From Accumulibacter sp. (GTDB taxonomy: Bacteria > Pseudomonadota > Gammaproteobacteria > Burkholderiales > Rhodocyclaceae), in contig NZ_JAMTDQ010000043.1 in the NCBI RefSeq assembly GCF_023806635.1, positions 1-64,000 on the forward strand: DNA of 64,000 nucleotides, given 5' to 3'. The notes beneath the pieces were generated by a model that was given only the letters and a program-made list of their open reading frames with translations, made no database searches and was not told the DNA's origin. Position 1 is the stretch's first letter. Each line of letters begins with the position of its first letter. The translations under genes were made by a program, and so were the position numbers. Below, piece after piece: positions 1 through 64,000 of this stretch.

Positions 1-1708
1 GCGCCGCCAGCCGGCCGGCGGCACCGGCGACCCGGCTGCCTGCCCCACGCGCGGCGCGACCGACGACCCGCCCGACGCGGCTGCGGCCGAGCAGCCGCGC
101 CGCTCCCGGCGCCACCGCAGTGGCCACGGCGACGGCGCTCATCACGGTTCCCATCGCGTCCTGGCGGACCATGCCGAGCAGGCGCCGGCGCTCCTCGGGG
201 TCGGTCTCGTTCTTCAGGCGATAGTAGTTGTAGCCGGTCAGGATGATCCCCAGCACCAGGCTGATGCCGTCGAGGATCAGTGCCGCGATGTCGCAGAAGC
301 GACCGACGGTGAGCAGGAAGGCGCCGACCGGCGGCAGCAGCAGGCTGAGGATGAAGCCGCTGACGGTGGCGACCAGCCCGATGATGCCGACGATGCCGCC
401 GAGCTGGCCGGTGACGTCGCGAATCGTCGCCAGCGTGCGCAACCACAGCGGCTCGCCCTCGTAGCCCGAGCGCGGAGCACCCGGCTGCAGCCCCTCGCCG
501 GCCAGCCCCTGCAGGGCACTGGCCTCGGGGTCGGTGAGCCGGCGGTCGCCGAGTGCGTCGGCCGCATCGAGCAGGGCGCGCGTCTGCGGGTCGAGCGTCG
601 CAATGCGCTCGTCGGAAAGATTCCCCTCGAGATACGCAGCGACCTCTTCGCCGACGAGGCTCTCGAATTCGGCCGCCGGACCGGGCCGCTCGACCGGCCG
701 GCTCGGCGCCGCGTCCGGCGCCGAGCCGCCCGCGTGCAGCGCCCCGTCGCCGTCTCCCGCAGCGCTCGCGTCATCGCCGCCGGCACTGGCGGCGCCCCCT
801 TCGCCGTCGCCGGTTCCGGCCGCCTCCGCCTCTGTCGCCTCCTCCGGCGCCGGTTCGCCTTCGCCGGGCTGACCCGCGTCGGCCACCTCGCCCAGCGTCG
901 AGCGGGTGCCCGGGTTCAACTCGACGCTCGTTGCCGCCGCATCGGCACCTGCCGCCGGTGTTGCCGCCAGCCGCGACGCCATCTCGTCCTCCGAGAAGGC
1001 GAACGACTGCCCCGCAGCGGCCGCCTCCGGCGAAGCGGTGCCGGCGCCGGCAGCCGGGTCCGGCGTGCGCCGGATCGCCGCATCGCCTCGCCGCTGCTGC
1101 ACGACGTGCGCCGCCTCGTGCGCGATCAGGGCGGTGTCATCCGGACGCTGCCGCTCGCCGAGCCAGACGTCGCGGCCGTGCGTGAAGGCACGCGCACCGA
1201 GCCGGGCACTGGCGTTCGCCGCCGTCGCTCCCTGGTGGACGCGGACATCGGACAGGTCGGCGCCGAGCGTTGACTCGATGCGGCCGCGCAGCGACGGCAG
1301 CAGCGGCTGCACGCTGTCGCCCCGGTCGGCAGTCGGCTCCCCCGGCCCATCGTCCGGCGGGTCGGCGCGCAGGCTCTTGCGCCGGACGCCGGGCTGCGCG
1401 GGCGTGCGCGCGGCAGCACCCGCCGGTGCCGGCGCTGCCGCGTCGCCGCGGCCGCCGCCCGCCGGCGAGAGAAAGCGGGGCAGGGTCGACTGGTCGTGCG
1501 TGACGGCCTCGGCGACCGCATCCGCCTCGCGCTCGAGCGGATCATCCTCGCGCCCGACCTCGATCTTCGCCTGCAGCGCCGGCGGGGCGAGAAATCTGGG
1601 CATCCCTGCCGGCTCACGCTGCTCCGGCGAGCGCTCGCTGCCGCCGCGGAGCATCGCCGCCGCGGGCTCGTTGCCGGCCTTGCGCAACACTGTCTGCAGG
1701 CCGTTCAT
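1..1708 (-). CDS. eCIS-associated DUF4157 protein, C-terminus cut by window edge
   Basis: The reading frame opens at ATG 1708 and stays open to base 1, so at least 569 residues are present and the C-terminus is missing. Residues about 160-203 form the DUF4157 core (GADLSDVRVHQG, then the metallopeptidase-like HEAAH at residues 197-201). This domain is a hallmark of proteins encoded with contractile injection systems, often cargo or cargo-linked. A long Ala/Gly/Glu-rich linker follows. Beyond it, residues about 430-480 (bases 270-410) contain two hydrophobic stretches, including FILSLLLPPVGAFLL, which look like membrane segments. The start codon overlaps the stop of the AAA ATPase by four bases (ATGA), so it is the next cistron of the eCIS operon. 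Whether the HEXXH is catalytic, and whether the hydrophobic part is a toxin, is not known from sequence. An eCIS effector is my inference. Confidence 0.85.
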   Translation of the reverse strand, partial: MNGLQTVLRKAGNEPAAAMLRGGSERSPEQREPAGMPRFLAPPALQAKIEVGREDDPLEREADAVAEAVTHDQSTLPRFLSPAGGGRGDAAAPAPAGAAARTPAQPGVRRKSLRADPPDDGPGEPTADRGDSVQPLLPSLRGRIESTLGADLSDVRVHQGATAANASARLGARAFTHGRDVWLGERQRPDDTALIAHEAAHVVQQRRGDAAIRRTPDPAAGAGTASPEAAAAGQSFAFSEDEMASRLAATPAAGADAAATSVELNPGTRSTLGEVADAGQPGEGEPAPEEATEAEAAGTGDGEGGAASAGGDDASAAGDGDGALHAGGSAPDAAPSRPVERPGPAAEFESLVGEEVAAYLEGNLSDERIATLDPQTRALLDAADALGDRRLTDPEASALQGLAGEGLQPGAPRSGYEGEPLWLRTLATIRDVTGQLGGIVGIIGLVATVSGFILSLLLPPVGAFLLTVGRFCDIAALILDGISLVLGIILTGYNYYRLKNETDPEERRRLLGMVRQDAMGTVMSAVAVATAVAPGAARLLGRSRVGRVVGRAARGAGSRVAGAAGRLAA

Positions 1709-3663
1709 CCCGCCACCGACATCGCGCTCGGCAGCGACTTGCCGAGCTTGCGATACTCCGCCGCCACCGCCACCAGCAACGCCGCCTCGTCGAGCGCCGT
1801 GCCACGCTGGCGGGCAAGCGCGGCGGCGGCGAGGACGACATTGCGGATGTGGCCGCCGGCAAGGTCACAGGCGGCGGCGAGGCGATTCAGTGTCGCGGCG
1901 TCGAGCCCGTGCCGTTCGCCGAGGTGCGCCAGCCACAGCGCCCGCCGCTCCTCGGGCCCCGGCGCCGGGAACTCGATGATCGCGTCGAGCCGTCGCGTGA
2001 AGGCCGAATCGAAGCGCGCACGGCTGTTGCTGGTGAGCAGGACGATTCCCTCGAAGCTCTCGATCCGCTGCAGCAGATAGTTGGTCTGCTGGTTGGCGAA
2101 GCGGTCGTTGGCGTCCTTGACATCGGTGCGCTTGCCGAACAGCGAATCCGCCTCGTCGAAGAGCAGCACGACCTCGGCGTGCTCGGCGCGGGCGAACAGG
2201 TCGGAGAGGTTCTTCTCCGTCTCGCCGATGTACTTGCTCGTCACCGAAGCCAGATCGACGCGATACAGCGGCAGGCCGAGGCGGGTCGCCACCCAGCTCG
2301 CGGCAAGCGTCTTGCCGGTCCCCGAGGGGCCGACCAGCAGCGCCCGCACACCCGGCCGGTAGCGCGTCCGTGCCGCCGCACCGAGGCCCTCGGCGAGCGT
2401 GTCGCGCTGCCGGCAGCGCGCCAGCAGCGCCTCGAGCGCGTTGCGCAGCAGCGGCGTCAGGATCAGTGCTTCGTCGGGAATGTCGTCGGCGAGAAGCTCG
2501 GCGAGTGCGCCGAGATCGGCACCGACACCGCTGCGCGCCACCTGCGTGACATGGCTGATCGCCACCTCTTCGTCGACGCGCGCTGCTGCCGAACGCGCAG
2601 CCTGTCCGAGTTCGGCGATGCGCCCGGCAGCGTGACGATGCTGCGTGGCGAGCGCGACGATCGTCTCCGCTGCCGGTCCGGTGCCGAGCGCGGCTCGCCA
2701 GAGCTGGCTGCGCTCGACCGCCGCCGGCACCGGCAGTCGCCACTGCGCGACGGCAGCGCCGCAGTCGATGCTGCCGTCGGCGCCACAGGCGACGAGCAGC
2801 GGCCCGTCGTGCCCCGGCATGCGTGGCGCCCGCCGCCGCTCGCCCGGCGCCAGCGAGACGCACCACACCGGCAGGCGGCCGTTCAGCCAGAGCCAGGCGG
2901 CGAATCCCGGCGCCGCGTCGCCCTCGAAAAAGGCGACGCGTGCGCCCATGGCGGCGACCACCTGCGCCGCTGCAGCGCGCGCCTCGAGCGGCTGCCCGCT
3001 GCGGATCAGCAGCGTCCGCACCCCATCGCCGAACAGTCCGGCACCGTGCCGCCGCGCCTCGGCGACGGTGGACGGCGGCAGCGGCGGCAGCGCTGCGGTA
3101 TCGGTATCGACGCCGTCGAAATGTCCGTCACGACCGTCGAGCGCAAAGAGCAACGGCAGCCCGACGCGCACGCTGCGCTCGCAAAGCGGGCGCTCGTCGG
3201 GCTGCAGCTGCAGCAGCCCGTGCCGCCGTGCCGGCCCGTCGGCCAGCGCCGGCAAGGCATCCGCCACACCCAGTCGCTGGCACAGGCTGGCGATCAGTCC
3301 GACCGTCGGGCGCGCCTCGCCGACCGGATGCTGCAGCCAGATCAGGGCGCGTGCCGCCATCGGCAGCAGTTCCGCCTCGCGCGCCAGGGCCAGCGCCAGG
3401 ATCTCGGCCAGTGCCAGTCGCTGCTGGGCCGCCAGGGCATGCAGCCGGCGGTCGACGGCGGGCGGCGACCGGGTCCATGCCGCCACCGCGTCCTGCGGAT
3501 CGGCAACATCCGGCCACATCGCCAGCGCCGCCGCGTGGCTGCCGAGCCAGGCGGCCTCCGCCGAATCGTCGCCGCCGCTGCCGTCGGCGAGGAGCGCGAA
3601 GGCGATCGCCGCCAGCGTCGGCGAGAGCTGCGTCTCGCCGGCTGGTGTCTCCGGCCGGTTCAT
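1705..3663 (-). CDS. eCIS AAA+ ATPase (Pvc15-like)
   Basis: 652 residues. A variable N-terminal half of about 400 residues has no recognised motif. The C-terminal AAA+ module has a Walker A motif GPSGTGKT near residue 443, a Walker B motif LLFDEADS near 498, and an SRH-type segment LLTSNSRARFDSAFTRR with its arginines. Such ATPases are conserved in eCIS loci (Pvc15/Afp15), where they are thought to help assembly or cargo loading. I chose the ATG at 3663 because it overlaps the preceding stop as ATGA. A longer in-frame extension to 3945 only runs inside the upstream gene. The gene ends in another ATGA overlap with the DUF4157 gene, so ATPase and cargo-like protein are translationally coupled. 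Confidence 0.9.
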   Translation of the reverse strand: MNRPETPAGETQLSPTLAAIAFALLADGSGGDDSAEAAWLGSHAAALAMWPDVADPQDAVAAWTRSPPAVDRRLHALAAQQRLALAEILALALAREAELLPMAARALIWLQHPVGEARPTVGLIASLCQRLGVADALPALADGPARRHGLLQLQPDERPLCERSVRVGLPLLFALDGRDGHFDGVDTDTAALPPLPPSTVAEARRHGAGLFGDGVRTLLIRSGQPLEARAAAAQVVAAMGARVAFFEGDAAPGFAAWLWLNGRLPVWCVSLAPGERRRAPRMPGHDGPLLVACGADGSIDCGAAVAQWRLPVPAAVERSQLWRAALGTGPAAETIVALATQHRHAAGRIAELGQAARSAAARVDEEVAISHVTQVARSGVGADLGALAELLADDIPDEALILTPLLRNALEALLARCRQRDTLAEGLGAAARTRYRPGVRALLVGPSGTGKTLAASWVATRLGLPLYRVDLASVTSKYIGETEKNLSDLFARAEHAEVVLLFDEADSLFGKRTDVKDANDRFANQQTNYLLQRIESFEGIVLLTSNSRARFDSAFTRRLDAIIEFPAPGPEERRALWLAHLGERHGLDAATLNRLAAACDLAGGHIRNVVLAAAALARQRGTALDEAALLVAVAAEYRKLGKSLPSAMSVAG

Positions 3664-5315
3664 CGATCCCCCCGCCCGTAGTGGAAGCAGAGCACCCTCC
3701 CGAGCCACGGCACCCAGCCGGGATCGAGGTCGAGACCGGCGCGCCGCAGGCGCAGGTCGACCGCCTCCAGATCCTGCCAGACATCGACGTGCGTCGGCGT
3801 CAGCGACAGCCGTGCCGGCCGGCACACCAGGCTGTGCAGGCCGATGCCGACGCGCCGGCGCAGATGGCGGCGGCAATCGCCCAGCCAGCGCGCCGCCTCG
3901 CGGTCGGCGCTGACGTCCGCAGCTGGCGCTGGCGCGAACAGGCACCAGATCGGGTCATCGCCGTCGACCGGCAACCGCCGCAGCAGCATGACGAGTATCC
4001 GTTGCGGCATGTCGCGACGCCCGGCGTCGCCGGCCAGCCAGTCGGCGAATGCGAGACGGCACAGCAGTGGCACCAGGAAGAGCAGGCCGCCGGCGGTCGT
4101 CGGCTCTCTCTGGACGACTCCTTCGCCGCCGGCGACGTTGCCGGCGAATGTCTGGCCGGCGGTCGGCGAAGCGGTCGCCGGCGGCGGCGCGAGCGCCCGC
4201 TGTCCGGTCACCGCCGGCCGCCGCCGCAGCGTGCCGGTCGCCGGTGCGCTCCCGGCAAGCGCAGCGCAACCGGCCGCGTCCGCCGACGGCTGCTGGCGGT
4301 GCGCAGCGGCAGCGAAATCCGGCTCATCGCCGGTGTCGCCGGCGGCCGCTGACACGCTGGCCGCCCTGCCGGTCGCCACCGGTGGCAGCGGCCGGCGCGG
4401 CTGCCCACTGCCGGCGACGCCAGCTGCAACGGCCCGGCGATCAGGGCCGACCGGTGCTGCCGCAGCACTGGTGGCTGCGGCAGGAGGAACCGTGGCATCC
4501 TCTGCCGGCCGCGTCGTCGCGGTGACCGCTTCGCCGGCTGGACGGCTCGCCGCGACCGGCTCGATCGCTGCCGCGGCGCCCGCCAGCGTCGGCTCCACTG
4601 GCAACCGATCGCTCTCCAGGCCGCTGCGCCGCGCCATGCGCGCGAGCCAGAGGTGACGTGGGTCGTCGCCCCCGAGTCGCCGCCAGGACCAGTCGAGCGC
4701 CGCCCGCCAGGCCTGTGGCGGCGCTGCGGACGAAGGCACCACGGCAGCACCACAGGCCGCGTCGAGAAGGCCGGGATCAGCCGGCGCCAGCGCCAGCAGC
4801 AGCCGCGCGCAGGCGTCCTCGCCGTGCGCCAGCAGCAGCGCCAGCCAGCGTGGCAAGGCGGCCGGCGCTTCCGGCAGCGCCGCCAGCGACAGCGCCACGC
4901 TGCGCAACGCCGAACCGCCGTCCAGCGCCGGATGGTAGCCGGTGACGAGCAGCGGCCAGCACCAGGCCGCACGTGCAGCCCGCGCCAGGATCAGGCGGGT
5001 CAGCGCCAGATGCGCCGTCAGCGCATCGGCGAAACGTACGGCCGTTGCGGCGGCCAGCGCGGCATCGCTGGCCTGCGCGCCATCGATCGCTGCCGCCGCG
5101 CGACAGGCGCGCGCCAGTTGCGCCGCCACCTGCTGCGGCGATGCCGCAGCGGCAAACGGTGGCAGCTGCAGCCGGCGAAGCAGTACCAGCTCGCCGCCAT
5201 CACCGGGCAGACTCGCAGTGCGCAGCGCATCCTCGATGAGGAAGGCACCCCGCCGTGCCAGTGCAGCGTCGGGCGCACGGATCGACAGGCGACGGACGCT
5301 GCGCTCGGCGAGCAT
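3660..5315 (-). CDS. Conserved eCIS protein of unknown function, possible tape-measure-family relative
   Basis: 551 residues. The N-terminus (VRRLSIRAP, ALARRGAFLIEDALR, VLLRRLQLPP) resembles the start of the family annotated as contractile injection system tape measure proteins (Pvc14-type). The C-terminus, with GLDLDPGWVPWLGR and FHYG, matches a signature I recognise from uncharacterised eCIS proteins encoded beside the AAA ATPase. The middle (about residues 250-400) is a low-complexity Ala/Pro/Arg linker. There is no membrane segment or catalytic motif. It starts 4 bases after the giant upstream gene and overlaps the ATPase start. The context supports a structural or assembly role, and the tape-measure label is tentative. 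Confidence 0.65.
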   Translation of the reverse strand: MLAERSVRRLSIRAPDAALARRGAFLIEDALRTASLPGDGGELVLLRRLQLPPFAAAASPQQVAAQLARACRAAAAIDGAQASDAALAAATAVRFADALTAHLALTRLILARAARAAWCWPLLVTGYHPALDGGSALRSVALSLAALPEAPAALPRWLALLLAHGEDACARLLLALAPADPGLLDAACGAAVVPSSAAPPQAWRAALDWSWRRLGGDDPRHLWLARMARRSGLESDRLPVEPTLAGAAAAIEPVAASRPAGEAVTATTRPAEDATVPPAAATSAAAAPVGPDRRAVAAGVAGSGQPRRPLPPVATGRAASVSAAAGDTGDEPDFAAAAHRQQPSADAAGCAALAGSAPATGTLRRRPAVTGQRALAPPPATASPTAGQTFAGNVAGGEGVVQREPTTAGGLLFLVPLLCRLAFADWLAGDAGRRDMPQRILVMLLRRLPVDGDDPIWCLFAPAPAADVSADREAARWLGDCRRHLRRRVGIGLHSLVCRPARLSLTPTHVDVWQDLEAVDLRLRRAGLDLDPGWVPWLGRVLCFHYGRGDR

Positions 5316-5319
5316 CGAC

Positions 5320-8300
5320 CTACCTCATCTTGACACGGTCGAGACGGCCCGCGCCCATCGCCACCGGACTGTCGGCAGCGACGAACTGCACCCGCGTCTC
5401 GGCCGCCAGTTCGAGCCGGTTGCCGTCGACCTGCAGGATCGTCGTCTGCACCTCGCCGCTGGCGAGGTCGTCCACGCGCGCCCGCGCCACCACGCGCTCG
5501 GCCTGGTAGACCAGCGCCTGCATGCCGACGCGCAGCTTGACGCCATCGCTGACACGCACCGGCAGGCGCACTCCGGGAACGGCCGTCACCGGCGCCGGCA
5601 GGCGACCGGCGATGATGCGGTTGATCGGCGCGTGACTGGCCAGCAGCAGGCACATGTGCACGAGATCGTTGATCAGCCGCTCGCCATCCGCCTCGGCCAC
5701 CTTCATCTGGCCGAACAGCCAGTCGGCGTAAGCCTGCAGCTGCCGCCGCGTTGCGTACTCCAGCTCACCCCAGCGCGGCAGGCCGGCGAGGTTGCGCAGG
5801 CGCGGCGCGGCGTCGAACTGCGACAGCCGTTCGGCCCAGTCGAGACGGATCGATGGCAGTACCTCGGAGAAGGACTCGTGCAGGCAGGCGGCGATGCGCG
5901 AAATCTGCTCGAAGACGCTCGCTGCCTGGCTCGCCACCGCGCCGCTGCCATGCTCGCCGTCGATCAGGTCGCCGAGCGAGATCACCTTCTCGGCCTCGAC
6001 GCGCGCACCCTGCCAGCCCATGCGACCGATCAGTGCCGGGTCGATGCGTGTGGCCACTTCGCGCAACTGCCGCACCGAGGCGAATTGCCGCTGCTGCAGC
6101 GCCGCGATGGCGGCGGCGACGCCACGCGCCGGGCTGGCGGCAAGCGGCTGCGCGGGGGCACGCAGCTGCATGATCTGGCTGCGCAACTGCGCCGCCTGCA
6201 TGGTCTTCAGCAACAGGTCGACGCGGTCGAGGCGGTCGAGCAGCGCCGGCACCGCCGCGAACCAGCGTGCCGGTGCCTCGCGCACCACGGCGAGCAGCTC
6301 GGCGAGTTCGTCGGGCGCCTCCTGGTGCGCCTTCAGGCAGGCCGGCACCGGCGCTTCGAGCAGCCCGGGGTCCAGCTGGCGCAGCGGCGCCGGGGCGATC
6401 AGCTCGGCCTCGCGCGGCCGCTGGTAGGCGATGAAGCGGACATGGTCGCGCAGGATCTGCGCCCGGCGCTCGTTGATCGCCGCCAGCCGTTCCTCCTCCT
6501 CGGCGATCAGCGCGCGCGTCACCGAAACGTCGTGGCGGGCCTCGGCAAGCGTCTCGCCGACCACCTGCAGCCGCTGCTCGAGAGCCACCGCCTGGCCGCG
6601 CAGGCCGTCGAGGACGGCCTGGCTGCGCCTGATCGCGTCGCGGTAGAGCTTGATGCGTCCTTCGAGCTGCCGCATCAGCGCCACGGTATTGTCGGAGAGA
6701 TCGGCGCCATCGGCAAAGTAGGCCGCTTCATCGATCTTGCTCCGCCGCGGCGCCTGCAGCATCAGCGGCAGCCGCCAGCGCTCGCGCAGCACGGTGGCGA
6801 GCGGCAGGCTGCGGCGCAGGCCGTTGATCGTCGCCTGCTCCTGCAGGTCGCCACTGTCGACCACCGGCAGCGGGCGGGCGTCCGGACCACTGACCTGGTT
6901 TTCGTCGTCGAAGAACAGCGCCGGGTCACCCCGCACGCCGTTGAACTGGATGCCGTCGAAAAGCCCGGCACTGTCGCCGCCGTCCTCGGCCGCGAGCGCA
7001 TCGGCGAACGCGATCAGGCTGCGCACCGCCTCGTAGCGGGTCGAGGTCGTGTAGTCCTTGGCCTCGTTCGCCTTCGGTGCCTCGAGGCGGTCGGCGATGC
7101 TCAGCGTGCGCACCTCGGCCTTGCCGATCAGCGGCGCGGCGTGCGTGATGTCGTACGGCAGGTAACTGCTGCCGCTGGAGAAGAGCTCGGCCTGCGTCGC
7201 GGCGCGCGTGATCCGGTTGTCGTCCACCTGCACCGTGTCGCCCAGGCCAAGGTTGGCCGATTCGGCCAGCTGCAGCTTCTCCCTGTCGCCGGCGCCGATG
7301 CGCACTTCCTGGCTGCCGCCGGCAAGTAGAGACTCCTGCCTGATGCCGCCACCGAGGCGCACTTCCTGCGCATTGCCGGCGGCGAAACTGAAAGCGCGGC
7401 CAACCGGGCCCCTGGCGTCGGCGCCGCCCGGCGCGCTCGCCGGCGAGATGCTGCCGGTCGAGCCGAAGGCGCCCTCGACGCCGGCTGCGACAGCCGGCGC
7501 CGCGCCACCAGCAGAGCCGGCGAAATCCCCCCGGGCCTGCAGCGAGGCCCCCTTCAGCTCCTCGAAGAAACCGGCGATGCGCTCGCTCGAGGCGACCGCC
7601 GTCTCGGCGCGGGAAATGCTGGCGAGTGCCGGCGAGATCGCCAGCCGGGTCGCCGCGGTGGTGCCGAGAACCAGTTGGCGGACGCGGTAGATGTCCGTCT
7701 GCACCTTGACGAAGCTGTAGTCGACGAGGTCGTCGGCGCGATCCGCGCGACTCTTCAGGTAGGCGATGAAGCCCTCGAGGCCGCGCGCGAAGATCTGGTA
7801 GCGTTCCTGCGCCGACAGGTGCGCGAGCGCCGGGTCGTCGTAGAGCGCGATCGCTGCCGCGACCTGCCCGTTCACCGCCGCCGTCGTCGGCGCGCGCAGC
7901 TCGCGCGGCTGCAGGAAGCTCCAGACGCCGCGCGGCGTGGCGCCCGCCGGCAGGGCGCCGGAGAACCAGGGCCGCTCGCCACCGGTCGTGCCGAGCGCAC
8001 CCGCAGCGCCGAAGGCGGCGCTGCCGTCGAAGAAGCTGAACGCCATGCCGTTGAGCGCCGTGCCGGCGACGCCGACACCGCTGTCGCCATCGACCGGGAC
8101 CTCCAGCCGCACCCAGCGCCCCGGCCGCGGCAGCGCACCGATCCGCCGCCGCGACGGCGTCCCGGCGCTGCCCCAGGCAATGCGGTCCACACCCCAGTAC
8201 GCGCGGTGTTCCCAGCTCGAGCCGCTGCGCCACTGCAGCATCAGTTGCGTCGGCGGATTGTTCGCATCCAGATACACCCAGGCGTAGAGCCGCTCGCCGG

Positions 8301-10377
8301 CCGCAGCGGTAAACGCTGCACCGGCATTCTCGAAGAAGTGCTGGTGCAGACCCGCCAACGGCGGCTCGACATGCCCGCCGCCCGCCGGTGCGCCGCTGCC
8401 GTCGACCGGCAGCACCGTCGTCGAGGCTTCGAAGGGCGCCCAGAGGTCGTTGTGCGTCATGAACTCCCAACGCTCGTCGCCATTCTGGATCGCTCCCGTC
8501 GGCAGGACGCTGCAGAACCACTTCCGCTCGCTGCCGCTGGCGGCAAGGGCACCGGTCATCGCGAACGCGGCGCGACCGTCCTGCAGCGTGAACGCCATGC
8601 CGTCGACGACTCGCCCCTCGAGCGCGACCAGAGAGGCCGGCAGGAGCAGCCGGGTCCATTCGCCGGCTGGCGGCAGATCGCCGGCGCGCATGCGGCCGGC
8701 GCTGCCATCGGCACCCCAGGCGATCAGGTTCTCGCCCCAATAGGCGCGATGCTCCCAGTTGCCCGCATGCCACTGCAGCATCAGCGTCCGTGGCGGGTTG
8801 TCCGGATCGAGATAGACCCAGGCGAAAAGCTGTTCGCCGGCCGCCACCGCCAGGGTCTCGCTCGCCGCCTCGAAGAAATGCTGGTGCGTGCCGCCGCGCA
8901 GCGACGAGCGGTGGCCGCCGCCGGCCGGAGGCGGACCCCATGGCGCGAGCGACTCGGTCTCGAGTGCTTCGGCATCCTCGGCGATCGCCGGCACCGGCAG
9001 CGCACTGCCGCTGATCGCCCGCGCCAGCACGGCGGCGCGGTTGCGCAGCCCCTGCCGGCTGCCGAGCGCCCGTGCGCGCCGCAGGACGAACTCGGCGAGG
9101 GTGGCGGCGAACTCCGGGTCGATCACTTCGCGGATCAGCAGGCGCGGCTCGAACACCGCCTGCGGCACCGGCACCAGCAGGCGGACGCGCTCGCCGAGCG
9201 CGAGGTCGAGTGGTGCCAGCGAGACCGCTTCAGCGACTGCGGCATCGAGCTGCTCGCTCGGCAGCGGCGCCGCATCGAGCGTGAAACTGCCGGGAAAGAA
9301 GTCGCTCGACAGGTTGCCCAGGTCGACGACGTTCGCCGGCAACAGGCCGAAGGGCGGCAGCCGCGCGTAATCCGCCGCCAGCGTCGCCGCATCCGGCGCC
9401 GTGTCGCCCGCGGCGGCGATCTGCTCGGCGAGCTGTTCGAGGCGCGCCTGCCAGAGAGCCGGCAGCCGCCAGTGGATGTCCAGCCCGCCGGCGATGCCGC
9501 CGATCCGTCCATGGCGCGCGTGCCCGCCGCTGCGGACGACGCTCGCCCGGTCGAGGAACAGGGGCGTCCAGTCGTCCGCGCAGGCGACGAGGCCGAGCGG
9601 CACGCCGAACAGCTCCCAGGGCAGCGACTCATCGGGCGCCAGCGCCGCCTCCGCGTCGAAGATGCGCCAGGCGAGATCGTTGCGCCAACGCCCGGGCAGA
9701 CCCGGCGGCATCGCCGGCAGGCTGAGGAACTCCTCCGGCCAGGCGTACCACAGGAGCCGCGCCGCATCGCCGATGCGCCAGTCCTCGAAGGCGATGACGC
9801 TGCCGCTGCCGCAACCGTCGAGTGCGCAGGGATCGGTGGCATCGAACTCGCCGATGCGGTCCGCCGAAACCGGCTGCAGCAGGAGGATGCCGACCCGCGG
9901 CAGGGCTGCCGGCGAGGCGCCGACGACGGCACCGAGCGCCGGACCGACGAGCTTGCTGGCGACGCTGCCGGCGCCGCCGCCAGCCCCGCCCATGCCGGCG
10001 AAGGCCGACGGATCGGCGACCACCGGCAGGTCGGCGAGCGCCACCTCGACCGCCTGCGGCACGCGCACGTCCTCGCCGTCTACCGCCAGCCCCTGCCCCT
10101 GCAGCACCGCCAGGCGGGTGCCGGCGAGACCGCCGGCGTCGTCGAACAGCGAACATTCCAGCCCGCGCACGACGCCGGGGGTGAACGCCTGTCCGCGCAG
10201 CGCGACATGGCGCGCCGCCCAGTCCTGGCGAGCCGAGAGCGTCGGACCAGTGAGGGTGCGACCGGCAAACAGGTTCGGCCGACGCAGCCACCAGCGACTG
10301 GCGTCAGCGCCATCCTCGGGCGCGAGGCCAACGAGGTGTTCGCCCGACAGGGGCCTGGCAATCGGTGTGATGCTCAC
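5320..10377 (-). CDS. Giant eCIS protein with two tandem LamG-like (planctomycete DUF1553-type) domains
   Basis: 1685 residues starting at GTG 10377, supported by a perfect Shine-Dalgarno. The N-terminal ~470 residues are of unknown fold. Two tandem modules follow, at about residues 490-635 and 670-825. Each has HQHFFE, AWVYLD..NPP, LMLQW, WEHRAYWG and a later V.GMAF. This is the concanavalin/LamG-like motif set I know from planctomycete DUF1549/DUF1553 proteins. A Gly/Ala-rich stretch lies near 970-1050 and a strong coiled coil at about 1240-1315 (GRIKLYRDAIRRSQAVL onward). The C-terminal end is probably β-rich. There is no signal peptide. Given its place between adaptor proteins and assembly factors, a peripheral baseplate or fibre component that binds glycans is a reasonable inference. 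No enzymatic motif is visible. Confidence 0.7.
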   Translation of the reverse strand: MSITPIARPLSGEHLVGLAPEDGADASRWWLRRPNLFAGRTLTGPTLSARQDWAARHVALRGQAFTPGVVRGLECSLFDDAGGLAGTRLAVLQGQGLAVDGEDVRVPQAVEVALADLPVVADPSAFAGMGGAGGGAGSVASKLVGPALGAVVGASPAALPRVGILLLQPVSADRIGEFDATDPCALDGCGSGSVIAFEDWRIGDAARLLWYAWPEEFLSLPAMPPGLPGRWRNDLAWRIFDAEAALAPDESLPWELFGVPLGLVACADDWTPLFLDRASVVRSGGHARHGRIGGIAGGLDIHWRLPALWQARLEQLAEQIAAAGDTAPDAATLAADYARLPPFGLLPANVVDLGNLSSDFFPGSFTLDAAPLPSEQLDAAVAEAVSLAPLDLALGERVRLLVPVPQAVFEPRLLIREVIDPEFAATLAEFVLRRARALGSRQGLRNRAAVLARAISGSALPVPAIAEDAEALETESLAPWGPPPAGGGHRSSLRGGTHQHFFEAASETLAVAAGEQLFAWVYLDPDNPPRTLMLQWHAGNWEHRAYWGENLIAWGADGSAGRMRAGDLPPAGEWTRLLLPASLVALEGRVVDGMAFTLQDGRAAFAMTGALAASGSERKWFCSVLPTGAIQNGDERWEFMTHNDLWAPFEASTTVLPVDGSGAPAGGGHVEPPLAGLHQHFFENAGAAFTAAAGERLYAWVYLDANNPPTQLMLQWRSGSSWEHRAYWGVDRIAWGSAGTPSRRRIGALPRPGRWVRLEVPVDGDSGVGVAGTALNGMAFSFFDGSAAFGAAGALGTTGGERPWFSGALPAGATPRGVWSFLQPRELRAPTTAAVNGQVAAAIALYDDPALAHLSAQERYQIFARGLEGFIAYLKSRADRADDLVDYSFVKVQTDIYRVRQLVLGTTAATRLAISPALASISRAETAVASSERIAGFFEELKGASLQARGDFAGSAGGAAPAVAAGVEGAFGSTGSISPASAPGGADARGPVGRAFSFAAGNAQEVRLGGGIRQESLLAGGSQEVRIGAGDREKLQLAESANLGLGDTVQVDDNRITRAATQAELFSSGSSYLPYDITHAAPLIGKAEVRTLSIADRLEAPKANEAKDYTTSTRYEAVRSLIAFADALAAEDGGDSAGLFDGIQFNGVRGDPALFFDDENQVSGPDARPLPVVDSGDLQEQATINGLRRSLPLATVLRERWRLPLMLQAPRRSKIDEAAYFADGADLSDNTVALMRQLEGRIKLYRDAIRRSQAVLDGLRGQAVALEQRLQVVGETLAEARHDVSVTRALIAEEEERLAAINERRAQILRDHVRFIAYQRPREAELIAPAPLRQLDPGLLEAPVPACLKAHQEAPDELAELLAVVREAPARWFAAVPALLDRLDRVDLLLKTMQAAQLRSQIMQLRAPAQPLAASPARGVAAAIAALQQRQFASVRQLREVATRIDPALIGRMGWQGARVEAEKVISLGDLIDGEHGSGAVASQAASVFEQISRIAACLHESFSEVLPSIRLDWAERLSQFDAAPRLRNLAGLPRWGELEYATRRQLQAYADWLFGQMKVAEADGERLINDLVHMCLLLASHAPINRIIAGRLPAPVTAVPGVRLPVRVSDGVKLRVGMQALVYQAERVVARARVDDLASGEVQTTILQVDGNRLELAAETRVQFVAADSPVAMGAGRLDRVKMR

Positions 10378-10382
10378 GGTCC

Positions 10383-10388
10383 ACCTCC
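10383..10388 (-). promoter_or_regulatory. Strong Shine-Dalgarno deciding a GTG start
   Basis: GGAGGT on the minus strand, 5 bases before GTG 10377. It lies in the 16-base gap after the preceding gene and fixes the start of the 1685-residue protein on GTG rather than on a later ATG. Confidence 0.8.
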
Positions 10389-10393
10389 TTCAG

Positions 10394-12322
10394 TCATTGC
10401 CTGCCGCCTTCGCTCTTGCCGGCCGCGGCGGTGGTCCTGCGGCGCTTGCCGGCAGGCGTCGTCGCCGCCTTCTCGCCGGCCGCCGTCGTCGCTGCCGTCG
10501 GGCGCGCGGTGGCGCGCGCGGGCGGCGGCGCCGCGTCTTCTTCGGCGGCGCGCAGCGGCTGCGGCCGCAGCACGCTGCGTGCCAGCGCTGGCAGTTGCGC
10601 GCTGCGCGCGCCCGCGGCTGCGGCGTCGGCGGCGCGCCAGTCGCCGCCTTCCGCCAACTCCTTCAACGCCGCCTTGCTCGGCACCGTGTCCGGGCGCGCG
10701 CGCTCGAGGCGGCTGAGGCCGTCGCCGACGCCCGGCGCCGACAGGTCGGCCGCCACCCGCAGTACGGCTGCCTGGTCGAGCGCCGGCGCCTGGCCGAGTT
10801 CGCCGAGGGCCGCGGCGGTCAGCGCCGGCGATTCGGCGAAGCGCGGACTCGCGAGCAGGCTCTCGATCTCCAGCGCGGCGCGCGGCGTCGCGCGCTCGAG
10901 CAGACGCCCGAGCGCCGCCTCGAGCCCGAGCCCGGCGAGCCGCGGTGCCGCCCGGTCGACGAGATCACGGCCGGCGACCCGGATGGCCTCGCCGGCCAGG
11001 TCGTCACGGTAGGCGAGATTGCGCCGGCGAACGAACCAGAGGCTCGGCAGCGCCGCCAGCCGCGCCCACTCGGCCTGCGCCGGGTCGACCGGCGAGATCA
11101 CCGGCGGCAGCCGCGGGATGCGCAGCTGCTGCAGGATTTCGAGCGGCTTGCGGGTCGCGACGAGATTGATCGCCGCCGGCCGCAGCGGCAGGATGCGACT
11201 GGTCAAGCGGCTGTTCACGGCGCGCCATTCATGCCGCGCAACCGGCGCCAGGATCAGCACGGCGGTCGCTTCGAGCGTCGCCGACGAGGCCTCGAGGTCG
11301 ATCGGCGGCAGGCTCAGCGACTCCTCGACCAGCGCCGGCAGTTCGTCCTCCGGAATGATCGAGAAATCGACCGCCATTTCGGGCGGGAAGTAGCGCTGCG
11401 TGAAATCGCGGCTGTCGATCATGCCGGCCGGGAGCGGGCCCGCCGGCGGCAGCAGCGGAAAGTTCTCGCGCGCCGCGAAGCCGCGGCCACCGCTCGCCGC
11501 CAGGATGTCGGCCAGGTGCACCTGGTGCTGTACCAGATGCGCCAGGCGCAGTGCCCGCGGGGAATGGCCGAGGCCCGGCAGGTCGGCACGGTCGGCACCG
11601 AGTTCGCGCCGCACCAGCGCCTCGTCGAGCCAGACGACGACATTGTTCATCAGCGCCAGCATGGCCAGCGGCAGGACGTCGGCCGAGACGCCGCGGACGC
11701 CATCGCCGCCGAAGATCGCCGCGGCCGCGCGCCCGCGACGGGCGGCCAGGGCATCGGCGGCGCCGTCGTCCTGCCACGGCACGAGGACGATCGCGGTCGC
11801 TTCGACGACATCGCCATCCTCGACGGTGCGCTGGCCGGTGATCGACGTCGGATAGGCGCCGACCGGGTTGGCGGTGAACTCGACCGGCCGCAGCGCCAGC
11901 ACGAAGAGTCCGTTGCGGCTGCGCAGCGGCGGCTGCGGCCACCTGCCGAGGCCGAAGCGCGCCGTCAATTGCTGTGCCCGCGGCACATCGGCCAGACGCA
12001 GCTCGAGCGGGCGCGGCAACAGGACCAGTTCGCCGGCCGGCGTGACTCCATGACCGGCCGTGATGGTGACGCGGTCGCCGGCGCTGCCGCGCTCGACGTC
12101 GAGGCCGCGCGCGACGCCACTGCCCGCCGCCTGGCCGAGATCGGCCTCGCGCGTCAGGATGTATTCCTGGTCGCGGGTGAGGTCGCGCGCAGCGAGAAAA
12201 CGACCGTCGAAATAGCGCGGCCTTTCGCGGCGCGCGTCCTCGATCAGCACGCCGGCAGTCCGCAGGGATGCCACCTGATCGGGTGCCAGTTTGACGCGGC
12301 TTTCGCCAGTGCTCAGGTTCAT
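10394..12322 (-). CDS. eCIS adaptor-like protein, 642 aa, paralogous N-terminus to the next upstream gene
   Basis: ATG 12322 is preceded by GGAGG. Residues about 35-110 contain RYFDGRFLAARDLTRDQEY, a Gly-rich turn, ARGLDV and then GHGVTPAGELVLL. This is a layout seen in uncharacterised eCIS and phage baseplate-associated proteins (open on a new region, react to an EQ.Y helix, then a β-strand GL.V and P G...D..G.E). The same layout appears in the 325-residue protein encoded just upstream, so the two look like ancient duplicates. The C-terminal 100 residues are Ala/Lys/Arg-rich and probably disordered. No catalytic motif is seen. A structural adaptor between baseplate and peripheral proteins is inferred from context only. 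Confidence 0.6.
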   Translation of the reverse strand: MNLSTGESRVKLAPDQVASLRTAGVLIEDARRERPRYFDGRFLAARDLTRDQEYILTREADLGQAAGSGVARGLDVERGSAGDRVTITAGHGVTPAGELVLLPRPLELRLADVPRAQQLTARFGLGRWPQPPLRSRNGLFVLALRPVEFTANPVGAYPTSITGQRTVEDGDVVEATAIVLVPWQDDGAADALAARRGRAAAAIFGGDGVRGVSADVLPLAMLALMNNVVVWLDEALVRRELGADRADLPGLGHSPRALRLAHLVQHQVHLADILAASGGRGFAARENFPLLPPAGPLPAGMIDSRDFTQRYFPPEMAVDFSIIPEDELPALVEESLSLPPIDLEASSATLEATAVLILAPVARHEWRAVNSRLTSRILPLRPAAINLVATRKPLEILQQLRIPRLPPVISPVDPAQAEWARLAALPSLWFVRRRNLAYRDDLAGEAIRVAGRDLVDRAAPRLAGLGLEAALGRLLERATPRAALEIESLLASPRFAESPALTAAALGELGQAPALDQAAVLRVAADLSAPGVGDGLSRLERARPDTVPSKAALKELAEGGDWRAADAAAAGARSAQLPALARSVLRPQPLRAAEEDAAPPPARATARPTAATTAAGEKAATTPAGKRRRTTAAAGKSEGGRQ

Positions 12323-12368
12323 GACTCGTCCTCCAGGGCGCCACTTGCCGCGCCAGTGTGGTTGCTGT

Positions 12369-13346
12369 TCATCCGCCAAGCCCGACGGCGCCGGCGAGCA
12401 GCCCGAGATGCGGCAGCACGCGCCGGCCGCCGTTGTCGACGACGGCGTCACCGTCGCGCTGCGGCGGATCGCCGGCAGCGACGGCAAGGAAGACACGCGC
12501 CAGGAAGACCGCGGTCGGATCGAGGCCGGGCGGATGTCCGGGCGGCGGCGCCAGTTCGCCGGCGCCGGCACTGCTCGCGCCGAGATCCGGCCAGCCGTCG
12601 AGGACCGCGTCGTGCAGCGCGGCACGCCGTTCGCCGGCAGTCAGCGCCGAGAGATCCCGATCCTGCTGCGGCAAGCCGCTGAAAGCGTCGTCCAGGCCAT
12701 CGCCGCGCAGCACCAGATGGACCTCCCAGGCATCCCGCAGACGCGCCGTCTGCACCGCGTCGAGCGCATCGAAGGGGCCGCTGGCAAAGGCCGGCGTCAG
12801 CGCCTGGCGGCAGGTGACGAAGCGGATGAAGACATCGGCGATCACCGCCCGCGGCGCCAGTGCCGGCCCGTCCGCGAGCAGGCGCGCGCTGGCGAAGCGG
12901 CCCGGGTCGTCGAGTGCCGCCAGGCGCAGTCCGTCGCCGCCGTCGCGCTGCAACTCGCCATCGAACCAGCGTTCGACGCGCAGGCACACCGCGCGCGGCA
13001 GCTCCACCAGACGACCGAGGCGGTCCACGGCGAGTCCGGGGGCAATGCGGATTTCCTCGACGCTGGTTGCCGTCGCCGGCACCTGCCGCACGCGCAGGCC
13101 GGCGAGCGTGCCGCCGGCGAAGAGGCCGGTGGCGCCGGCGGTCGCCGGGTCGCTGCCGGGCGGCAGGCGGCGTGCCCCCGCCCCACTGGCAAAGGCCAGC
13201 GCGCGGGCGAGACGGTTACGATGGTAGGTCTGCTCGTCGGCGAAATCGGTCGCGTCGAGCAGCATGCCGGTGGCGTAGTGCGGCCGCGCCGCGTCGGGCA
13301 GCGCGTAGAGTGGATCGTCCGAGGGCGGGCGCCGAGGGCTGTTCAT
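12369..13346 (-). CDS. eCIS adaptor-like protein, 325 aa
   Basis: The N-terminal motif HYATGMLLDATDFADEQTYH, then GLRV and IAPGLAVDRLGR, parallels the N-terminus of the 642-residue protein encoded next. This is a recurrent signature in eCIS loci whose function is not established. The remainder is Leu/Ala-rich and predicted soluble, with no signal peptide. The start overlaps the stop of the preceding small protein by four bases (ATGA), so the pair is likely co-translated. The gene ends 46 bases before the next start. Confidence 0.6.
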   Translation of the reverse strand: MNSPRRPPSDDPLYALPDAARPHYATGMLLDATDFADEQTYHRNRLARALAFASGAGARRLPPGSDPATAGATGLFAGGTLAGLRVRQVPATATSVEEIRIAPGLAVDRLGRLVELPRAVCLRVERWFDGELQRDGGDGLRLAALDDPGRFASARLLADGPALAPRAVIADVFIRFVTCRQALTPAFASGPFDALDAVQTARLRDAWEVHLVLRGDGLDDAFSGLPQQDRDLSALTAGERRAALHDAVLDGWPDLGASSAGAGELAPPPGHPPGLDPTAVFLARVFLAVAAGDPPQRDGDAVVDNGGRRVLPHLGLLAGAVGLGG

Positions 13347-13651
13347 GTTTCGCTCCTGTCTTGGGCCGACTCGCGTCGCTTGCTGGCACGTGGTCGAGCG
13401 GGCACACGGTTCGGCCGGACCGGCGTCACGACCGGCGTCACGAGCCCGCCGCCGCCAGCCGTGAGCTGCGGGCGTACGGGGCCGAGCGGGACGCGCGCGA
13501 CGACGATGTCCAAGACATCGGGCGCGCTGCGGCGGCCATCGCTGGTCAGCACCTCGAGCTGGAAGCGGTGGGTGCCGACCGCCAGACCGGCGTCGACCAC
13601 CACCGTCGCATCGCTGGTCCTGAGCGTGCGGCCGCGGACGAAGGTGGTCAT
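13343..13651 (-). CDS. Small Ig-like eCIS protein with basic tail
   Basis: 102 residues. Residues 1-55 form a β-rich Ig/PKD-like repeat (VGTHRFQLEVLTSDGRRSAP, DVLDIVV), followed by a Pro/Arg/Lys-rich tail ending KRRESAQDRSET. The N-terminal half resembles the 103-residue protein encoded 22 bases upstream (GRHTFRLVVVDDSGNSS, DEVTVIV), so the two are diverged duplicates. The basic tail may be disordered. Role unknown; probably a decoration or linker of the injection particle. Confidence 0.55.
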   Translation of the reverse strand: MTTFVRGRTLRTSDATVVVDAGLAVGTHRFQLEVLTSDGRRSAPDVLDIVVARVPLGPVRPQLTAGGGGLVTPVVTPVRPNRVPARPRASKRRESAQDRSET

Positions 13652-13673
13652 GGCATCGACTCCGGCACCCTGC

Positions 13674-13985
13674 TCACGGCTGCCCGAGGTAGGTCCACAG
13701 GTAGCTCACCACGCGCCCGCCACCGGCGTCGAAGGAACGAGTGCCGTCGAGGTTGAAGCTGCTGCCGAACCCGACGCTGCGCGGCGCCGCGAGGACGGCG
13801 GTGGGATTCTGCGAATCGGCGACGATGACCGTGACCTCGTCCGGAATCGAGCTGTTGCCCGAGTCATCGACCACCACCAGGCGGAAAGTGTGGCGGCCGA
13901 GCGGCAGCGGGTTGTTCGGCGAGATGGTGACCTCGACCGTCGGGGTGTCGGTCCGGACGTCGTTGTTGATGATGAAATCGGCCAT
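13674..13985 (-). CDS. Small PKD/Ig-like eCIS protein
   Basis: 103 residues from ATG 13985, with AAGGAG upstream. Residues about 10-65 are an Ig-like unit (VEVTISPNNPLPLGRHTFRL). Residues about 70-103 are the first half of a PKD-type domain (SFNLDGTRSFDAGGGRVVSY then LWTYLG). The same half-PKD ending is found at the C-terminus of the 898-residue baseplate protein encoded upstream. A longer in-frame extension overlaps that gene and is not used. Function unknown. Confidence 0.6.
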   Translation of the reverse strand: MADFIINNDVRTDTPTVEVTISPNNPLPLGRHTFRLVVVDDSGNSSIPDEVTVIVADSQNPTAVLAAPRSVGFGSSFNLDGTRSFDAGGGRVVSYLWTYLGQP

Positions 13986-14028
13986 GTCGGGCTCCTTGGG
14001 TCGGGTTGAGGTACTGCGGTGCCGGCGT

Positions 14029-16725
14029 CTATTCGGTGAGACGCCAGCGATATTCGGTGATGCGGCGGCCAGCCGCCGCCGTCGAGCCGCCGCCGTCGAG
14101 AACGAAGGAACGCCCGTGCGCGACGCTCCTGTCCGGTCCGGCGACCGCCAACGGGCGCGCGGCGGCGGGTCCGGCAACCTCGCCGCTGGCACCGGAGAGG
14201 CGCGGGTCGAGGCTGCCGACGCCGAGTACGCGATCGCCGTTGCCCAGGCTGCTCACCTCTGCCCGCGCCGGCAAGCGCTGCCGCGGCGGGCCGAGGTAGG
14301 TGTCGACGCCGACCAAGCTGGCGATGCCGACGAGGAGCGGCCAGGTGGCGGTCGCCACCTGCACTTCGACGTGCGCCGGCGACTCGAGCTCGACGATGCG
14401 GCGGATCAGTCCGAGATCCTGCGCCGCGACCGCCTGGTGCACCAGCACCAGCACCCGGTGCGCGAGCTGGTCGTAGAAGGCGAGAAGCGCTTCCTGCTCG
14501 GCCGGCGAGCCGACTTCGGCACGGAACAGCGCCAGCAGCTCGAGGCGCTCGGCCTCGCCGAGAACCAGCGTGTCGCCAACCACCGAATTGCCACTGATCA
14601 CCAGGCCGGGCAGCAGCGGGTCGTCCGCCACCTCGAGGTTGACGCCGAGCAGCGTGCTCATCAGTCGGCGCATGCGGAAACCCTCGACGACGATGATCTC
14701 GCCGCCACGCACGCCGCCATCGCTGGCGATGTCGAGGGCGAGGCGCAGCCCACGGCGGGTGCCGTGATGACGCGCCAAGTCACTCGCACGCGCCAGCCAC
14801 TCGCGTCGCCGCGCCTCCGGCAACGCCGCATCGAAGGCGACACCGATCCAGCCAGCGAGCCAGTCGAGCGCGCCTGCCGGCGCGACCGCCGGATCGCTGC
14901 ACAGGTGCGCCGCGGCGACGCGATCCTCGATCGGCGTCAGGACACCCTCGACGTTGCCGAGCAGGCGTTCGAGGAAATCCGCCGGCGTCGCCTGCGGCCG
15001 ATAGGCGACGATCGCTGCCGCCTCGCGACGCAGCGTCCAACTCGCCGCACCGTCGCGCAGCTGCCACAGGCTGCCGGCGCCGATCACCTCGACCCGCGCC
15101 GCCTCACCCAGCGCGAGCGAAGCGCGCAGCGCGGCGGGGACGACCGCGGCATCGAGATCGGCGGCGAGCAGCGGGTCCACGCTCGCCACCGACGACCCGG
15201 GCAGCTCGGCGGCAGCACCGAACTCGCTCTCGCGGTAGAGCCGCGGCAGGTAACGATCGCGGTAGGAGAAGCGTGCCGCGTAGGCGCGCAGCGCCGCCAG
15301 CTCGGGCGAATCGCGGCCATCGCCATGCAGCTCGACCCGCACCCAGAGGTAGCGCCCGGAGAGCGCGCGCACCCGCCGCTGCGCCCGCTGGATCAGCACC
15401 GACCAGAGCCCGGCGCGGCCCGCCTGCGGCGCGCCCCAGGCGCCGAGTCCCGGGTGGCCGGGCAATTCGGAGGGCTGCCGCTCCCAGACGGCACGCGGCA
15501 GCGGCCCGCCGGGCAGCGCCTCTGCCGCCACCTCGCCGAAGACGTGCGCATGCCACTCGGCCGCCGTCGCCGGACTTGGCTCGGCGGTCGCCGCCAGCCA
15601 GACGACGAGGCCGCAGCCCGCCGGCAGCCGTGCCTCGGCGAAGAGCCGGTGCCAGACCGTCTGCTGATCGCCGCTGTCGAGCGGGTGGACGTCGGCAGCA
15701 GAGAAGTTCGCCGCCTCGCCGCGCCGCGCCAGGTTCGCCACCGACAGCCGGTGCAGCGGCTCGACGCCGCCGCCGCGCAGCGGGTAGCGCGGCGGCTCGT
15801 CGAGGCGGTGGGCAAAAGGCGCCTCCTCGGCATCGGCGGCCAGCGGGTAGATGTCGCCGCCCGCCTCGAGGACGCTGTCGCTGCTCGCCGCCACTGCCGG
15901 CAGCCACACCGGCACGTCGCGCCGGCCCGGCAGCCGCACCGCCACGCGGCCCTCGGCGAGCCAGTCGATGGCATAGGCGAAGGCCGCTCCGGCGAGCGTC
16001 TGCGCCGCGCCGAGGGTGCCGCGCCGCGGCTCGAGCAGGCGCAGGCGACTCTCGCCATCGCCGACCCAGGAGAGGATGAGGAGCAGGTCGCCGGCGGCGG
16101 CGATCGCCTGCGGCCGCTCGCCGGCCGGCCACAGCACCCCGGCCAACAGGCTCAGCGTCGGCGGCGTCGGGTTTTCGGCCACCGGCCGGAAGGTCGTCGC
16201 AGCGTACTCGGCGGCCGGTCGCTCGGCCAGCACGCAGCCACTGAGGCGGCCGATGCGACCGCTCGCGCGCTCGAGCAGCCAGACGCCGCCGGCTGGCGCA
16301 GCGGCGATCCGCCACGGCTGGAAGCCCGGCGTCGGCAGGACGACATCGCGCCAGCGGCCGCGCAGGTCGTGCAGCAGCACGCGCTCGCCGAGCGCGACGT
16401 AGAGCACGTCGTCGAAGCCGACGGCAAAGTCCTGCGGCCGCTCGCCGAGCGCCAGCACATTCGCGGCAGCCGGCAGGTGGCTGCGGGCGACGATCGCCAT
16501 CGCCGTCTCGTCCCAGTGCGCGCTGGCGCCGTGCCGGTCGACGGCGCGCGGCAAGCGCTCGAGCGCCGCGGCGGCGATCGTTGCCGCATCGGCGACGGGC
16601 GCGCCGAGGCGGCGCTCGCTCGCCAGCCGCAAGGCGCGGCAGCCGGGGCGGAAATCGACGTGACTGCGCCCCGGCCAGTGCCGGTGTTCGGCAAGCAACC
16701 AGAAGCGCTGGCCGTTGGCATCCAT
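14029..16725 (-). CDS. Baseplate protein: β-propeller-like N-terminus fused to phage tail protein I domain
   Basis: 898 residues starting at ATG 16725, which shares one base (TGATG) with the upstream stop. Residues about 50-330 carry repeated short β-strand blocks (for example RPQDFAVGFDDVLYVALG, then RPQAIAAAGDLLLIL) that look like NHL/propeller blades. Residues about 490-670 match the phage tail protein I/P2 gpI region (DRYLPRLYRESE, FLERLLGNVEGVLTPIEDR, ALDWLAGWIG). This is Pvc12-type and belongs in the baseplate wedge. The last 40 residues are a half PKD domain. The propeller is an addition compared with simple gpI proteins and could be a protein- or glycan-binding surface (inference). 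Confidence 0.75.
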   Translation of the reverse strand: MDANGQRFWLLAEHRHWPGRSHVDFRPGCRALRLASERRLGAPVADAATIAAAALERLPRAVDRHGASAHWDETAMAIVARSHLPAAANVLALGERPQDFAVGFDDVLYVALGERVLLHDLRGRWRDVVLPTPGFQPWRIAAAPAGGVWLLERASGRIGRLSGCVLAERPAAEYAATTFRPVAENPTPPTLSLLAGVLWPAGERPQAIAAAGDLLLILSWVGDGESRLRLLEPRRGTLGAAQTLAGAAFAYAIDWLAEGRVAVRLPGRRDVPVWLPAVAASSDSVLEAGGDIYPLAADAEEAPFAHRLDEPPRYPLRGGGVEPLHRLSVANLARRGEAANFSAADVHPLDSGDQQTVWHRLFAEARLPAGCGLVVWLAATAEPSPATAAEWHAHVFGEVAAEALPGGPLPRAVWERQPSELPGHPGLGAWGAPQAGRAGLWSVLIQRAQRRVRALSGRYLWVRVELHGDGRDSPELAALRAYAARFSYRDRYLPRLYRESEFGAAAELPGSSVASVDPLLAADLDAAVVPAALRASLALGEAARVEVIGAGSLWQLRDGAASWTLRREAAAIVAYRPQATPADFLERLLGNVEGVLTPIEDRVAAAHLCSDPAVAPAGALDWLAGWIGVAFDAALPEARRREWLARASDLARHHGTRRGLRLALDIASDGGVRGGEIIVVEGFRMRRLMSTLLGVNLEVADDPLLPGLVISGNSVVGDTLVLGEAERLELLALFRAEVGSPAEQEALLAFYDQLAHRVLVLVHQAVAAQDLGLIRRIVELESPAHVEVQVATATWPLLVGIASLVGVDTYLGPPRQRLPARAEVSSLGNGDRVLGVGSLDPRLSGASGEVAGPAAARPLAVAGPDRSVAHGRSFVLDGGGSTAAAGRRITEYRWRLTE

Positions 16726-19031
16726 CAGCACACCTCGGGAACGACCGGTACCGCCACTGCGGCCTCGTCGGCGAAGGGATTCGCCGTCGCCGACAGGTCT
16801 ACCGGTGCGCCGCCCCCGGCCGCGCTGTCGTCGACCGCGACGACGCTCAGCAGCTCGGGCAGCTGCCATGCCGTCAGTTCGAGCGACTGGCTGCCGTCGG
16901 CGGTATTGCGCGTCAGCAGCCGCCACTGGCCGCGACCGTCGATGTCGACACGTTCGAAGAGGTTGATGCCGCCGACCTCGGCGACGCCGGCCACCCGCGA
17001 CACCTCGACCTCCAGCTCGCGCTCGCGCACCGTCCGCCCGAGCGGCCAGCCGCTGCCGCCGGCACCGTACGGTGGCAGCGGCCAGAGCAGCCGGCGCAGG
17101 GCCTCGCGGACTTCGAACAGCACCGCCTCGCGGCCGAAGCCGTCGCGCATCCGCACGCCGACGGCGACCCCCAGCGGCACGTACTCGCAGCCGATGACGT
17201 AGAGCTCGCTGGCGAGCGGCGTGCGCTGCTCCAGGTGGGCATGCACGCGCTCGATGAACGGACGGTCGGGGCGCGGGTTCGGCGCCTTGCCGAAGGCCCG
17301 CGCCGGCAGGACCATGACGCTGACCACGCCGGGAACCCCGAAGCGGCGCTCGCGCGGCTTGAAACGCGGCATCACCTCGACACGCGCGACGTCGGTCCCC
17401 GGCACCTCCTGCGCCAGGCGCCGGTAGTCGTCGGCGGTCACCGCCCGCTCGCCATGCCGCAACAGCGACGGGATCCGCTGTTCCGCCCGCGCCAGCGTCT
17501 CGGCGTCCTCACCGCCCTCGCTGGCGAGCGGCTGCAGAACCTTGATCGCCGGCAGCGGCCGCTGCGCGCCGACGATGCTGGCCGTCGTCACCTCGCTCAG
17601 GCTCGCCGGCGGCAGGTTGCCGGCGCGACCGCCACCGAAGCGCCCATGCGCGAGGCGGACCCGCATCTGCCGCTCGGGGACGCGGCCGCGCACCCCGTCG
17701 CCGAAGCGCAGGCTGCCGGCCTCGGCATCGATCTCGAACACCGCCGCCTCGCGCGCCAGCAGCGGGTCGGCGGCGATCGCGGCGAGGTCGTCGACCCGCT
17801 GCCACGGCTGGTATCCACGGCCCGGCTCCTCGACCTGGATCTGCAGCGTGTCGACATCGACCGAACCGGCCGGCAGGCGGAAGACCTGGTCGGCGGCACC
17901 GGTCGACACGCCGAGCACGCGGCCGCCGACCGTGCTGCGCTGATCGACCGCGACGGCGTTGATGCCCACCCAGGCGAGCCTGAGACTGGCGACGCCGCTG
18001 CCCGGCCGCGGCCGCAGGCGCAGCCAGCCGACCAGACGCACCGCCTTCTCCGGATCGTCGATGCGCGGCGGATTGTCGCCGACACCGGCGCGCGGGTTCT
18101 CGCCGACGTCGTTGACCGGTGCCCAGAGCAGCGACTCGTCGGGCATCGGCAGGCGCAGCACACCCGGCCGGGTCAGTCCCGCGGTCGTGTCGTTGGCCTC
18201 GCCTGGCAGCGGCTCGACGCTCAGGTAATCGGCGTTGATGCCGTCGGCGGCGCGTGTCACCACTTCCCACAGCACCGCCACGCGGGCGCGCGGCCCGACT
18301 TCCTCGAACAGCGCCGGCGCCGCGATCGCCGGCACGACGCCGATCGACAACAGCGCCGTCGCGCCGCTGTCGCCGCCGCCGAGCGCCGCACGCGCGGCCG
18401 CGTTGGTCGCCGCCTGCTGCTCGGGCCGCTGCGCGACCGGCGCCAGCAGCGCCAGCCAGAGCGCCCGGTCGACGCTGTCGGCGAAGACATCGACGCCATC
18501 GCCGCTCGCCGCCTGGCCGCCGACGAAGAGCGGCGTCGCCAGGTAGCCCCTGGCGGCGGTATCGATGCGGTGCAGCTTCTGCAGGCCGGCGAGCACCGCC
18601 TCGAGACGCGCCGCCTCGCCGTCGGCCAGAGGCTGCTTGCTCCACGCCTCGCCAGCCACTGGCAGCAGCGTCGTCTCGGCCAGCGTCTCGAAAGGCAGCG
18701 GCGCCTTGATGCGGGCGCCGGCGGCGAGAGTCAGTCCGGTCAGCTCGGTCGGCTGGGCAAACGCCAGGCTGACGATCGTCGCCGCCGGCCGCGCCGGCCG
18801 CAGGCCCTGGCCGAGCAGCTTGAGGAAGACCAGCCGCTGCCGTTCGGGAATCAGGTTGACGCGATAGAGCAGCGCATCGCCGAGCCAGGCGAAGAGCTCC
18901 AGCAGCGTCCGGCCGGGGTCGCCGAGGCGCGGGTTGGTCCATTCCGGCGTATGCGCCGGGATGCGTGCCAGCAGATCCTCGAGCAGATCGTCGAAGCTGC
19001 GGTCGTCAAGACGGGGTGGCAGGATCGGCAT
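16725..19031 (-). CDS. Baseplate assembly protein, gpJ-like (Pvc11)
   Basis: 768 residues, the expected size for the putative baseplate assembly family. The N-terminus has PRLDDRSFDDLLEDL and DPGRTLLELFAWLGDALLYR, the conserved start of gpJ/T4 gp6-like proteins, which form the baseplate ring. Later GDGVRGRVPERQMRVRLA and YRRLAQEVPGTDVARVEV are also typical. It overlaps the gp25 gene stop as ATGA and the tail-protein-I start by one base. The gp25-gpJ-gpI order is the standard baseplate module. Confidence 0.85.
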   Translation of the reverse strand: MPILPPRLDDRSFDDLLEDLLARIPAHTPEWTNPRLGDPGRTLLELFAWLGDALLYRVNLIPERQRLVFLKLLGQGLRPARPAATIVSLAFAQPTELTGLTLAAGARIKAPLPFETLAETTLLPVAGEAWSKQPLADGEAARLEAVLAGLQKLHRIDTAARGYLATPLFVGGQAASGDGVDVFADSVDRALWLALLAPVAQRPEQQAATNAAARAALGGGDSGATALLSIGVVPAIAAPALFEEVGPRARVAVLWEVVTRAADGINADYLSVEPLPGEANDTTAGLTRPGVLRLPMPDESLLWAPVNDVGENPRAGVGDNPPRIDDPEKAVRLVGWLRLRPRPGSGVASLRLAWVGINAVAVDQRSTVGGRVLGVSTGAADQVFRLPAGSVDVDTLQIQVEEPGRGYQPWQRVDDLAAIAADPLLAREAAVFEIDAEAGSLRFGDGVRGRVPERQMRVRLAHGRFGGGRAGNLPPASLSEVTTASIVGAQRPLPAIKVLQPLASEGGEDAETLARAEQRIPSLLRHGERAVTADDYRRLAQEVPGTDVARVEVMPRFKPRERRFGVPGVVSVMVLPARAFGKAPNPRPDRPFIERVHAHLEQRTPLASELYVIGCEYVPLGVAVGVRMRDGFGREAVLFEVREALRRLLWPLPPYGAGGSGWPLGRTVRERELEVEVSRVAGVAEVGGINLFERVDIDGRGQWRLLTRNTADGSQSLELTAWQLPELLSVVAVDDSAAGGGAPVDLSATANPFADEAAVAVPVVPEVC

Positions 19032-19432
19032 CAGCCCTCCTCCAGGCGAACGGTGACGGCCAGCGCGCCGGGTGTGCCGGAGCGGGCGAGTCGGTAGGCG
19101 ATCTCGAGCCGCAGGTCGGAGGGCTGCTCAGGAACCTCGAAGACCTCGACCCGGTCGAGCAGGATGCGGCGCTCCCAGCGAGCGAGCGAGTCCATCACCC
19201 AGTCGCGGATCTGGCGCCGCGTCGCCAGGTTGTTCGGTGCGTGCAGCAGGCGATCGAGGCCGGCACCGAACTCCGGGCGCATCAGCTGCTCGCCCGGACG
19301 GGTACTCAGGATGACGCGGATCGACTGGCGCACGCTGGCTTCCAGATCGGGCCAGTCGAGCCGTCCATGCTCGTCCGGCAGCGCGAAGAGCGGCCAGCCG
19401 AGTAGCGGACGCGGCAACGGGCTGCTGTTCAT
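19031..19432 (-). CDS. gp25/GPW baseplate wedge protein (Pvc9)
   Basis: 133 residues from ATG 19432, with GGAGGTG five bases upstream. A GTG one codon earlier is also possible. Motifs include SVRQSIRVILSTRPGEQLMR, PEFGAGLDRLLHAPNN and VEVFEVPEQPSDLRLEIAYR, a clear match to the gp25-like lysozyme-fold family of baseplate wedges. It shares one base with the stop of the anchored protein gene and overlaps gpJ by four bases. Confidence 0.92.
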   Translation of the reverse strand: MNSSPLPRPLLGWPLFALPDEHGRLDWPDLEASVRQSIRVILSTRPGEQLMRPEFGAGLDRLLHAPNNLATRRQIRDWVMDSLARWERRILLDRVEVFEVPEQPSDLRLEIAYRLARSGTPGALAVTVRLEEG

Positions 19433-21213
19433 CACTCACCTCCTCCCTTCTTCGGGAACGGGATGCAGATCTTGATGAACATCATCCAGCGGAAGAACAG
19501 GTCGAACAGCGACAGGAAGATGTTGAGCACGATGAAGGCGCAGATGGTGATGATCGGGATGTTGAAGCTGCAGATCCAGCCCAGCTTGAGGCCGCTGTCG
19601 GCCGGTTTCTTGCCCTCCATGAGGTCGAGCGGATCGCCCGCCAGCAGGTTCTGCAGCGACGCCGGCACCGTGAAGGCGACGTTCGGCACCAGCTTCTTCA
19701 GCATCTCGCGATCGCTCGGGTCGGGCAGCGGCACCTGCACCGGCGGCGCGCCACCGCCCTCGTACCACGGCGCGATGACGAACGGTGGGCTGTAGTCGCT
19801 CCACACCGTGCGTTGCGGGCAGTGTCCCTCGGGCTTCAGGCGGACGAAGGCGCGCAGGACGTAGCGCGCGGCGGGGTCGTCGAAGCGGCCGGCGACGCCG
19901 CTGACGGCGTCGAAGCGGCGCTGCAGGCAGGCCGACAGCGCGCTCGCCAGCGCCGTGCTGCGCGCGCCGTCGAGCGCTGGCCAGGCGGCCGGGATCGCCG
20001 GCGGCGGCGAAATCGCCTCGCCATCGAGCAGGATGCGGCTCGCCTCCGCCAGGAAGACGCCCGCCGGCCTGCTGCCCGCGATCGGCTTGCCGGCGGCATC
20101 GGCGAGCGGCAGCGCGATGCCGTCGAGCAGCGTCTGCAGCGCGTCGCCCTCGGCGTGGTCGCCGAAGGCGTCGAACTCCACCGCCAGCTGGCGCAGGAGC
20201 AGGAGCAGGCGCTTCATGCTGCCCTGGTCGCTGTCCGCCGGATTGCCGGCGATCGCCGCCAGGTCCGGCGTCAGCGACCGCCCCGGCCGTGGCAGACTGT
20301 CGGCGAGGCCGCGCAGCGGGCCGACCAGATGCGCCATGAAGTCGCTGCTCGCCGGACCGAAGGCCTGCTCGTCGAAACGCGGCGCACCGCCCTCGGCTTT
20401 CTCGCTGCTCGTCGTCGGCACCAGGCCGTAGAACAGCGTCGCGCCGGCAGCCGCGCAGACGTCGGGTGGCGCGAGGAACATCGGCACCACCGCTTCGTCG
20501 AGCAGCGCATCCTCCTGGGCGGCAAGCAGCAGCCGCACTTCGTCGTCGAGCACCGGCTGGCCGGTGCTCGGGCGGTCCAGGCGGCGCAGCGCGTCGGGAT
20601 CGTGCCGATTGCCGCTGGCCGCGCCGTCGGCGGCGGTGCTGACGCGCACCCAGCCGCGCAGGCTGTCGCCGGAACGCATCCAGCCCTGCTTCAGCTCGCG
20701 ACCGCTGGCGTCGCGCACCAGGCGACGGATCACCAGGCCGGCGCCATCGACGCGTTGCGGATCGATGCGCGGCTCGCCCGGCGTATCGCAGCGCGCTTCC
20801 ATCAGCGCCATGTGGAACTGCCGCTGGATCGGCTGGAAGAGCTTCAGCAGCGACTCGCCAGTCGCCGCGCGGCGGATCTCCTCGATCCGCGCCGTCGCGT
20901 CCTGCGCGCTCCCCGCCGTCGGCACGGCCGCCACCCGCCCGCCGGCGAGACCCAGCTTGCGGCTGGCGCGGCGCAGGTTGTTGAACAGCTCGCGACCGCT
21001 CGCCTTGCCGCCGCGCGGTCGCGAATCGCTGCCGCTGGCGACGCTGGCGGGCCGCGCCAGGCTGGCGCGCAGTGCGACGCGACCGCCGGCATCGCGCAGG
21101 CCGGCCAGCACCGCTTCGATGAAGTCCTCGTCGCTGCGCTGCAGGATCGCCGGCGCGCCGCCAGTGGCGAGGTCGCGCGGCGCCGACAGGATCACCTCGT
21201 GATGCTTCACCAT
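19432..21213 (-). CDS. eCIS protein with C-terminal hydrophobic anchor
   Basis: 593 residues from ATG 21213, overlapping the spike gene by seven bases. The soluble part (about 1-540) has no recognised fold. The last ~55 residues contain IPIITICAFIVLNIFLSLF and LFFRWMMFIKICIPFP, two adjacent strongly hydrophobic stretches, and end in a Lys/Gly-rich tail. I have seen this C-terminal anchor type in uncharacterised proteins of other eCIS loci. A free extracellular particle does not need a membrane protein, so this gene may tether the machine or its assembly platform to the inner membrane. That role is inference from topology and context. Confidence 0.65.
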   Translation of the reverse strand: MVKHHEVILSAPRDLATGGAPAILQRSDEDFIEAVLAGLRDAGGRVALRASLARPASVASGSDSRPRGGKASGRELFNNLRRASRKLGLAGGRVAAVPTAGSAQDATARIEEIRRAATGESLLKLFQPIQRQFHMALMEARCDTPGEPRIDPQRVDGAGLVIRRLVRDASGRELKQGWMRSGDSLRGWVRVSTAADGAASGNRHDPDALRRLDRPSTGQPVLDDEVRLLLAAQEDALLDEAVVPMFLAPPDVCAAAGATLFYGLVPTTSSEKAEGGAPRFDEQAFGPASSDFMAHLVGPLRGLADSLPRPGRSLTPDLAAIAGNPADSDQGSMKRLLLLLRQLAVEFDAFGDHAEGDALQTLLDGIALPLADAAGKPIAGSRPAGVFLAEASRILLDGEAISPPPAIPAAWPALDGARSTALASALSACLQRRFDAVSGVAGRFDDPAARYVLRAFVRLKPEGHCPQRTVWSDYSPPFVIAPWYEGGGAPPVQVPLPDPSDREMLKKLVPNVAFTVPASLQNLLAGDPLDLMEGKKPADSGLKLGWICSFNIPIITICAFIVLNIFLSLFDLFFRWMMFIKICIPFPKKGGGE

Positions 21214-21893
21214 ATGTTCCCCGCTCCCGGTGTGTAGCTGGTGGAGATGACCGAGGTCGCCTGCAGCACCTCGCACTTGACGATGCCCGAGAACTTGGCG
21301 AGCGCGGCATCGACCGTCACCATGCCGGCGCTGACCTTGACCTGTGGCGCGTCGACCTTGACCTCGGCGCTGGCGGTGACGCTGATCCGCGCCGCCTCCA
21401 TCACCACCCTGTTGCCGTTCGAGTCCTCGAGCGTGACCTTGCCGGGTCCGTCCGAAAGGGTGAATTTCTGCCCGCCGGGGGTCTCGAGCTGCAGCTTCTC
21501 CTGCCCCTGCTGGTCGTCGAGGGTGATGGTGACGCCGTTCTTCGAGCGGATGCGCTTGAAGCGGTTGCCCTCGTCGCCGAGATCGGCCGGCGATGCGCTG
21601 CTGCCGTTCCACAGCCCGCCGAGCACCAGCGGATGACGTACATCGCCCTGCACGAAGACCACCAGCACCTCGTCATCGACGTCCGGCATCAGGAAGGCGC
21701 CGCGGTCGGCACCGGCGAACGGACAGACGACGCGCGCCCAGAGCGGCGCGTCCTGCCCGTCGACGCCGTCGAAGGCGAGCAGTCGCACCTGCACCCGGTT
21801 GCGCCGCTCGGGATCGGAGAGATCGACGACGCGTGCCAGCTGCGCGCCGTTGAGCCAGCCGGCTGCGGGCTGGAAATGGCAGGCGCGGTCCAT
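21207..21893 (-). CDS. OB-fold spike protein (gpV/VgrG C-terminal half)
   Basis: 228 residues from ATG 21893, sharing one base with the hub gene stop. Residues about 15-95 form the gp5/VgrG OB domain (ARVVDLSDPERRNRVQVRL, LWARVVCPFAGADRGAF, MPDVDDEVLVVFVQGD, RHPLVLGGLWNG). It is followed by the β-helical needle with alternating short strands (NGVTITLDDQQGQEKLQLET onward). This is the central spike of the baseplate. In Pvc8 and VgrG the hub and spike are one protein. Here they are two adjacent genes, as in P2-like phages. Confidence 0.88.
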   Translation of the reverse strand: MDRACHFQPAAGWLNGAQLARVVDLSDPERRNRVQVRLLAFDGVDGQDAPLWARVVCPFAGADRGAFLMPDVDDEVLVVFVQGDVRHPLVLGGLWNGSSASPADLGDEGNRFKRIRSKNGVTITLDDQQGQEKLQLETPGGQKFTLSDGPGKVTLEDSNGNRVVMEAARISVTASAEVKVDAPQVKVSAGMVTVDAALAKFSGIVKCEVLQATSVISTSYTPGAGNIW

Positions 21894-22984
21894 CACCCGT
21901 CTCCCAGCCAGGCGCACTCGCCGACGAACTCGGTGCGATAGCCGGCGCGCACGTCGTAGAGGTGGCGCGCCGCGACGACGTAGTAACTGTTGTCCCAGCG
22001 ACGCGAGAGGCCACTGACGCTGACCGTCGTGCCGACGCGCAACTGGGCGTTGCCCTCGGCGACGCCCTCGAGGCGGACGAAGCGCCGCGCGCGCTGGTCG
22101 AAGGCTGCCTCGGCCACTGCCTGCGCCTCGGCAGCGCTCGCCAGCGCCAGGTTGGCGATGTGCTCGTGGCGCGGCGCGAGCGCCCGCGCGAGCCAGTCGG
22201 CGCCGCTGCTGCCGCTGCCCGGACCGCCATGCGCCAGACTGCTGGCCTCGCCGCTGACCTCGCTGCCGCCGACCGGGTCCCAGCCGGCGGTGCTGACGCT
22301 CGTCACCTGCTGCGCCAGGTCGGCCACGACGCGCGCGCGCGCCAGCTGTCCGTGCAGCTCGAGCTGCAGCTCGCCGCGCCGCACGTCGCCGCGGGGTGCG
22401 ACCTGCAACTCGTCGCCGACGATCTGCAGGTCGGCGTCGAAACGGCCGAGCAGCCGCCGCAGGAAGGCGAGATCGCTCTCGTTGAGCTGCGCCCAGGTGC
22501 CGACCGGTGTGCTCAGTCCCTGCACCGACGGCCGCAGCCCGAGTTCGCCGGCGACCGCGCTGACCACGTCGGCCGGCGGCATGTCGCTGTAGACCTTGCT
22601 GCGGCGGGCCATTCGCGCCCGCCCGAGCGCGTCTTCGGCGAGCACCACGAGTTCCGGTGGCGCCCCCGGCGCGAAGTCGGCCTCGAGGCCGCTGACCACA
22701 CCACGGAAGAGCTCGCGCGGCTGGCCCTCGTCGCCGCTGTATACCTCGATCGCCGTTCCCAGCGTCATCCGTGAGCCATCCTCGAAGGCATACTCGGCGT
22801 TGCCATCGGTGGTGCTCGCCCAGTTCGAGAAGCGCAGTTCGGCCGTCGTCATGCCGCCCTCGGACTCCTCGATGCGCATACCGATGAGCAGTTCGGAGAC
22901 GCGCAGATCCTCCCGCCCGGCCAGCCGCAGCGTCGGCCGGGCACGATAGACGGCAGCGCGACTGACCGAGGTCTCGACCGGCAT
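21893..22984 (-). CDS. gpD-like baseplate hub (VgrG N-terminal half)
   Basis: 363 residues. Motifs of the phage late control D/gp27 family are present: DLRVSELLIGMRIEESEGGM, FRGVVSGLEADF, LVVLAEDALGRARMARRSK, YSDMPPADVVSAVAGELGL and LNESDLAFLRRLLGRFDADL. It should form the trimeric hub joining tube and spike. It lies between the DUF5908-type microprotein and the spike gene, the usual eCIS order. Confidence 0.88.
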   Translation of the reverse strand: MPVETSVSRAAVYRARPTLRLAGREDLRVSELLIGMRIEESEGGMTTAELRFSNWASTTDGNAEYAFEDGSRMTLGTAIEVYSGDEGQPRELFRGVVSGLEADFAPGAPPELVVLAEDALGRARMARRSKVYSDMPPADVVSAVAGELGLRPSVQGLSTPVGTWAQLNESDLAFLRRLLGRFDADLQIVGDELQVAPRGDVRRGELQLELHGQLARARVVADLAQQVTSVSTAGWDPVGGSEVSGEASSLAHGGPGSGSSGADWLARALAPRHEHIANLALASAAEAQAVAEAAFDQRARRFVRLEGVAEGNAQLRVGTTVSVSGLSRRWDNSYYVVAARHLYDVRAGYRTEFVGECAWLGDG

Positions 22985-22996
22985 GGCGCCCTGCCC

Positions 22997-23170
22997 CTAG
23001 TCCGCCAGCCAGCGCCGCCGGCGCTCGTCGCGCAGCGCCAGTTCGCGCAGCACGCCGGGCAGCAGCTCGCGCTCGCGTCCCGCAGCGGCCGCCGGCGCAC
23101 CGCCCTCAGCCGGCTCTTCCTGCCGCTCCGGGCTGACCTCGGCCTGCATCTCTTCGATCCTGATCGGCAT
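22997..23170 (-). CDS. DUF5908-type eCIS microprotein
   Basis: 57 residues from ATG 23170 to a TAG ending at 22997. It begins MPIRIEEMQAEV, like the short eCIS proteins grouped as DUF5908 that start with a PI.I.E pattern. An Ala/Glu-rich middle is followed by a basic helix (ELALRDERRRRWLAD). It fills the gap between the tube-cap and hub genes, where such microproteins are usually found. Function unknown, possibly a chaperone or plug for the hub. Confidence 0.75.
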   Translation of the reverse strand: MPIRIEEMQAEVSPERQEEPAEGGAPAAAAGRERELLPGVLRELALRDERRRRWLAD

Positions 23171-23184
23171 CCTTTCACTCTCCC

Positions 23185-24336
23185 TCAGGCGCGCGCGCCG
23201 ATGACGAACTCGGCCTCGCCGCTGACATCGGCCTTCAGGCCGCTACCGCCACCGTCGAGCAGGCGCCCGCCGACGGCCACCTTGCCGGCGCTCGAGATGC
23301 CCGCCGATTCCTGCAGCAGGCGGCTCGGCGACAGGGCGCGCGAAGTCGGCTTGCTGTCGACCCGCAGCCCGGCGAAGGAGCCGCCGGCAGCGCCAAGCGT
23401 CAGACTGGCGCCGCCGCCGATGCCCGCGCCGGCGCCGATTCCCAGACTGGCGCCGGCGCCCGCACCGATCGCCATGCCGCCACCGACCCCCACGCCAACC
23501 CCGGCACCGACTCCCAGCCCGACACCACCGGCGCCGCCACCGGCGGCGAAGGCTGCCGCCGGCAGCAGGCTGACGCCGCCGCCGGCAGCCGCCGCCACGG
23601 CAAAGCCAGCACCCGCCGAGGCACCGATACCGGCGGAAAAGCCGACACCGACCGATGCCCCGGCAGCGAAGCCGACGCTGGCCGAAGCGCCGACGGCGAG
23701 CCCGCCACCGCCGCCGAAGCGCAGGCTCGAGGCGCCGTTGGCGGCGGCGATGCCGCGTGCCGCACGCGGATCGCCGGCCTTGTTCGCTGCACCCTGCGGC
23801 CCGCCGAGCGGGCCCTCTTCGTCCGGCACGACGACCGGCTCGGCGGCGAGGTCGGCGTCGACCGAAGCCTGGTCGCCGCTCGTTCCGCCTTCGAAGCTGA
23901 CCTCCTGGCTCGACAGCGTCAGGTTGATCGACGAGCGCAGCGGCAGGCCGCCGACGGCGAAGAAGTCGATCGTCTCCTTGTACTGCTCGACCATGCCGGT
24001 GAAGGAATAGGCACCCCAGCTGAACTTCACCAGCGGCGGCACCTTCTTGCTCTGCCCCTCCGGTACCGGCTGCAGCAACTGCGCCATCTTGTTGGTCGTG
24101 ATGCGCACGTCCTCGCCGGTGTCGGTGGTGTCGAAGACGACGTCCATCGTCAGCTTGGCGGTCGTCTGGCTGACGTACTGCTTCTTCTTCGCCCCCTGGC
24201 CTTCTTCCTTCAGCGTGTTCGACACCGTGTGCTGCAGGCTCGCCGGATTGAAATGAACCGGCACCGTCACCTTCGGGCCGGTCATCGTCTCGAAGGTCGC
24301 GGGCGTGTCGCTGATGTCGTTGGGAAACTCGGGCAT
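23185..24336 (-). CDS. CIS tube-cap protein (Pvc7-like) with Gly/Ala-repeat tail instead of LysM
   Basis: 383 residues. Residues 1-150 match the CIS tube protein family: VHFNPASLQHTVSNTL, DVVFDTTDTGEDVR, KVPPLVKFSWGAYSFTGMV and FAVGGLPLRSSINLTL. Family members link the tube to the baseplate hub and normally end in a LysM domain. Here no LysM is recognisable. Residues about 200-325 are instead a run of Gly/Ala/Val dipeptides (for example VGLGVGAGVGVGVGGG), followed by a short ordered tail. The replacement may be an elastic or self-associating segment, or a coding repeat expansion. Confidence 0.8.
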   Translation of the reverse strand: MPEFPNDISDTPATFETMTGPKVTVPVHFNPASLQHTVSNTLKEEGQGAKKKQYVSQTTAKLTMDVVFDTTDTGEDVRITTNKMAQLLQPVPEGQSKKVPPLVKFSWGAYSFTGMVEQYKETIDFFAVGGLPLRSSINLTLSSQEVSFEGGTSGDQASVDADLAAEPVVVPDEEGPLGGPQGAANKAGDPRAARGIAAANGASSLRFGGGGGLAVGASASVGFAAGASVGVGFSAGIGASAGAGFAVAAAAGGGVSLLPAAAFAAGGGAGGVGLGVGAGVGVGVGGGMAIGAGAGASLGIGAGAGIGGGASLTLGAAGGSFAGLRVDSKPTSRALSPSRLLQESAGISSAGKVAVGGRLLDGGGSGLKADVSGEAEFVIGARA

Positions 24337-24344
24337 CGCCGGCC

Positions 24345-24809
24345 TCAGCTCACGAGCACCAGGCCCTCGTGGGCCAGGTGCAGTTCCTCGATGCCGATCT
24401 CGTTGCCCTTGGCATTGAGGTCGGCGGCCTTGAACTTGACCGGGATCGCGCGGCGCAGCGCCCAGCGCAGCACCGCTTCGTCAGCACTGTCGCGCATCTC
24501 GATCTCGACCTGCAGGCGATAGGCGTAGGCACCCGCGCCGACCTTGGCAAACCAGTTCCAGAGGTCGCGCGTGTCGCTGATGCCGCGCTTGAGGACGACG
24601 GTGGCAAAGCTCACCGGGCCGGCGCGCTGCACGGCGCCGTAGTTGCTGCCGCCGACCTTGATCACCTTCGGCTCCATCGTCGCCTCCAGCCCGGTGCACT
24701 CCGAGAATGCGCCGCGGCAGAGAGGGACCGCGGCGCCGCTCGGGTTTGCCAGCGACTGCTGGCTGAAGCTGACATGGAAGCGGAAGACGTGCAGCGGCAG
24801 GTCGTTCAT
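24345..24809 (-). CDS. eCIS inner tube protein 2 (Pvc5-like)
   Basis: 154 residues from ATG 24809, sharing one base with the second sheath stop. Residues 1-70 have VFRFHVSFSQQ, FSECTGLEATMEPKVIKVGG and VVLKRGISDTRDLWNWF, the T4 gp19-like tube signature. The C-terminus has PVKFKAADLNAKGNEIGIEE. A tube-initiator role next to the baseplate is usual for the second tube gene. A longer overlapping frame (to 26213) is an artefact inside the sheath gene. Confidence 0.92.
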   Translation of the reverse strand: MNDLPLHVFRFHVSFSQQSLANPSGAAVPLCRGAFSECTGLEATMEPKVIKVGGSNYGAVQRAGPVSFATVVLKRGISDTRDLWNWFAKVGAGAYAYRLQVEIEMRDSADEAVLRWALRRAIPVKFKAADLNAKGNEIGIEELHLAHEGLVLVS

Positions 24810-26371
24810 CACGCCACCTCGCGCAGCGGCTCGGCCAGCGCTTCGCCGATGCCGCCGCCGGTGAGATCGAGGACGACGGTGATGCGCTCGACCGCCGCCA
24901 GCGGCAGGATGCTGACCTCGGCGCGCAGGCGGCCGTTGTCGAGATCGTTCTGGCTCATCGTGCTGCGGTCGCAGCGGACGCTGAACGCCTCCTGCGGCGA
25001 CGCGCCACCGAGTCCGCCTGCACGCCAGAAAGCGGTCAGCAACTGCCCGAGTCCCTGCTCGACGCGCCGCCACAGCGCTGGCCCGCTGGCCTCGAAGAGC
25101 GCCGCCTCGCCGCTGCGCCGCGCGGCGCGCAGCAGCGCGCCGAGCAGGCGGGTGACGCCGCCGGCCCGCCAGGCGGGATCGGCGCTGGCGCTGACGTCGG
25201 AATGCAGCACCCAGCCATCGGGCGACGGAGCGACCAGGCAGACGCGCTGCGCCAGGCGGTCGGCCGGCGTTGCCGCCAGGCCGCTGCACGAGAGCACCGG
25301 CTCGCTGCCGGACACCGCCGCCAGGCGGCTGCCGGCAAGCGAGCGGAAGGTGCCGCGGGCGAGCGCGTTCGCCGCCAGCAGGCCGGCGAGGAGCCCCTCG
25401 GGCGCTTCCAGCGTCCCCGGCAGGTCGGCGCTGAAGCGCGTTCGCAGCCACGGCCAGGCGAGCTGGACGAAGGCGCTGCCGAGCGCGCGACCACCGTTGC
25501 TGCTGTCGGGCGCGGCAAGGATGCCGGCCTCGTCGAGGTAGGCGAGAAAGTCCGCCTGCGCCCAGGCGGCGGCATTGCGCGCATCGCGCCGCGGCAAGGG
25601 CAGCGCCGCCAGCAGGAGCATCTCGCGATGCCCGCGCGCCAGCCGCTCGCGGGCGCTGCCGAGGGCGTCGCGCCAGGCGACGAAACCGGCGTCGTCGGCG
25701 CGTGGCGGCGACAGGTCGCGCAACCCGACGTCCTCCTCGACCGCCGGCGCCACATCGACCGAGCACTCGACGAAGACTTCCGGCGAGTCCGGCGCCTCGA
25801 CGGCGACATCGACGACCGCCGGTTCGGCGGCGCAGATGTCGGCGAGATCCGGCAGGCAGACGAAGCACACCTCGGGCACCCCGGCGAGATGGCCGATGCC
25901 GCGCCAGGTCGTCGGGTCGAGCGGCGTCGCCGCCGGCGCCAGCAGTGCCGCCAGCCTCGCCGCGCGCTGCGCGCCGCGCTCGCCGGCCGCCTCGAGGTAG
26001 GGCCAGGGATCGCCGCAGCGGACGATCACCGCCCGCCGCCCGCCGCTGGCGAAGAAACTGCGCACGGCGGCGCCGAGATAGCTCGCGCAGCGGCGAGGCC
26101 CGCCGCCGACCGGCCGTGTCTCCCAGGCATAGAGGGCGGCGAAGGCGTTCCAGCTCTCGACCACCACCGGCACCTGCAACAACGCCTCGATCTCCTCCGC
26201 CGGCCGCGCCCACGGACCGGCGAGCCAGCCGCCGGCCGCCAGCGCCGTGCGCACGCCAGCCGGCAGCGGCGACGATCGCCGGCCGACGAAGCCGATGAAG
26301 CAGGCGACATCGACCCGGTTCGGGTCGGCCGCCGCCGCCGGCGGCGCGATTTCGAAGAAGAGCCCGTTCAT
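24809..26371 (-). CDS. eCIS second sheath protein
   Basis: 520 residues. The N-terminus (VDVACFIGFVGRRSSPLPAG) and C-terminus (FSVRCDRSTMSQNDLDNGR, then VERITVVLDL) match contractile sheath proteins. The C-terminus is nearly the same as in the main sheath (YFVRCDRSTMTQNDLDNGR). The middle domain is divergent and longer than needed for the core sheath fold. Such second sheaths often sit at the baseplate-proximal ring. It is encoded between the two tube genes. Confidence 0.88.
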   Translation of the reverse strand: MNGLFFEIAPPAAAADPNRVDVACFIGFVGRRSSPLPAGVRTALAAGGWLAGPWARPAEEIEALLQVPVVVESWNAFAALYAWETRPVGGGPRRCASYLGAAVRSFFASGGRRAVIVRCGDPWPYLEAAGERGAQRAARLAALLAPAATPLDPTTWRGIGHLAGVPEVCFVCLPDLADICAAEPAVVDVAVEAPDSPEVFVECSVDVAPAVEEDVGLRDLSPPRADDAGFVAWRDALGSARERLARGHREMLLLAALPLPRRDARNAAAWAQADFLAYLDEAGILAAPDSSNGGRALGSAFVQLAWPWLRTRFSADLPGTLEAPEGLLAGLLAANALARGTFRSLAGSRLAAVSGSEPVLSCSGLAATPADRLAQRVCLVAPSPDGWVLHSDVSASADPAWRAGGVTRLLGALLRAARRSGEAALFEASGPALWRRVEQGLGQLLTAFWRAGGLGGASPQEAFSVRCDRSTMSQNDLDNGRLRAEVSILPLAAVERITVVLDLTGGGIGEALAEPLREVA

Positions 26372-26394
26372 CGCCTACGCTGCGCCGCCCGGCA

Positions 26395-26838
26395 TCAGGC
26401 CTGGATCTCGAAGCCTTCGGCGGCGAGCACGATCTCCTCGAGCGCGACGTCGCCGCCGCCCTTGCCGGCCAGCGTCGGGCCGGTGTACTTCATCGGGATG
26501 CAGCCGCGCAGCAGCCACGTCCGCACCGGGTTGTGCGCCTCATCGAGGAGGTTGATGGCGACGGTCTTCTGCGCCGCCGGACCGGCGGTGCGGGTCTCGT
26601 CGATCCACGCCCAGAGGCTGTCGAAATTGACGATGCCGCGCTTCAGCGTCACGTCGCTGACCTTGTGCACCCCGGCCACCTTGCGCACGTGGTTTTCCTT
26701 GTCGTTGCCGGCACGGTACTCGGCGATGGTGACCTCGGTGCCGATTCCCGAGACGTCGGAGAAGCCGCCGAACTCCTCGCCGCCGTCGAAGCTGACGACG
26801 AAGTTGAAGGCGCCGTAGGGTGTGATTCGCTCAGCCAT
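26395..26838 (-). CDS. eCIS inner tube protein 1 (Pvc1-like)
   Basis: 147 residues, the typical length. Signature blocks are YGAFNFVVSFDGGEEFGGFS, DVTLKRGIVNFDSLWAWID and PMKYTGPTLAGKGGGDVALE. It should build the main lumen tube that the sheath propels. It lies 17 bases after the main sheath stop. Confidence 0.95.
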   Translation of the reverse strand: MAERITPYGAFNFVVSFDGGEEFGGFSDVSGIGTEVTIAEYRAGNDKENHVRKVAGVHKVSDVTLKRGIVNFDSLWAWIDETRTAGPAAQKTVAINLLDEAHNPVRTWLLRGCIPMKYTGPTLAGKGGGDVALEEIVLAAEGFEIQA

Positions 26839-26855
26839 GGTTCATTCCCTCTCGC

Positions 26856-28613
26856 TCAGGCACGGGCATCGGCGGTCTTCTGGCCGATGCGGAAGATGAC
26901 GAATTCGGCCGGCTTGATCACCGCCACGCCGATCAGGCAGACCAGACGACCGTTGTCGAGGTCGTTCTGGGTCATGGTGCTGCGGTCGCAGCGGACGAAA
27001 TAGGCCTCCTCGGTCTTGCCGCCGAGCAGTGCGCCGTTGCGCCACTCGTTGTAGAGGAAGTCGGAGATCGTCTGCCGCACGTTCGCCCACAGCCGCTCGC
27101 CGTTCGGTTCGAACACCGCCCACTGCGTGCCGCGGTCGATCGAGGACTCGAGATAGTTGAAGTAGCGGCGCACATTGACGTACTTCCACTCCGGATCGGA
27201 CGAGGCCAGGCGCGCGCCCCAGACGCGGAAGCCGCGGCCGGAGAGATAGCGCAGGCAGTTCACGCCGAGCGGATTGAGCATCTCCTGCTGCGCGAAGTTG
27301 ACGTCGATCTCGAAGCGCAGCGCACCGCGCACGACCTCGTTCGCCGGCGCCTTCCAGACGCCGCGCTCGACGTCATTGCGGGCGTAGATGCCGGTGACGA
27401 AGCCCGACGGCGGCAGCGCCAGTTCGCGCGGGATGTCCTCGCGACCAGGCCGCGCCAGCGGGTTCGGCACCACCACCCATGGGTAATACACCGCCGCGTA
27501 GCGTGAGTCGATGAGGCCGCGCAGCGTGCGCGCCTGGCCTGGCGTCTGGTCGCGCGGCAGGTCGAGGACGGCGATGCGGTAGGCACGGCGCGACTCGGCG
27601 TGCGCGATCAGCAGGTTGTTGATCGCCTGCGTCTCGGCGTAGGCCGACGAACCCGGCGCGGCGACGATCGAGATGTCCTCCAGACCCGACAGTTCGCCGA
27701 GCGCCAGCGAGTAGTTCGCCGCCACCGGTGCCGCGCCGTCGAGACCGCCGGCCAGCGCGATGCTGCGCTCGAGCTGGCCGGCAGCGTTGGTCACCGCACC
27801 GGTGAACAGCGCGGTGTGCAGTTCGAGTGCGCTGACGTTGCCGCCGATGGTGATGGCGAACATGTTCTGCAGGTGATCGGCGCGGCGCGCCGGCGTCGCC
27901 GACATCACGTGCCCGACCCAGGCCGGATGGCTGCGGTCGAAGCCGAGCCCCTCGAAGCTCAGATCCTCGCCGTCGGCGTCGATCGCCACCACCAGCAGGC
28001 TGACGATGCGCGGCGTGTCGGCGGCGAGCGTTGCCGCCACCTCGGCGGCGGCAGCGGGATCGGTCGCCGGATGCCAGTCGTTGCCGACCTTCAGGTGGAA
28101 GGCGGTCGTGCCGCCGGCACCGGTGACCAGCAGCGTGCCGGTCGGGGCGTTGGCCATCGCCGTCGCGGCGACCGGCGTCAGCACCTCGCGCACGACGACG
28201 ACACCGTTGCCGAGACTGCCCGGGAAGCGCGCGACGAAGGCCGCCGCCTCGGCCGCCGCCGTGCCGCCGGGGGTGATCGCGCCGCTGGCGGCGGCCGCAC
28301 CGGCGCCGACGACGCGCGAGACATAGAGGCGCGAGCCGCCCTCGTTGAAGAAGGCACGCACCGCGTGCGCCAGATAGTTGGTGGCCGGCGAGGCGCCGGT
28401 CAGCGCCAGGTCCGAGATGCCACCATAGATGCGTTCGAAGTCACCGAAGCTGGTGAGCATTTCGGGCACTTCCTGGTCATCCGTCGTGGCGCGGAACGGG
28501 CCCTTGCGGGTCGGCCCGACGAACGCGGTGGTGCTGGTACCGACGCCCTCGATTGACTTGGCGCGGAAGCTGGTTTCCTCGACATAGACGCCGGGAGCTA
28601 GGTACTCGGGCAT
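26856..28613 (-). CDS. eCIS main contractile sheath protein (Pvc2-like)
   Basis: 585 residues. The start PEYLAPGVYVEETSFRAKSI and the block STTAFVGPTRKGPF are the classical tail sheath N-terminus. The C-terminal domain has GFRVWGARLASSDPEWKYVN, VRRYFNYLESSIDRGTQWAV and RCDRSTMTQNDLDNGR, which carry the sheath interlocking strands. The central ~250 residues form the exposed, variable domain. AAGGAG lies just before the ATG. In the ordinary case this is the most abundant particle protein. Confidence 0.95.
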   Translation of the reverse strand: MPEYLAPGVYVEETSFRAKSIEGVGTSTTAFVGPTRKGPFRATTDDQEVPEMLTSFGDFERIYGGISDLALTGASPATNYLAHAVRAFFNEGGSRLYVSRVVGAGAAAASGAITPGGTAAAEAAAFVARFPGSLGNGVVVVREVLTPVAATAMANAPTGTLLVTGAGGTTAFHLKVGNDWHPATDPAAAAEVAATLAADTPRIVSLLVVAIDADGEDLSFEGLGFDRSHPAWVGHVMSATPARRADHLQNMFAITIGGNVSALELHTALFTGAVTNAAGQLERSIALAGGLDGAAPVAANYSLALGELSGLEDISIVAAPGSSAYAETQAINNLLIAHAESRRAYRIAVLDLPRDQTPGQARTLRGLIDSRYAAVYYPWVVVPNPLARPGREDIPRELALPPSGFVTGIYARNDVERGVWKAPANEVVRGALRFEIDVNFAQQEMLNPLGVNCLRYLSGRGFRVWGARLASSDPEWKYVNVRRYFNYLESSIDRGTQWAVFEPNGERLWANVRQTISDFLYNEWRNGALLGGKTEEAYFVRCDRSTMTQNDLDNGRLVCLIGVAVIKPAEFVIFRIGQKTADARA

Positions 28614-28674
28614 GGCAGGTCTCCTTCGATCGAGCGTTCCGGGCGCTGTGCTGCCCGGATGACGGACTCGCTGC

Positions 28675-29478
28675 CTATGGCAGATCGAGCCCCAGGTTGA
28701 GATTCAGGGCGCCCCGCGCAGCGAGGCTGACGTTCTGCTGCGTCGTCGGCAGCGCCGCGCGACGTGCTTCGATGTCGGCCGGATCGACCAGCCGCAGCAC
28801 CGCCGGCTGGCGGCCGGCACGCACCTCGGCAGACGGCGTGCGGCTGCCGAGCGCCGGATCGAAATGGATCTCGACGGTGGCGGCGATGCTGCTCACCACC
28901 ACCGCGTTCTCGTCTTCCGACCAGGTCGTGACCGGCACGCCGACCACCGGCACCAGTGCCTCGCCGCGCCAGTCGCTCATGCCGCGGGCGAGCACCAGCC
29001 CGCCCGCGACGACGCGCAGCAGCGCGCCGCCGAGCGCGGCGCCGTCGGCATTGGCGCTGATGCGCGCGCGCAACTCGGTCCAGTTGGTGCCGAGCCCGGC
29101 GATGGCGCTCGGGTAGAGCGGCACATCGACCGCCGCGAACAGTGAATCGGCGCCCGCCGCCTGCGGATCGCGCGGCAGCGCGATCGACACCAGCCGCGGC
29201 AGGTAGCGCCCGCTCGGGTCGCGCAGCGCGATGTCGAGCCGCTCGCTGCCGGCTGCCGGCTGCGCCGGCGGGGCATCGAAGGCGGCGGCATGGCTGGCGA
29301 GCCGCGTCCACTCGTGGATGACGTAGAGGCCGCTGCGGTTGCGGACGATGCGTGCACCGGCGGCGGAGACCTCGAGCGCGCCGCGCACGACGATGCCCGT
29401 CGTGCCGTCGACCGGTCGCAGCGCCCCCAGTACGCGCCATTCGACGCGTTCGAGCTCGTGCAGCGCCCGGTTGCTCAC
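28675..29478 (-). CDS. Conserved eCIS protein of unknown function
   Basis: 267 residues from GTG 29478, overlapping the DUF4255 stop as GTGA. It contains β-rich blocks (RNRSGLYVIHEWTRLASHAA, LRDPSGRYLPRLVSIALPRD, VDVPLYPSAIAG). The pattern D.SGR.LPR followed by LP is recurrent in proteins encoded beside Pvc16 homologues. No enzyme motif, signal peptide or membrane segment is present. A longer overlapping frame up to 30228 is discarded. Possibly a cap-associated structural protein. Confidence 0.6.
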   Translation of the reverse strand: MSNRALHELERVEWRVLGALRPVDGTTGIVVRGALEVSAAGARIVRNRSGLYVIHEWTRLASHAAAFDAPPAQPAAGSERLDIALRDPSGRYLPRLVSIALPRDPQAAGADSLFAAVDVPLYPSAIAGLGTNWTELRARISANADGAALGGALLRVVAGGLVLARGMSDWRGEALVPVVGVPVTTWSEDENAVVVSSIAATVEIHFDPALGSRTPSAEVRAGRQPAVLRLVDPADIEARRAALPTTQQNVSLAARGALNLNLGLDLP

Positions 29479-30062
29479 GCTGCCCCGCTGCCATAGGCGA
29501 AGCGCCCGCTGACCACCGGGCGGAACTGAGCGGCGTCGCTGTCCGGATCGATGCGAACGAGCCGCGCGACGTAGGAGACCGACAGCCGGTACGAAGGCGT
29601 CAGCGCATCCCAGATGCGCATCACGTCCTCGGTCGCCAGCTCGGCCGGGATGATCTGGATCACCTCGTCGCTCGCCCAGCCGGCATCGGGAGTCAGCGAC
29701 GAGGCGTCGAGCACCGGATATTCGTGCAACTGGCGCAGCGCCCAGGTCAGCGCCACCTGCTCGTCCTGCGCCGCCATCCCCCAACTGCTCATCAGGTAGT
29801 GCAGGTCGAGGCCGAGCGGCCCGACGCCGTTGCCCGAGCCGCGCAGGTGCGCGCTCTGCCGCGAGTGCTCGTTGACCGTCAGGCGATAGAGGAACAGCGT
29901 GATGCGGTTGCGCTCCTCGCCCTCGCTGGCCATCTGGCCGCCGCTGACGAGCTCGAAGTCGCATTCGGGCAGCGGGCGGCCGCCGATCTCGATCGGATAG
30001 GTGTTGCGCAGGAAGGTCACGATCGAACTGCCGACCGCGTGCACCGCGAACACGTTTGCCAT
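29475..30062 (-). CDS. DUF4255 protein (Pvc16-like tube terminator)
   Basis: 195 residues from ATG 30062, with GGAGGA upstream. Motifs MANVFAVHAVGSSIVTFLRN, LPECDFELVSGGQM, NRITLFLYRLTVNEHSR and LGLDLHYLMSSWG define the DUF4255 family, which caps the distal end of the particle (Pvc16). It is the first gene after the promoter region and overlaps the next gene by four bases, so it probably heads the whole operon. Confidence 0.92.
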   Translation of the reverse strand: MANVFAVHAVGSSIVTFLRNTYPIEIGGRPLPECDFELVSGGQMASEGEERNRITLFLYRLTVNEHSRQSAHLRGSGNGVGPLGLDLHYLMSSWGMAAQDEQVALTWALRQLHEYPVLDASSLTPDAGWASDEVIQIIPAELATEDVMRIWDALTPSYRLSVSYVARLVRIDPDSDAAQFRPVVSGRFAYGSGAA

Positions 30063-30194
30063 CCAGCTCCTCCGGGAAAGCAGCCGCTGCGCCCGCGTCA
30101 ACACCAAAGGGGGCACGCACTGCAGACATCGCCAAGGCCTCCTGCCGCGCCGCGTGACTGCCACGAGACTGCGCCGACCGGAAGCGATGAATCC

Positions 30195-30241
30195 ACTCTA
30201 TTTCCTGCGCCAGACGATCGCAACCCAAATCTTTTTATAAA
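30195..30241 (-). promoter_or_regulatory. Predicted sigma70-type promoter of the eCIS operon
   Basis: Read on the minus strand: an AT-rich UP-like tract CTTTATAAAAAGATTT (30226-30241), -35 TTGCGA (30218-30223), a 17-base spacer and -10 TAGAGT (30195-30200). Each hexamer matches consensus at four of six positions. This predicts a leader of about 125 bases before the DUF4255 start. Not experimentally supported. Confidence 0.45.
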
Positions 30242-30254
30242 GCAGCGCGCTGCA

Positions 30255-30281
30255 GCGCCGCCGGGCTCTGCGCGGCGGCGC
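30255..30281. repeat. GC-rich hairpin upstream of the eCIS promoter
   Basis: A perfect 8-bp stem GCGCCGCC/GGCGGCGC with an 11-base loop. No T-run follows on either strand, so it is not a convincing terminator. Confidence 0.4.
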
Positions 30282-30338
30282 CGGCGGCAGCGGTGATCGC
30301 GACGATGGCCGGCAACTGACTGATTGACAGGACGATTT

Positions 30339-30620
30339 CGCATGCGGCGCCGGGCGGGCAGGGAAAAGTCTCATCGTGCATCATTGGCATTGTTTATCCA
30401 ATGGATCACATGGACCTCGACCGGGCCCCAAATCACGGAACAAAATCTACTTTCTAACAGATGGTTGCTGTCATTATTTCGTGTTCTTTCGAGGATCAAT
30501 CCGGCTGCTGGCGAGGATCCTTAATCAGAAGTCCTGATGCACCATAGTTCAAGTCGTTTATCTTGTTTGCCACTTATATCATTGTTTATCATACAATTTC
30601 GTCTATTCATTGCGCAGCGA
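30339..30620. promoter_or_regulatory. AT-rich intergenic island with repeats
   Basis: This is the main AT-rich stretch of the window and part of an 838-base gap between divergent transcripts. It contains an 11-base direct repeat CATTGTTTATC at about 30389 and 30580. The first copy lies within an inverted repeat (CATTGG 30382, CCAATG 30399). On the plus strand TTGCCA and TACAAT are 19 bases apart around 30567-30597, a weak promoter candidate for the secreted protein at 30901. I see no gene between 30063 and 30900. Confidence 0.35.
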
Positions 30621-30900
30621 TGCCGAGCCCCGAGGGTCCCAGCGACTCTACGGGCTCGTCGCCATCGAGGGACCGGCGCCGAACGCGGGCGGAGAGCGCA
30701 ATGTGGAACCGTGTGGAACCGTGCGTGCGGGGGGCAGGCACGCCTGCTCTCCCGCCTCGCACCGGACGACAGCGCCAGCCGCTGCGGGCGGCGACGCCGG
30801 GACGGGCAGCGGCGCGACATCGCCCGGCCGCCGACGGTCGCCCAGGCGGCTGCAGAAGCGCTAGAATGCCGCCCCTTGACCATCAGCCGGGAGTCCCGTC

Positions 30901-31992
30901 GTGAAAAGCCTGCGCCAGCATCTGTTCGTCGCCACCGCCCTCTTCATCGCCCTGGCGCCCGTTGGCGCCGCAGAACCCGGCGCCACGGACGGCCTCAAGG
31001 CGCAGGCGGCGAAACTCGTCCGCGTCGAGAATCCGGATGTGCTGCCCTCGGTGAAGCGCGTCGTGATCACCAGCTTCATGGCGGATTTCGTCAGCGAACT
31101 GAAGTACAGCAAGTCGCTCAGCGGCCTCGAGGCGATGATCGGCGCCGACTCGGACGTCTCGATCCGGCTCGTCGGCAGCAGCAACGAGCAGTTCCAGGCG
31201 ATGACCGAAGCCTTCTACGAGCAGACGGTCGCGCAGTTGCGCGCGCGCGGCATCGAGGTGGTCGAGCACGCGGAACTCGCTGCGCTGCCCGAGTTCGCCG
31301 AGCTTGCCGCATCCGGAATCAAGCCACTGCCGAGCGAGCAGGACGCGAAGGCCGGCAAGGGGTTGTTCTTCACGGCGCAGGGACTGCCGCTGCACCTGAT
31401 CGACGAGACGCAGTTCATGCCGAGCTTCTCGTTCGGCAGGAAGAAACAGGACGATTTCCTCACCTTCGGCACGCGTTTCGCGGGCGGTTTTGCCGCCGCG
31501 CAGACGCAGCAGATCGAGAGCCGGATCGCGACCAGCCTCGGCGCGACGATCCTCAAGGTCCGCCTGACCATTCTCGGCGGCCAACTGACGCCGGACAGCA
31601 GCTTCTGGGGCAGCGGCAAGGTCAGCACGCGCGCCGCGGCGAGCTTCGTCGATACCGTCACCCGCTACGCGTTCATCACCCCGGACGGCAACAAGGCGCG
31701 CATCTCGCTGCAGGAAACCGTCGCCACCGACGAGATCGGCGAACTGGTCAACACTACCAGCGACGGCAGCAAGGCGACCGATACGGCGAAGAACGTCGCC
31801 CTCGTCGCGCTCAACGTCGCCAGCCTGGCGGCGCGCCTCGGCGGGCTGAATACCGGCTACACCGGCGGTTTTTCAGCGACCAGCGAGTACGAGTGCCGGG
31901 TCCGGCCGGAACACTTCGAGAAGACGGTGCTCAGCCACCACGAAAGCATCGCCGGCCTGTTCGGCGATCGGCTGCAACAGCCGGCGCAGTAG
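30901..31992 (+). CDS. Secreted protein of unknown function
   Basis: 363 residues from GTG. Residues 1-23 are a signal peptide (basic start, hydrophobic VATALFIALAP, cleavage near VGAA). The mature part alternates helices and β-strands (SVKRVVITSFMADFVSEL, QLRARGIEVVEHAELAALPE, LGATILKVRLTILGGQL). I do not recognise the family. A two-domain layout resembling stress or stimulus-sensing periplasmic proteins is only an impression. It stands alone, divergent from the eCIS operon and convergent with the chemoreceptor gene 39 bases downstream. Confidence 0.8.
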   Translation: MKSLRQHLFVATALFIALAPVGAAEPGATDGLKAQAAKLVRVENPDVLPSVKRVVITSFMADFVSELKYSKSLSGLEAMIGADSDVSIRLVGSSNEQFQAMTEAFYEQTVAQLRARGIEVVEHAELAALPEFAELAASGIKPLPSEQDAKAGKGLFFTAQGLPLHLIDETQFMPSFSFGRKKQDDFLTFGTRFAGGFAAAQTQQIESRIATSLGATILKVRLTILGGQLTPDSSFWGSGKVSTRAAASFVDTVTRYAFITPDGNKARISLQETVATDEIGELVNTTSDGSKATDTAKNVALVALNVASLAARLGGLNTGYTGGFSATSEYECRVRPEHFEKTVLSHHESIAGLFGDRLQQPAQ

Positions 31993-32031
31993 GCAGGGCG
32001 ACCGACAACCCGGCGCACCGCCTCGCACCGA

Positions 32032-33963
32032 TCAGGTCCTGAAGCGTCTGGCCGCTTCCTGCAACCGGCCGGCTACCGCGGCGACCTCGGTGGCAGCGCT
32101 CGAGACCCTGCGCAGGGACTCGCCGTTGCGTTCGCTCACCCCCGCCATCTCCTGCACTCCGGCGGCGACTTCCTCGCTGGCTGCGGCCTGTTCGCGGAGC
32201 AGGTCGGAAATGCTGGCGATGGCCTCCGCGACCCGCGCCGTACCCGTCTCGATCTGGCGGATCGAGGCGCTCGCCCGGTGGGCCAGCGCAACGCCCTCGT
32301 CGACCTGTTGAACCTCCCTGTTCATCGACTCGAGCGCTGCGTGCGTGCTCTGCTGCACCCGAGAGATGATGCTGCTGATCTCCTGGGTCGATTTGCCGGT
32401 GCGCTCGGCGAGCTTGCGCACCTCGTCGGCGACGACCGCGAAGCCACGACCGGCCTCGCCCGCCCGTGCCGCCTCGATCGCAGCGTTCAGTGCCAGAAGG
32501 TTGGTCTGGTCGGCGATCTCCTTGATCACCGCGGTGACCGCAGAGATGCGGTCAGACTGGCGCACGAGCTCGTCGACCATTGCCGAGGATTGCCGAACCG
32601 TCTCGGCGATCCGCGACACCTCGGCCGCCGAGCTGTCGATGACCTGCCCGCCCTGTCGCGAAAGCTCACCAGACTCCAGGGCCGTCGCCCGCGCCGCACC
32701 CGCACTGGTGCTCAAGTGGCCGATACGGCCGGTCACATCAGCAACCGTTGCCGCGATCGCGCGGGCCGAACCCGCTTCACTCAACAAGGCACCGGCTGCC
32801 TCGCCGACCGACCGCGCCAGGGTCGACGCCTCTTCGGCGAGCAGCGACGCACTGCGCTGCATCTCGCCGACCATGTCGCGCAGCGCCGTCTGCATCCCCC
32901 TGACGGCGGCAAGCAGCGTATCGTCGCGCGACGCTTCGCAACGGACCTCGAGGCCGAGGTTGCCGGCTGCGATTTCCCGCGTTACGGCAACGGCGTAGGC
33001 CGGGTCACCACCCAGTTGCGCCACCGCACGGCCGACCACGGTGATGACGACCGCCCCACCGAGCAACATGATGACGCCGATGAGCACCAGGCTGCGAACG
33101 ATTCCCAGATACACTGCGCGCCGCTCCGTCTGGATGTCGCGGCTGAACACGAGGACTCCGGCGCTCTCGCCGGCACCATCCCTGAACGGGAAAACCATCA
33201 GCGCGTGGCTCTCACCCATGCGCAGTCCGGCACCGGCAGTGTCTGCGCCGACGCCGAACTCACGCAGCCGCTCGAGTACCACTTCGCGGTTCGTTGCATC
33301 GAGCAGTGTCAGCCCCCGGAAGTGGTCGCCCTTGATCTCGGTGCCTTTCTTCTGCATGTACTCGTCGTTGAGCAACACGGCGACATCGTCGCCGGTGATT
33401 TCTTTCGTCGCCGGCAAGACGTGGTCGATCTCCTGGGCAAGCTCCCAGTAACCGAGCTTCCTGCCCTCACGAAGAACCGGGCGCACCGCGCGCAAGGAGA
33501 AGAAGTTCTTGCCCATGTCCAGGCTGGTCGCCAGTTTGTCCGCGCTCGCCGCCATGCGGAAGCTGTTGCGCGTGTTCCGGTCGCCGTGCTGTTGCGGCTT
33601 GTGGACACGCAGGAACGTCGTCCCGTCCGGCGAGAAGAAGTAGAAATGGGTGATTCTGGACTGCGCCTTGAGTTCCTCGAACAGTGGCTTCGCACGCTGC
33701 AGGAGCTCATCGCGATTGCCACGCTCGAATGCATCGAGCAGACCGTCGATGCGTATCGTTGCCGTCAACGCGCGCCCCAGGCCCTCGGCGTCACTGGCGA
33801 TCTGGGTCAGAAAGACCCGCTCATTACCGCGCATGCGTGCTTCCAGCGCGTCCCGCAACTGGTTGATGTGCGTCACGTAGATCAGCGCGGCCGCCGTCAC
33901 CAACATGGCGACGAACGTGACGACAAGCGAGAGAACGATCTTCTTCCTGAACGAAAGCGTCAT
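32032..33963 (-). CDS. Methyl-accepting chemotaxis protein with dCache_3-like sensor
   Basis: 643 residues from ATG 33963, preceded by GGAAAGAG. TM1 is at about residues 8-30. A periplasmic sensor with [17 protein letters not shown], a GDRN.R block and [20 protein letters not shown] is typical of double-Cache (dCache_3) domains. TM2 is at about 286-310, followed by a HAMP-like linker. The cytoplasmic coiled coil has the conserved tip [20 protein letters not shown] (about 485-505). It should relay a small-molecule signal to CheA/CheW. No che genes are adjacent, and the ligand is unknown. Confidence 0.93.
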
Positions 33964-34115
33964 GACTCTTTCCCCTGGCAAAATCGTTGAGCCAATATGG
34001 AAGGACAATCCTTGCGCCCGCCTCCGCCGCGGCGGGTGACCGCTGCCTTGGGATCGTTGCTCCACGCCGCGGACCGGACCCTGCGAACGTCTTGTTTCTT
34101 GTTGCTTCTGGAAGC

Positions 34116-34143
34116 ATCATACAGTCCTTCGCATCATCCGCAA
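34116..34143 (-). promoter_or_regulatory. Candidate promoter for the chemoreceptor gene
   Basis: On the minus strand, TTGCGG (34138-34143), a 16-base spacer and TATGAT (34116-34121), about 150 bases before the ATG at 33963. I see nothing else in the 429-base gap 33964-34392. Confidence 0.35.
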
Positions 34144-34392
34144 CAAGGATTCTCGGAAAAGCAAGCCCTTCCGTCCGGACAGGTGCGTTTTCGCAGGCGT
34201 GGCGGGAGGCCTGGGCGGACAAGGACGGTCGGGCGGGTTCTCCGGCTGCCACAACTGCGCATGAAACGGCCGCTTTGGGCTGTCATCGGCAGCACGATGA
34301 TGACGATACGGGCAGACCGCTCCCCTTTCCCCGACAAGGCTGCCGCTGCCAGTCGGCGGCCGCCCCCAACCCAGTGACCGCTGCTCCCGCAA

Positions 34393-34800
34393 CTACCGGT
34401 CGTCAATTGGCAGCATTTCCTGGAGCACCGGCACGACCTTGAACTCCGGGTCCTTGTGGATCAGGATCGCTCCCCGCTCGATCGCGCACGCCGCGATCCA
34501 GGCATCGGCTACCGACAGCGGGTGAGTGGCCTTGATCGCCGCGGCTCTCTGCAGCAACGCAGGTGTTTCATGCAGCCAGACGATGGGAAGCGCCAGGCAC
34601 TGTTCATGCGCCAGACGACCGGCTGCCTCTCCTTCGTCACGCCAGACACGATACAACACCTCCATCAGCGACATGAAGCAACCGCAACAGCGCACTGTTC
34701 CGAGTTGGGCCTGTTGCAGCAACTCGCTGACACGCTCCGCACCGGGTTCGTCATCGCGCAGGGTCAGAAGCGCCGAGGTGTCCAGCACATAGACGCTCAC
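34393..34800 (-). CDS. vapC: PIN-domain toxin VapC
   Basis: 135 residues from GTG 34800, overlapping the antitoxin stop as GTGA. The PIN acidic residues are present: VLDTSALL (Asp), SLMEVLYR (Glu), LSVADAWIAACA (Asp) and HKDPEF (Asp). VapC proteins are Mg-dependent RNases acting on tRNA or rRNA. The operon layout and coupling are standard. A longer frame upstream lies inside vapB and is discarded. Confidence 0.9.
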   Translation of the reverse strand: MSVYVLDTSALLTLRDDEPGAERVSELLQQAQLGTVRCCGCFMSLMEVLYRVWRDEGEAAGRLAHEQCLALPIVWLHETPALLQRAAAIKATHPLSVADAWIAACAIERGAILIHKDPEFKVVPVLQEMLPIDDR

Positions 34801-35021
34801 TCTCCGGCCAGCTCCGCGTTGCGGTCCTGCACCAGGCGCTGCGTGCTCCCCCCCTTGCCCTGACCGCGAAACGCCGCGATGGGGTTCGCCCGCACCGGCA
34901 CGACGCGAATTCCCTGGGAATCCACCACCCACTCGAGACGGTCTGCAGGACTCAAGTGGAACTGCCGCCGAATCTCGGCAGGGACGACCGTCTGTCCACG
35001 TGCGGTAATCGTGCTTCTCAT
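34797..35021 (-). CDS. vapB: AbrB/SpoVT-type antitoxin VapB
   Basis: 74 residues. The N-terminus STITARGQTVVPAEIRRQFH is the swapped-hairpin AbrB DNA-binding motif. The C-terminal half would wrap the toxin. It is translated first and coupled to vapC, and it likely autorepresses the pair. Confidence 0.9.
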   Translation of the reverse strand: MRSTITARGQTVVPAEIRRQFHLSPADRLEWVVDSQGIRVVPVRANPIAAFRGQGKGGSTQRLVQDRNAELAGE

Positions 35022-35122
35022 GCTCTGCTCCCGGCAAGCTCATCTGATGAATTGCCGAATCTTAGCATTGTTAATTCACCCCATCCCGACATTCCTTCGC
35101 CAGACGCTCGGCCCGATGATCG

Positions 35123-35155
35123 GCGCTGCTCGCTGCAGGCTGCAGCGAGCAGCGC
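35123..35155. repeat. Perfect 15-bp inverted repeat
   Basis: GCGCTGCTCGCTGCA, a 3-base loop, then its exact complement, in the gap between vapB and the channel gene (35022-35287). No T-tract follows. It could be a REP-like element or a transcript-end hairpin. Confidence 0.6.
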
Positions 35156-35287
35156 CGGTGTGCCATCGATGCGAACGCCGCGGGGCGTCGGCGAGCGGGC
35201 GCGGCCCCTCTCGCCGGGCGCCGAACTTCCCGGCCAGCGCAGCGGGCCAGCACGGAACGACCGCTTTGCGCTACCATCGACCGCAAC

Positions 35288-37705
35288 ATGATGAAGACAC
35301 CCGCAGACGGTTGCCGCGCCCCCCTGACCCGCACCCCCGGCTTCTGCCTCCCTTGCCGCCGCTTCGTGCCTGACGCAGCTGCTGCCTGCTGGCGCCAGTG
35401 GTTCGCCTGGCAGCCGCTGCTCGCCCTCCTCCTGTCGCTGCTCGCCGTGCCGGCAGAGGCGCAGTTCCCCTGGCCGAAGGCGAAGAGCGAGCCGCCGGCG
35501 GCGAGCGCCGAGCCGGCGGAGAAGCCGCGCGAGAAGGCGGCGCGCAACCTGGCCGAAGCGCGCCGGCAGCAGGAGGCGTTCCGCCTGGAGGAAGGGGTGC
35601 CGCGGCCGACCGAGGATCCGCTGGTCAGCGAGCGGCGTCGCTTGCTCGACCGCCTCGTCGCCGCGTACGGCGAGCAGATCAAGCTGCTCGACGACATCGA
35701 CAACCTCGCCCGGCCGCGACCGCCCGACCTGCAGCAGCAGGAACTGCTCGCCGCCTTCGGCGGCCCGGGACCGTACCCGGCGGTGCGCGTCGATGCGTTG
35801 CGCGACGCGCAGCACGCCGTGCGCCACCTGATGCAGCGACTGGCGGCCGCCGACCGCGCCCTCGACACGCTGCAGACGGGGCAGCTCGATGAGCAGCGCA
35901 AGGCGGCTGAAGCGGTTCGCCTGGCCGAGGACCGGCTGAGCCGCGCGCGCGGCAACGAGGAGAAGGACCGCGAGCGCGACAACCGGGACACGAACCTGCT
36001 GCGCCGCAAGCTGGCGGAAACCCAGCTCCTCAGCATCGGTCTGGCGAAGGAAAAGATCGCCAGCGAAAGGAAGACGCTGCAGGCACGCGACAGCGAGATT
36101 GAGCGGCTTCTGGCGCGGGTGCTGCCGGCGCAGGAACTGACCAGGGACGATCTCGAGCAGCAGCAGGCGCTGTTGCGCAGGGAGCTGAAACAGCTCAACT
36201 CGGAAGCCGAAAGGCTGCTGGCCGAGAACAGCCGCCGAACCGCCGAGCGCGAACGCCTGGTCGCCGGCACCGACGCCGGCCGCGGCAGCGCGCAATCGGC
36301 GCAACGCCTGCAGTTGCTCGACGCGCGACTGGAGAGCGACCGCATCCGCCTGCTGGCGCTGAATTGGGCCCAGACGCTGGCGCAGGCGAGCATCGACGCC
36401 TGGGCGCAGCGCTACGTCGGCTTTCAGGCGCAGGACGCGGCGACCCGGCAGACCGTCGTCGCCTGGCTGAGCCGCAACCGCGATGAACTCGAGAACCGCC
36501 GCCAGCTCGTGCAGCAGCTGGCGCAGGAGGCGCGCGCCGACCTCCGCGAGCAGGAGGCCCGCATCGACGCGGGGACTGCCGGCCCGGCGACGGCGGCGCA
36601 ACAGGCAGAACTGCTGGCCGCCCTGCGCGAGCGCAGCGTGGCTTTCGAGCGCGTCGAACGGATGGGCACCACGCTGCTGCGGCAGCTCGAACGCTGGCTG
36701 GCGGATTTCGGCTTCCGCGGCGACGCGGCGCAGCACGGGGACTGGAAACTGGCCGCCGCACAGGTCAGCGAGACGCTGAAGGGGATCTGGAACTTCGAGA
36801 TGTTCGCCGTCGACGAGTCGACGATCATCGATGGCAAGAGCGTCACCGTCAGCTACGGCGTCACCGTCGGCAAGAGTATCGGCGCGCTGCTCCTCTTCCT
36901 GCTCGGCTACTGGCTGTTCGCGGCGCTGTCGCGGCGCCTGCAACGGCTGATGGTGCAGCGCTTCGGCGTCGATCAGCAACTCGCCAGCGTCATTCGCCGC
37001 TGGGCGATGATCGCGCTCGGCGTGCTGCTGGTGGTCTTCATCCTCAACGTCGCGCGCATCCCCCTGACCGTCTTCGCCTTTCTCGGCGGCGCGCTGGCGA
37101 TCGGCGTCGGCTTCGGCACGCAGACGATCATCAAGAACGTCATCAGCGGCATCATCGTCCTCTTCGAGCGCAAGATCCGCGTCGGCGACATCATCCAGCT
37201 CGGCGGAACGACCGGCCACGTCGTCGCCGTCGACCTGCGCGCGTCGACGGTGCGCGGCTTCGACGGTGTCGAGGCACTGATTCCTAATTCGAGTTTTCTC
37301 GAGAACCAGGTGGTCAACTGGACCTACTCCAATCCGCGCATCCGGCGCGAAATCCGCATCGGCATCGCCTACGGCTCGCCGATCCACCGTGCCGCCGAGA
37401 TCATCGCCGGCTGCGCCGCGGACCATGGCGAGGTGCTCAGGGATCCACCACCGGAGGTCTTCTTCGAGGACTTCGCCGACAGCGCGCTGCTGCTCGTCCT
37501 GGTCTTCTGGGTCGAACTCGGGCCGCAGCGCCCGCCGGGACGCCGGGTGGACAGCGACCTGCGTTACGCGATCGAGAAGAGGCTCGGAACCGCCGGCATC
37601 GCCATCCCGTTCCCGCAGCGCGACCTGCACCTCGACACCTCGCGGCCGATCGCCGTTCGCATCACGCCGCCGCGGGAAGTGCCAGGCGACTCCTGCGGCG
37701 ACTGA
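35288..37705 (+). CDS. MscS-family mechanosensitive channel with long periplasmic coiled coil
   Basis: 805 residues. An N-terminal signal/TM lies at about 38-60. A Glu/Arg/Gln-rich coiled coil (about 85-470) suggests a large periplasmic domain as in MscK-type channels. TM segments are near 527-547 and 570-590. The pore helix region FLGGALAIGVGFGTQTIIKN and the MscS β-domain (ERKIRVGDIIQLGG, VEALIPNSSFLENQVVNW) follow. It opens under membrane tension to release solutes. Its 3' end is duplicated at 39.06-39.16 kb. A second ATG one codon later (35291) is equally possible. Confidence 0.92.
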   Translation: MMKTPADGCRAPLTRTPGFCLPCRRFVPDAAAACWRQWFAWQPLLALLLSLLAVPAEAQFPWPKAKSEPPAASAEPAEKPREKAARNLAEARRQQEAFRLEEGVPRPTEDPLVSERRRLLDRLVAAYGEQIKLLDDIDNLARPRPPDLQQQELLAAFGGPGPYPAVRVDALRDAQHAVRHLMQRLAAADRALDTLQTGQLDEQRKAAEAVRLAEDRLSRARGNEEKDRERDNRDTNLLRRKLAETQLLSIGLAKEKIASERKTLQARDSEIERLLARVLPAQELTRDDLEQQQALLRRELKQLNSEAERLLAENSRRTAERERLVAGTDAGRGSAQSAQRLQLLDARLESDRIRLLALNWAQTLAQASIDAWAQRYVGFQAQDAATRQTVVAWLSRNRDELENRRQLVQQLAQEARADLREQEARIDAGTAGPATAAQQAELLAALRERSVAFERVERMGTTLLRQLERWLADFGFRGDAAQHGDWKLAAAQVSETLKGIWNFEMFAVDESTIIDGKSVTVSYGVTVGKSIGALLLFLLGYWLFAALSRRLQRLMVQRFGVDQQLASVIRRWAMIALGVLLVVFILNVARIPLTVFAFLGGALAIGVGFGTQTIIKNVISGIIVLFERKIRVGDIIQLGGTTGHVVAVDLRASTVRGFDGVEALIPNSSFLENQVVNWTYSNPRIRREIRIGIAYGSPIHRAAEIIAGCAADHGEVLRDPPPEVFFEDFADSALLLVLVFWVELGPQRPPGRRVDSDLRYAIEKRLGTAGIAIPFPQRDLHLDTSRPIAVRITPPREVPGDSCGD

Positions 37706-37930
37706 GAAGCTGTCAAGGAATCGTCGCGAGCAGGCCAGGATGCCCGGCGCGGGCGAGCAAACGACGACACATGTCAGAGGCAAAGGCGAGGAGTGAACGA
37801 CTGGGCAACCCGGCAGATCGGTCGCGCAGCAGATCGATGCACATCCTCCGAGCGAAGGCCGCGCCAACAGCCCGCCGGCAGGAGCCGACGGCTTTCATAC
37901 CGCGACCTCGACCACTTCGGGCTGTAGCAC
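37626..37930. repeat. Direct repeat copy 1 around the PEP-CTERM gene (channel 3' end + ybaK 3' end)
   Basis: The left block (37626-37705) is the last ~27 codons of the channel gene. The right block (about 37850-37930) matches the ybaK 3' end and its flank. Both blocks reappear in the same order at 39.07-39.23 kb at roughly 80% identity by eye. About 150 extra bases separate the blocks here. Confidence 0.7.
37895..37930 (-). pseudogene. ybaK C-terminal remnant
   Basis: Read on the minus strand it encodes VLQPEVVEVAV and a stop, against LLQPEVVDVAV and a stop at the end of intact ybaK. The remaining gene is absent. It abuts the PEP-CTERM gene stop. Confidence 0.7.
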
Positions 37931-37937
37931 TGACCGT

Positions 37938-38750
37938 CTAGCCCCTTTGGCGACGACGCGCCGCCAAGGCACCGAGGGCGGCCAGCGAGAGGAGCGATGT
38001 TGCCGGCTCCGGCACTTCCGATGGCGGTGCGGCAACTTCGAGAGTCGTCGTGATGGCAAAGTTGGACTCGCTGGTGTGGCGCTCGGCGAAGAAAATGTCG
38101 AGGTCGTAGAGCGTTCCGGCGACGAGGCCCTTGGCTTTCAGGTCTTCCTCGGTGAAACTGCTGCTGGCCGCGCCATGGACGCCTCCGAGGTCCATCATCA
38201 ACTTGCCGTCCACGAAGATCCAGAGATCGTCATCACCGGTGAAGCTGAAGCTGCGATCGGCACCCGGTGTAGGATCACTGAAGGCAACCTGCCCTTCGAG
38301 GTGCATGGTGAAGTGATAATTGTGCGTCCGACCCTGGTTGCCATACAGCAGCCCGTCGATCGGGAAGAATGAGCTGTTGCTGTACTTGTAGGTACCGGGA
38401 GGCCCCTCCGTGAGCGTCAGCGACGTCGGGGTCGACAGGTTGAAGCCGGGTGAATCGACGAACCATTTGGCGAAATTCGCCGACGACGACGCGCCGGCGC
38501 CGATGCTGGGACCAGGGGTCGGCAATCCGGCCGTCAGGGTCGGCGCGACCATGCCGGTCACCACACCGGGAATCGCACCCTCGAAGTCCGAAAGCTGGGT
38601 GCAGGATCCGGCGATCGACGGCGCACAGAAATCGCGGATGGTTCCGCTGAGAGTCACGGAGGCGGCGAAGCTCGCCGACGTCACACCCAGGCCGATCAGG
38701 GCGAAAGTCGTCAGAGCCGTCCGTTTGAGGCGATTGTTCTTCAGTGTCAT
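37938..38750 (-). CDS. PEP-CTERM exported protein with fibro-slime domain
   Basis: 270 residues from ATG 38750, preceded by GGAGA. Residues 1-30 are a signal peptide (LKRTALTTFALIGLGVTSAS). The fibro-slime core has YHFTMHLEGQVAF, FSFTGDDDLWIFVDGKLMMD and LGGVHG, as in Dictyostelium prespore-cell-inducing and bacterial fibro-slime proteins. The end is a canonical PEP-CTERM sorting signal: VPEPATSLL, a hydrophobic stretch, then ARRRQRG. Export, processing by an exosortase and an association with exopolysaccharide are expected. No exosortase is in the window. The gene sits between two copies of a diverged repeat, so it was likely inserted. Confidence 0.92.
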   Translation of the reverse strand: MTLKNNRLKRTALTTFALIGLGVTSASFAASVTLSGTIRDFCAPSIAGSCTQLSDFEGAIPGVVTGMVAPTLTAGLPTPGPSIGAGASSSANFAKWFVDSPGFNLSTPTSLTLTEGPPGTYKYSNSSFFPIDGLLYGNQGRTHNYHFTMHLEGQVAFSDPTPGADRSFSFTGDDDLWIFVDGKLMMDLGGVHGAASSSFTEEDLKAKGLVAGTLYDLDIFFAERHTSESNFAITTTLEVAAPPSEVPEPATSLLSLAALGALAARRRQRG

Positions 38751-39059
38751 GCTCGTTCTCCAGGACAAGGGAAAAAACGGGGGAAAGAAAACATTCCTTC
38801 GGCGACCGCTGAATGACTGCTCATCGGCCAGAAGCACCAGTGCCGGGCTTCTCGATGGGAACAAGCAAGATTCTTGCCATCGACGAAGACCGGCAGATTC
38901 ATGTTTGAAATACAGATACTTGAGGCAACCGAGTACCGCCTCCCGACGCGTCAGCCAGAACCTGCTACGCCCGATGTAAAGTTTTGCGACATCCCGCGAC
39001 GACTGCGCCGCCGGCGCTTTGGCCGCGCAGACGGAGGCGCAGCAGGCAGGGGATCACAT

Positions 39060-39155
39060 TTGCGCTCGTCCGGACTGACCTGCATCTCGATACATCGCAG
39101 CCGCTCGCCGTCGGCATCACGCCGCGGGAAAAGCCAGGCGACTCCGGCCAACTGA
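39060..39155 (+). pseudogene. MscS-channel C-terminal remnant
   Basis: The plus strand encodes TDLHLDTSQPLAVGITPREK and PGDSG, against RDLHLDTSRPIAVRITPPRE and PGDSCGD at the end of the intact channel. Small indels shift the frame and no start is present. The rest of the 38751-39195 gap holds no gene. Confidence 0.75.
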
Positions 39156-39232
39156 GCGAAGGCCCTACCGCCCACCGGCAGCGGGCCAACGGCTTTCAGA
39201 CCGCGACGTCGACCACTTCGGGCTGCAGCAGT
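39075..39232. repeat. Direct repeat copy 2 around the PEP-CTERM gene
   Basis: A channel 3'-end block is followed by the shared flank (AGCGAAGGCC, then CCGGCAG, then GGCTTTCA) and the intact ybaK 3' end. It is the partner of the copy at 37626-37930. Confidence 0.7.
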
Positions 39233-39678
39233 TCGACGAGGACCGACGGGGCGATGCGGACCAGGTAACCCCGCCTGCCGGCGTTGATGTAGATGCGCTC
39301 GAGGTCGAGAACGCTGCGCTCGAGGTACACGGGCATCGGCCGGCGCGTGGCGAAGGGGCTGGTGCCGCCGACGAGATAGCCCGAGTGGCGGTGGGCAACC
39401 TCGGGCCGGCAGGGAACGATCGACTTCACCGCCAGATGGCGGGCGAGCTTCTGCGTCGACACCTCGCGGTCACCGTGCATGAGGACGATCAGCGGCTGCC
39501 GGCGCTCGTCCTCCATGATCAGCGTCTTGATCACGGCGTGCTCGTCGACGCCGAGTTCGCGGCTGCTGACCGCCGTTCCGCCGTGCTCCTCGTAAGCGTA
39601 GGGATGATCCGAAAAGGCGACGCCGGCGGCGCGCAGCAGTCGGATCGCCGGCGTCACCGGCAGTCGCTGATTGGCCAT
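39196..39678 (-). CDS. ybaK: Cys-tRNA(Pro)/aminoacyl-tRNA deacylase YbaK/EbsC
   Basis: 160 residues, normal for the family. It contains YAYEEHGGTAVSSRELGVDE, VIKTLIMEDERRQPLIVLMH, the Lys in QKLARHLAVKSI and GYLVGGTSPFATRRPMPVYL, the conserved YbaK core. It trans-edits misacylated tRNA(Pro). It is encoded alone, 24 bases after the PilZ gene stop. Its 3' end is duplicated at 37.9 kb. Confidence 0.93.
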   Translation of the reverse strand: MANQRLPVTPAIRLLRAAGVAFSDHPYAYEEHGGTAVSSRELGVDEHAVIKTLIMEDERRQPLIVLMHGDREVSTQKLARHLAVKSIVPCRPEVAHRHSGYLVGGTSPFATRRPMPVYLERSVLDLERIYINAGRRGYLVRIAPSVLVELLQPEVVDVAV

Positions 39679-39702
39679 CCGTCCCGCTCACCCAATGGCC
39701 GG

Positions 39703-40152
39703 TCAGTGCGGACGGCCGCTGCCGAACGCGGGAAAACTAGCGGCATGACGCTCGATCCATTCGCGTGCCGCAGCCTCGGCGTCGAGCAGCCGCCCCTCTT
39801 CGCGCCGCACCTGCTGCCGATAGTGCTCGATCTGGCACACCTGCTCGACCATGCGCGCGGCGAAGAGGTCGTCGGCGTCGGCGAAACGGATGCCGACCTC
39901 GTAGGCGCCACCCTGCCGCTGGCACCAGACGACCACCCCGGCAGCGCGAAACGGCGGCTGCACGAGCGGGATCGAGAGCACCACCGGCGAACCGACGCTC
40001 AACGGCCTGCGGCTGAGGCACGCCAGGCCGCCCTCGCTGATGTCCTTCAGCCGCGGCGCCGAACGGCGGTGCGCGCCGTCTACGGCGATATCGAGCGGAA
40101 CGTCCGCCGGATGGCGGATGAAGCTGCGCCTGTGCGCCTGCATCGAAGCCAT
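39703..40152 (-). CDS. PilZ-domain protein
   Basis: 149 residues from ATG 40152. The c-di-GMP-binding motifs are present: RSFIR (RxxxR) near residue 9 and DISEGGL (D/NxSxxG) near residue 38. A C-terminal helical extension of about 50 residues follows. It is a single-domain c-di-GMP effector, possibly acting on motility or exopolysaccharide. A longer upstream frame is not credible. Confidence 0.88.
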   Translation of the reverse strand: MASMQAHRRSFIRHPADVPLDIAVDGAHRRSAPRLKDISEGGLACLSRRPLSVGSPVVLSIPLVQPPFRAAGVVVWCQRQGGAYEVGIRFADADDLFAARMVEQVCQIEHYRQQVRREEGRLLDAEAAAREWIERHAASFPAFGSGRPH

Positions 40153-40202
40153 CTTCCACTCCTTCTGCCAACTGCCGGCGGCCGCTGGCGACGCCCGCCG
40201 CC

Positions 40203-40688
40203 TCAGCCGCCGATGCGCAGGCCGGTCTTCTTCAGGATCTCGGTCGAGAACAGCACGTCGTGCGCGCGACACGCCGGGCCGAGCAGGCGGGCGATCTCGC
40301 CCACCTTGCGCAGCACCTCGTCGCGCGAACCGCCATGCACCATGGCGAAGAGGTTGTACGGCCACTCCGGCAGCCGGCGCGGACGGTGGTAGCAGTGGGT
40401 GACGAAGTCGAGTTCGCCGACGCGCGCGCCGAGTTCGTCGATCGCCTCGTCCGGAACGTCCCAGACACTCATGCCGTTGGCAGTGTAGCCGATCGCGTAG
40501 TGGTTGGGGACGGCGCCGATGCGCCGGATGACGCCGCGCGCAAGCATGCGCAGCAGCCGTTCCATCACTTCGGACGGCGCGATGCCGATCTGCGCCGCAA
40601 GCTGGTGATACGGGCGCGGCACGAGCGGCAGGCCGTCCTGCGTCGCCAGCACGAGGCGGCGGTCGATGTCGTCGAGTCGCCGGCTCAT
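40203..40688 (-). CDS. nirH: Sirohaem decarboxylase subunit NirH (Lrp/AsnC family)
   Basis: 161 residues from ATG 40688, overlapping the nirG stop. Lrp-like HTH (YHQLAAQIGIAPSEVMERL) and the nirH/L-type ligand domain with FVTHCYHRPRRLPEWPYNLF and AMVHG are present. NirD/L/G/H together convert sirohaem to didecarboxysirohaem in haem d1 synthesis for cytochrome cd1 nitrite reductase. The usual next gene, nirJ, is missing; a PilZ gene follows. Confidence 0.9.
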   Translation of the reverse strand: MSRRLDDIDRRLVLATQDGLPLVPRPYHQLAAQIGIAPSEVMERLLRMLARGVIRRIGAVPNHYAIGYTANGMSVWDVPDEAIDELGARVGELDFVTHCYHRPRRLPEWPYNLFAMVHGGSRDEVLRKVGEIARLLGPACRAHDVLFSTEILKKTGLRIGG

Positions 40689-41164
40689 TGCCGCACCGCG
40701 AGTTTCATCTCGACGAAGTACTCGCGCCGCTTCGGGAAAGCGAAGACCGGCAGGCCGCTGCCCTCCTCGATCCGCCGCAGCGCGGCGGCGATTCCTTCTT
40801 CGCTCTCGGTGGCGAGGACGAACCACATGTTGAAGGGCGACTGGCGCTCGCTCTCGCGGCGATAGTTGTGGGCGACCTCGGGCAGCGAATCGACCAATGC
40901 CCGTACCCGTTGCCAGTCGGCAGCGGGCACCGCCATTGCCGCCAGGACGAAGGCGCCACCCATCTGCTCGACCTGGAACATCGGCCCGAAGCGGGTCAGG
41001 ACGCGCGTCGCGAGCAGGCGTTCGAGGCGCTCGAGCAACTCCGCCTCGCCGATTCCCAGCCAGCCGGCGACCGCGGCGTAGGGTTCCTCGCAGATCGGAA
41101 AGCCGCCCTGCAGGTGGTCGATGAGGGCGCGGTCGACCTCGTCGATGAGCGCCGGCTCAGGCAT
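40685..41164 (-). CDS. nirG: Sirohaem decarboxylase subunit NirG
   Basis: 159 residues. HTH (YAAVAGWLGIGEAELLERLE) and the D/G-type C-terminal domain (EVAHNYRRESERQSPFNMWF, VLATESEEG) are present. It overlaps nirDL by 8 bases and nirH by 4. The NHNY-type versus HCYHR-type difference separates D/G from L/H members, which supports the naming. Confidence 0.9.
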   Translation of the reverse strand: MPEPALIDEVDRALIDHLQGGFPICEEPYAAVAGWLGIGEAELLERLERLLATRVLTRFGPMFQVEQMGGAFVLAAMAVPAADWQRVRALVDSLPEVAHNYRRESERQSPFNMWFVLATESEEGIAAALRRIEEGSGLPVFAFPKRREYFVEMKLAVRQ

Positions 41165-42140
41165 AGCGGGCTCCGCTCTGCTTGAAGCGGGTCAGCGAGA
41201 AGAGGATTTCGTGCGCGTAATTCCCCAGCCCGAGCCGCTGGCGCAAGTTGGCGATGGTCGCCGTCACCTCGCTCCGCGCCTGGCCGTGGATCATGCAGAA
41301 CAGGTTGTAGGGCCACTGCGGCAGGACCCGCGGCCGCCGGTAGCAGAGATTGACGCCTTCCGCCCGCGCCAGCCGCTCGCCGACCTCGTCGACCTCGTCA
41401 TCGGGGACGTCGTGCACCAGCATCGCGTTCGCCGTGTAGCCGAGTTCGTGATGCCGGACGATGACGCCGAAGCGCTTGATGATCCCATCGGCGCACCAGC
41501 GGCGGATGCGCTCGAGGACTTCGCCCTCGTCGCAGCCGATGCGGCTGGCAAGGACCGAGAACGGCCGGATGAACAGCGGCAAGCCTTCCTGCAGGGCGCT
41601 GACCAGGCGCCGCTCCCGCTCGTCGAGCGCCTGCGGCGGCACCAGAGGCTGCCGCGGCGGCACGCTCCGGCCCGCAGCCCCGCTGTTGCCGCCCAGCGCG
41701 AAGCCCAGGTCGATGTGGTATTCCTGCAGCATCGGCAGGCGCAGCAGCGGCTGGCCGGCGAGTTGCTCGATGGCGCCAAGCGCCGCCTGCAGCCGCCCCT
41801 CCGAGCCGGCGGTGACGACGAACCAGAGGTTGTAGCGGTGCTCGCGCTCGTAGTTGTGGTTGACCTCGGGAAAACGGTTGACCGCCTCGGCCACCGCCGA
41901 CAGCTGCTGCGGCGGCACCGCCAGTGCCGCCAGCGTGCTGGCACCGATCCGCTTCGGCGCGAAGACCGCGCCGACGCGGGCGACCTTGCCCTCGCGGCGC
42001 AGCGCTTCGAGCCCCTGCAGCACCTTGGCCTCGGCGACGCCGAGACGCGACGCCAGTTCGGCAAAGGGCGCCGGGCAGAGCGGGAAATCGCGCTGGAAAT
42101 CGTTGAGCAGGCGGAAGTCGAGGGCGCAGGTGTCGATCAT
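41157..42140 (-). CDS. nirDL: Fused sirohaem decarboxylase NirDL
   Basis: 327 residues, twice the normal size. The N-terminal half is NirD-like (FAELASRLGVAEAKVLQGLE, EVNHNYEREHRYNLWFVV). The C-terminal half is NirL-like (FSVLASRIGCDEGEVLERIR, GVNLCYRRPRVLPQWPYNLF, MIHGQ). A Pro/Ala-rich linker joins them near residue 165. Natural nirDL fusions are known in several denitrifiers. It starts 5 bases after nirF. Confidence 0.92.
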   Translation of the reverse strand: MIDTCALDFRLLNDFQRDFPLCPAPFAELASRLGVAEAKVLQGLEALRREGKVARVGAVFAPKRIGASTLAALAVPPQQLSAVAEAVNRFPEVNHNYEREHRYNLWFVVTAGSEGRLQAALGAIEQLAGQPLLRLPMLQEYHIDLGFALGGNSGAAGRSVPPRQPLVPPQALDERERRLVSALQEGLPLFIRPFSVLASRIGCDEGEVLERIRRWCADGIIKRFGVIVRHHELGYTANAMLVHDVPDDEVDEVGERLARAEGVNLCYRRPRVLPQWPYNLFCMIHGQARSEVTATIANLRQRLGLGNYAHEILFSLTRFKQSGARYA

Positions 42141-42145
42141 CGCCG

Positions 42146-43309
42146 TCAGAATCCGGTACGCGCGGCACGGCTGGTGAAGAAGATGCCACTCGGCGCCTGT
42201 GCCGGGAACTCGCCGATCTTCTCGAAGCGCGCGGTGTCGTAGATCACCACCTTGTTGTCGTCACGCGCGGAGAGCCACACGTGCTCGCCGCGCGGGGTGA
42301 ACTCCATGTGCAGGATCGCCCGCCCGGGCTCGAGGGTCCGCACCACCTTGCCGCTCAGCGTATCGATCACCTCCACCCAGCCGTTGTCGGGGAAGGCGTA
42401 GTTGACCCAGACCTGGCGCCCGTCGGGGCGTGCCATGACGAACACCGGCTGCCCCTTGACCGGGATGCGACCGACCTCCTGCCAGTTGCCGCCATCGACC
42501 ACCAGCACCTCGTGCCGGCCGATCGCCGGCAGGTAGGCACGCCCCTGCGCCATCGACCAGCCGCGCAGGTGCGGCATCTTGAACACCGGCAGCTTTTCCT
42601 GGCCGCGACCGTAGCCCTGCAGGATGCGGCGACTGCCCTGCTCCGGCAGCCAGGTGTCGAGCAGCGCGACGCCGTCCTCGCCGAACAGTCCGGCGAGGTA
42701 GAAGCGGCCGTCGGGCGTCACCAGCCCGTCGTACGGTTGCAGGCCGGCGGAAAAGCGCTGCGTCTGCGGCCTGCGCGGGTCGGAGAGATCGCTGACCCAG
42801 ATCTCGCCGCCCTCGAACAGCGCATAGGCGAAGCGGTTGCCGCTGAGATCGACGAGGCCGACGACCTTCGAGAAGCTTCCCGGCGCGTACTCGGCGGGGA
42901 CCTCGGACAGCAGCTCGAGCGTGCCGGCATCGAAGGCCTTGATGCCGCCCGGGGTGTAGTTCTGTGCGACGACGATGCGTCCGTCCTGCGAGATCGAGCC
43001 TCCGATTGCGTTGCCCGACTGCAGCACGCGGCGGACGACCTTCGCCTGCAGCAGGTCGATCTGGGTCAGCCCGCCGTCACGGCCGAAGACGTAGGCATGG
43101 CGCCCGTCGCGCGAGAACACCACCGACGCGTGCGACAGGTCGCCGAGGCCGCCGATGCGGGCGTACGGCTGCCGCTGCGTGGTGTCGACGAGCGTCACGT
43201 GGCCGCTGCCGCGTTCGATGACGACACCGAGGTCGCCGGTACCGCGCAGGGTCGGCGCGGCACAGCCGGCGAGCAGCATGAACGACAGCAGGAACAGCAT
43301 TCTCTTCAT
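42146..43309 (-). CDS. nirF: Haem d1 biosynthesis lipoprotein NirF
   Basis: 387 residues. It has a lipoprotein signal with lipobox LLAGC at Cys15. An eight-bladed propeller homologous to the NirS d1 domain follows (DLGVVIERGSGHVTLVDTTQ, ASVVFSRDGRHAYVFGRDGG, NYAFPDNGWVEVIDTLSGKV). NirF acts late in d1 synthesis as a dihydro-d1 dehydrogenase. It heads the nir cistrons here. The 140-base gap upstream (43310-43449) holds no gene. Confidence 0.92.
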   Translation of the reverse strand: MKRMLFLLSFMLLAGCAAPTLRGTGDLGVVIERGSGHVTLVDTTQRQPYARIGGLGDLSHASVVFSRDGRHAYVFGRDGGLTQIDLLQAKVVRRVLQSGNAIGGSISQDGRIVVAQNYTPGGIKAFDAGTLELLSEVPAEYAPGSFSKVVGLVDLSGNRFAYALFEGGEIWVSDLSDPRRPQTQRFSAGLQPYDGLVTPDGRFYLAGLFGEDGVALLDTWLPEQGSRRILQGYGRGQEKLPVFKMPHLRGWSMAQGRAYLPAIGRHEVLVVDGGNWQEVGRIPVKGQPVFVMARPDGRQVWVNYAFPDNGWVEVIDTLSGKVVRTLEPGRAILHMEFTPRGEHVWLSARDDNKVVIYDTARFEKIGEFPAQAPSGIFFTSRAARTGF

Positions 43310-43449
43310 CTTGATCCTTCACGCGGTGCTGCCGGACCGGGTTCCGGCAACGCCGATGCGCAATCACGGAGGCCAATTATCGCCACAGCCGGCCCCGGCT
43401 GGCAACGAGCATCAACAGTGCCGGTCCGCATTGCCGCCCGGTCCACTGC

Positions 43450-43992
43450 TCAGAACAGCGAACGCACGGCGGCGTCCATCTCGGCTCCGCTCATGGCGCC
43501 CAGCCGCGCCTGTTGCAGTTGCCCGTCACGGCCGATGAAGACGGTGAACGGCAGTCCGGACTTCGTGTTGCCGAGTGCCCGCATCAGCTCGATGCTGCGC
43601 TCGGTGCCACCGATCAGCCAGCGATAGTCGAGCTCATGCGCCCGCGCGAAATCAACCAGCGCCGCGCGCTTGTCGGCTTCCTCGACGGCGATGCCGACGA
43701 CGAGCAGCCCGCGGTCGGCGTAGCGCCTCTGCAGCTCGGCGAGCTCGGGAATCTCCTTGCGGCAGGGGGCGCACCAGCGGGCCCAGAAATTGACCAGCAG
43801 CGGTCGGCCGCGCAACGAAGCCAGCGGCAGTGGCCGGTTGTCGGCATCGGCGAGCGTCAGCGCGAAGAACGGCGCCGTCGACGGCGGCTCGGCGGCGCTC
43901 GCGGTCGTCAGCGGCAGCACGCAGAGGGCCGCCGCGAGCAGGCGCAGCAGTCGCCGCCACGGTCGGTGCGACGGTCGGCTAAGGCAGGTCAC
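43450..43992 (-). CDS. TlpA-like periplasmic thioredoxin
   Basis: 180 residues from GTG 43992, inside the nosY 3' end by 14 bases. A signal peptide (LLRLLAAALCVLPLTTASAA) is followed by a TlpA/ResA fold with active site NFWARWCAPCRKEIPEL and the cis-Pro segment SGLPFTVFIGRDG. It probably reduces cysteines of the Cu-delivery or maturation proteins for N2O reductase, because it is the last gene of the nos set. Confidence 0.88.
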   Translation of the reverse strand: MTCLSRPSHRPWRRLLRLLAAALCVLPLTTASAAEPPSTAPFFALTLADADNRPLPLASLRGRPLLVNFWARWCAPCRKEIPELAELQRRYADRGLLVVGIAVEEADKRAALVDFARAHELDYRWLIGGTERSIELMRALGNTKSGLPFTVFIGRDGQLQQARLGAMSGAEMDAAVRSLF

Positions 43993-44806
43993 TGCGACGG
44001 AAGCTCAGGTAACCGGCAACGGCAGCGAGCGTGCCGACGGCGGTCGGATAAAGCAGCGCATAGACGCGGAAGCCGCTGCTGCCGAAGAGATCGAGGATGA
44101 CGTAGGCCGACGGACCGAGGACGATCAGTTGCGGGTCGAACATCGCCAACGCCGCGGTGCGGAAGACCTGCAGCGGGTTGAGCAGGGCGATGCCGACCGC
44201 CACCTCGGGGGTCACCCGCCCCTGGATCATGACGCCGAGGAGGATCAGGTCGAGGAACAGCAGCATCGTCAGCCAGACCATGAAGGCCGCCCCCTGGGCG
44301 ACGTCGGTGCCGCGCGCCAGCGTCGATATCAGCATGCCGATGCCAAGGAAGCAGCACGCCATCGCCGCCAGCAGGCCGGTGTAGTAGAAGAACATCGCCC
44401 ACGGCACCTCGATCGAGCGGATCAGCGACCAGAGCACAGCGGCGAGCATGGCGACGAAGACCGGCAGGAAGATGATCACGTAACGGCCGAGGATCCTGCC
44501 CCAGAACCAGGCCGACAGCGACACCGGCAGCGACAGCAGGTATTCGAAGACGCCCGCCTCGCGGTCGCCGGCCACCGAGCGGACGGTGGTGATGAGGACG
44601 AAGACCGGCAGGATCGCCATCGTCAGCTGGATGTAGGTCACCAGCAGCCGCGACAGACCGATGAAACCCAGCACGCGCGACTCGGTCAGGCCGAAGGCGA
44701 AGAGCAGCGCGACGATGCCGCCGAAGACCAGGCTGTAGATCAGGAACCAGCGGGCGCGCAACGACTCGACGATGTCCAGGCGCGCGGTGAGGAGGAGCGC
44801 GTTCAT
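43979..44806 (-). CDS. nosY: NosY ABC transporter permease
   Basis: 275 residues with six predicted TM helices and the ABC-2 permease pattern (SVAGDREAGVFEYLLSLPVS). It is the permease partner of NosF in the NosDFY system needed to mature the CuZ site of N2O reductase. NosD is not in the window. The start is 10 bases after nosL. Confidence 0.9.
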   Translation of the reverse strand: MNALLLTARLDIVESLRARWFLIYSLVFGGIVALLFAFGLTESRVLGFIGLSRLLVTYIQLTMAILPVFVLITTVRSVAGDREAGVFEYLLSLPVSLSAWFWGRILGRYVIIFLPVFVAMLAAVLWSLIRSIEVPWAMFFYYTGLLAAMACCFLGIGMLISTLARGTDVAQGAAFMVWLTMLLFLDLILLGVMIQGRVTPEVAVGIALLNPLQVFRTAALAMFDPQLIVLGPSAYVILDLFGSSGFRVYALLYPTAVGTLAAVAGYLSFRRSDLP

Positions 44807-44816
44807 CGCCGGCGCC

Positions 44817-45290
44817 TCACTTGCCGCGCGCGACGATGCGCGCCTTCATCTCGGGGTAGGCGATCGTTCCGTCCTCGGCGACGGCGAGCGCGGCGAAGTG
44901 GTAGCCCATCGGACTCTTCCTGCCCGCCAGGTAGTGCGCCCGTCGGGCATCGATCCAGGCGCCGCTGCGGTAGTCGGCGACCCAGTACTCGAGCTGCGGC
45001 GTCTGCTCGTCGAACGGCTGCCGCGCGAGCCAGAAGATGGCGCAACCGATGTCGTCGAACTTCGCCACCTTGCCACCCGGCGCGCGGATCTGCACCGCGA
45101 AGCGCCGGTCGCTGATCACCATGCCGCAGCGCGGGTCGAGGTCGCGGTCCCATTTGATGTCGACCGGGCCGCTCGCCGGCTCGCCGATGCAGCCGCCGAG
45201 CGCCGCCGCCATGCCGCCGCCGAGCATCCCGCGGCAGCAAGGACCAGCAACGGCGGCCGGAACGATCTCGAGGAAGCAGCGTCGCTTCAT
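44817..45290 (-). CDS. nosL: NosL-like copper chaperone with Tat-type signal and lipobox
   Basis: 157 residues from ATG 45290, overlapping nosF by four bases (ATGA). The N-terminus MKRRCFLEI has an RRxFL twin-arginine pattern, and ALGGC near residue 34 is a lipobox, so a Tat-exported lipoprotein is possible. The NosL metal-binding block is DPRCGMVISDRRFAVQI, with the family Cys and Met. Then come FDDIGCAIFW and WVADYRSGAWIDARRAHYL, as in NosL. It supplies Cu(I) to N2O reductase. Nosd alternatives are not seen. Confidence 0.9.
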   Translation of the reverse strand: MKRRCFLEIVPAAVAGPCCRGMLGGGMAAALGGCIGEPASGPVDIKWDRDLDPRCGMVISDRRFAVQIRAPGGKVAKFDDIGCAIFWLARQPFDEQTPQLEYWVADYRSGAWIDARRAHYLAGRKSPMGYHFAALAVAEDGTIAYPEMKARIVARGK

Positions 45291-46165
45291 TGCAGGGCCA
45301 CCGCCGCGTCCACTTCGTGCATCTCGATGCGCGACAGCAGGCCGACATAGCGCGCAACCATGCCGAAGAAGCGCAGGCGATCGGCTCCGGACACCGTCCC
45401 GTGCCACTCGACGCCCGCCCGCCGGTCGGCAAACTGCCAGCTGCCGAGGGTGCGGGCGATCGCCGCGTCGGCGCGCGCGAGCGTCAGGTGCACCTCGAAC
45501 AGGGTCGACAGGCGCGACTCTTCGGCGACGCGGTCGTCGAGGACGATGCGCCCGGTGTCCATCTCGATCACCCGGTTCACCAGCGGCGCGACTTCGTCGA
45601 GGCGGTGGCTGGAGATGATCATCGTCGTGCTGCCGAGGCGCTCGGCGAGCAGGCTGAAGAAGATGTGGCGCGCCTCGGGGTCGAGGTTGGCCGCCGGCTC
45701 GTCCATCACCAGCAGCTCGCTATCGCGGCCCAGCGCGATGGCGATCAGCAGCTTCTGCTTCATGCCGCCGGACAGGCGATTGAACGGGCGCGCCAGGATG
45801 CCACCGACGTCGAGGCCGAGACGGCGCGCCAGCGCGTGCATGCGCTCGGCGTCGGTGGCGCAGACGGCGGCGGCGAAGGCGAGCAACTGACCGACCGGCA
45901 TCTTCAGCGGCGGCGGCAGTTGCGGCACGAAACCGACCTTGCCGAGCACCTGCGTCCGCTCGCCACGCGGTGCCAGTCCACCGATCGTCACCTCGCCCTG
46001 ATGCGTGTATTCGCCGAGCAGGCAGCGGATCAGCGTCGTCTTGCCGGCGCCGTTCGATCCGATCAGCGCGATCCGCTCGCCCGCGGCGATCTCGAGGTTG
46101 ACCCCGTCGAGCACACGCTGCTTCCGGAAATCCTTGCCGACGTTGGTCAGACGGATCATGCGCAA
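45287..46165 (-). CDS. nosF: NosF ABC transporter ATPase
   Basis: 292 residues. Walker A GSNGAGKTT, Q-loop region, signature LSGGMKQK, Walker B LLVMDEPAANLDPE and switch His (SSHRLDEVAPL) are all intact. It energises NosY. It starts 6 bases after nosH. Confidence 0.93.
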   Translation of the reverse strand: MRMIRLTNVGKDFRKQRVLDGVNLEIAAGERIALIGSNGAGKTTLIRCLLGEYTHQGEVTIGGLAPRGERTQVLGKVGFVPQLPPPLKMPVGQLLAFAAAVCATDAERMHALARRLGLDVGGILARPFNRLSGGMKQKLLIAIALGRDSELLVMDEPAANLDPEARHIFFSLLAERLGSTTMIISSHRLDEVAPLVNRVIEMDTGRIVLDDRVAEESRLSTLFEVHLTLARADAAIARTLGSWQFADRRAGVEWHGTVSGADRLRFFGMVARYVGLLSRIEMHEVDAAVALQ

Positions 46166-46171
46166 TCCTGT

Positions 46172-47134
46172 TCAGAGCAGCCTGTTGAGGCCCTTGACGT
46201 CGAAGACCAGCGCGCCGCTCGGGCAGACATCGACACACAGCCCGCAGCGGGTGCAATCCGGTCCGATCGGCGTCCTGAGGTCGGCGGCGCGTCCCTTGAT
46301 GACGACGTCGAGGACGTGCGGCACCAGGCAGACCTTGCGGCAATCGCCTTCGTGGAAGCAGTGCTCGAGCCGGTACTCGACGCGCAGCGGCGAAATGGCG
46401 CCGACCATACCATAGGTCAGGCCGATCGGGCAGACATAGCGACACCAGGCGCGGCGCGAGTAGAGCACCTCGAAGACGAGCAGCAGCAGCACCCAGGCGA
46501 GCGCCAGCGAGGGGCCGTAGATCAGCGCCCGCGACAGGATGCCGGTCGGCGAGATGGTCTCGAAGACGGTGTAGCCGCTGAGCAGGGCGAGCAGTGTGAA
46601 GGCGAGCCAGAAGATGCTGCGTGCGCCACGATGGAACTCGTGGTCGCTGACCAGCTTCTTCGCCACCAGCTTCAGGTGCAGCCACTCGAACCATTCGGCG
46701 ACGAGGTGGTACGGGCAGACCCAGGAACAGAAGGAGCGGCCGCCGAGCACCACCCAGAGGACGAAGACCGTCGCCGTACCGATGAACAGATTGACGATGA
46801 CGTGCCGGTGCGCCAGCATCACCTGCAGCGCCGAGTTGAGGTCGATCAGGTGGAAGCCGACGAAGCGCGACGCGGTCAGCGACCCCTCGAGCATCTGGAT
46901 GTCGAGCCAGAAGGAGAAGGTGAACAGGAGGTTGACGACGACCAGCACCGCCCAGCGGCGGTTGCGCCACCTGTGGTTGACCAGTTTGTGATCGTGCGCA
47001 TGCTGCTTCAGCGCAGCGAAGTCGGCCTTGGTCATCCGCTTCAGCTGGTGCACCTGCTGCGCTGCCGGAGTGATCCGCTGCGGCTTCTGCGGCGCGGCGC
47101 CGAACATGACGCGCAGGCGTTCGCTGGCGCTCAT
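46172..47134 (-). CDS. nosH: NosH/NapH-type membrane iron-sulfur protein
   Basis: 320 residues from ATG 47134, sharing one base with the nosG stop (TGATG). Four to five TM helices, two membrane cysteine motifs CSWVCPYH and CRYVCPIG, and a C-terminal ferredoxin motif CTRCGLCVDVCP match NapH-like quinol dehydrogenases. It passes electrons from quinol to NosG, then to N2O reductase. Confidence 0.92.
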   Translation of the reverse strand: MSASERLRVMFGAAPQKPQRITPAAQQVHQLKRMTKADFAALKQHAHDHKLVNHRWRNRRWAVLVVVNLLFTFSFWLDIQMLEGSLTASRFVGFHLIDLNSALQVMLAHRHVIVNLFIGTATVFVLWVVLGGRSFCSWVCPYHLVAEWFEWLHLKLVAKKLVSDHEFHRGARSIFWLAFTLLALLSGYTVFETISPTGILSRALIYGPSLALAWVLLLLVFEVLYSRRAWCRYVCPIGLTYGMVGAISPLRVEYRLEHCFHEGDCRKVCLVPHVLDVVIKGRAADLRTPIGPDCTRCGLCVDVCPSGALVFDVKGLNRLL

Positions 47135-48036
47135 CAGCTCGCCCACGGCTGGCGCGCGTCGATGACGATCGCTGCCGGATCGACCGGACAGATCATCTCG
47201 CAGACGCCGCAACCGACGCACTGCTCGAGCGGCTGCGGCCGGTACTGCCGGCTGCCGTCGGCAGCCACCCTCACCTGCATGGTGATCGCGTCGCCGATCG
47301 GGCACTCGCTGACGCACAGGTTGCACGGATCGCGCTCGTAGGGGTGGTCGCGCACGGCGACCGGGCGCCAGCGGTCGCGTTCGACGTAGCGCAGCCTGCC
47401 GCGGAAATCGGCGCCGCGCGCCTGGCCGCGAAAACCCTTGCCGAGCACCGCCAGGCATGAGTCGGGGCGCGCCAGCCGGGCGATCCCCATGCGCTCCGGG
47501 AGATTGAGCGTCGGCTCGGCGTCCTTCTCCTTCGCCTTCAGCAGCGGCGCCCGCGCCAGCGGCATCCCCGGGCGGGTCGCCAGCGAGGCCGGCTTGCGGT
47601 AGGTCAGCGAGCCGGTCGGGCAGGCAAGGACACACTGCACCGCATCGCAGGAGAAATCGCAGGCCTGCGCGCGCGCGTCGATCCACGGCACACCGATACC
47701 GAAGCCGCTGTCGATGTCGTCGAGCCGGATCGCCGCCACCGGGCAGACCTGCACGCACTGGCCGCACTTGATGCACGAAGCGAGGAAATCGCTCTCCTCG
47801 AGCGCACCGGGCGGCCGCAGGCGCGTCCGCCGGGCGCCGGCGACCGGCACGTAGCCGAGCATCGCCAGCCCAAGGACGCCGCCGACGAGGAACGCCGAGC
47901 GCAGGAAGCGGCGCCGGCTCGACTGCCGGCGCACCGGCGCCTTTGGCCGCCGGCTGCCGGCGGCCGCCGGCAGGGCGGCGTCGGCCGGCGGCTGCTGGAT
48001 TGCCGCAGGGCGCTCTTCGCCGGTCTTGCCGCTCAT
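47134..48036 (-). CDS. nosG: NosG/NapG-type periplasmic ferredoxin
   Basis: 300 residues from ATG 48036. The Tat signal SRRRFLRSAFLVGG lies after an Ala/Pro-rich leader of about 40 residues. Four cysteine clusters are present: CIKCGQCVQVCP, CDFSC...CVLACP, CNLCVSECP and CVGCGVCEMICP. This is the NapG-like partner of NosH. In clade II-type nos operons nosZ lies upstream, but here the upstream side is a scrambled region. Confidence 0.92.
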   Translation of the reverse strand: MSGKTGEERPAAIQQPPADAALPAAAGSRRPKAPVRRQSSRRRFLRSAFLVGGVLGLAMLGYVPVAGARRTRLRPPGALEESDFLASCIKCGQCVQVCPVAAIRLDDIDSGFGIGVPWIDARAQACDFSCDAVQCVLACPTGSLTYRKPASLATRPGMPLARAPLLKAKEKDAEPTLNLPERMGIARLARPDSCLAVLGKGFRGQARGADFRGRLRYVERDRWRPVAVRDHPYERDPCNLCVSECPIGDAITMQVRVAADGSRQYRPQPLEQCVGCGVCEMICPVDPAAIVIDARQPWAS

Positions 48037-48290
48037 CCGGCAGGCTCCCTGCCCGCGATGCCGCGCGACCCGCCGGCACGCGGCCGCAGGCCGCAAGACC
48101 GCCCGTTCAGCGCCGACGCCGCCGCCCGCAGCTCGGCCGGCAATGCGCGACCACAACCCGGCAGTTGCAACACCATCCCCATCCGTTCGTCCCGAATCTC
48201 GTTGAACCGGGTTCCACGCCGGCGCCTTCGTTCCCGAGGAGCACTGCGGCAACCTGTCGCACATTGTCGGCACATGCGCAGAACGATGTT

Positions 48291-48304
48291 TTGAGCTGGA
48301 TTAA
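48291..48304. promoter_or_regulatory. FNR/DNR-like box upstream of nosG
   Basis: TTGAG-CTGG-ATTAA, eight of ten positions of the FNR/DNR consensus TTGAT-N4-ATCAA, 255 bases before the nosG ATG. It fits anaerobic or NO-dependent control of the nos cistrons. A GC palindrome (CCGGGGCGCCCCGG, about 48371) lies upstream of it. Confidence 0.45.
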
Positions 48305-48508
48305 ATTCCGGCGATCGTGCTGCGGCGCAACATGTTTGCCGCTGCAGCAGCCTGGTGAAATACCGGGGGCGCCCGGGGCGCCCCGGTTCGTTTGGCATCC
48401 GCCGACCTTTAAGGTACATTCCCGGACGAACGTATACTGGTGGCTTGGCGTCAGGCCGCGACCGCCGCGGTGCTGGCGAAACCTCCCCAGGAGCGGCAAG
48501 GCCGACCT

Positions 48509-48630
48509 GGCGCCGAAGCCATCCGACCGATGATCGAACGGCTCGCCATCCCGGCCCCGGTCAGGCACAGTTCCATCTACGACCCGGCCTGCGGGACCGG
48601 CGGCATCTTGTCTGTCGCCAACGAGCGCTC
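48509..48630 (+). pseudogene. hsdM (type I methyltransferase) fragment
   Basis: The plus-strand frame reads AIRPMIERL, then IYDPACGTGG and ILSVANE. This is motif I (S-adenosylmethionine binding) of type I restriction-modification HsdM subunits. Only about 40 residues are recognisable, and neither the N-terminal helical domain nor the NPPF motif is present. The flanks do not match HsdM. The rest of 48037-48680 contains no other gene. Confidence 0.6.
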
Positions 48631-48680
48631 GGTCAACCGGATGGCCGGATCCAGCGGCGTTGCCCAGCAGGAATCGACCC

Positions 48681-49187
48681 ATGCCTGAACTCGAAAGCAT
48701 TACCGTCAAAGGCTTCAAGAGCATCGCTTCGGTCGAAAGCCTGAAGCTCGGGGCAATCAATGTCGTTGTCGGTCCGAACGGCTCGGGCAAGTCCAATTTC
48801 ATCGGCGTGTTTTCGTTCCTCAATGCCATTCGCGCTGCCCGACTGCAGGATTACATCATCAAGGCGGGCGGTGCCGACAGAGTGCTGCATTTCGGCGCCA
48901 TGCAGACTCGGAAGATCGGGATCAGGATCGTCTTCCGGAACGAGCGCAACCAGTGCGCCATCGACCTTGAACCGACCGATGGCGACGAACTCGTTCCGAG
49001 CCTTGAGGTAGTTCACTTTTGGGACAGGGCGAAGCAGTCGCAGCCCTATAGCGAGGTGATCGCGCGGGCCGGCAAGGAGGCCGGCATCGGGGCGCCGAAA
49101 GGCACCCGGGTGGCGGGTTACGTGCGCGACCACCTTGATCGCTGGCGTCTGTATCACTTCCAAGACACCGGTTCCACGTCACCCTGA
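48681..49187 (+). CDS. AAA/OLD-like ATPase, N-terminal fragment
   Basis: 168 residues from ATG 48681. It begins with a SMC/RecF-type start (ITVKGFKSIASVESLKLGAI) and Walker A VVGPNGSGKSN. The frame stops just after VYHFQDTGSTSP-like sequence, the point where full proteins of this family continue with PM.. and the Walker B half. It is therefore truncated, missing about half. It is followed at once by a solitary CRISPR-like repeat. Together with the hsdM fragment it looks like debris of a defence or plasmid-type island. It could still be translated, but probably has no activity. Confidence 0.75.
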   Translation: MPELESITVKGFKSIASVESLKLGAINVVVGPNGSGKSNFIGVFSFLNAIRAARLQDYIIKAGGADRVLHFGAMQTRKIGIRIVFRNERNQCAIDLEPTDGDELVPSLEVVHFWDRAKQSQPYSEVIARAGKEAGIGAPKGTRVAGYVRDHLDRWRLYHFQDTGSTSP

Positions 49188-49194
49188 TTTGCTG

Positions 49195-49219
49195 CTTCCC
49201 CCGCGCTCGCGGGGATGGA
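49195..49219 (+). repeat. Solitary CRISPR-like repeat, copy A
   Basis: A 25-base unit with the stem CCCCGCG-CT-CGCGGGG, flanked by CTTC on the left and ATGGA on the right. It resembles type I-E repeats (for example the CCCCGC..GCGGGG core). It is identical to 57892-57916. No second repeat follows at spacer distance and no cas gene is in the window. Confidence 0.65.
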
Positions 49220-49221
49220 CC

Positions 49222-49441
49222 TGCTGCAGTGTGCAGCCTGCGATCGCGTCAACCGAAAGTCCTACCGCGAGCTTGTTGATCCAAGGCGCCGCGAGGCGGA
49301 TGGCCGCGTCGAAGGCCTGTCTCCCCTTATCAGTCAGCATGACCAGCGAGGCTCGCCAATGATGCGGATTGGACGCGAGGCGAACCAAGCCCTTCATCTC
49401 CAGATCGTTGACGATGCGTTGGACGTTCTGTCGATTCCAGG
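49222..49441 (-). pseudogene. MarR-family regulator fragment
   Basis: The minus strand encodes RQNVQRIVNDLEMKGLVRLA, NPHHWRASLVMLTDKGRQAF and LAAPWINKLAVGLS, a winged helix of the MarR type. The N-terminal helices are missing and the frame runs into the CRISPR-like repeat at its end. The gap 49442-49618 contains no gene. Confidence 0.7.
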
Positions 49442-49618
49442 GATCTTTGTGACAAGCAGCGGCACTCCTCCGCGCCGGGTTCACAGTCTGCGATCGATTG
49501 GTGCTGGTCTGCAATGACGCGAAGCCGATGGTGCGCCGCGCATCGGCCGTCTTCGGCCATGGAAACACGTTCGCGGACGCCGCAGCGCGACGGATCCCTC
49601 GATTGCCGCGGCTGCAGA

Positions 49619-50995
49619 TCAGGCAAGGCCAAAGAGAGCCAGGAAGAAGTTCGCCCGGGCGCCGAATCCTGCCGTGCTCTGCACGTTCCAGATGTAAATC
49701 AGGCCGAAAAACGTCCACACGCCGGCAATCCTCAGCACGCGTCTCAGTCTGCCGGCCGCTGCCGGTCGCCCGCCTCGGCGCTGCTCGCGCCACATCGAGA
49801 CAAAGATGCCCAGAGCCAGAAGGAAGCAGTAGAAGAACCGGGAGCGATGCCCATGAACTACGGCGACGATCTGGCCCTGGACCATCATCTCGTTCATCTT
49901 GATGATGTGATAGTACATGTTGCCAACGAACGCCGCTGCGAAGACGGCAGCCAACAGACGCAGAGTGGGCCAGTTGCGTAAACGGCTTCCCAGTTGGGCG
50001 AAGGTGGGCAGGAAGAAGAAATTGGCCATTACTTCCTTGAAATAGTAGTAATAGCGATTCCAGAACTCGACCACCGATTCCGCCAGCAGCGGCTTGTAGG
50101 TATTGCGGAAGACGTTGAAGCCGAACAGCCGAAGGATGGCGATCACCTTGAGGCCACTGATCGCATGCCGCAGCACCTGGTAGATCAGTTCGAGGTAGAC
50201 GCTGAGCCAGGATATCCAGACAGCGCCGCCCGTCGAGTCCTGTTCGATCAGCTGCGACAAACGGGGAATCTCCACGATGTGACCTCCGAGCCGTGCCGTC
50301 AGGGCATTTCCCGGCCCGTAGAACAGACCCTCGAGAGCAGCGAGCGTGATGGTCCAAAGAACGGCGAGAACGAGGAGTTTGATGCCGGCGAGCTGCGAAC
50401 GGGCGAGGTCCTTCTCGTTCATCGCCTCGCACCGCGAGAGATAGGTAAAACCCTTCCCGTAGGGCGTGTTGGAGCCGCCGTAGATGGGCCAGATGGTCAG
50501 AAAGTGATCGGCGAACCGCGTGCCGGTCATCCGTCCGTACTGCCCGGCGAACAGCAGGTAGCCCAAACGCCAGATCAGGAAGGGGAACATCAGGAGTACG
50601 GCAGCGAGTACCTCGCGCCACAGGCCACTCGTCGGGGTGGTGGCCCACAGGATCAGCAGACCAACCCAATAGGACGAATGCAGGGTGAGCTGTGGATGCC
50701 GTCTCACGAGCAGCGGCAGGGATGCGAACGCGGTGGCGGCGCGATGACAAAGCCAGACGACCGCAAGCAGCGCGACGAGCGCAGCCGCCAAAGCGATTCC
50801 ATCGCCCGCAACGGGGTATTCCTCCAGCCTGAACTGCTGCAGAGGCTTCCTGAAGAACACCCAGAGTGCGCCGAGAGAGAGGATTGTCCGACGTCTGCGA
50901 GGTGTCAGCCATCGCAGCGAGCCGCCCATGTGCTCCTCCCACCAGGCCAGGACCTTCTCGTTCTCGTGGAACTGCCGCAGCTGGCTGATCTGCAT
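49619..50995 (-). CDS. MBOAT-like membrane O-acyltransferase
   Basis: 458 residues with about ten predicted TM helices. The block ESVVEFWNRYYYYFKEVMAN then FFFLPTF parallels the MBOAT hallmark (FWRRWH..., followed by Y.P), and GNMYYHIIKMNEM holds a His where MBOAT enzymes have the catalytic His of GLWHG. It is divergent, so the call is at family level. MBOAT proteins such as DltB move an acyl group from a carrier protein or CoA to an acceptor across the membrane. It follows the ligase-carrier-lyase genes in the same direction after a 335-base gap, hence the dlt-like interpretation. Confidence 0.65.
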   Translation of the reverse strand: MQISQLRQFHENEKVLAWWEEHMGGSLRWLTPRRRRTILSLGALWVFFRKPLQQFRLEEYPVAGDGIALAAALVALLAVVWLCHRAATAFASLPLLVRRHPQLTLHSSYWVGLLILWATTPTSGLWREVLAAVLLMFPFLIWRLGYLLFAGQYGRMTGTRFADHFLTIWPIYGGSNTPYGKGFTYLSRCEAMNEKDLARSQLAGIKLLVLAVLWTITLAALEGLFYGPGNALTARLGGHIVEIPRLSQLIEQDSTGGAVWISWLSVYLELIYQVLRHAISGLKVIAILRLFGFNVFRNTYKPLLAESVVEFWNRYYYYFKEVMANFFFLPTFAQLGSRLRNWPTLRLLAAVFAAAFVGNMYYHIIKMNEMMVQGQIVAVVHGHRSRFFYCFLLALGIFVSMWREQRRGGRPAAAGRLRRVLRIAGVWTFFGLIYIWNVQSTAGFGARANFFLALFGLA

Positions 50996-51330
50996 CAGGA
51001 ACTCTCAAGAAACAAGATCGCAAGCATTTGCCTTTTATGGAACGCCGTCGGCGCGATCGGCGGCCTTGGGATGCTCAGAAGAAGATGGACGGTTGGCAAG
51101 CGGTCATCCGGGTGATCGGTTCGCTCCGGCGACATCCCCGGTAGCGGCAGCCAGCGGTCGGAGCCTGTTGGGCGGGTGGCAGAATGCAGGGCACTGCACG
51201 GGAAGAAGCCGAGGATGGACCGCCGGCGGTCGCGTGGCTGTCAGAGCCAGCCTGCGGAGGGAAGCGCGCGCCGGTACGTGGTGGCGATTGCGGAGCACGC
51301 CAGCGGCCGATACCCGGGCAGGAGCCAATC
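50996..51330. other. Gene-free gap between MBOAT-like and lyase-like genes
   Basis: 335 bases with no credible reading frame, promoter or terminator that I can identify. It could hold an internal promoter for the MBOAT gene. Confidence 0.4.
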
Positions 51331-52191
51331 CTACGGACGTGCATCCCGTCTCGCCAGATTCTCCGTCAGGATCTGCGTGCAGTCCTTGACCCCGATCCGG
51401 CTGCCGGCGAGGGTGCCGTCACGCGCCTTGAGATCGAGCATGGCATCTTCGATGGCTGCCTGGGCCGCGAACAGGCAGGGTGTGCTGTAAATCACCAGCG
51501 AAACCCCGGCATCGTGAAGTTCGTCCTGGGTGCAGGGTGGCGACTTCCCGCCAGCGATCTGATTGAAGCAGAAAGGCCGGTCGACCACTCGTGATAGTTC
51601 GCGAACAACCTCGAGGCTGGTCAGCCCATCAACCAGCACGGCATCCGCGCCGGCCGCGGCAAAGGCTTCGACGCGCTGCCGAATCTCATCCAGCTCTCCC
51701 ACATCCGTACGCGCGATGACCAGCATGTCGCGTCTTGTCGCCAGGACGGCGCGCAGCTTGGCCAGGTATTCATCGAGAGGCATGATCTGCTTGCCCTCGA
51801 AATGCCCACAGCGGCGAGGCCTCTTCTGGTCTTCGAGCACGACCCCCGAGGCGCCAACAGCTTCGAGTACCGACACGACGTGGCAGGCCACCTCGGGGTC
51901 GCAGTAGCCGTCATCGATGTCGACCAGCAGGTTGTGCGTCGGCAGCACGGTACGCAAGCGCTGCACGTAGGCGACGATGTCGGTCCAAGTGATGAAGCCG
52001 ATGTCGGGCAGTCCGTAGTTGCTGGCCGCAAAGCCAAATCCGCTGACGAACAGGCTGTCGAAGTGGCGGCCGGCCAGGGCGGCGGAGAAGACATCGTAAA
52101 CCCCGATGAAGGGTAGGATGTGGCTGTTCGCGATCGACTCCCGCAGACGAACTCCCGGCGAAGAGGTCGTGCGCAATGCTTGTGTATTCAC
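51331..52191 (-). CDS. Isocitrate lyase/PEP mutase superfamily enzyme
   Basis: 286 residues from GTG 52191, overlapping the carrier gene stop as GTGA. Superfamily motifs are present: LFVSGFGFAASNYGLPD, the Mg-binding LVDIDDGYCDP, EDQKRPRRCGH then EGK with the lyase-type catalytic Cys, and VIARTD. The Cys and EDQ favour a C-C lyase (methylisocitrate/dimethylmalate/oxaloacetate-type) over a phosphonomutase, which has EDK..NS. It probably makes or breaks a small carboxylic acid. Its position directly after ligase and carrier suggests it supplies the ligase substrate (inference). Confidence 0.85.
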   Translation of the reverse strand: MNTQALRTTSSPGVRLRESIANSHILPFIGVYDVFSAALAGRHFDSLFVSGFGFAASNYGLPDIGFITWTDIVAYVQRLRTVLPTHNLLVDIDDGYCDPEVACHVVSVLEAVGASGVVLEDQKRPRRCGHFEGKQIMPLDEYLAKLRAVLATRRDMLVIARTDVGELDEIRQRVEAFAAAGADAVLVDGLTSLEVVRELSRVVDRPFCFNQIAGGKSPPCTQDELHDAGVSLVIYSTPCLFAAQAAIEDAMLDLKARDGTLAGSRIGVKDCTQILTENLARRDARP

Positions 52192-52448
52192 GGGTTGGCC
52201 TTGTCGATCAGGTCAACGATGCTGGCCATCGTCGAGAGCCGTTCAGGGTCGAAACCGCCGGCGGAAATGTCGATTCCGTATGTCTTCTCGAGATAGAGGA
52301 CGATCTGCACGATTGCCAGCGAATCGAGCAGGCCGGAGGCGAACAGGTTGTCATGGACGCCGACGCTCTCGATCGGTTTGTTGGGCTTCTGGATCGTGCG
52401 CAGGTAAACGATGAGATCCTGCAGACGCTGCTCGCTATCGCCGCTCAT
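52188..52448 (-). CDS. Acyl/peptidyl carrier protein (DltC-like size)
   Basis: 86 residues from ATG 52448, overlapping the ligase stop as ATGA. The phosphopantetheine site is in LFASGLLDSLAIVQIVLYLE (Ser43). The length and single-domain layout match DltC and other discrete carriers. It should be loaded by the upstream ligase. A phosphopantetheinyl transferase is not in the window. Confidence 0.9.
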   Translation of the reverse strand: MSGDSEQRLQDLIVYLRTIQKPNKPIESVGVHDNLFASGLLDSLAIVQIVLYLEKTYGIDISAGGFDPERLSTMASIVDLIDKANP

Positions 52449-53965
52449 CCGCTCATCTCCCCGGCAAGGACATGCGCCAGATCGAGCGGCGTCAGCCCGG
52501 CGCAGGCCGCCTTGACGGCGTCGCGATTGATCTTGCCGCGGGAGGTGCGGGGGATTTCGTCCACAAGCCACCAGCGCATCGGCATCTTGTGCTCGGCGAG
52601 TTGCGACCTCATCCAACTGTGCAGGGCCTGGATCGTCGCGCTTTCCGAATTGGTCAGGACGACCGCCATCCCGACTGCCTGCCCGTAGACCTCGTCATCC
52701 AGTGCGAAGGTGCAGACATCGCTCGCCCCTTCGAAACGTTCGACGACCGTATCCACGTCAGAGGGGTAGATCTTCATTCCGCCCCTGTTGATCTCGTCCC
52801 GCTCACGGCCTCGCAACACCAGCCTGCCGTGTTCATCGAGAAAGCCGATGTCGCCAGTCAGGAACCAGCCGTCGCGAACGGCCAGGGCTGTCAGGTCGTC
52901 ACGCTGGAAGTAGCCTTTCATCAGTGCCGGAGTATTGAGCCAGACAAAACCCGATTCCCCGGGCAGGCATTCGTCTTCCGGAACGAGCGGCCGCGTCGTG
53001 TCGGCGGTGTGCAGCACCTTGATGATCGCGCCCCAACCTGCGCCGATCAGACCGTCTTCGGCAGCGCAATCGGCATTGCCAAGGCCCGCGACCCAACTGC
53101 CGGTCTCGGTGATCCCGTAGGAATTGCAGACCTGGCGCGTACCCGTCCAGGCACGGATTTCCTCCCATGCGTGTGCCGACAGCGGGGCCGAGCCACAATG
53201 GACACGTTGCAGGGTCCCTGCCTGCGGCGGCTTGGACAGTCTGGTCGCCAGCTTCCAGACCGCAGGCACCGACGACAGAAAGGTGATCCGGTGGTCATCG
53301 ATCATCTGACCGAGCCGGATGATGATCTCCGGGCGGAAGGGCGGGGTGACGAACAGATCCATGCCGGAAAGCCACGGGAACAGGCAATTGCAGATCAGGC
53401 CGTGGCCAAAGTGCGTCGGCAGCAGGCAGAGCGTGCGGGCGAAAGGGGCAACGCCGAGGTGGTCGCGCAGCCCCATCCAGCGCGCGCGCAACGAGCGATG
53501 GGTGTGGACGACCCCCTTCGGTGCTCCCGTCGAGCCGGAGGTGAACAGAATCAGCGCGTCATCGTCGAGCTGGCTGAAGCCGGCGGTCGCCTCCTCGTCA
53601 CCTGCCTGTGTCGTCTCCACAACAGGCACGCCCGCGTCAGCCAGCGCCTCGGCGACAGCCGCTTCGGTCAGGTGATCGACGACAGCCAATCTGGGAAGTG
53701 CCGCCGAAACCAGGGTCCGGATCTCGAATGCCGTCAGGCGCGAGTCGATCGGTACCGCGCAGGCCCCCAACTTCCAGATTGCCAGCAACTCGGCAAAAAA
53801 CTCGAGGCTATTCCCGAATGGCAGGAAGACCCGGTCTCCTCGGGACAATCCACAGCGTGTGAAGCGGGCAACCCGTCGCGCCACTTGGCGAGCAATCTCG
53901 GACTGGCTCCATGCCCGCCCACTGACTGGCTCCGCCAGGTTTCCCACACCCAGATCCAAGAACAT
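52445..53965 (-). CDS. AMP-forming acyl/amino-acid ligase
   Basis: 506 residues. ANL motifs are intact: LFTSGSTGAPKGVVHTHRS (A3), NSYGITETG (A5), GWFLTGDIGFLDEHGRL (A7), RGRERDEINRGGMKIYP (A8) and PRTSRGKINRD with the A10 Lys. The substrate pocket cannot be read reliably. AAGGAG lies before ATG 53965. It is the first gene of a tight ligase-carrier-lyase run and probably adenylates a small acid and loads it onto the carrier. Confidence 0.9.
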   Translation of the reverse strand: MFLDLGVGNLAEPVSGRAWSQSEIARQVARRVARFTRCGLSRGDRVFLPFGNSLEFFAELLAIWKLGACAVPIDSRLTAFEIRTLVSAALPRLAVVDHLTEAAVAEALADAGVPVVETTQAGDEEATAGFSQLDDDALILFTSGSTGAPKGVVHTHRSLRARWMGLRDHLGVAPFARTLCLLPTHFGHGLICNCLFPWLSGMDLFVTPPFRPEIIIRLGQMIDDHRITFLSSVPAVWKLATRLSKPPQAGTLQRVHCGSAPLSAHAWEEIRAWTGTRQVCNSYGITETGSWVAGLGNADCAAEDGLIGAGWGAIIKVLHTADTTRPLVPEDECLPGESGFVWLNTPALMKGYFQRDDLTALAVRDGWFLTGDIGFLDEHGRLVLRGRERDEINRGGMKIYPSDVDTVVERFEGASDVCTFALDDEVYGQAVGMAVVLTNSESATIQALHSWMRSQLAEHKMPMRWWLVDEIPRTSRGKINRDAVKAACAGLTPLDLAHVLAGEMSG

Positions 53966-54792
53966 TTCGCTCGCTCCTTCGCGCCAATGCGGCGATCGTT
54001 ACCGTCAGGACAAACGGAGAGTCGTCCCGCCTGCGTCGGGACTGCGGTGCGCCACCACTGTCTGCGGACAAAGCGAGGCAAGGATGGCAGCAGATGCCAG
54101 GCCATCCGCGACAGGCAGCTGGCCGGGCCGTACAAGGCACTCCAGAGGGATGACCGGCGGCGACGTGCAACGTCTCGGTGCCCCTCCATTCAGTGTCGTT
54201 CCCTTGATGCGCATGGCGTATGGTAGCGTTTCCACGGTCTTGCCGCAATCGTCAGCAGGAGGCCCGCTGATCTCGCCGGCTCGCCACGCACCAGGCCAAT
54301 GCCGTGATTCGGCCGCTGGACGAGAGGACCTCCGCGGTCACGGGGTCATGGCGCTGCGTCAAGCCGCCTGGCTTTCCGTCTGGCCAGTTGCTTTTGATGG
54401 GCAGTTCTTCCGGGCATGATCGACATGCGGAGCGGAGGTCGTCGTCTCCTGCCTCCACCGAGTGAGCCTGCCAGGAACAAGGGGCGCCGGCAGCGTGCGG
54501 CCCGCTGGAGAATTGGCGCGGTTGCTTCCATAATGCCGGCTTGTCCGCGCCTGCCTTTCCCTTCGCAGGCCACGACGGAGTGACCCATCGCCGTACCGCC
54601 AGCCAGGCTGGCAGGAGCCCATTCGTTCGTGGAGTGAAGCGTCCATGGTAGCGATCCGTTCCCGGTTCCGGGAACTGAAACAACTGCTGGCCCGCTTTGC
54701 GCCGCGCCTTGCCGCGACGTTCGCCGCCGCCGTCGAGGGCGTCCGCCATCCCACACGGCGAGGAGTCGTCCGCAAGCCGACGCTGACGCGGA
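53966..54792. other. Gene-free stretch between ligase gene and ISAs1 remnant
   Basis: About 830 bases with only short random frames on both strands and no recognised fragment. It must contain the promoter of the ligase operon and possibly the left end of the ISAs1 element, but I could not place either. Confidence 0.4.
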
Positions 54793-55745
54793 ATGCAGAT
54801 GGCTTGTAAACCCTTGTCGAATCCGTCTACTCTCGTCTCGTGGGCGACCGAAATGATGGTGACGAAGGGGGCAAGCCTGATGTGCTGCTTGAAGGAAGTG
54901 GAGGATCCACGCAAACCGAGCCACCGAACGCTGAATGACTTCGCAGAGATGCTGGTGAACGCGATGGCAACGGCGCCGTCCGATTGTGACACCATTGAAG
55001 ACATCGCGGACTGGGGACGAACGAAGGAGCCGAGGTTGCGCAAGTCCCTGGTGCTGAACAACGGCATCCCCTCCGAGGAGACGCTTCTGCGGATCTTCCG
55101 AGCGCTGAACCCAAAGCAGTTCGCGGTCGCATTCCGCCGCTGGGTGGTCGGGGTCGTTGGCGCTCTGAGAGGCGGTGTTGCGGTCGACGGCAAGACGGTG
55201 CGCGGTTCGGGCAGCGGCGGTGAGACGGCGATTTACATGGTCAGTGCCTTCGCGACCGAGTTGGGCATCGTGCTGGGGCAGGAAAAGGTGGCCAGCAAGA
55301 GCAATCAGATCACGGCGATCCCGGAACTGCTCAAGGCGCTGTATCTCAACGGGTTGCTGGTCTCCATCGATGCCATGGGACGCCCGAAGAGCATTGCCCG
55401 CCAGACCACGGATCAAGGGGGGACTACCTGCTGCCGGTCAAAGGCAACCAGCCGACGCTGCATGAGGACTCGATACCGATTTCATTGACCAGTCTGGTTG
55501 CGACACAGTGGAACATCACGGGCTCGCCTGCAAGTCCCGTGGTCGAATCGTCGGACACGTTGCCTCGGTTCTGCCGGCGCACGGTATCGTTGATCTGACT
55601 GATTGGCCCAAGTGCCGGACGATCGGCTTGGTCGACTCCCTGCGCCAGGTCGGCAACAACGAATCCAGCTTCGAGCGGCGCCACTGCATCAGCTCTGGCG
55701 AACTGACCGCCGAGCAACAGGCTGCGTCCGTCCGAAGCCACTGCC
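54793..55745 (+). pseudogene. ISAs1-family transposase, frameshifted and 3'-truncated
   Basis: Frame 1 has VEDPRKPSHRTLNDFAEML, ALRGGVAVDGKTVRGSGSGG (first catalytic Asp), SNQITAIPELLKAL and LLVSIDAMG (second Asp). At a run of six Gs (55417-55422) the homology moves to another frame (GDYLLPVKGNQPTLHED), consistent with one lost G. Near 55470 it moves again (VEHHGLACKSRGRIVGHVAS, WPKCRTIGLVDSLRQVG, FERRHCISS). It is joined to IS66 sequence near 55745. The start may be the ATG at 54793 or one at 54853-54856. Confidence 0.85.
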
Positions 55746-56514
55746 CCCTTCTTCGAGAGTCGCGAGATCAAGCACGTCGAGGCGGCGCTGGGGCTGACGC
55801 CGGCCGAGCGAGCGGTGCTGCTGTCGGATGGCTACCACGCCTATGCCCACTACGCGGCGAAGACCGGGATCACCCATGCCCAATGCTGGGCGGATACCCG
55901 TCGTGGCTTCTTCGAGGCGCAGGCCGCCGAACCGGCAGCCGGAGCCGAGGCGCTGGCGCTGATCGGCGAGTTGTATCAGGTCGAGGAAGACATCCGCCAG
56001 GCCGGGCTGGGTGGCGAGTGCAGGAAGGATCATCGGCTGGCGCATGCCAAGCCGGTCGTCGAGCGCTTCTTCGCCTGGATCGATGAACGGTTCGCGGCGC
56101 AGGGTCTGCTGTCGAGCAATCCGCTGACCAAGGCGCTGGCCTATGCCCGCGACCGCCGCTTTGGACTGGAAGTGTTTCTTACCGACCCGGACGTGCCGAT
56201 CGATACGAATCATCTCGAGCGGGCCCTGCGCGTGATTCCGATGGGTCGCCGCAACTGGATGTTCTGCTGGACCGAACTCGGTGCCCGGCACGTCGGCATC
56301 CTGCAAAGCCTGATCGTCACCTGTCGGCTGCACGACATCAACCCGTATGACTATCTGGTCGATGTCCTGCAACGCGTCGGACAGCACCCGGCCGACCGCG
56401 TCCACGAACGCACGCCCCGCTGCTGGAAGGTACTCTTCGCCGCCAACCCGCTGCGCTCTCCCTTGTACCGCCAGGCTCCATAGGCGCGGCGAACGCCGCA
56501 GGGCTACCGGTTAC
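55746..56514 (+). mobile_element. IS66 remnant A (transposase C-terminal part + right end)
   Basis: The open frame to the TAG at 56481-56483 encodes the IS66 TnpC C-terminus: LLSDGYHAYAHYAAKTGITH, AKPVVERFFAWIDERF, DTNHLERALRVIPMGRRNWM and VGILQSLIVTCRLHDINPYD. The 5' two thirds of the element, including tnpA/tnpB, are gone. The right terminus reads inward GTAACCGGTAGCCCTGCGGC from 56514, with the GTAA start typical of IS66. Confidence 0.88.
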
Positions 56515-56568
56515 ACCTATAATGCGCCTTCCGAGGAGATGTCACCTCGTCGTCCCACCGGAGGGGTC

Positions 56569-57207
56569 ATGGTGCTCACCGCAGTCGTTGTACACATGCC
56601 GGCGAAGTTCGGCGACGCTGGCCGCCGCTGGCAAAGAAACCACAGGCAGGAGGTGGCTCGCGGGCTACTCGCCGGCGCGTGTCTTCTGCTGGCGATGCCG
56701 GCACTGGCGGCGGATGCTGCCGATGCGCCAGTTGCCGCCGCTGGCGTCACTGACACTCCCGGCGGGGGCGCGCCGGAATCTAGGGCGAGTGATCGCTTCT
56801 ATTTCCAGACGAGTCTATACACGGCGCATTTTCATCCCGACGACGAGCACAACGACTCGCAGAAGCTGCTCTATGCGGAATGGCGGTTGCCGCAGAGGTG
56901 GCTGGAGGGGCAAATCTTTGTCGGCGGGTCATACTTCGACAATTCTTTCAATCAGTCATCCCAGTTCGTCTTTGCCGGCCTGCTCTGGCGACCCATCGAC
57001 TCGCTGCAGCAACTTTACCTCAAGGTTGCCGCGGGTGTCGTGCACGGCTACAAAGGGGAGTATCAGGACAAGATTCCCTTCAACGGTTCCGGCTACGCGC
57101 CGGCCATCATTCCGGCGGTTGGCTATTGCTACCAGCGGCTGTGCAGCGAGCTCGTGCTGATCGGCGCCGCGGGAGCCATGTTGACGCTCGGGGTGACCCT
57201 GCCATGA
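56569..57207 (+). CDS. Outer-membrane β-barrel protein between inverted IS66 copies
   Basis: 212 residues from ATG 56569, with GGAGGGG before it. Signal sequence at about 28-47 (LLAGACLLLAMPALAA). The mature part has barrel-like strands: FYFQTSLYTAHFHPDDEHND, GGSYFDNSFNQSSQFVFAGL, VVHGYKGEYQDKIPF and SELVLIGAAGAMLTLGVTL. Close homologues in betaproteobacteria are often labelled sn-glycerol-3-phosphate transporter or PagP-like. I recognise the pattern, but neither label is demonstrated. It is a cargo-like gene flanked by IS66 ends. Confidence 0.75.
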   Translation: MVLTAVVVHMPAKFGDAGRRWQRNHRQEVARGLLAGACLLLAMPALAADAADAPVAAAGVTDTPGGGAPESRASDRFYFQTSLYTAHFHPDDEHNDSQKLLYAEWRLPQRWLEGQIFVGGSYFDNSFNQSSQFVFAGLLWRPIDSLQQLYLKVAAGVVHGYKGEYQDKIPFNGSGYAPAIIPAVGYCYQRLCSELVLIGAAGAMLTLGVTLP

Positions 57208-57542
57208 CGGCGAAGCTGCCGTCTGCTTTGGCTTCTGGTTGTGGCGCTGGCCCGACGAGTTCTGCGATCGGCTGCGATGCGGGTGAGCGACCCGTGGGTG
57301 TGCCAATTGGAGCAGGTACCGGCGATGATGCGCAGGCGGTACCCGGGAGTTCGCAGCGCAGGATCACCACCCGCTGATCTCGTCCCCGAGCTGAAGCCGC
57401 TCGGCGCGGTCGCTGCGCGTCCTCGGGGAAGAGCCACGTCGTGACCGCGCGCACCGGGAGAGCCAATTCGCCCTCTGCCGTTCGGGGCCGGCAGAGAAGC
57501 GTCGGCATGGCACCGGCCAGCGGCGTTTTCGGCGACCGGTAG
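57208..57542. other. Gene-free stretch downstream of the barrel gene
   Basis: 335 bases with no credible gene. A short palindrome (TGCCGTTCGGGGCCGGCA, about 57477) is visible, without a T-run. Confidence 0.4.
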
Positions 57543-57886
57543 GTGACCGGTAACCCTGCGGCGTTCGTCCTGCCTATGGAGCCTGCCGGTGCAAGGGAGA
57601 GCGCAGCGGGTTGGCGGCGAAGAGCGCTTTCCAGCAGCGGGGCGTGCGTTCGTGGACGCGGTCGGCCGGGTGCTGTCCGACGCGTTGCAGGACATCGACC
57701 AGATAGTCATACGGGTTGATGTCGTGCAGCCGACAGGTGACGATCAGGCTTTGCAGGATGCCGACGTGCCGGGCACCGAGTTCGGTCCAGCAGAACATCC
57801 AGTTGCGGCGACCCATCGGAATCACGCGCAGGGCCCGCTCGAGATGATTCGTATCGACCGGCACGTCCGGGTCGGTGAGAAACACT
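57543..57886 (-). mobile_element. IS66 remnant B, inverted 3' copy
   Basis: On the minus strand, about 103 codons (TAG at 57574-57576) nearly identical to the 3' end of remnant A, with about four amino-acid differences. The terminus GTGACCGGTAACCCTGCGGC begins at 57543 and matches the A terminus at 18 of 20 positions. Homology stops abruptly at GTGTTTCT, where a CRISPR-like repeat follows. Confidence 0.88.
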
Positions 57887-57891
57887 TTGAA

Positions 57892-57916
57892 CTTCCCCCG
57901 CGCTCGCGGGGATGGA
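57892..57916 (+). repeat. Solitary CRISPR-like repeat, copy B
   Basis: Identical over 25 bases and in the same orientation as 49195-49219. It lies 6 bases from the broken end of IS66 remnant B. The remaining 57917-58137 contains no gene apart from the leader of the giant protein. Confidence 0.65.
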
Positions 57917-58137
57917 GTCGTGCTGCGGGGTAACCTGCTTCCGATTTTGTCCTGCCGCGCCTCGACCCGTCATTCGCCGGCTGCCGGTCGCACACCGGAT
58001 TTGCCCGCAGGAGCGCGGCTCCATCCGCATGCCGGCCAGCGAAACGCACCGGCAAGCCAAAGACATTTGGACTATCATGGTTGAGCATCCTGTTCCTGGA
58101 TGATGGCGGATCGCCCTCTCCTTTGGCGGAGTGAGTC

Positions 58138-61100
58138 GTGAGCAGCAGCGGCAGCAAAATGAAGCGCCAGCAAGCCGGCCCGCGTGCGTCGTGGTCTGGC
58201 GACGCCTTGATCGGCCGGCTGAGCCGCTTGTTGCGCCGACTCCGGCGGCGGGCCCGGCCGGCGGACCGGCAGCCGGCGCCGCCAGCGCAGAGTCGTGAGG
58301 GCCTCGTCTTCGAGGCCCTCGAGCCGCGGATGCTGCTGTCGGCGGACTTGGCTGTCGTTGACGCGGCTGGCCTGAGCAGCTACTTCGATGCGGTGCAGAC
58401 GCGCCTCGACAGCGATGTGTTCACCGCGCCGATACCGCTGATCGGCACGCAGCTGGCCACGATCGAGTCCGGCGACATCGCCGGCCGTATCGCCGCCGCG
58501 CTGCGCAACTTCTCCCTCCCGACGCCGCCAGGCGAACGGGTGACGCCCGAGGCCGTCAAGGACGCCCTCGCGGCTTCACTCGGCGACCTGATCGAGGACG
58601 CCCGGATCGACGTCGCGACGAACGCGGACCAGAGTCACTACGAGTTTTCGCTGACACTCGCCGGCAGTGCGGACGAGCGCATCGATCTCGACCTCGCGCT
58701 TGGTGAGGATCCGCTGATCGCGGCACGACTCGGCACTCACGACGAGGTGGACCTGGGCTTCGACTGGCGCTTCAAGCTCGTCTTCGGAGTCGACGAGGAC
58801 GCGCAGGGCCGCTCGTCGTTCTACATCGATTCGACGTCGGCGAACGAACTGCAACTCGAGAATGTCGTTGCCCTCCTCGACGGCGGCGACGATGGCGTAC
58901 TCGCTGCCAAGGGGACGGCGGGCATCTTCGGCGCGCTGATCCGGCGCGACGAGGGCGATCCGGGCGCGGCCGGCGGCCCCGTGGCGCCGCTGCCGAGCCG
59001 CTTCAGCGGCAGATTCGACATCGATGTCGCCGGTGGTGGCGCCGACCGGCGGCTGACGCTGACCGAGATCCCGGCACTCGTCGTCGACGCCGCCGTCACC
59101 GGCGCCGCCGACATCCACCTCGATGTCGACGCCGCGATGGTGCCCGACTTCGCCGTCGTCACCGAATCCGACCGGGTCTTCAACCTCGCCGTCGAGGCCG
59201 ATGTCCACATCGCGCAGGTCTTCACCGCCGCCGACACGGCGGGCGATTCGTTCGGCAATCCGATCGCCATCGACTATGAGAGCGTTCGGCTGGACCTCGG
59301 GACCTTCTTCTCCGAGTTCTTCGACCCGACGGTCAAGGCGATCCAGACGGCGCTGAAGCCACTGAAACCGATCGTCGACTTCCTCACCTTCCCGATCCCC
59401 GTGCTCAGCGACATCGGCCAGGCCGTCGGCTACGGCTCGATCACCCCGATCGACCTCGGCATCACCGCCACCTACCTCGACCCCAGCCTGACGCAGCAGC
59501 AGAAGGACTCGCAACTCGCCCGCCTGGTCGCCGCGAAGCAGGTGCTCGGCGTCGTCGATGTCTTCCTCGACCTGAAGCCGATCGGCGAGGGGCTGCCGCA
59601 GACGGTCGACCTCGGCGACTTCGGCATGCAGCTGACGCAGTCCGGCCGTGCCGATGATGATCCGGCGGATGTCGAGCGCAAGATCGAGCTGACGAAGGAG
59701 AACCCCTATCCCGATGCCCTCAGGAAGGTCCAGGACGGCAACCAGACCTTCGACAATGTCTTCTCCGACATCAACGGCAACCTCTCGTTTCCGTTCCTGA
59801 ACGACCCGACGGCCGTGCTCGGCATGCTGCAGGGCAAGACCACGGCGTCGCTGGTCGAGGTTGGCTTCGAATTCAACCTCGGCTATACGTTCAAGAAACA
59901 GTTCCCGATCCCGGCACTCCCGATTCTCGAGGTCGAGCTCGCGCTGACCTTCCAGGCGGCGCTCGACCTCGACGTCGGCTACGACCTGTTCGGCGCCAAC
60001 CTGCTGACCCGCAGCCTCGATTTTTCGAGCGACGCGGCGCTGCAGCAGAGCGTGCGCGACAACGTGCATCGCCTGGCCGACGGTCTCTACTTCGACGACC
60101 ACATCGGCGCCGATCCGAACGACCTGAGCGCCGGCACACCGCCGGAGCACGTCCCCGACGGTGATCACGATTTCGACCAGCCCGAGCTCAAGCTGTCGGC
60201 CCAGATGACCGCCGGCGCGGCGATCGGGCCCGACCTCTACGTCGCCGAGTTTCAGGCCGGAGTGCGCGCGTTCTTCGACACCCAGGTCTGGATCGACCTC
60301 AACGACCTGCCCGAACCGCAGTCCCCGGCACAGTTCGATTACATCCATGGCATGCTCGAGGGCAGCTACCTCCCCGAGGTGCCGACATCACCCTTCACCT
60401 ACGACGGACGTGTCCGCCTCAACGAGCTGGCACTCGCCCACGAGGCCAACCCGGTGGGTGTCACCAACCAGTCAGGCGCGCTGTATGCGGGGCTCGAGGC
60501 CTTCGTCTTCATGGCGGTCGGCTTCTGGCCGTTCAAGATCGTCCTGGTCGACGAAACCTGGACGCTGGTGCAGGCCAACATCTACGACTTCAACGTCTAC
60601 CAGTTGAGTGACGCCGAGGTGCTCGCCGGAGTACGGGTGAACCCGCCCGTGCTCGGTGAACTGGGTGGCGATGGCACCCTGAACCTCTTCATGGGTGACA
60701 CCGCCCAGCGGCGGGTCAACACCGACGTCAATCGCGCCGGTACCGACAGCGTCATCGACGAGGGTTTCAGCATCCGGTCGAACGGCCTGACGGACGCCTC
60801 CGATCCCGCCGGTGGCGAGACGATCGTCGTCAAGTTCCTGGTGCCCGATGGATCCGGCAATCGGGTCGAGCGTGCGCAGCAAACCTTCCGCGGCGTCAAG
60901 CGCATCGTCGGCCACGGCGGCAGCGGCGACGACTCGATCGTCGTCGACCGGACGGTGGGCTCGCCGGTCGAGTTGCGCGGTGATGCCGGCAACGACGAAC
61001 TGTCCAGCGCCGGTAGCGGCGCCGCCACACTGCACGGCGGCAGCGGCAACGACCGGCTCATCGGCGGCGCGAGCGACGACCTGCTCGACGGTGGCGACGG

Positions 61101-64000
61101 CGACGACCGCTTGAGTGGCGGGGCCGGCCGCGACACGCTGCGCGGTGGCGCCGGCGACGACCGGCTTGCCGGCGGCAGTGGCGACGACGAGCTCGGCGGC
61201 GGCAGCGGCAGCGACACCTACGACTGGAGCCCCGGCCAGGGCAGCGACATCCTCTCCGAAGCGCCCGACCCGGCCGCCAGCGACGCGCTCACCGTCAGCG
61301 GCACGGTGCGCAGCGACGTGCTGGCGATCGACAAGGTCGCCGACGGCAGCGGCTGGACACCACGCCTGCAGGTTGGCGACGGCAGCACACCGAGCGAGAC
61401 GCTGCGACTCGGCGACATCGAGCGTCTGTCGGTCAACGCCGGCCGCGGCTCCGACCTCGTGACCGTCGGCGACATCGACGGCACCGGCCTGACGCTGCTG
61501 GCGATCGACCTCAAGGCAGCCGACGAGCCGGTCAGCAGCCTCGACAGCGACCGTGTCGTCTTCGCCGGCACGGCCGGCGACGACACGCTGAGCGTCGAGG
61601 GCGTGTTTGCCAGCTTCGACCGCACCGATCTCGGCGCCGATCCGACCGGCGGCACGAGCGTCGAGATTTCCCGGCCGATCATCCAGTTGCGCGACCAGTC
61701 GGCCGGTCGCGACAGCCGCTTCTTCGTCATCAACAGCCGGCCGGCGCGCGACACGCTGCTCTTCGACGGTCTCGGCGGCAACGACACGCTGACGCTCGCC
61801 CCCGGCAGCGCCGGCATCGACGCCTCGGAGCTGATCGGCGTGACGCTCGCGGGCGGCACCGGCGACGACACGCTCACCACGGTCTACGACAACGCCCTGC
61901 TCGACGGTGGCGACGGAACCGACAGCCTGCGCATCACGAGTGACGGCAAGCTGATCGACGGCGTGACCACCCTGCAGCTCTTCGCGGACGAACTGCTGGT
62001 CGCGCGCCAGGCCGCTACCGGCGGCGCGATCGACGACCGCCTGCGCCTGGCCGATGTCGAGTCGCTCCGGCTCGAACTCGGCTCCGATTTCGGCGGCAAC
62101 TCGCTCAGCGTCGGCAGCACGATCGCCGGGCCGGTGGCGATCATCGCCGGCGCACGGCCAGACACGATCGCTCTGCAGGGCCTGGCGGGCCCGACGACGG
62201 TCCAGTTCGCCGGCGACCATGACAGCGTGACCATCGGCAAGGATGGCACGCTGGCCGGCATCGCCGCGAGCATCGAGGTTCTCGGCAGCGACGGCAGCGA
62301 CCAGCGGCTGCTCGTCGACGCCAGCGCCGAGGTCGCCGATGCAGTCGTGACCGTCGCCGCAGGGGCGATCAGCGGGCTTGGCAGTGGCGGAGCGATCCGC
62401 TGTGACGCGGCTGTCGACACCGTCGGGCTGCGCCTCGGCCGCGGCAACGACCGCGTCGAGGCACCCGCGCTGTCGCGGCGCGTGCTGGTCGACAGCGGGG
62501 CTGGCGACGATCTCGTCGTCGCCAGCCTCGACGGGACGCCGCCCGGTACGGCCGGCGGACCGAGCCTGGTGACGACGGCGGCCGAAGTCGTCATCTTCGA
62601 GAACACCGGCAACATCGCCGCCACCGACTGGCAGCTCGCCGACGACACGCTGCGCGCGGGCGCGCCGGGGGCTGATGCTCCGCTGCTGCTGCAGACGATC
62701 GGCGCCAGGCGAATCGAGCTCGCGCTCGGCGATGGAGCCGACACGCTGCGTGTCGGCGCGCTGTGGATCCCGGCGACGGTCGACCTGCGTGGCGGCGCCG
62801 ACCTCGTGACGGTCGGCGACTCGCGGCCTGCCGACGCCGCCCTGCGCCGCGACCTGACCGACATCTCGGCGACGCTGCAACTGCAGGGCGGCAGTGGCGA
62901 CGACGCGCTGACGATCGACGACACCGCCCATCTGGCCGCAGCCGAGCCCGGTGTCGTCGATATCGGTCGGATCCGCGGCTTTGGCATGGGCGCCGCAGGC
63001 GGGATCGATTTCGCTGGCTTCGAATCGCTCGCGCTGACGCTGGGCAACGGCGCCGACGAGCTGACGCTGGTCGACACCGCGATCGCGACGACGCTGCGCA
63101 CCGATGCGACGACAGGTGGCCGCGCTGACCGGGTACTCGTGCGCAGCGCCACAGCCGGCGCGACGATCGACCTCGGTGGCGGTGACGACGAGATCACGGT
63201 CCTGGCCGGTACGACACTGACGATCGGCGCCGGCGAAGGCCTCGACACCGTCAGCTTCGACGTCAACGGCGCCGCGGCGGCGATCACCGGCGCCGTCCTC
63301 GGCGGTAGCGGCGACAGCGGGCAGCTCAGCGGCCTCGGCCCGGTGATCGATGCCGCCTTCGTCGGCTTCGACGCAGCCCGGCTGCGCTTCGGCAGCAGCA
63401 GCGACGGACTGCTCATCGATGCCACGCTCGACGCCATCGCCGTGACAGCCGACATGGGCGGTGGTGATGACCAGGTGACGATTCGCCGTATTGGATCGGC
63501 GACGCAGGTACTCGGCGACAGCGGGCAGGATCGGGTCGTCCTCGATATCGCCGGTGCACCCGAAGCGCCGGTTCATGCCGGCCTGATCGACCAACTGGAT
63601 CTCGCCGGCGTCGAGACCCTCGAGGTCGACAACCACGGCCATGACGACCCCGTCGACTGGCAGCTCATCGACGGCAGGCTGCTCGGCAATGGCGCGCCGA
63701 TCGCCTACGCCGACGCCGCCGGCCAGCTGCTGTTGCGTGCCGGTAGCGGTGCGTCCGACCTGCTGACGGTGGCGACGAGCAGCAACCCGGTCGACGCCAC
63801 CATCGACGGCGACCGCATCGAGGTGGTTGCCGAACCGGTGCTGCTCGTGCGCGACGGCGTCGCCAGCGACCTGCGCGGACTGCGCAACGTGATCGATTTC
63901 GACGCACTGGCCGCCGGCGCGGCGAGCTACCGCGAAGACGGCTTCGTCGTCACTGCGGCTGCCGGCAGTGTGCTCGCGCGCGAACCTGCCGGCAGCCCGA
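58138..64000 (+). CDS. Giant LEPR-XLL/RTX protein, C-terminus beyond the window
   Basis: The start is GTG 58138, with GGAG six bases upstream; an in-frame TGA at 58132 excludes earlier starts. At least 1954 residues are open to the right edge. After a basic Arg-rich leader (LSRLLRRLRRRARP) lies the LEPR-XLL motif FEALEPRMLLSADL (58-71), known from very large bacterial surface/adhesin-type proteins. Then come about 850 residues of β-rich, Asp-rich sequence, and RTX nonapeptides (GGSGNDRLIGG, GGAGDDRLAGG, about residues 926-1030). Long Asp/Gly/Leu repeats follow, of a kind expected to form β-rolls. Calcium-dependent folding and type I secretion are likely, but the C-terminal signal and transporter are not visible. 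Long frames on the opposite strand are composition shadows. Confidence 0.9.
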   Translation, partial: MSSSGSKMKRQQAGPRASWSGDALIGRLSRLLRRLRRRARPADRQPAPPAQSREGLVFEALEPRMLLSADLAVVDAAGLSSYFDAVQTRLDSDVFTAPIPLIGTQLATIESGDIAGRIAAALRNFSLPTPPGERVTPEAVKDALAASLGDLIEDARIDVATNADQSHYEFSLTLAGSADERIDLDLALGEDPLIAARLGTHDEVDLGFDWRFKLVFGVDEDAQGRSSFYIDSTSANELQLENVVALLDGGDDGVLAAKGTAGIFGALIRRDEGDPGAAGGPVAPLPSRFSGRFDIDVAGGGADRRLTLTEIPALVVDAAVTGAADIHLDVDAAMVPDFAVVTESDRVFNLAVEADVHIAQVFTAADTAGDSFGNPIAIDYESVRLDLGTFFSEFFDPTVKAIQTALKPLKPIVDFLTFPIPVLSDIGQAVGYGSITPIDLGITATYLDPSLTQQQKDSQLARLVAAKQVLGVVDVFLDLKPIGEGLPQTVDLGDFGMQLTQSGRADDDPADVERKIELTKENPYPDALRKVQDGNQTFDNVFSDINGNLSFPFLNDPTAVLGMLQGKTTASLVEVGFEFNLGYTFKKQFPIPALPILEVELALTFQAALDLDVGYDLFGANLLTRSLDFSSDAALQQSVRDNVHRLADGLYFDDHIGADPNDLSAGTPPEHVPDGDHDFDQPELKLSAQMTAGAAIGPDLYVAEFQAGVRAFFDTQVWIDLNDLPEPQSPAQFDYIHGMLEGSYLPEVPTSPFTYDGRVRLNELALAHEANPVGVTNQSGALYAGLEAFVFMAVGFWPFKIVLVDETWTLVQANIYDFNVYQLSDAEVLAGVRVNPPVLGELGGDGTLNLFMGDTAQRRVNTDVNRAGTDSVIDEGFSIRSNGLTDASDPAGGETIVVKFLVPDGSGNRVERAQQTFRGVKRIVGHGGSGDDSIVVDRTVGSPVELRGDAGNDELSSAGSGAATLHGGSGNDRLIGGASDDLLDGGDGDDRLSGGAGRDTLRGGAGDDRLAGGSGDDELGGGSGSDTYDWSPGQGSDILSEAPDPAASDALTVSGTVRSDVLAIDKVADGSGWTPRLQVGDGSTPSETLRLGDIERLSVNAGRGSDLVTVGDIDGTGLTLLAIDLKAADEPVSSLDSDRVVFAGTAGDDTLSVEGVFASFDRTDLGADPTGGTSVEISRPIIQLRDQSAGRDSRFFVINSRPARDTLLFDGLGGNDTLTLAPGSAGIDASELIGVTLAGGTGDDTLTTVYDNALLDGGDGTDSLRITSDGKLIDGVTTLQLFADELLVARQAATGGAIDDRLRLADVESLRLELGSDFGGNSLSVGSTIAGPVAIIAGARPDTIALQGLAGPTTVQFAGDHDSVTIGKDGTLAGIAASIEVLGSDGSDQRLLVDASAEVADAVVTVAAGAISGLGSGGAIRCDAAVDTVGLRLGRGNDRVEAPALSRRVLVDSGAGDDLVVASLDGTPPGTAGGPSLVTTAAEVVIFENTGNIAATDWQLADDTLRAGAPGADAPLLLQTIGARRIELALGDGADTLRVGALWIPATVDLRGGADLVTVGDSRPADAALRRDLTDISATLQLQGGSGDDALTIDDTAHLAAAEPGVVDIGRIRGFGMGAAGGIDFAGFESLALTLGNGADELTLVDTAIATTLRTDATTGGRADRVLVRSATAGATIDLGGGDDEITVLAGTTLTIGAGEGLDTVSFDVNGAAAAITGAVLGGSGDSGQLSGLGPVIDAAFVGFDAARLRFGSSSDGLLIDATLDAIAVTADMGGGDDQVTIRRIGSATQVLGDSGQDRVVLDIAGAPEAPVHAGLIDQLDLAGVETLEVDNHGHDDPVDWQLIDGRLLGNGAPIAYADAAGQLLLRAGSGASDLLTVATSSNPVDATIDGDRIEVVAEPVLLVRDGVASDLRGLRNVIDFDALAAGAASYREDGFVVTAAAGSVLAREPAGSP
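60913..61227 (+). repeat. RTX calcium-binding repeat block
   Basis: About ten nonapeptide units of the GGxGxDxLx type (GGSGDDS, GDAGNDE, GGSGNDRLI, GGDGDDRLS, GGAGRDTLR, GGAGDDRLA, GGSGDDELG, GGSGSDTYD) within the giant protein. The DNA is correspondingly repetitive. Confidence 0.9.

What the first reader, a model, noticed from the sequence alone, without database searches (positions are those of the whole stretch)
49619..53965. dlt-like pathway built on an isocitrate-lyase/PEP-mutase-superfamily enzyme
An AMP-forming ligase, a discrete carrier protein and an ICL/PEPM-superfamily lyase overlap by four bases each, followed by an MBOAT-like membrane acyltransferase in the same direction. This mirrors dltA-dltC-dltB logic (activate, load, transfer across the membrane), but with a C-C lyase-type enzyme (RRCGH motif) added and no dltD. 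I do not know a described system with this set. It could decorate an envelope or extracellular polymer with a small carboxylic acid.
Basis: partly seen in the sequence, partly recalled or inferred. Interest (0 to 1): 0.75.

Follow-up and report, generated by a model that had tools for sequence, protein, structure and literature searches.

The report
Carrier-fed envelope acylation cassette with lyase
Four neighbouring genes look like a small production line that makes or picks up a small organic acid, hangs it on a carrier protein and hands it through the inner membrane to decorate the cell envelope; it resembles the teichoic-acid system of Gram-positive bacteria but uses different enzymes and occurs in Gram-negative bacteria, and the acid and its target are still unknown.

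Summary
On the minus strand lie an AMP-forming ligase, a carrier protein and an isocitrate-lyase/PEP-mutase-type enzyme with 4-base overlaps, then, 335 nt on, a membrane protein. That protein has no Pfam, NCBIfam or PDB sequence match, but its AlphaFold2 model (pLDDT 91.6) finds DltB first in the PDB and keeps one histidine in 44 of 44 aligned relatives: an MBOAT. The set is conserved. In 61 genomes the close membrane protein and the close lyase occur in the same 7. Of 66 loci from a species-wide scan, 27 carry this ligase type beside the membrane protein; 11 of these also carry the lyase (13 counting two genomes that hold it on another contig). Another ligase type, DltA-like, never has the lyase beside it (0 of 28). 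15 of the 27 adjoin a PF00884 membrane protein (CptA/EptC-like or LtaS/OpgB-like in most tested), which suggests phospho-substituted envelope glycans as acceptors. The lyase is a distinct subfamily; elsewhere it was found fused to a carrier-like domain, and between an oxalate-ligase-like and an oxalyl-CoA-decarboxylase-like enzyme. Oxalate or another small acid is the best guess. The literature searches made gave no description. No activity is measured.

The parts
52445..53965 (-). LIG: AMP-forming acid ligase, 506 aa, predicted to adenylate a small carboxylic acid and load it on the carrier
   Evidence: PF00501 195 bits and PF13193; nearest solved sequences are FadD13, feruloyl/fatty-acyl-CoA, malonyl-CoA and oxalate-CoA ligases; pocket motifs THFGHGLICN, GSAPL, ITETGSW kept in the 20 of 27 relatives long enough to compare; C-terminal lysine (GKIN) kept
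52188..52448 (-). ACP: stand-alone carrier protein, 86 aa, attachment serine in GLLDSL
   Evidence: PF00550 31.6 bits; best NCBIfam model DltC, 34.4 bits, below its cut-off of 68; 4-base overlaps on both sides
51331..52191 (-). LYASE: isocitrate lyase/PEP mutase superfamily enzyme, 286 codons, GTG start
   Evidence: PF13714 123.6 bits; signature D94, R126, A213, S236 of a separate subfamily; S236 shared with oxaloacetate acetylhydrolase 3lye and petal death protein 1zlp
49619..50995 (-). MBOAT: multi-helix membrane O-acyltransferase, 458 aa, DltB-like fold
   Evidence: AlphaFold2 pLDDT 91.6; Foldseek best hits DltB 6bug (E 6.6e-6, TM 0.57) and 8jem; His363 in 44 of 44 aligned sequences
50996..51330 (.). 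335-nt gap between lyase and MBOAT; no gene assigned

Best explanation
It is a Dlt-like, carrier-protein-fed acylation cassette of a Gram-negative envelope. Step 1 (inferred): the lyase makes a small carboxylic acid from a central metabolite; oxalate from oxaloacetate is the leading candidate. Step 2 (inferred from families and overlapping genes): the ligase adenylates that acid and loads it on the phosphopantetheine of the carrier. Step 3 (inferred from fold and the invariant histidine): the MBOAT takes the acyl group from the carrier on the cytoplasmic side and esterifies an acceptor on the periplasmic side. Step 4 (inferred from neighbours in relatives): the acceptor is probably a lipid-linked or periplasmic glycan or polymer that may also receive phosphoethanolamine or phosphoglycerol from PF00884 transferases. 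What is shown here is the gene content, the predicted fold of the MBOAT and the conservation; no activity is shown.
For: Co-occurrence: close MBOAT (>=56% identity) and close lyase (>=78%) in the same 7 of 61 genomes (one further genome, G014, keeps only an MBOAT fragment); contiguous in 6; in the 7th (G017) ligase-carrier-lyase lie together while the MBOAT lies on another contig beside a PF00884 gene. Wide set: of 66 loci, 42 have this MBOAT type (one a remnant); of these 27 have this ligase, 8 a DltA-like ligase, 33 a carrier, 11 the lyase, 19 a PF00884 protein. Fold: the three Foldseek hits with E <= 0.001 are all DltB. DltB has its carrier on the cytoplasmic side and an invariant His336 at the outer active site (PMC11035591, passages); here one histidine, H363, is kept in 44 of 44. 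The ligase motifs are the same with and without the lyase in the 20 compared, so one acid is likely used throughout. A tested PF00884 neighbour (L036) is CptA/EptC-like (876 bits against 404 for PRK10649, but 866 against 900 for the CptA domain model); L037, L110 and L102 are LtaS/OpgB-like below cut-offs; L117 is unspecific.
Against: No enzyme activity or product is known. The lyase was not found in 14 of 27 ligase-type cases even genome-wide (completeness of these genomes is not given), so it is not essential to the scheme. Transcription as one unit is uncertain in the window because of the 335-nt gap. The window's own locus has no PF00884 neighbour (6 such genes lie on other contigs), so the acceptor link rests on relatives. 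The TM-score to DltB is moderate (0.57). His289 is described as a second conserved histidine of DltB; here only H363 is invariant. The window ligase lacks two of the three residues I recall as oxalate-binding.
Confidence: 0.68

Rival explanations
1. The lyase does not supply the acid: it acts on the acid after it is bound to the carrier (for example aldol-type or hydrolytic change of the thioester-bound chain), so the transferred group is a product made on the carrier.
For: In genome G679 a carrier-like domain and the lyase are one protein (382 aa; PP-binding 19.5 bits, just under its cut-off of 20.8). The subfamily differs from the compared lyases at D94, R126 and A213, which would suit a new substrate.
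Against: Lyase relatives (56-60%) also lie on Streptomyces, Kitasatospora and Embleya plasmids (5 hits, 4 looked at), and a further one in genome G1037, with no ligase or carrier recognised nearby; but only the Kitasatospora record is annotated, the others were judged from ORF starts without a family search.
Confidence: 0.2
2. The membrane protein passes the acid to a lipid acceptor, so that the cassette makes a modified lipid (for example an acylated phospholipid or lipid A) and not a decorated glycan or polymer.
For: PF00884 neighbours include CptA/EptC-like phosphoethanolamine transferases, which by recall act on lipid-anchored LPS core; the DltB paper describes a lipid-binding cleft (PMC11035591, passages).
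Against: LtaS/OpgB-like neighbours and the DltB likeness fit polymers or glycans just as well.
Confidence: 0.2
3. Natural-product pathway: the cassette makes a secreted small molecule with an O-acyl group, and the MBOAT is its last tailoring step.
For: One lyase relative lies beside a nonribosomal-peptide-synthetase-like piece (L197).
Against: No such gene was recognised beside the MBOAT cassettes among the ORF starts read in part of the loci or the ten neighbours scanned with Pfam; PF00884 genes adjoin 15 of 27. The remaining neighbours were not scanned.
Confidence: 0.08

Closest known systems
Dlt system (DltA-DltC-DltB-DltD), teichoic acid D-alanylation
   Same: Ligase charges a discrete carrier, and a membrane protein with the DltB fold is the predicted transferase (Dlt logic from passages of PMC9338922 and PMC11035591); LtaS-like PF00884 neighbours in some relatives echo the polymer synthase.
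   Different: Ligase is not DltA-type; carrier scores below the DltC cut-offs; no DltD in the genome; MBOAT has no Pfam/NCBIfam/PDB sequence match; extra lyase; Gram-negative hosts.
Sister cassette found here: DltA-like ligase + MBOATp + carrier
   Same: Same MBOAT family (about 30% identity), a carrier in 17 of 24 loci, a PF00884 neighbour in 4 of 24.
   Different: Ligase of the one tested (L043) is amino-acid/DltA-like (TIGR01733 345 bits, over its cut-off; TIGR01734 277 bits, under it); no lyase in 28 loci with this ligase type.
Alm system of Vibrio cholerae (glycine on lipid A)
   Same: Ligase and carrier feed an envelope acyltransferase in a Gram-negative (PMC3783018, passages).
   Different: AlmG is described there as an LPLAT-domain protein, not an MBOAT; the substrate is an amino acid.
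AlgI/PatA MBOATs of Gram-negative O-acetylation
   Same: MBOAT-dependent acyl decoration outside the cytoplasm (named in PMC9558356, passages).
   Different: I recall no dedicated ligase and carrier for them; PatA works with the SGNH protein PatB, and no SGNH gene was seen in the conserved part of this cassette (DltD tested genome-wide; other SGNH families not searched).
Oxaloacetate acetylhydrolase / petal death protein (ICL/PEPM superfamily)
   Same: Same superfamily and the serine at window position 236.
   Different: R126 for lysine, A213 for glutamate, D94 for threonine.

Membership tests
Dlt system | DltA-type D-alanine ligase | tested here: not met
   Best NCBIfam models are acyl-CoA ligases; amino-acid adenylation domain 168.3 bits against a cut-off of 317.4; DltA is not among the 25 shown of 107
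Dlt system | Discrete DltC-type carrier | tested here: inconclusive
   DltC models are best and third best but below cut-off (34.4 of 68 and 30.9 of 52.35 bits)
Dlt system | DltB: MBOAT fold with an invariant histidine | tested here: met
   Foldseek best hits 6bug and 8jem; H363 in 44 of 44; the histidines were not superposed
Dlt system | DltD | tested here: not met
   PF04914: 0 matches in the genome; the control rings in Bacillus subtilis and Lactococcus lactis
Dlt system | D-alanine as the transferred group | not testable with these tools
   The ligase lacks the FDFS stretch seen in the DltA-like sister, which is only suggestive
Pfam MBOAT (PF03062) | Sequence match above cut-off | tested here: not met
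   No Pfam family up to E = 1 for the window protein or for four relatives
ICL/PEP mutase superfamily | PF13714 above cut-off; DxD, EDQ and CGH motifs | tested here: met
   123.6 bits against 31.5; D91/D93, EDQ, RRCGH, RTD present
Methylisocitrate lyase (PrpB) | Equivalog score | tested here: not met
   161.4 bits against 354.4
PEP mutase / phosphonopyruvate hydrolase | Equivalog score | tested here: not met
   76.5 of 319.55 and 51.2 of 374.4 bits
Oxaloacetate acetylhydrolase | Marker serine (its role is recalled; the source paper is not held) | tested here: met
   S236 in 19 of 19 of the subfamily; serine in 0 of 27 scorable of 30 other hits; serine in 3lye and 1zlp, proline in 3fa3, 4iqd and 1o5q
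Oxaloacetate acetylhydrolase | Lysine of the KxCGH motif | tested here: not met
   Arginine in the window and in 17 of 19 of the subfamily, lysine in the other two
Oxalate-CoA/carrier ligase | Oxalate-binding His214, Ser289, His319 of plant oxalyl-CoA synthetase (roles recalled) | tested here: not met
   By alignment the window ligase reads Phe, Ser, Ser at these places; the G443 ligase has all three

The most novel reading that the evidence does not exclude
An oxalylation system: the lyase is an oxaloacetate acetylhydrolase that makes oxalate, the ligase makes oxalyl-carrier, and a new class of carrier-fed MBOAT places oxalyl half-esters (an extra negative charge and metal ligand) on a phospho-substituted envelope polymer of Gram-negative bacteria, the counterpart of teichoic acid D-alanylation with the opposite charge effect.
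Probability: 0.2. Interest if true: 0.88.

Novelty: new variant of a known kind. Interest (0 to 1): 0.68.

Why it matters
A 2023 review notes that, except for DltB, the MBOATs it covers use acyl-CoA as donor (PMC10213974, passages). Here is a family of MBOATs that the sequence libraries do not recognise and that usually sits beside a ligase and a carrier (35 and 33 of 42 loci) in Proteobacteria, Verrucomicrobia and others. It suggests that Gram-negative bacteria have Dlt-like decoration of the envelope with acids not yet catalogued, including in Accumulibacter, by recall the phosphorus-removal organism of wastewater plants, whose extracellular matrix is of practical interest. The lyase subfamily gives a handle on the identity of the acid.

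Tried and rejected
Rejected: the HGH near residue 382 of the membrane protein as the catalytic motif (not conserved; H363 is). Rejected: methylisocitrate lyase, PEP mutase, phosphonopyruvate hydrolase (below equivalog cut-offs). Not upheld: direct assignment of the window ligase as an oxalate ligase by pocket residues. A pattern scan of viral contigs and a tblastn of plasmids found no relative of the MBOAT. A tblastn of the lyase against plasmids at E <= 1e-45 gave five actinomycete records only. 369 class-level genomes: MBOAT at E <= 1e-25 in 3 (own, and two of about 34% identity), lyase at E <= 1e-50 in 2 (own and G443, which has the lyase without such an MBOAT); 398 phylum-level genomes: lyase at E <= 1e-45 in 2 (own and G679); 29 genomes of the family of G679: 1; 318 of its class, with the G679 lyase as query: 2. 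The cassette is therefore rare and patchy, and the lyase also occurs without it.

VIA-align was not available. Literature searches whose listings showed no description of this set: (open-licence full texts only; subscription papers and preprints are not held); two searches looked for oxaloacetate acetylhydrolase papers. The structure paper of that enzyme is not held, so the meaning of its serine is from recall. Passages only were seen of PMC9338922, PMC11035591, PMC10213974, PMC9558356, PMC11279074, PMC3783018, PMC9321520, PMC10445470, PMC9229766; no paper was read whole.
Full report
What is there. On the minus strand of 49619-53965 lie four intact genes: an AMP-forming ligase (506 aa), a carrier protein (86 aa), an isocitrate-lyase/PEP-mutase-type enzyme (286 codons, GTG start) and a membrane protein (458 aa). 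Ligase/carrier and carrier/lyase overlap by ATGA and GTGA; the membrane protein follows after 335 nt. Pfam places the first three above cut-off. The membrane protein has no match in Pfam or NCBIfam (E up to 1) or, as a profile, in the PDB sequences.

The organism. Its genus mates G021, G022 and G009 have contigs of the same lengths as named records of Candidatus Accumulibacter necessarius, meliphilus and appositus (21877, 41455 and 115497 bases), so the genus is very probably Candidatus Accumulibacter (inference).

Is the membrane protein an MBOAT? Aligned with the proteins of 43 of the 66 loci found by the scan described below (A3; short pieces and near-duplicates left out) its AlphaFold2 model has mean pLDDT 91.6 and pTM 0.89. 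Foldseek against the PDB returns DltB first (6bug, E 6.6e-6, TM 0.57; 8jem next; these are the only hits with E <= 0.001), then PORCN, HHAT and LPCAT3, all MBOATs. One histidine, H363 in GNMYYH, is invariant in 44 of 44, as are 7 of the 11 residues of FWNRYYYYFKE. The HGH triplet that catches the eye in the window is not conserved. DltB's invariant His336 lies at the outer face and its carrier docks at the inner face (PMC11035591, passages). I did not superpose H363 on His336, and DltB's second histidine, His289, has no invariant counterpart here.

Is the set conserved? In 61 genomes (own plus 60 relatives) 15 have some relative of the membrane protein; the close form (>=56% identity over nearly the whole length) is in 7, and the close lyase (>=78%) in the same 7. 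A further genome, G014, keeps only a fragment of it. In six genomes the four genes are contiguous: MBOAT-ligase-carrier-lyase in four, ligase-carrier-lyase-MBOAT in the window genome and its nearest relative G015; in G009 the ligase reads in two frames. In the seventh (G017) ligase-carrier-lyase lie together on one contig and the MBOAT on another beside a PF00884 gene. Eight of the 61 genomes also or instead carry a sister cassette with an MBOAT about 30% identical, a different ligase and a carrier, without the lyase; a ninth (G012) shows that MBOAT alone near a contig end. The one sister ligase tested is DltA-like (L043).

A scan of the species-genome collection (84,980 species) with two patterns from the MBOAT alignment gave 66 loci, in Accumulibacter, Propionivibrio, Methylophilaceae, Rheinheimera, Rhodoferax, Verrucomicrobia/Chthoniobacterales, Deltaproteobacteria, Magnetococcales, Alphaproteobacteria, Nitrospirae and others. 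These are loci, not independent lineages: some genomes give two, and several repeat the Accumulibacter genomes above. Counting genes chained within 1.5 kb by tblastn: 42 loci have the window's MBOAT type (one, L152, is a remnant); 27 of these have the window's ligase type, 8 the DltA-like ligase, 7 no recognised ligase; 33 have a carrier, 11 the lyase, 19 a PF00884 protein. The other 24 have the sister MBOAT: 20 with the DltA-like ligase, 0 with the window's ligase, 17 with a carrier, 0 with the lyase, 4 with PF00884. The lyase thus goes only with the window's ligase type (11 of 27 against 0 of 28; Fisher P 1.1e-4, not corrected for shared ancestry). For all 16 ligase-type loci without an adjacent lyase the genome was searched: 2 hold it on another contig beside a ligase piece and a carrier (L200, L201; a broken or second cassette), 14 hold nothing above 38% identity (completeness of these genomes is not given). 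So the lyase goes with 13 of 27 and is optional.

What the ligase says. Its nearest solved sequences are FadD13, feruloyl/fatty-acyl-CoA, malonyl-CoA and, further down, oxalate-CoA ligases, not DltA. Its pocket motifs (THFGHGLICN, GSAPL, ITETGSW) are kept in the 20 relatives long enough to compare (of 27), with or without the lyase. One acid is therefore probably used throughout (inference). Of the three residues I recall as oxalate-binding in plant oxalyl-CoA synthetase it has only the serine.

What the lyase says. It belongs to a subfamily with D94 (18 of 19), R126 (17 of 19), A213 (19 of 19) and S236 (19 of 19). In 30 other PEPM-type relatives (of 34 loci given, four without a hit at E <= 1e-10) the same places read T (27) or N (3), K (30), mostly E (23; A in one), and at 236 P (23), A (3), G (1) or not aligned (3), never S. 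S236 is shared with oxaloacetate acetylhydrolase 3lye and petal death protein 1zlp, whereas 3fa3, 4iqd and 1o5q have proline; that this serine marks oxaloacetate cleavage is recalled. The other changes warn against a simple transfer of function.

Other contexts of the lyase subfamily. In G443 (62% identical) it lies between an adenylation domain fused to a carrier domain (E 1e-120 to oxalyl-CoA synthetase 6qjz; all three recalled oxalate-binding residues present) and a thiamine-type enzyme whose best NCBIfam model is oxalyl-CoA decarboxylase (337 bits, cut-off 557; best PDB hits 2-hydroxyacyl-CoA lyase and oxalyl-CoA decarboxylase), followed by a nonribosomal-peptide-synthetase-like piece. In G679 (50%) the cluster has a ligase with two of the window ligase's three motifs (nearly), then a protein whose first part is a carrier-like domain (19.5 bits, cut-off 20.8) and whose second is the lyase, near PseB-, PseC-, PseH- and LpxD-like genes (all below their cut-offs) and a weak PF00884 protein. 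In G1037 and in four of five actinomycete plasmid hits looked at, no ligase or carrier was recognised nearby (only one record annotated, the rest judged from ORF starts). The lyase seems to be a supply enzyme recruited into acyl-carrier pathways more than once; the G443 case points to oxalate.

What the neighbours say. PF00884 proteins adjoin 15 of the 27 ligase-type cassettes, 12 on the same strand. The G009 one (L036) is CptA/EptC-like (876 bits against 404 for PRK10649, 866 against 900 for the CptA domain model; E 7e-138 to EptC 5zzu), and those of G022 and G024 are 88% and 61% identical to it. Four others were tested: L037, L110 and L102 are LtaS/OpgB-like below cut-offs, L117 is unspecific. 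The sister cassette has CptA/EptC-like neighbours too (L132 by family search; L131 and L136 by tblastn). By recall such enzymes act on envelope glycans and lipids outside the membrane, which fits an acceptor there. The window genome has six PF00884 genes, none on the contig of the cassette.

How it works, most likely. Lyase makes the acid, ligase loads the carrier, MBOAT passes the acyl group through the membrane to an envelope acceptor. The gene set, predicted fold and conservation are shown; substrate, carrier loading, transfer and acceptor are inferred.

Comparison. It works like Dlt but is not a member: no DltA-type ligase, no DltD, MBOAT outside Pfam's model. It differs from the Alm system in the transferase (PMC3783018, passages). 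Literature searches (open-licence full texts, listings) gave no description of this set.

Verdict. Real, conserved, and in all likelihood a functional acyl-decoration cassette of a kind known from Gram-positives but built from a different ligase, an MBOAT family that the libraries do not recognise and an optional lyase of a distinct subfamily. New variant of a known kind; interest 0.68.

Noticed in passing
window 43979-48079, minus strand: Next to the cassette lie an ABC-2 permease, an ABC ATPase and 4Fe-4S ferredoxin-type proteins; by recall they look like nosY, nosF and nosG/nosH of nitrous oxide reduction (Pfam domains only).
   Followed up: partly
window 54793-56483: Upstream of the ligase lie transposase genes or pieces (DDE_Tnp_1 type, and IS66 with its C-terminal element), so the cassette may be rearranged; its gene order differs from four of six contiguous Accumulibacter cassettes.
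   Followed up: partly
window 48660-49454: Downstream, a short SMC/AAA ATPase start and a weak MarR-like fragment (below cut-off) suggest an eroded boundary.
   Followed up: no
L048 5858-8281 (G014): Between flanking genes like those of G022 (EAL fragment and TrkA genes) only a piece of the MBOAT is left: the cassette may have been lost as a unit.
   Followed up: partly
L105 5166-14788 (Deltaproteobacteria RIFCSPLOWO2): DltA-like ligase, carrier, four MBOAT genes in tandem and a PF00884 gene in a row; several acceptors or positions may be served by one carrier.
   Followed up: no
L036 10483-12008 (G009): The ligase reads in two overlapping frames, a frameshift or a sequencing error.
   Followed up: no
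L197 351-6510 (G443): Possible oxalyl-carrier natural-product cluster: oxalate-ligase-like/carrier fusion, lyase, oxalyl-CoA-decarboxylase-like enzyme and a nonribosomal-peptide-synthetase-like piece.
   Followed up: partly
L040, L041, L042, L043: Sister cassettes in the same genus carry two different MBOAT genes around one carrier.
   Followed up: no
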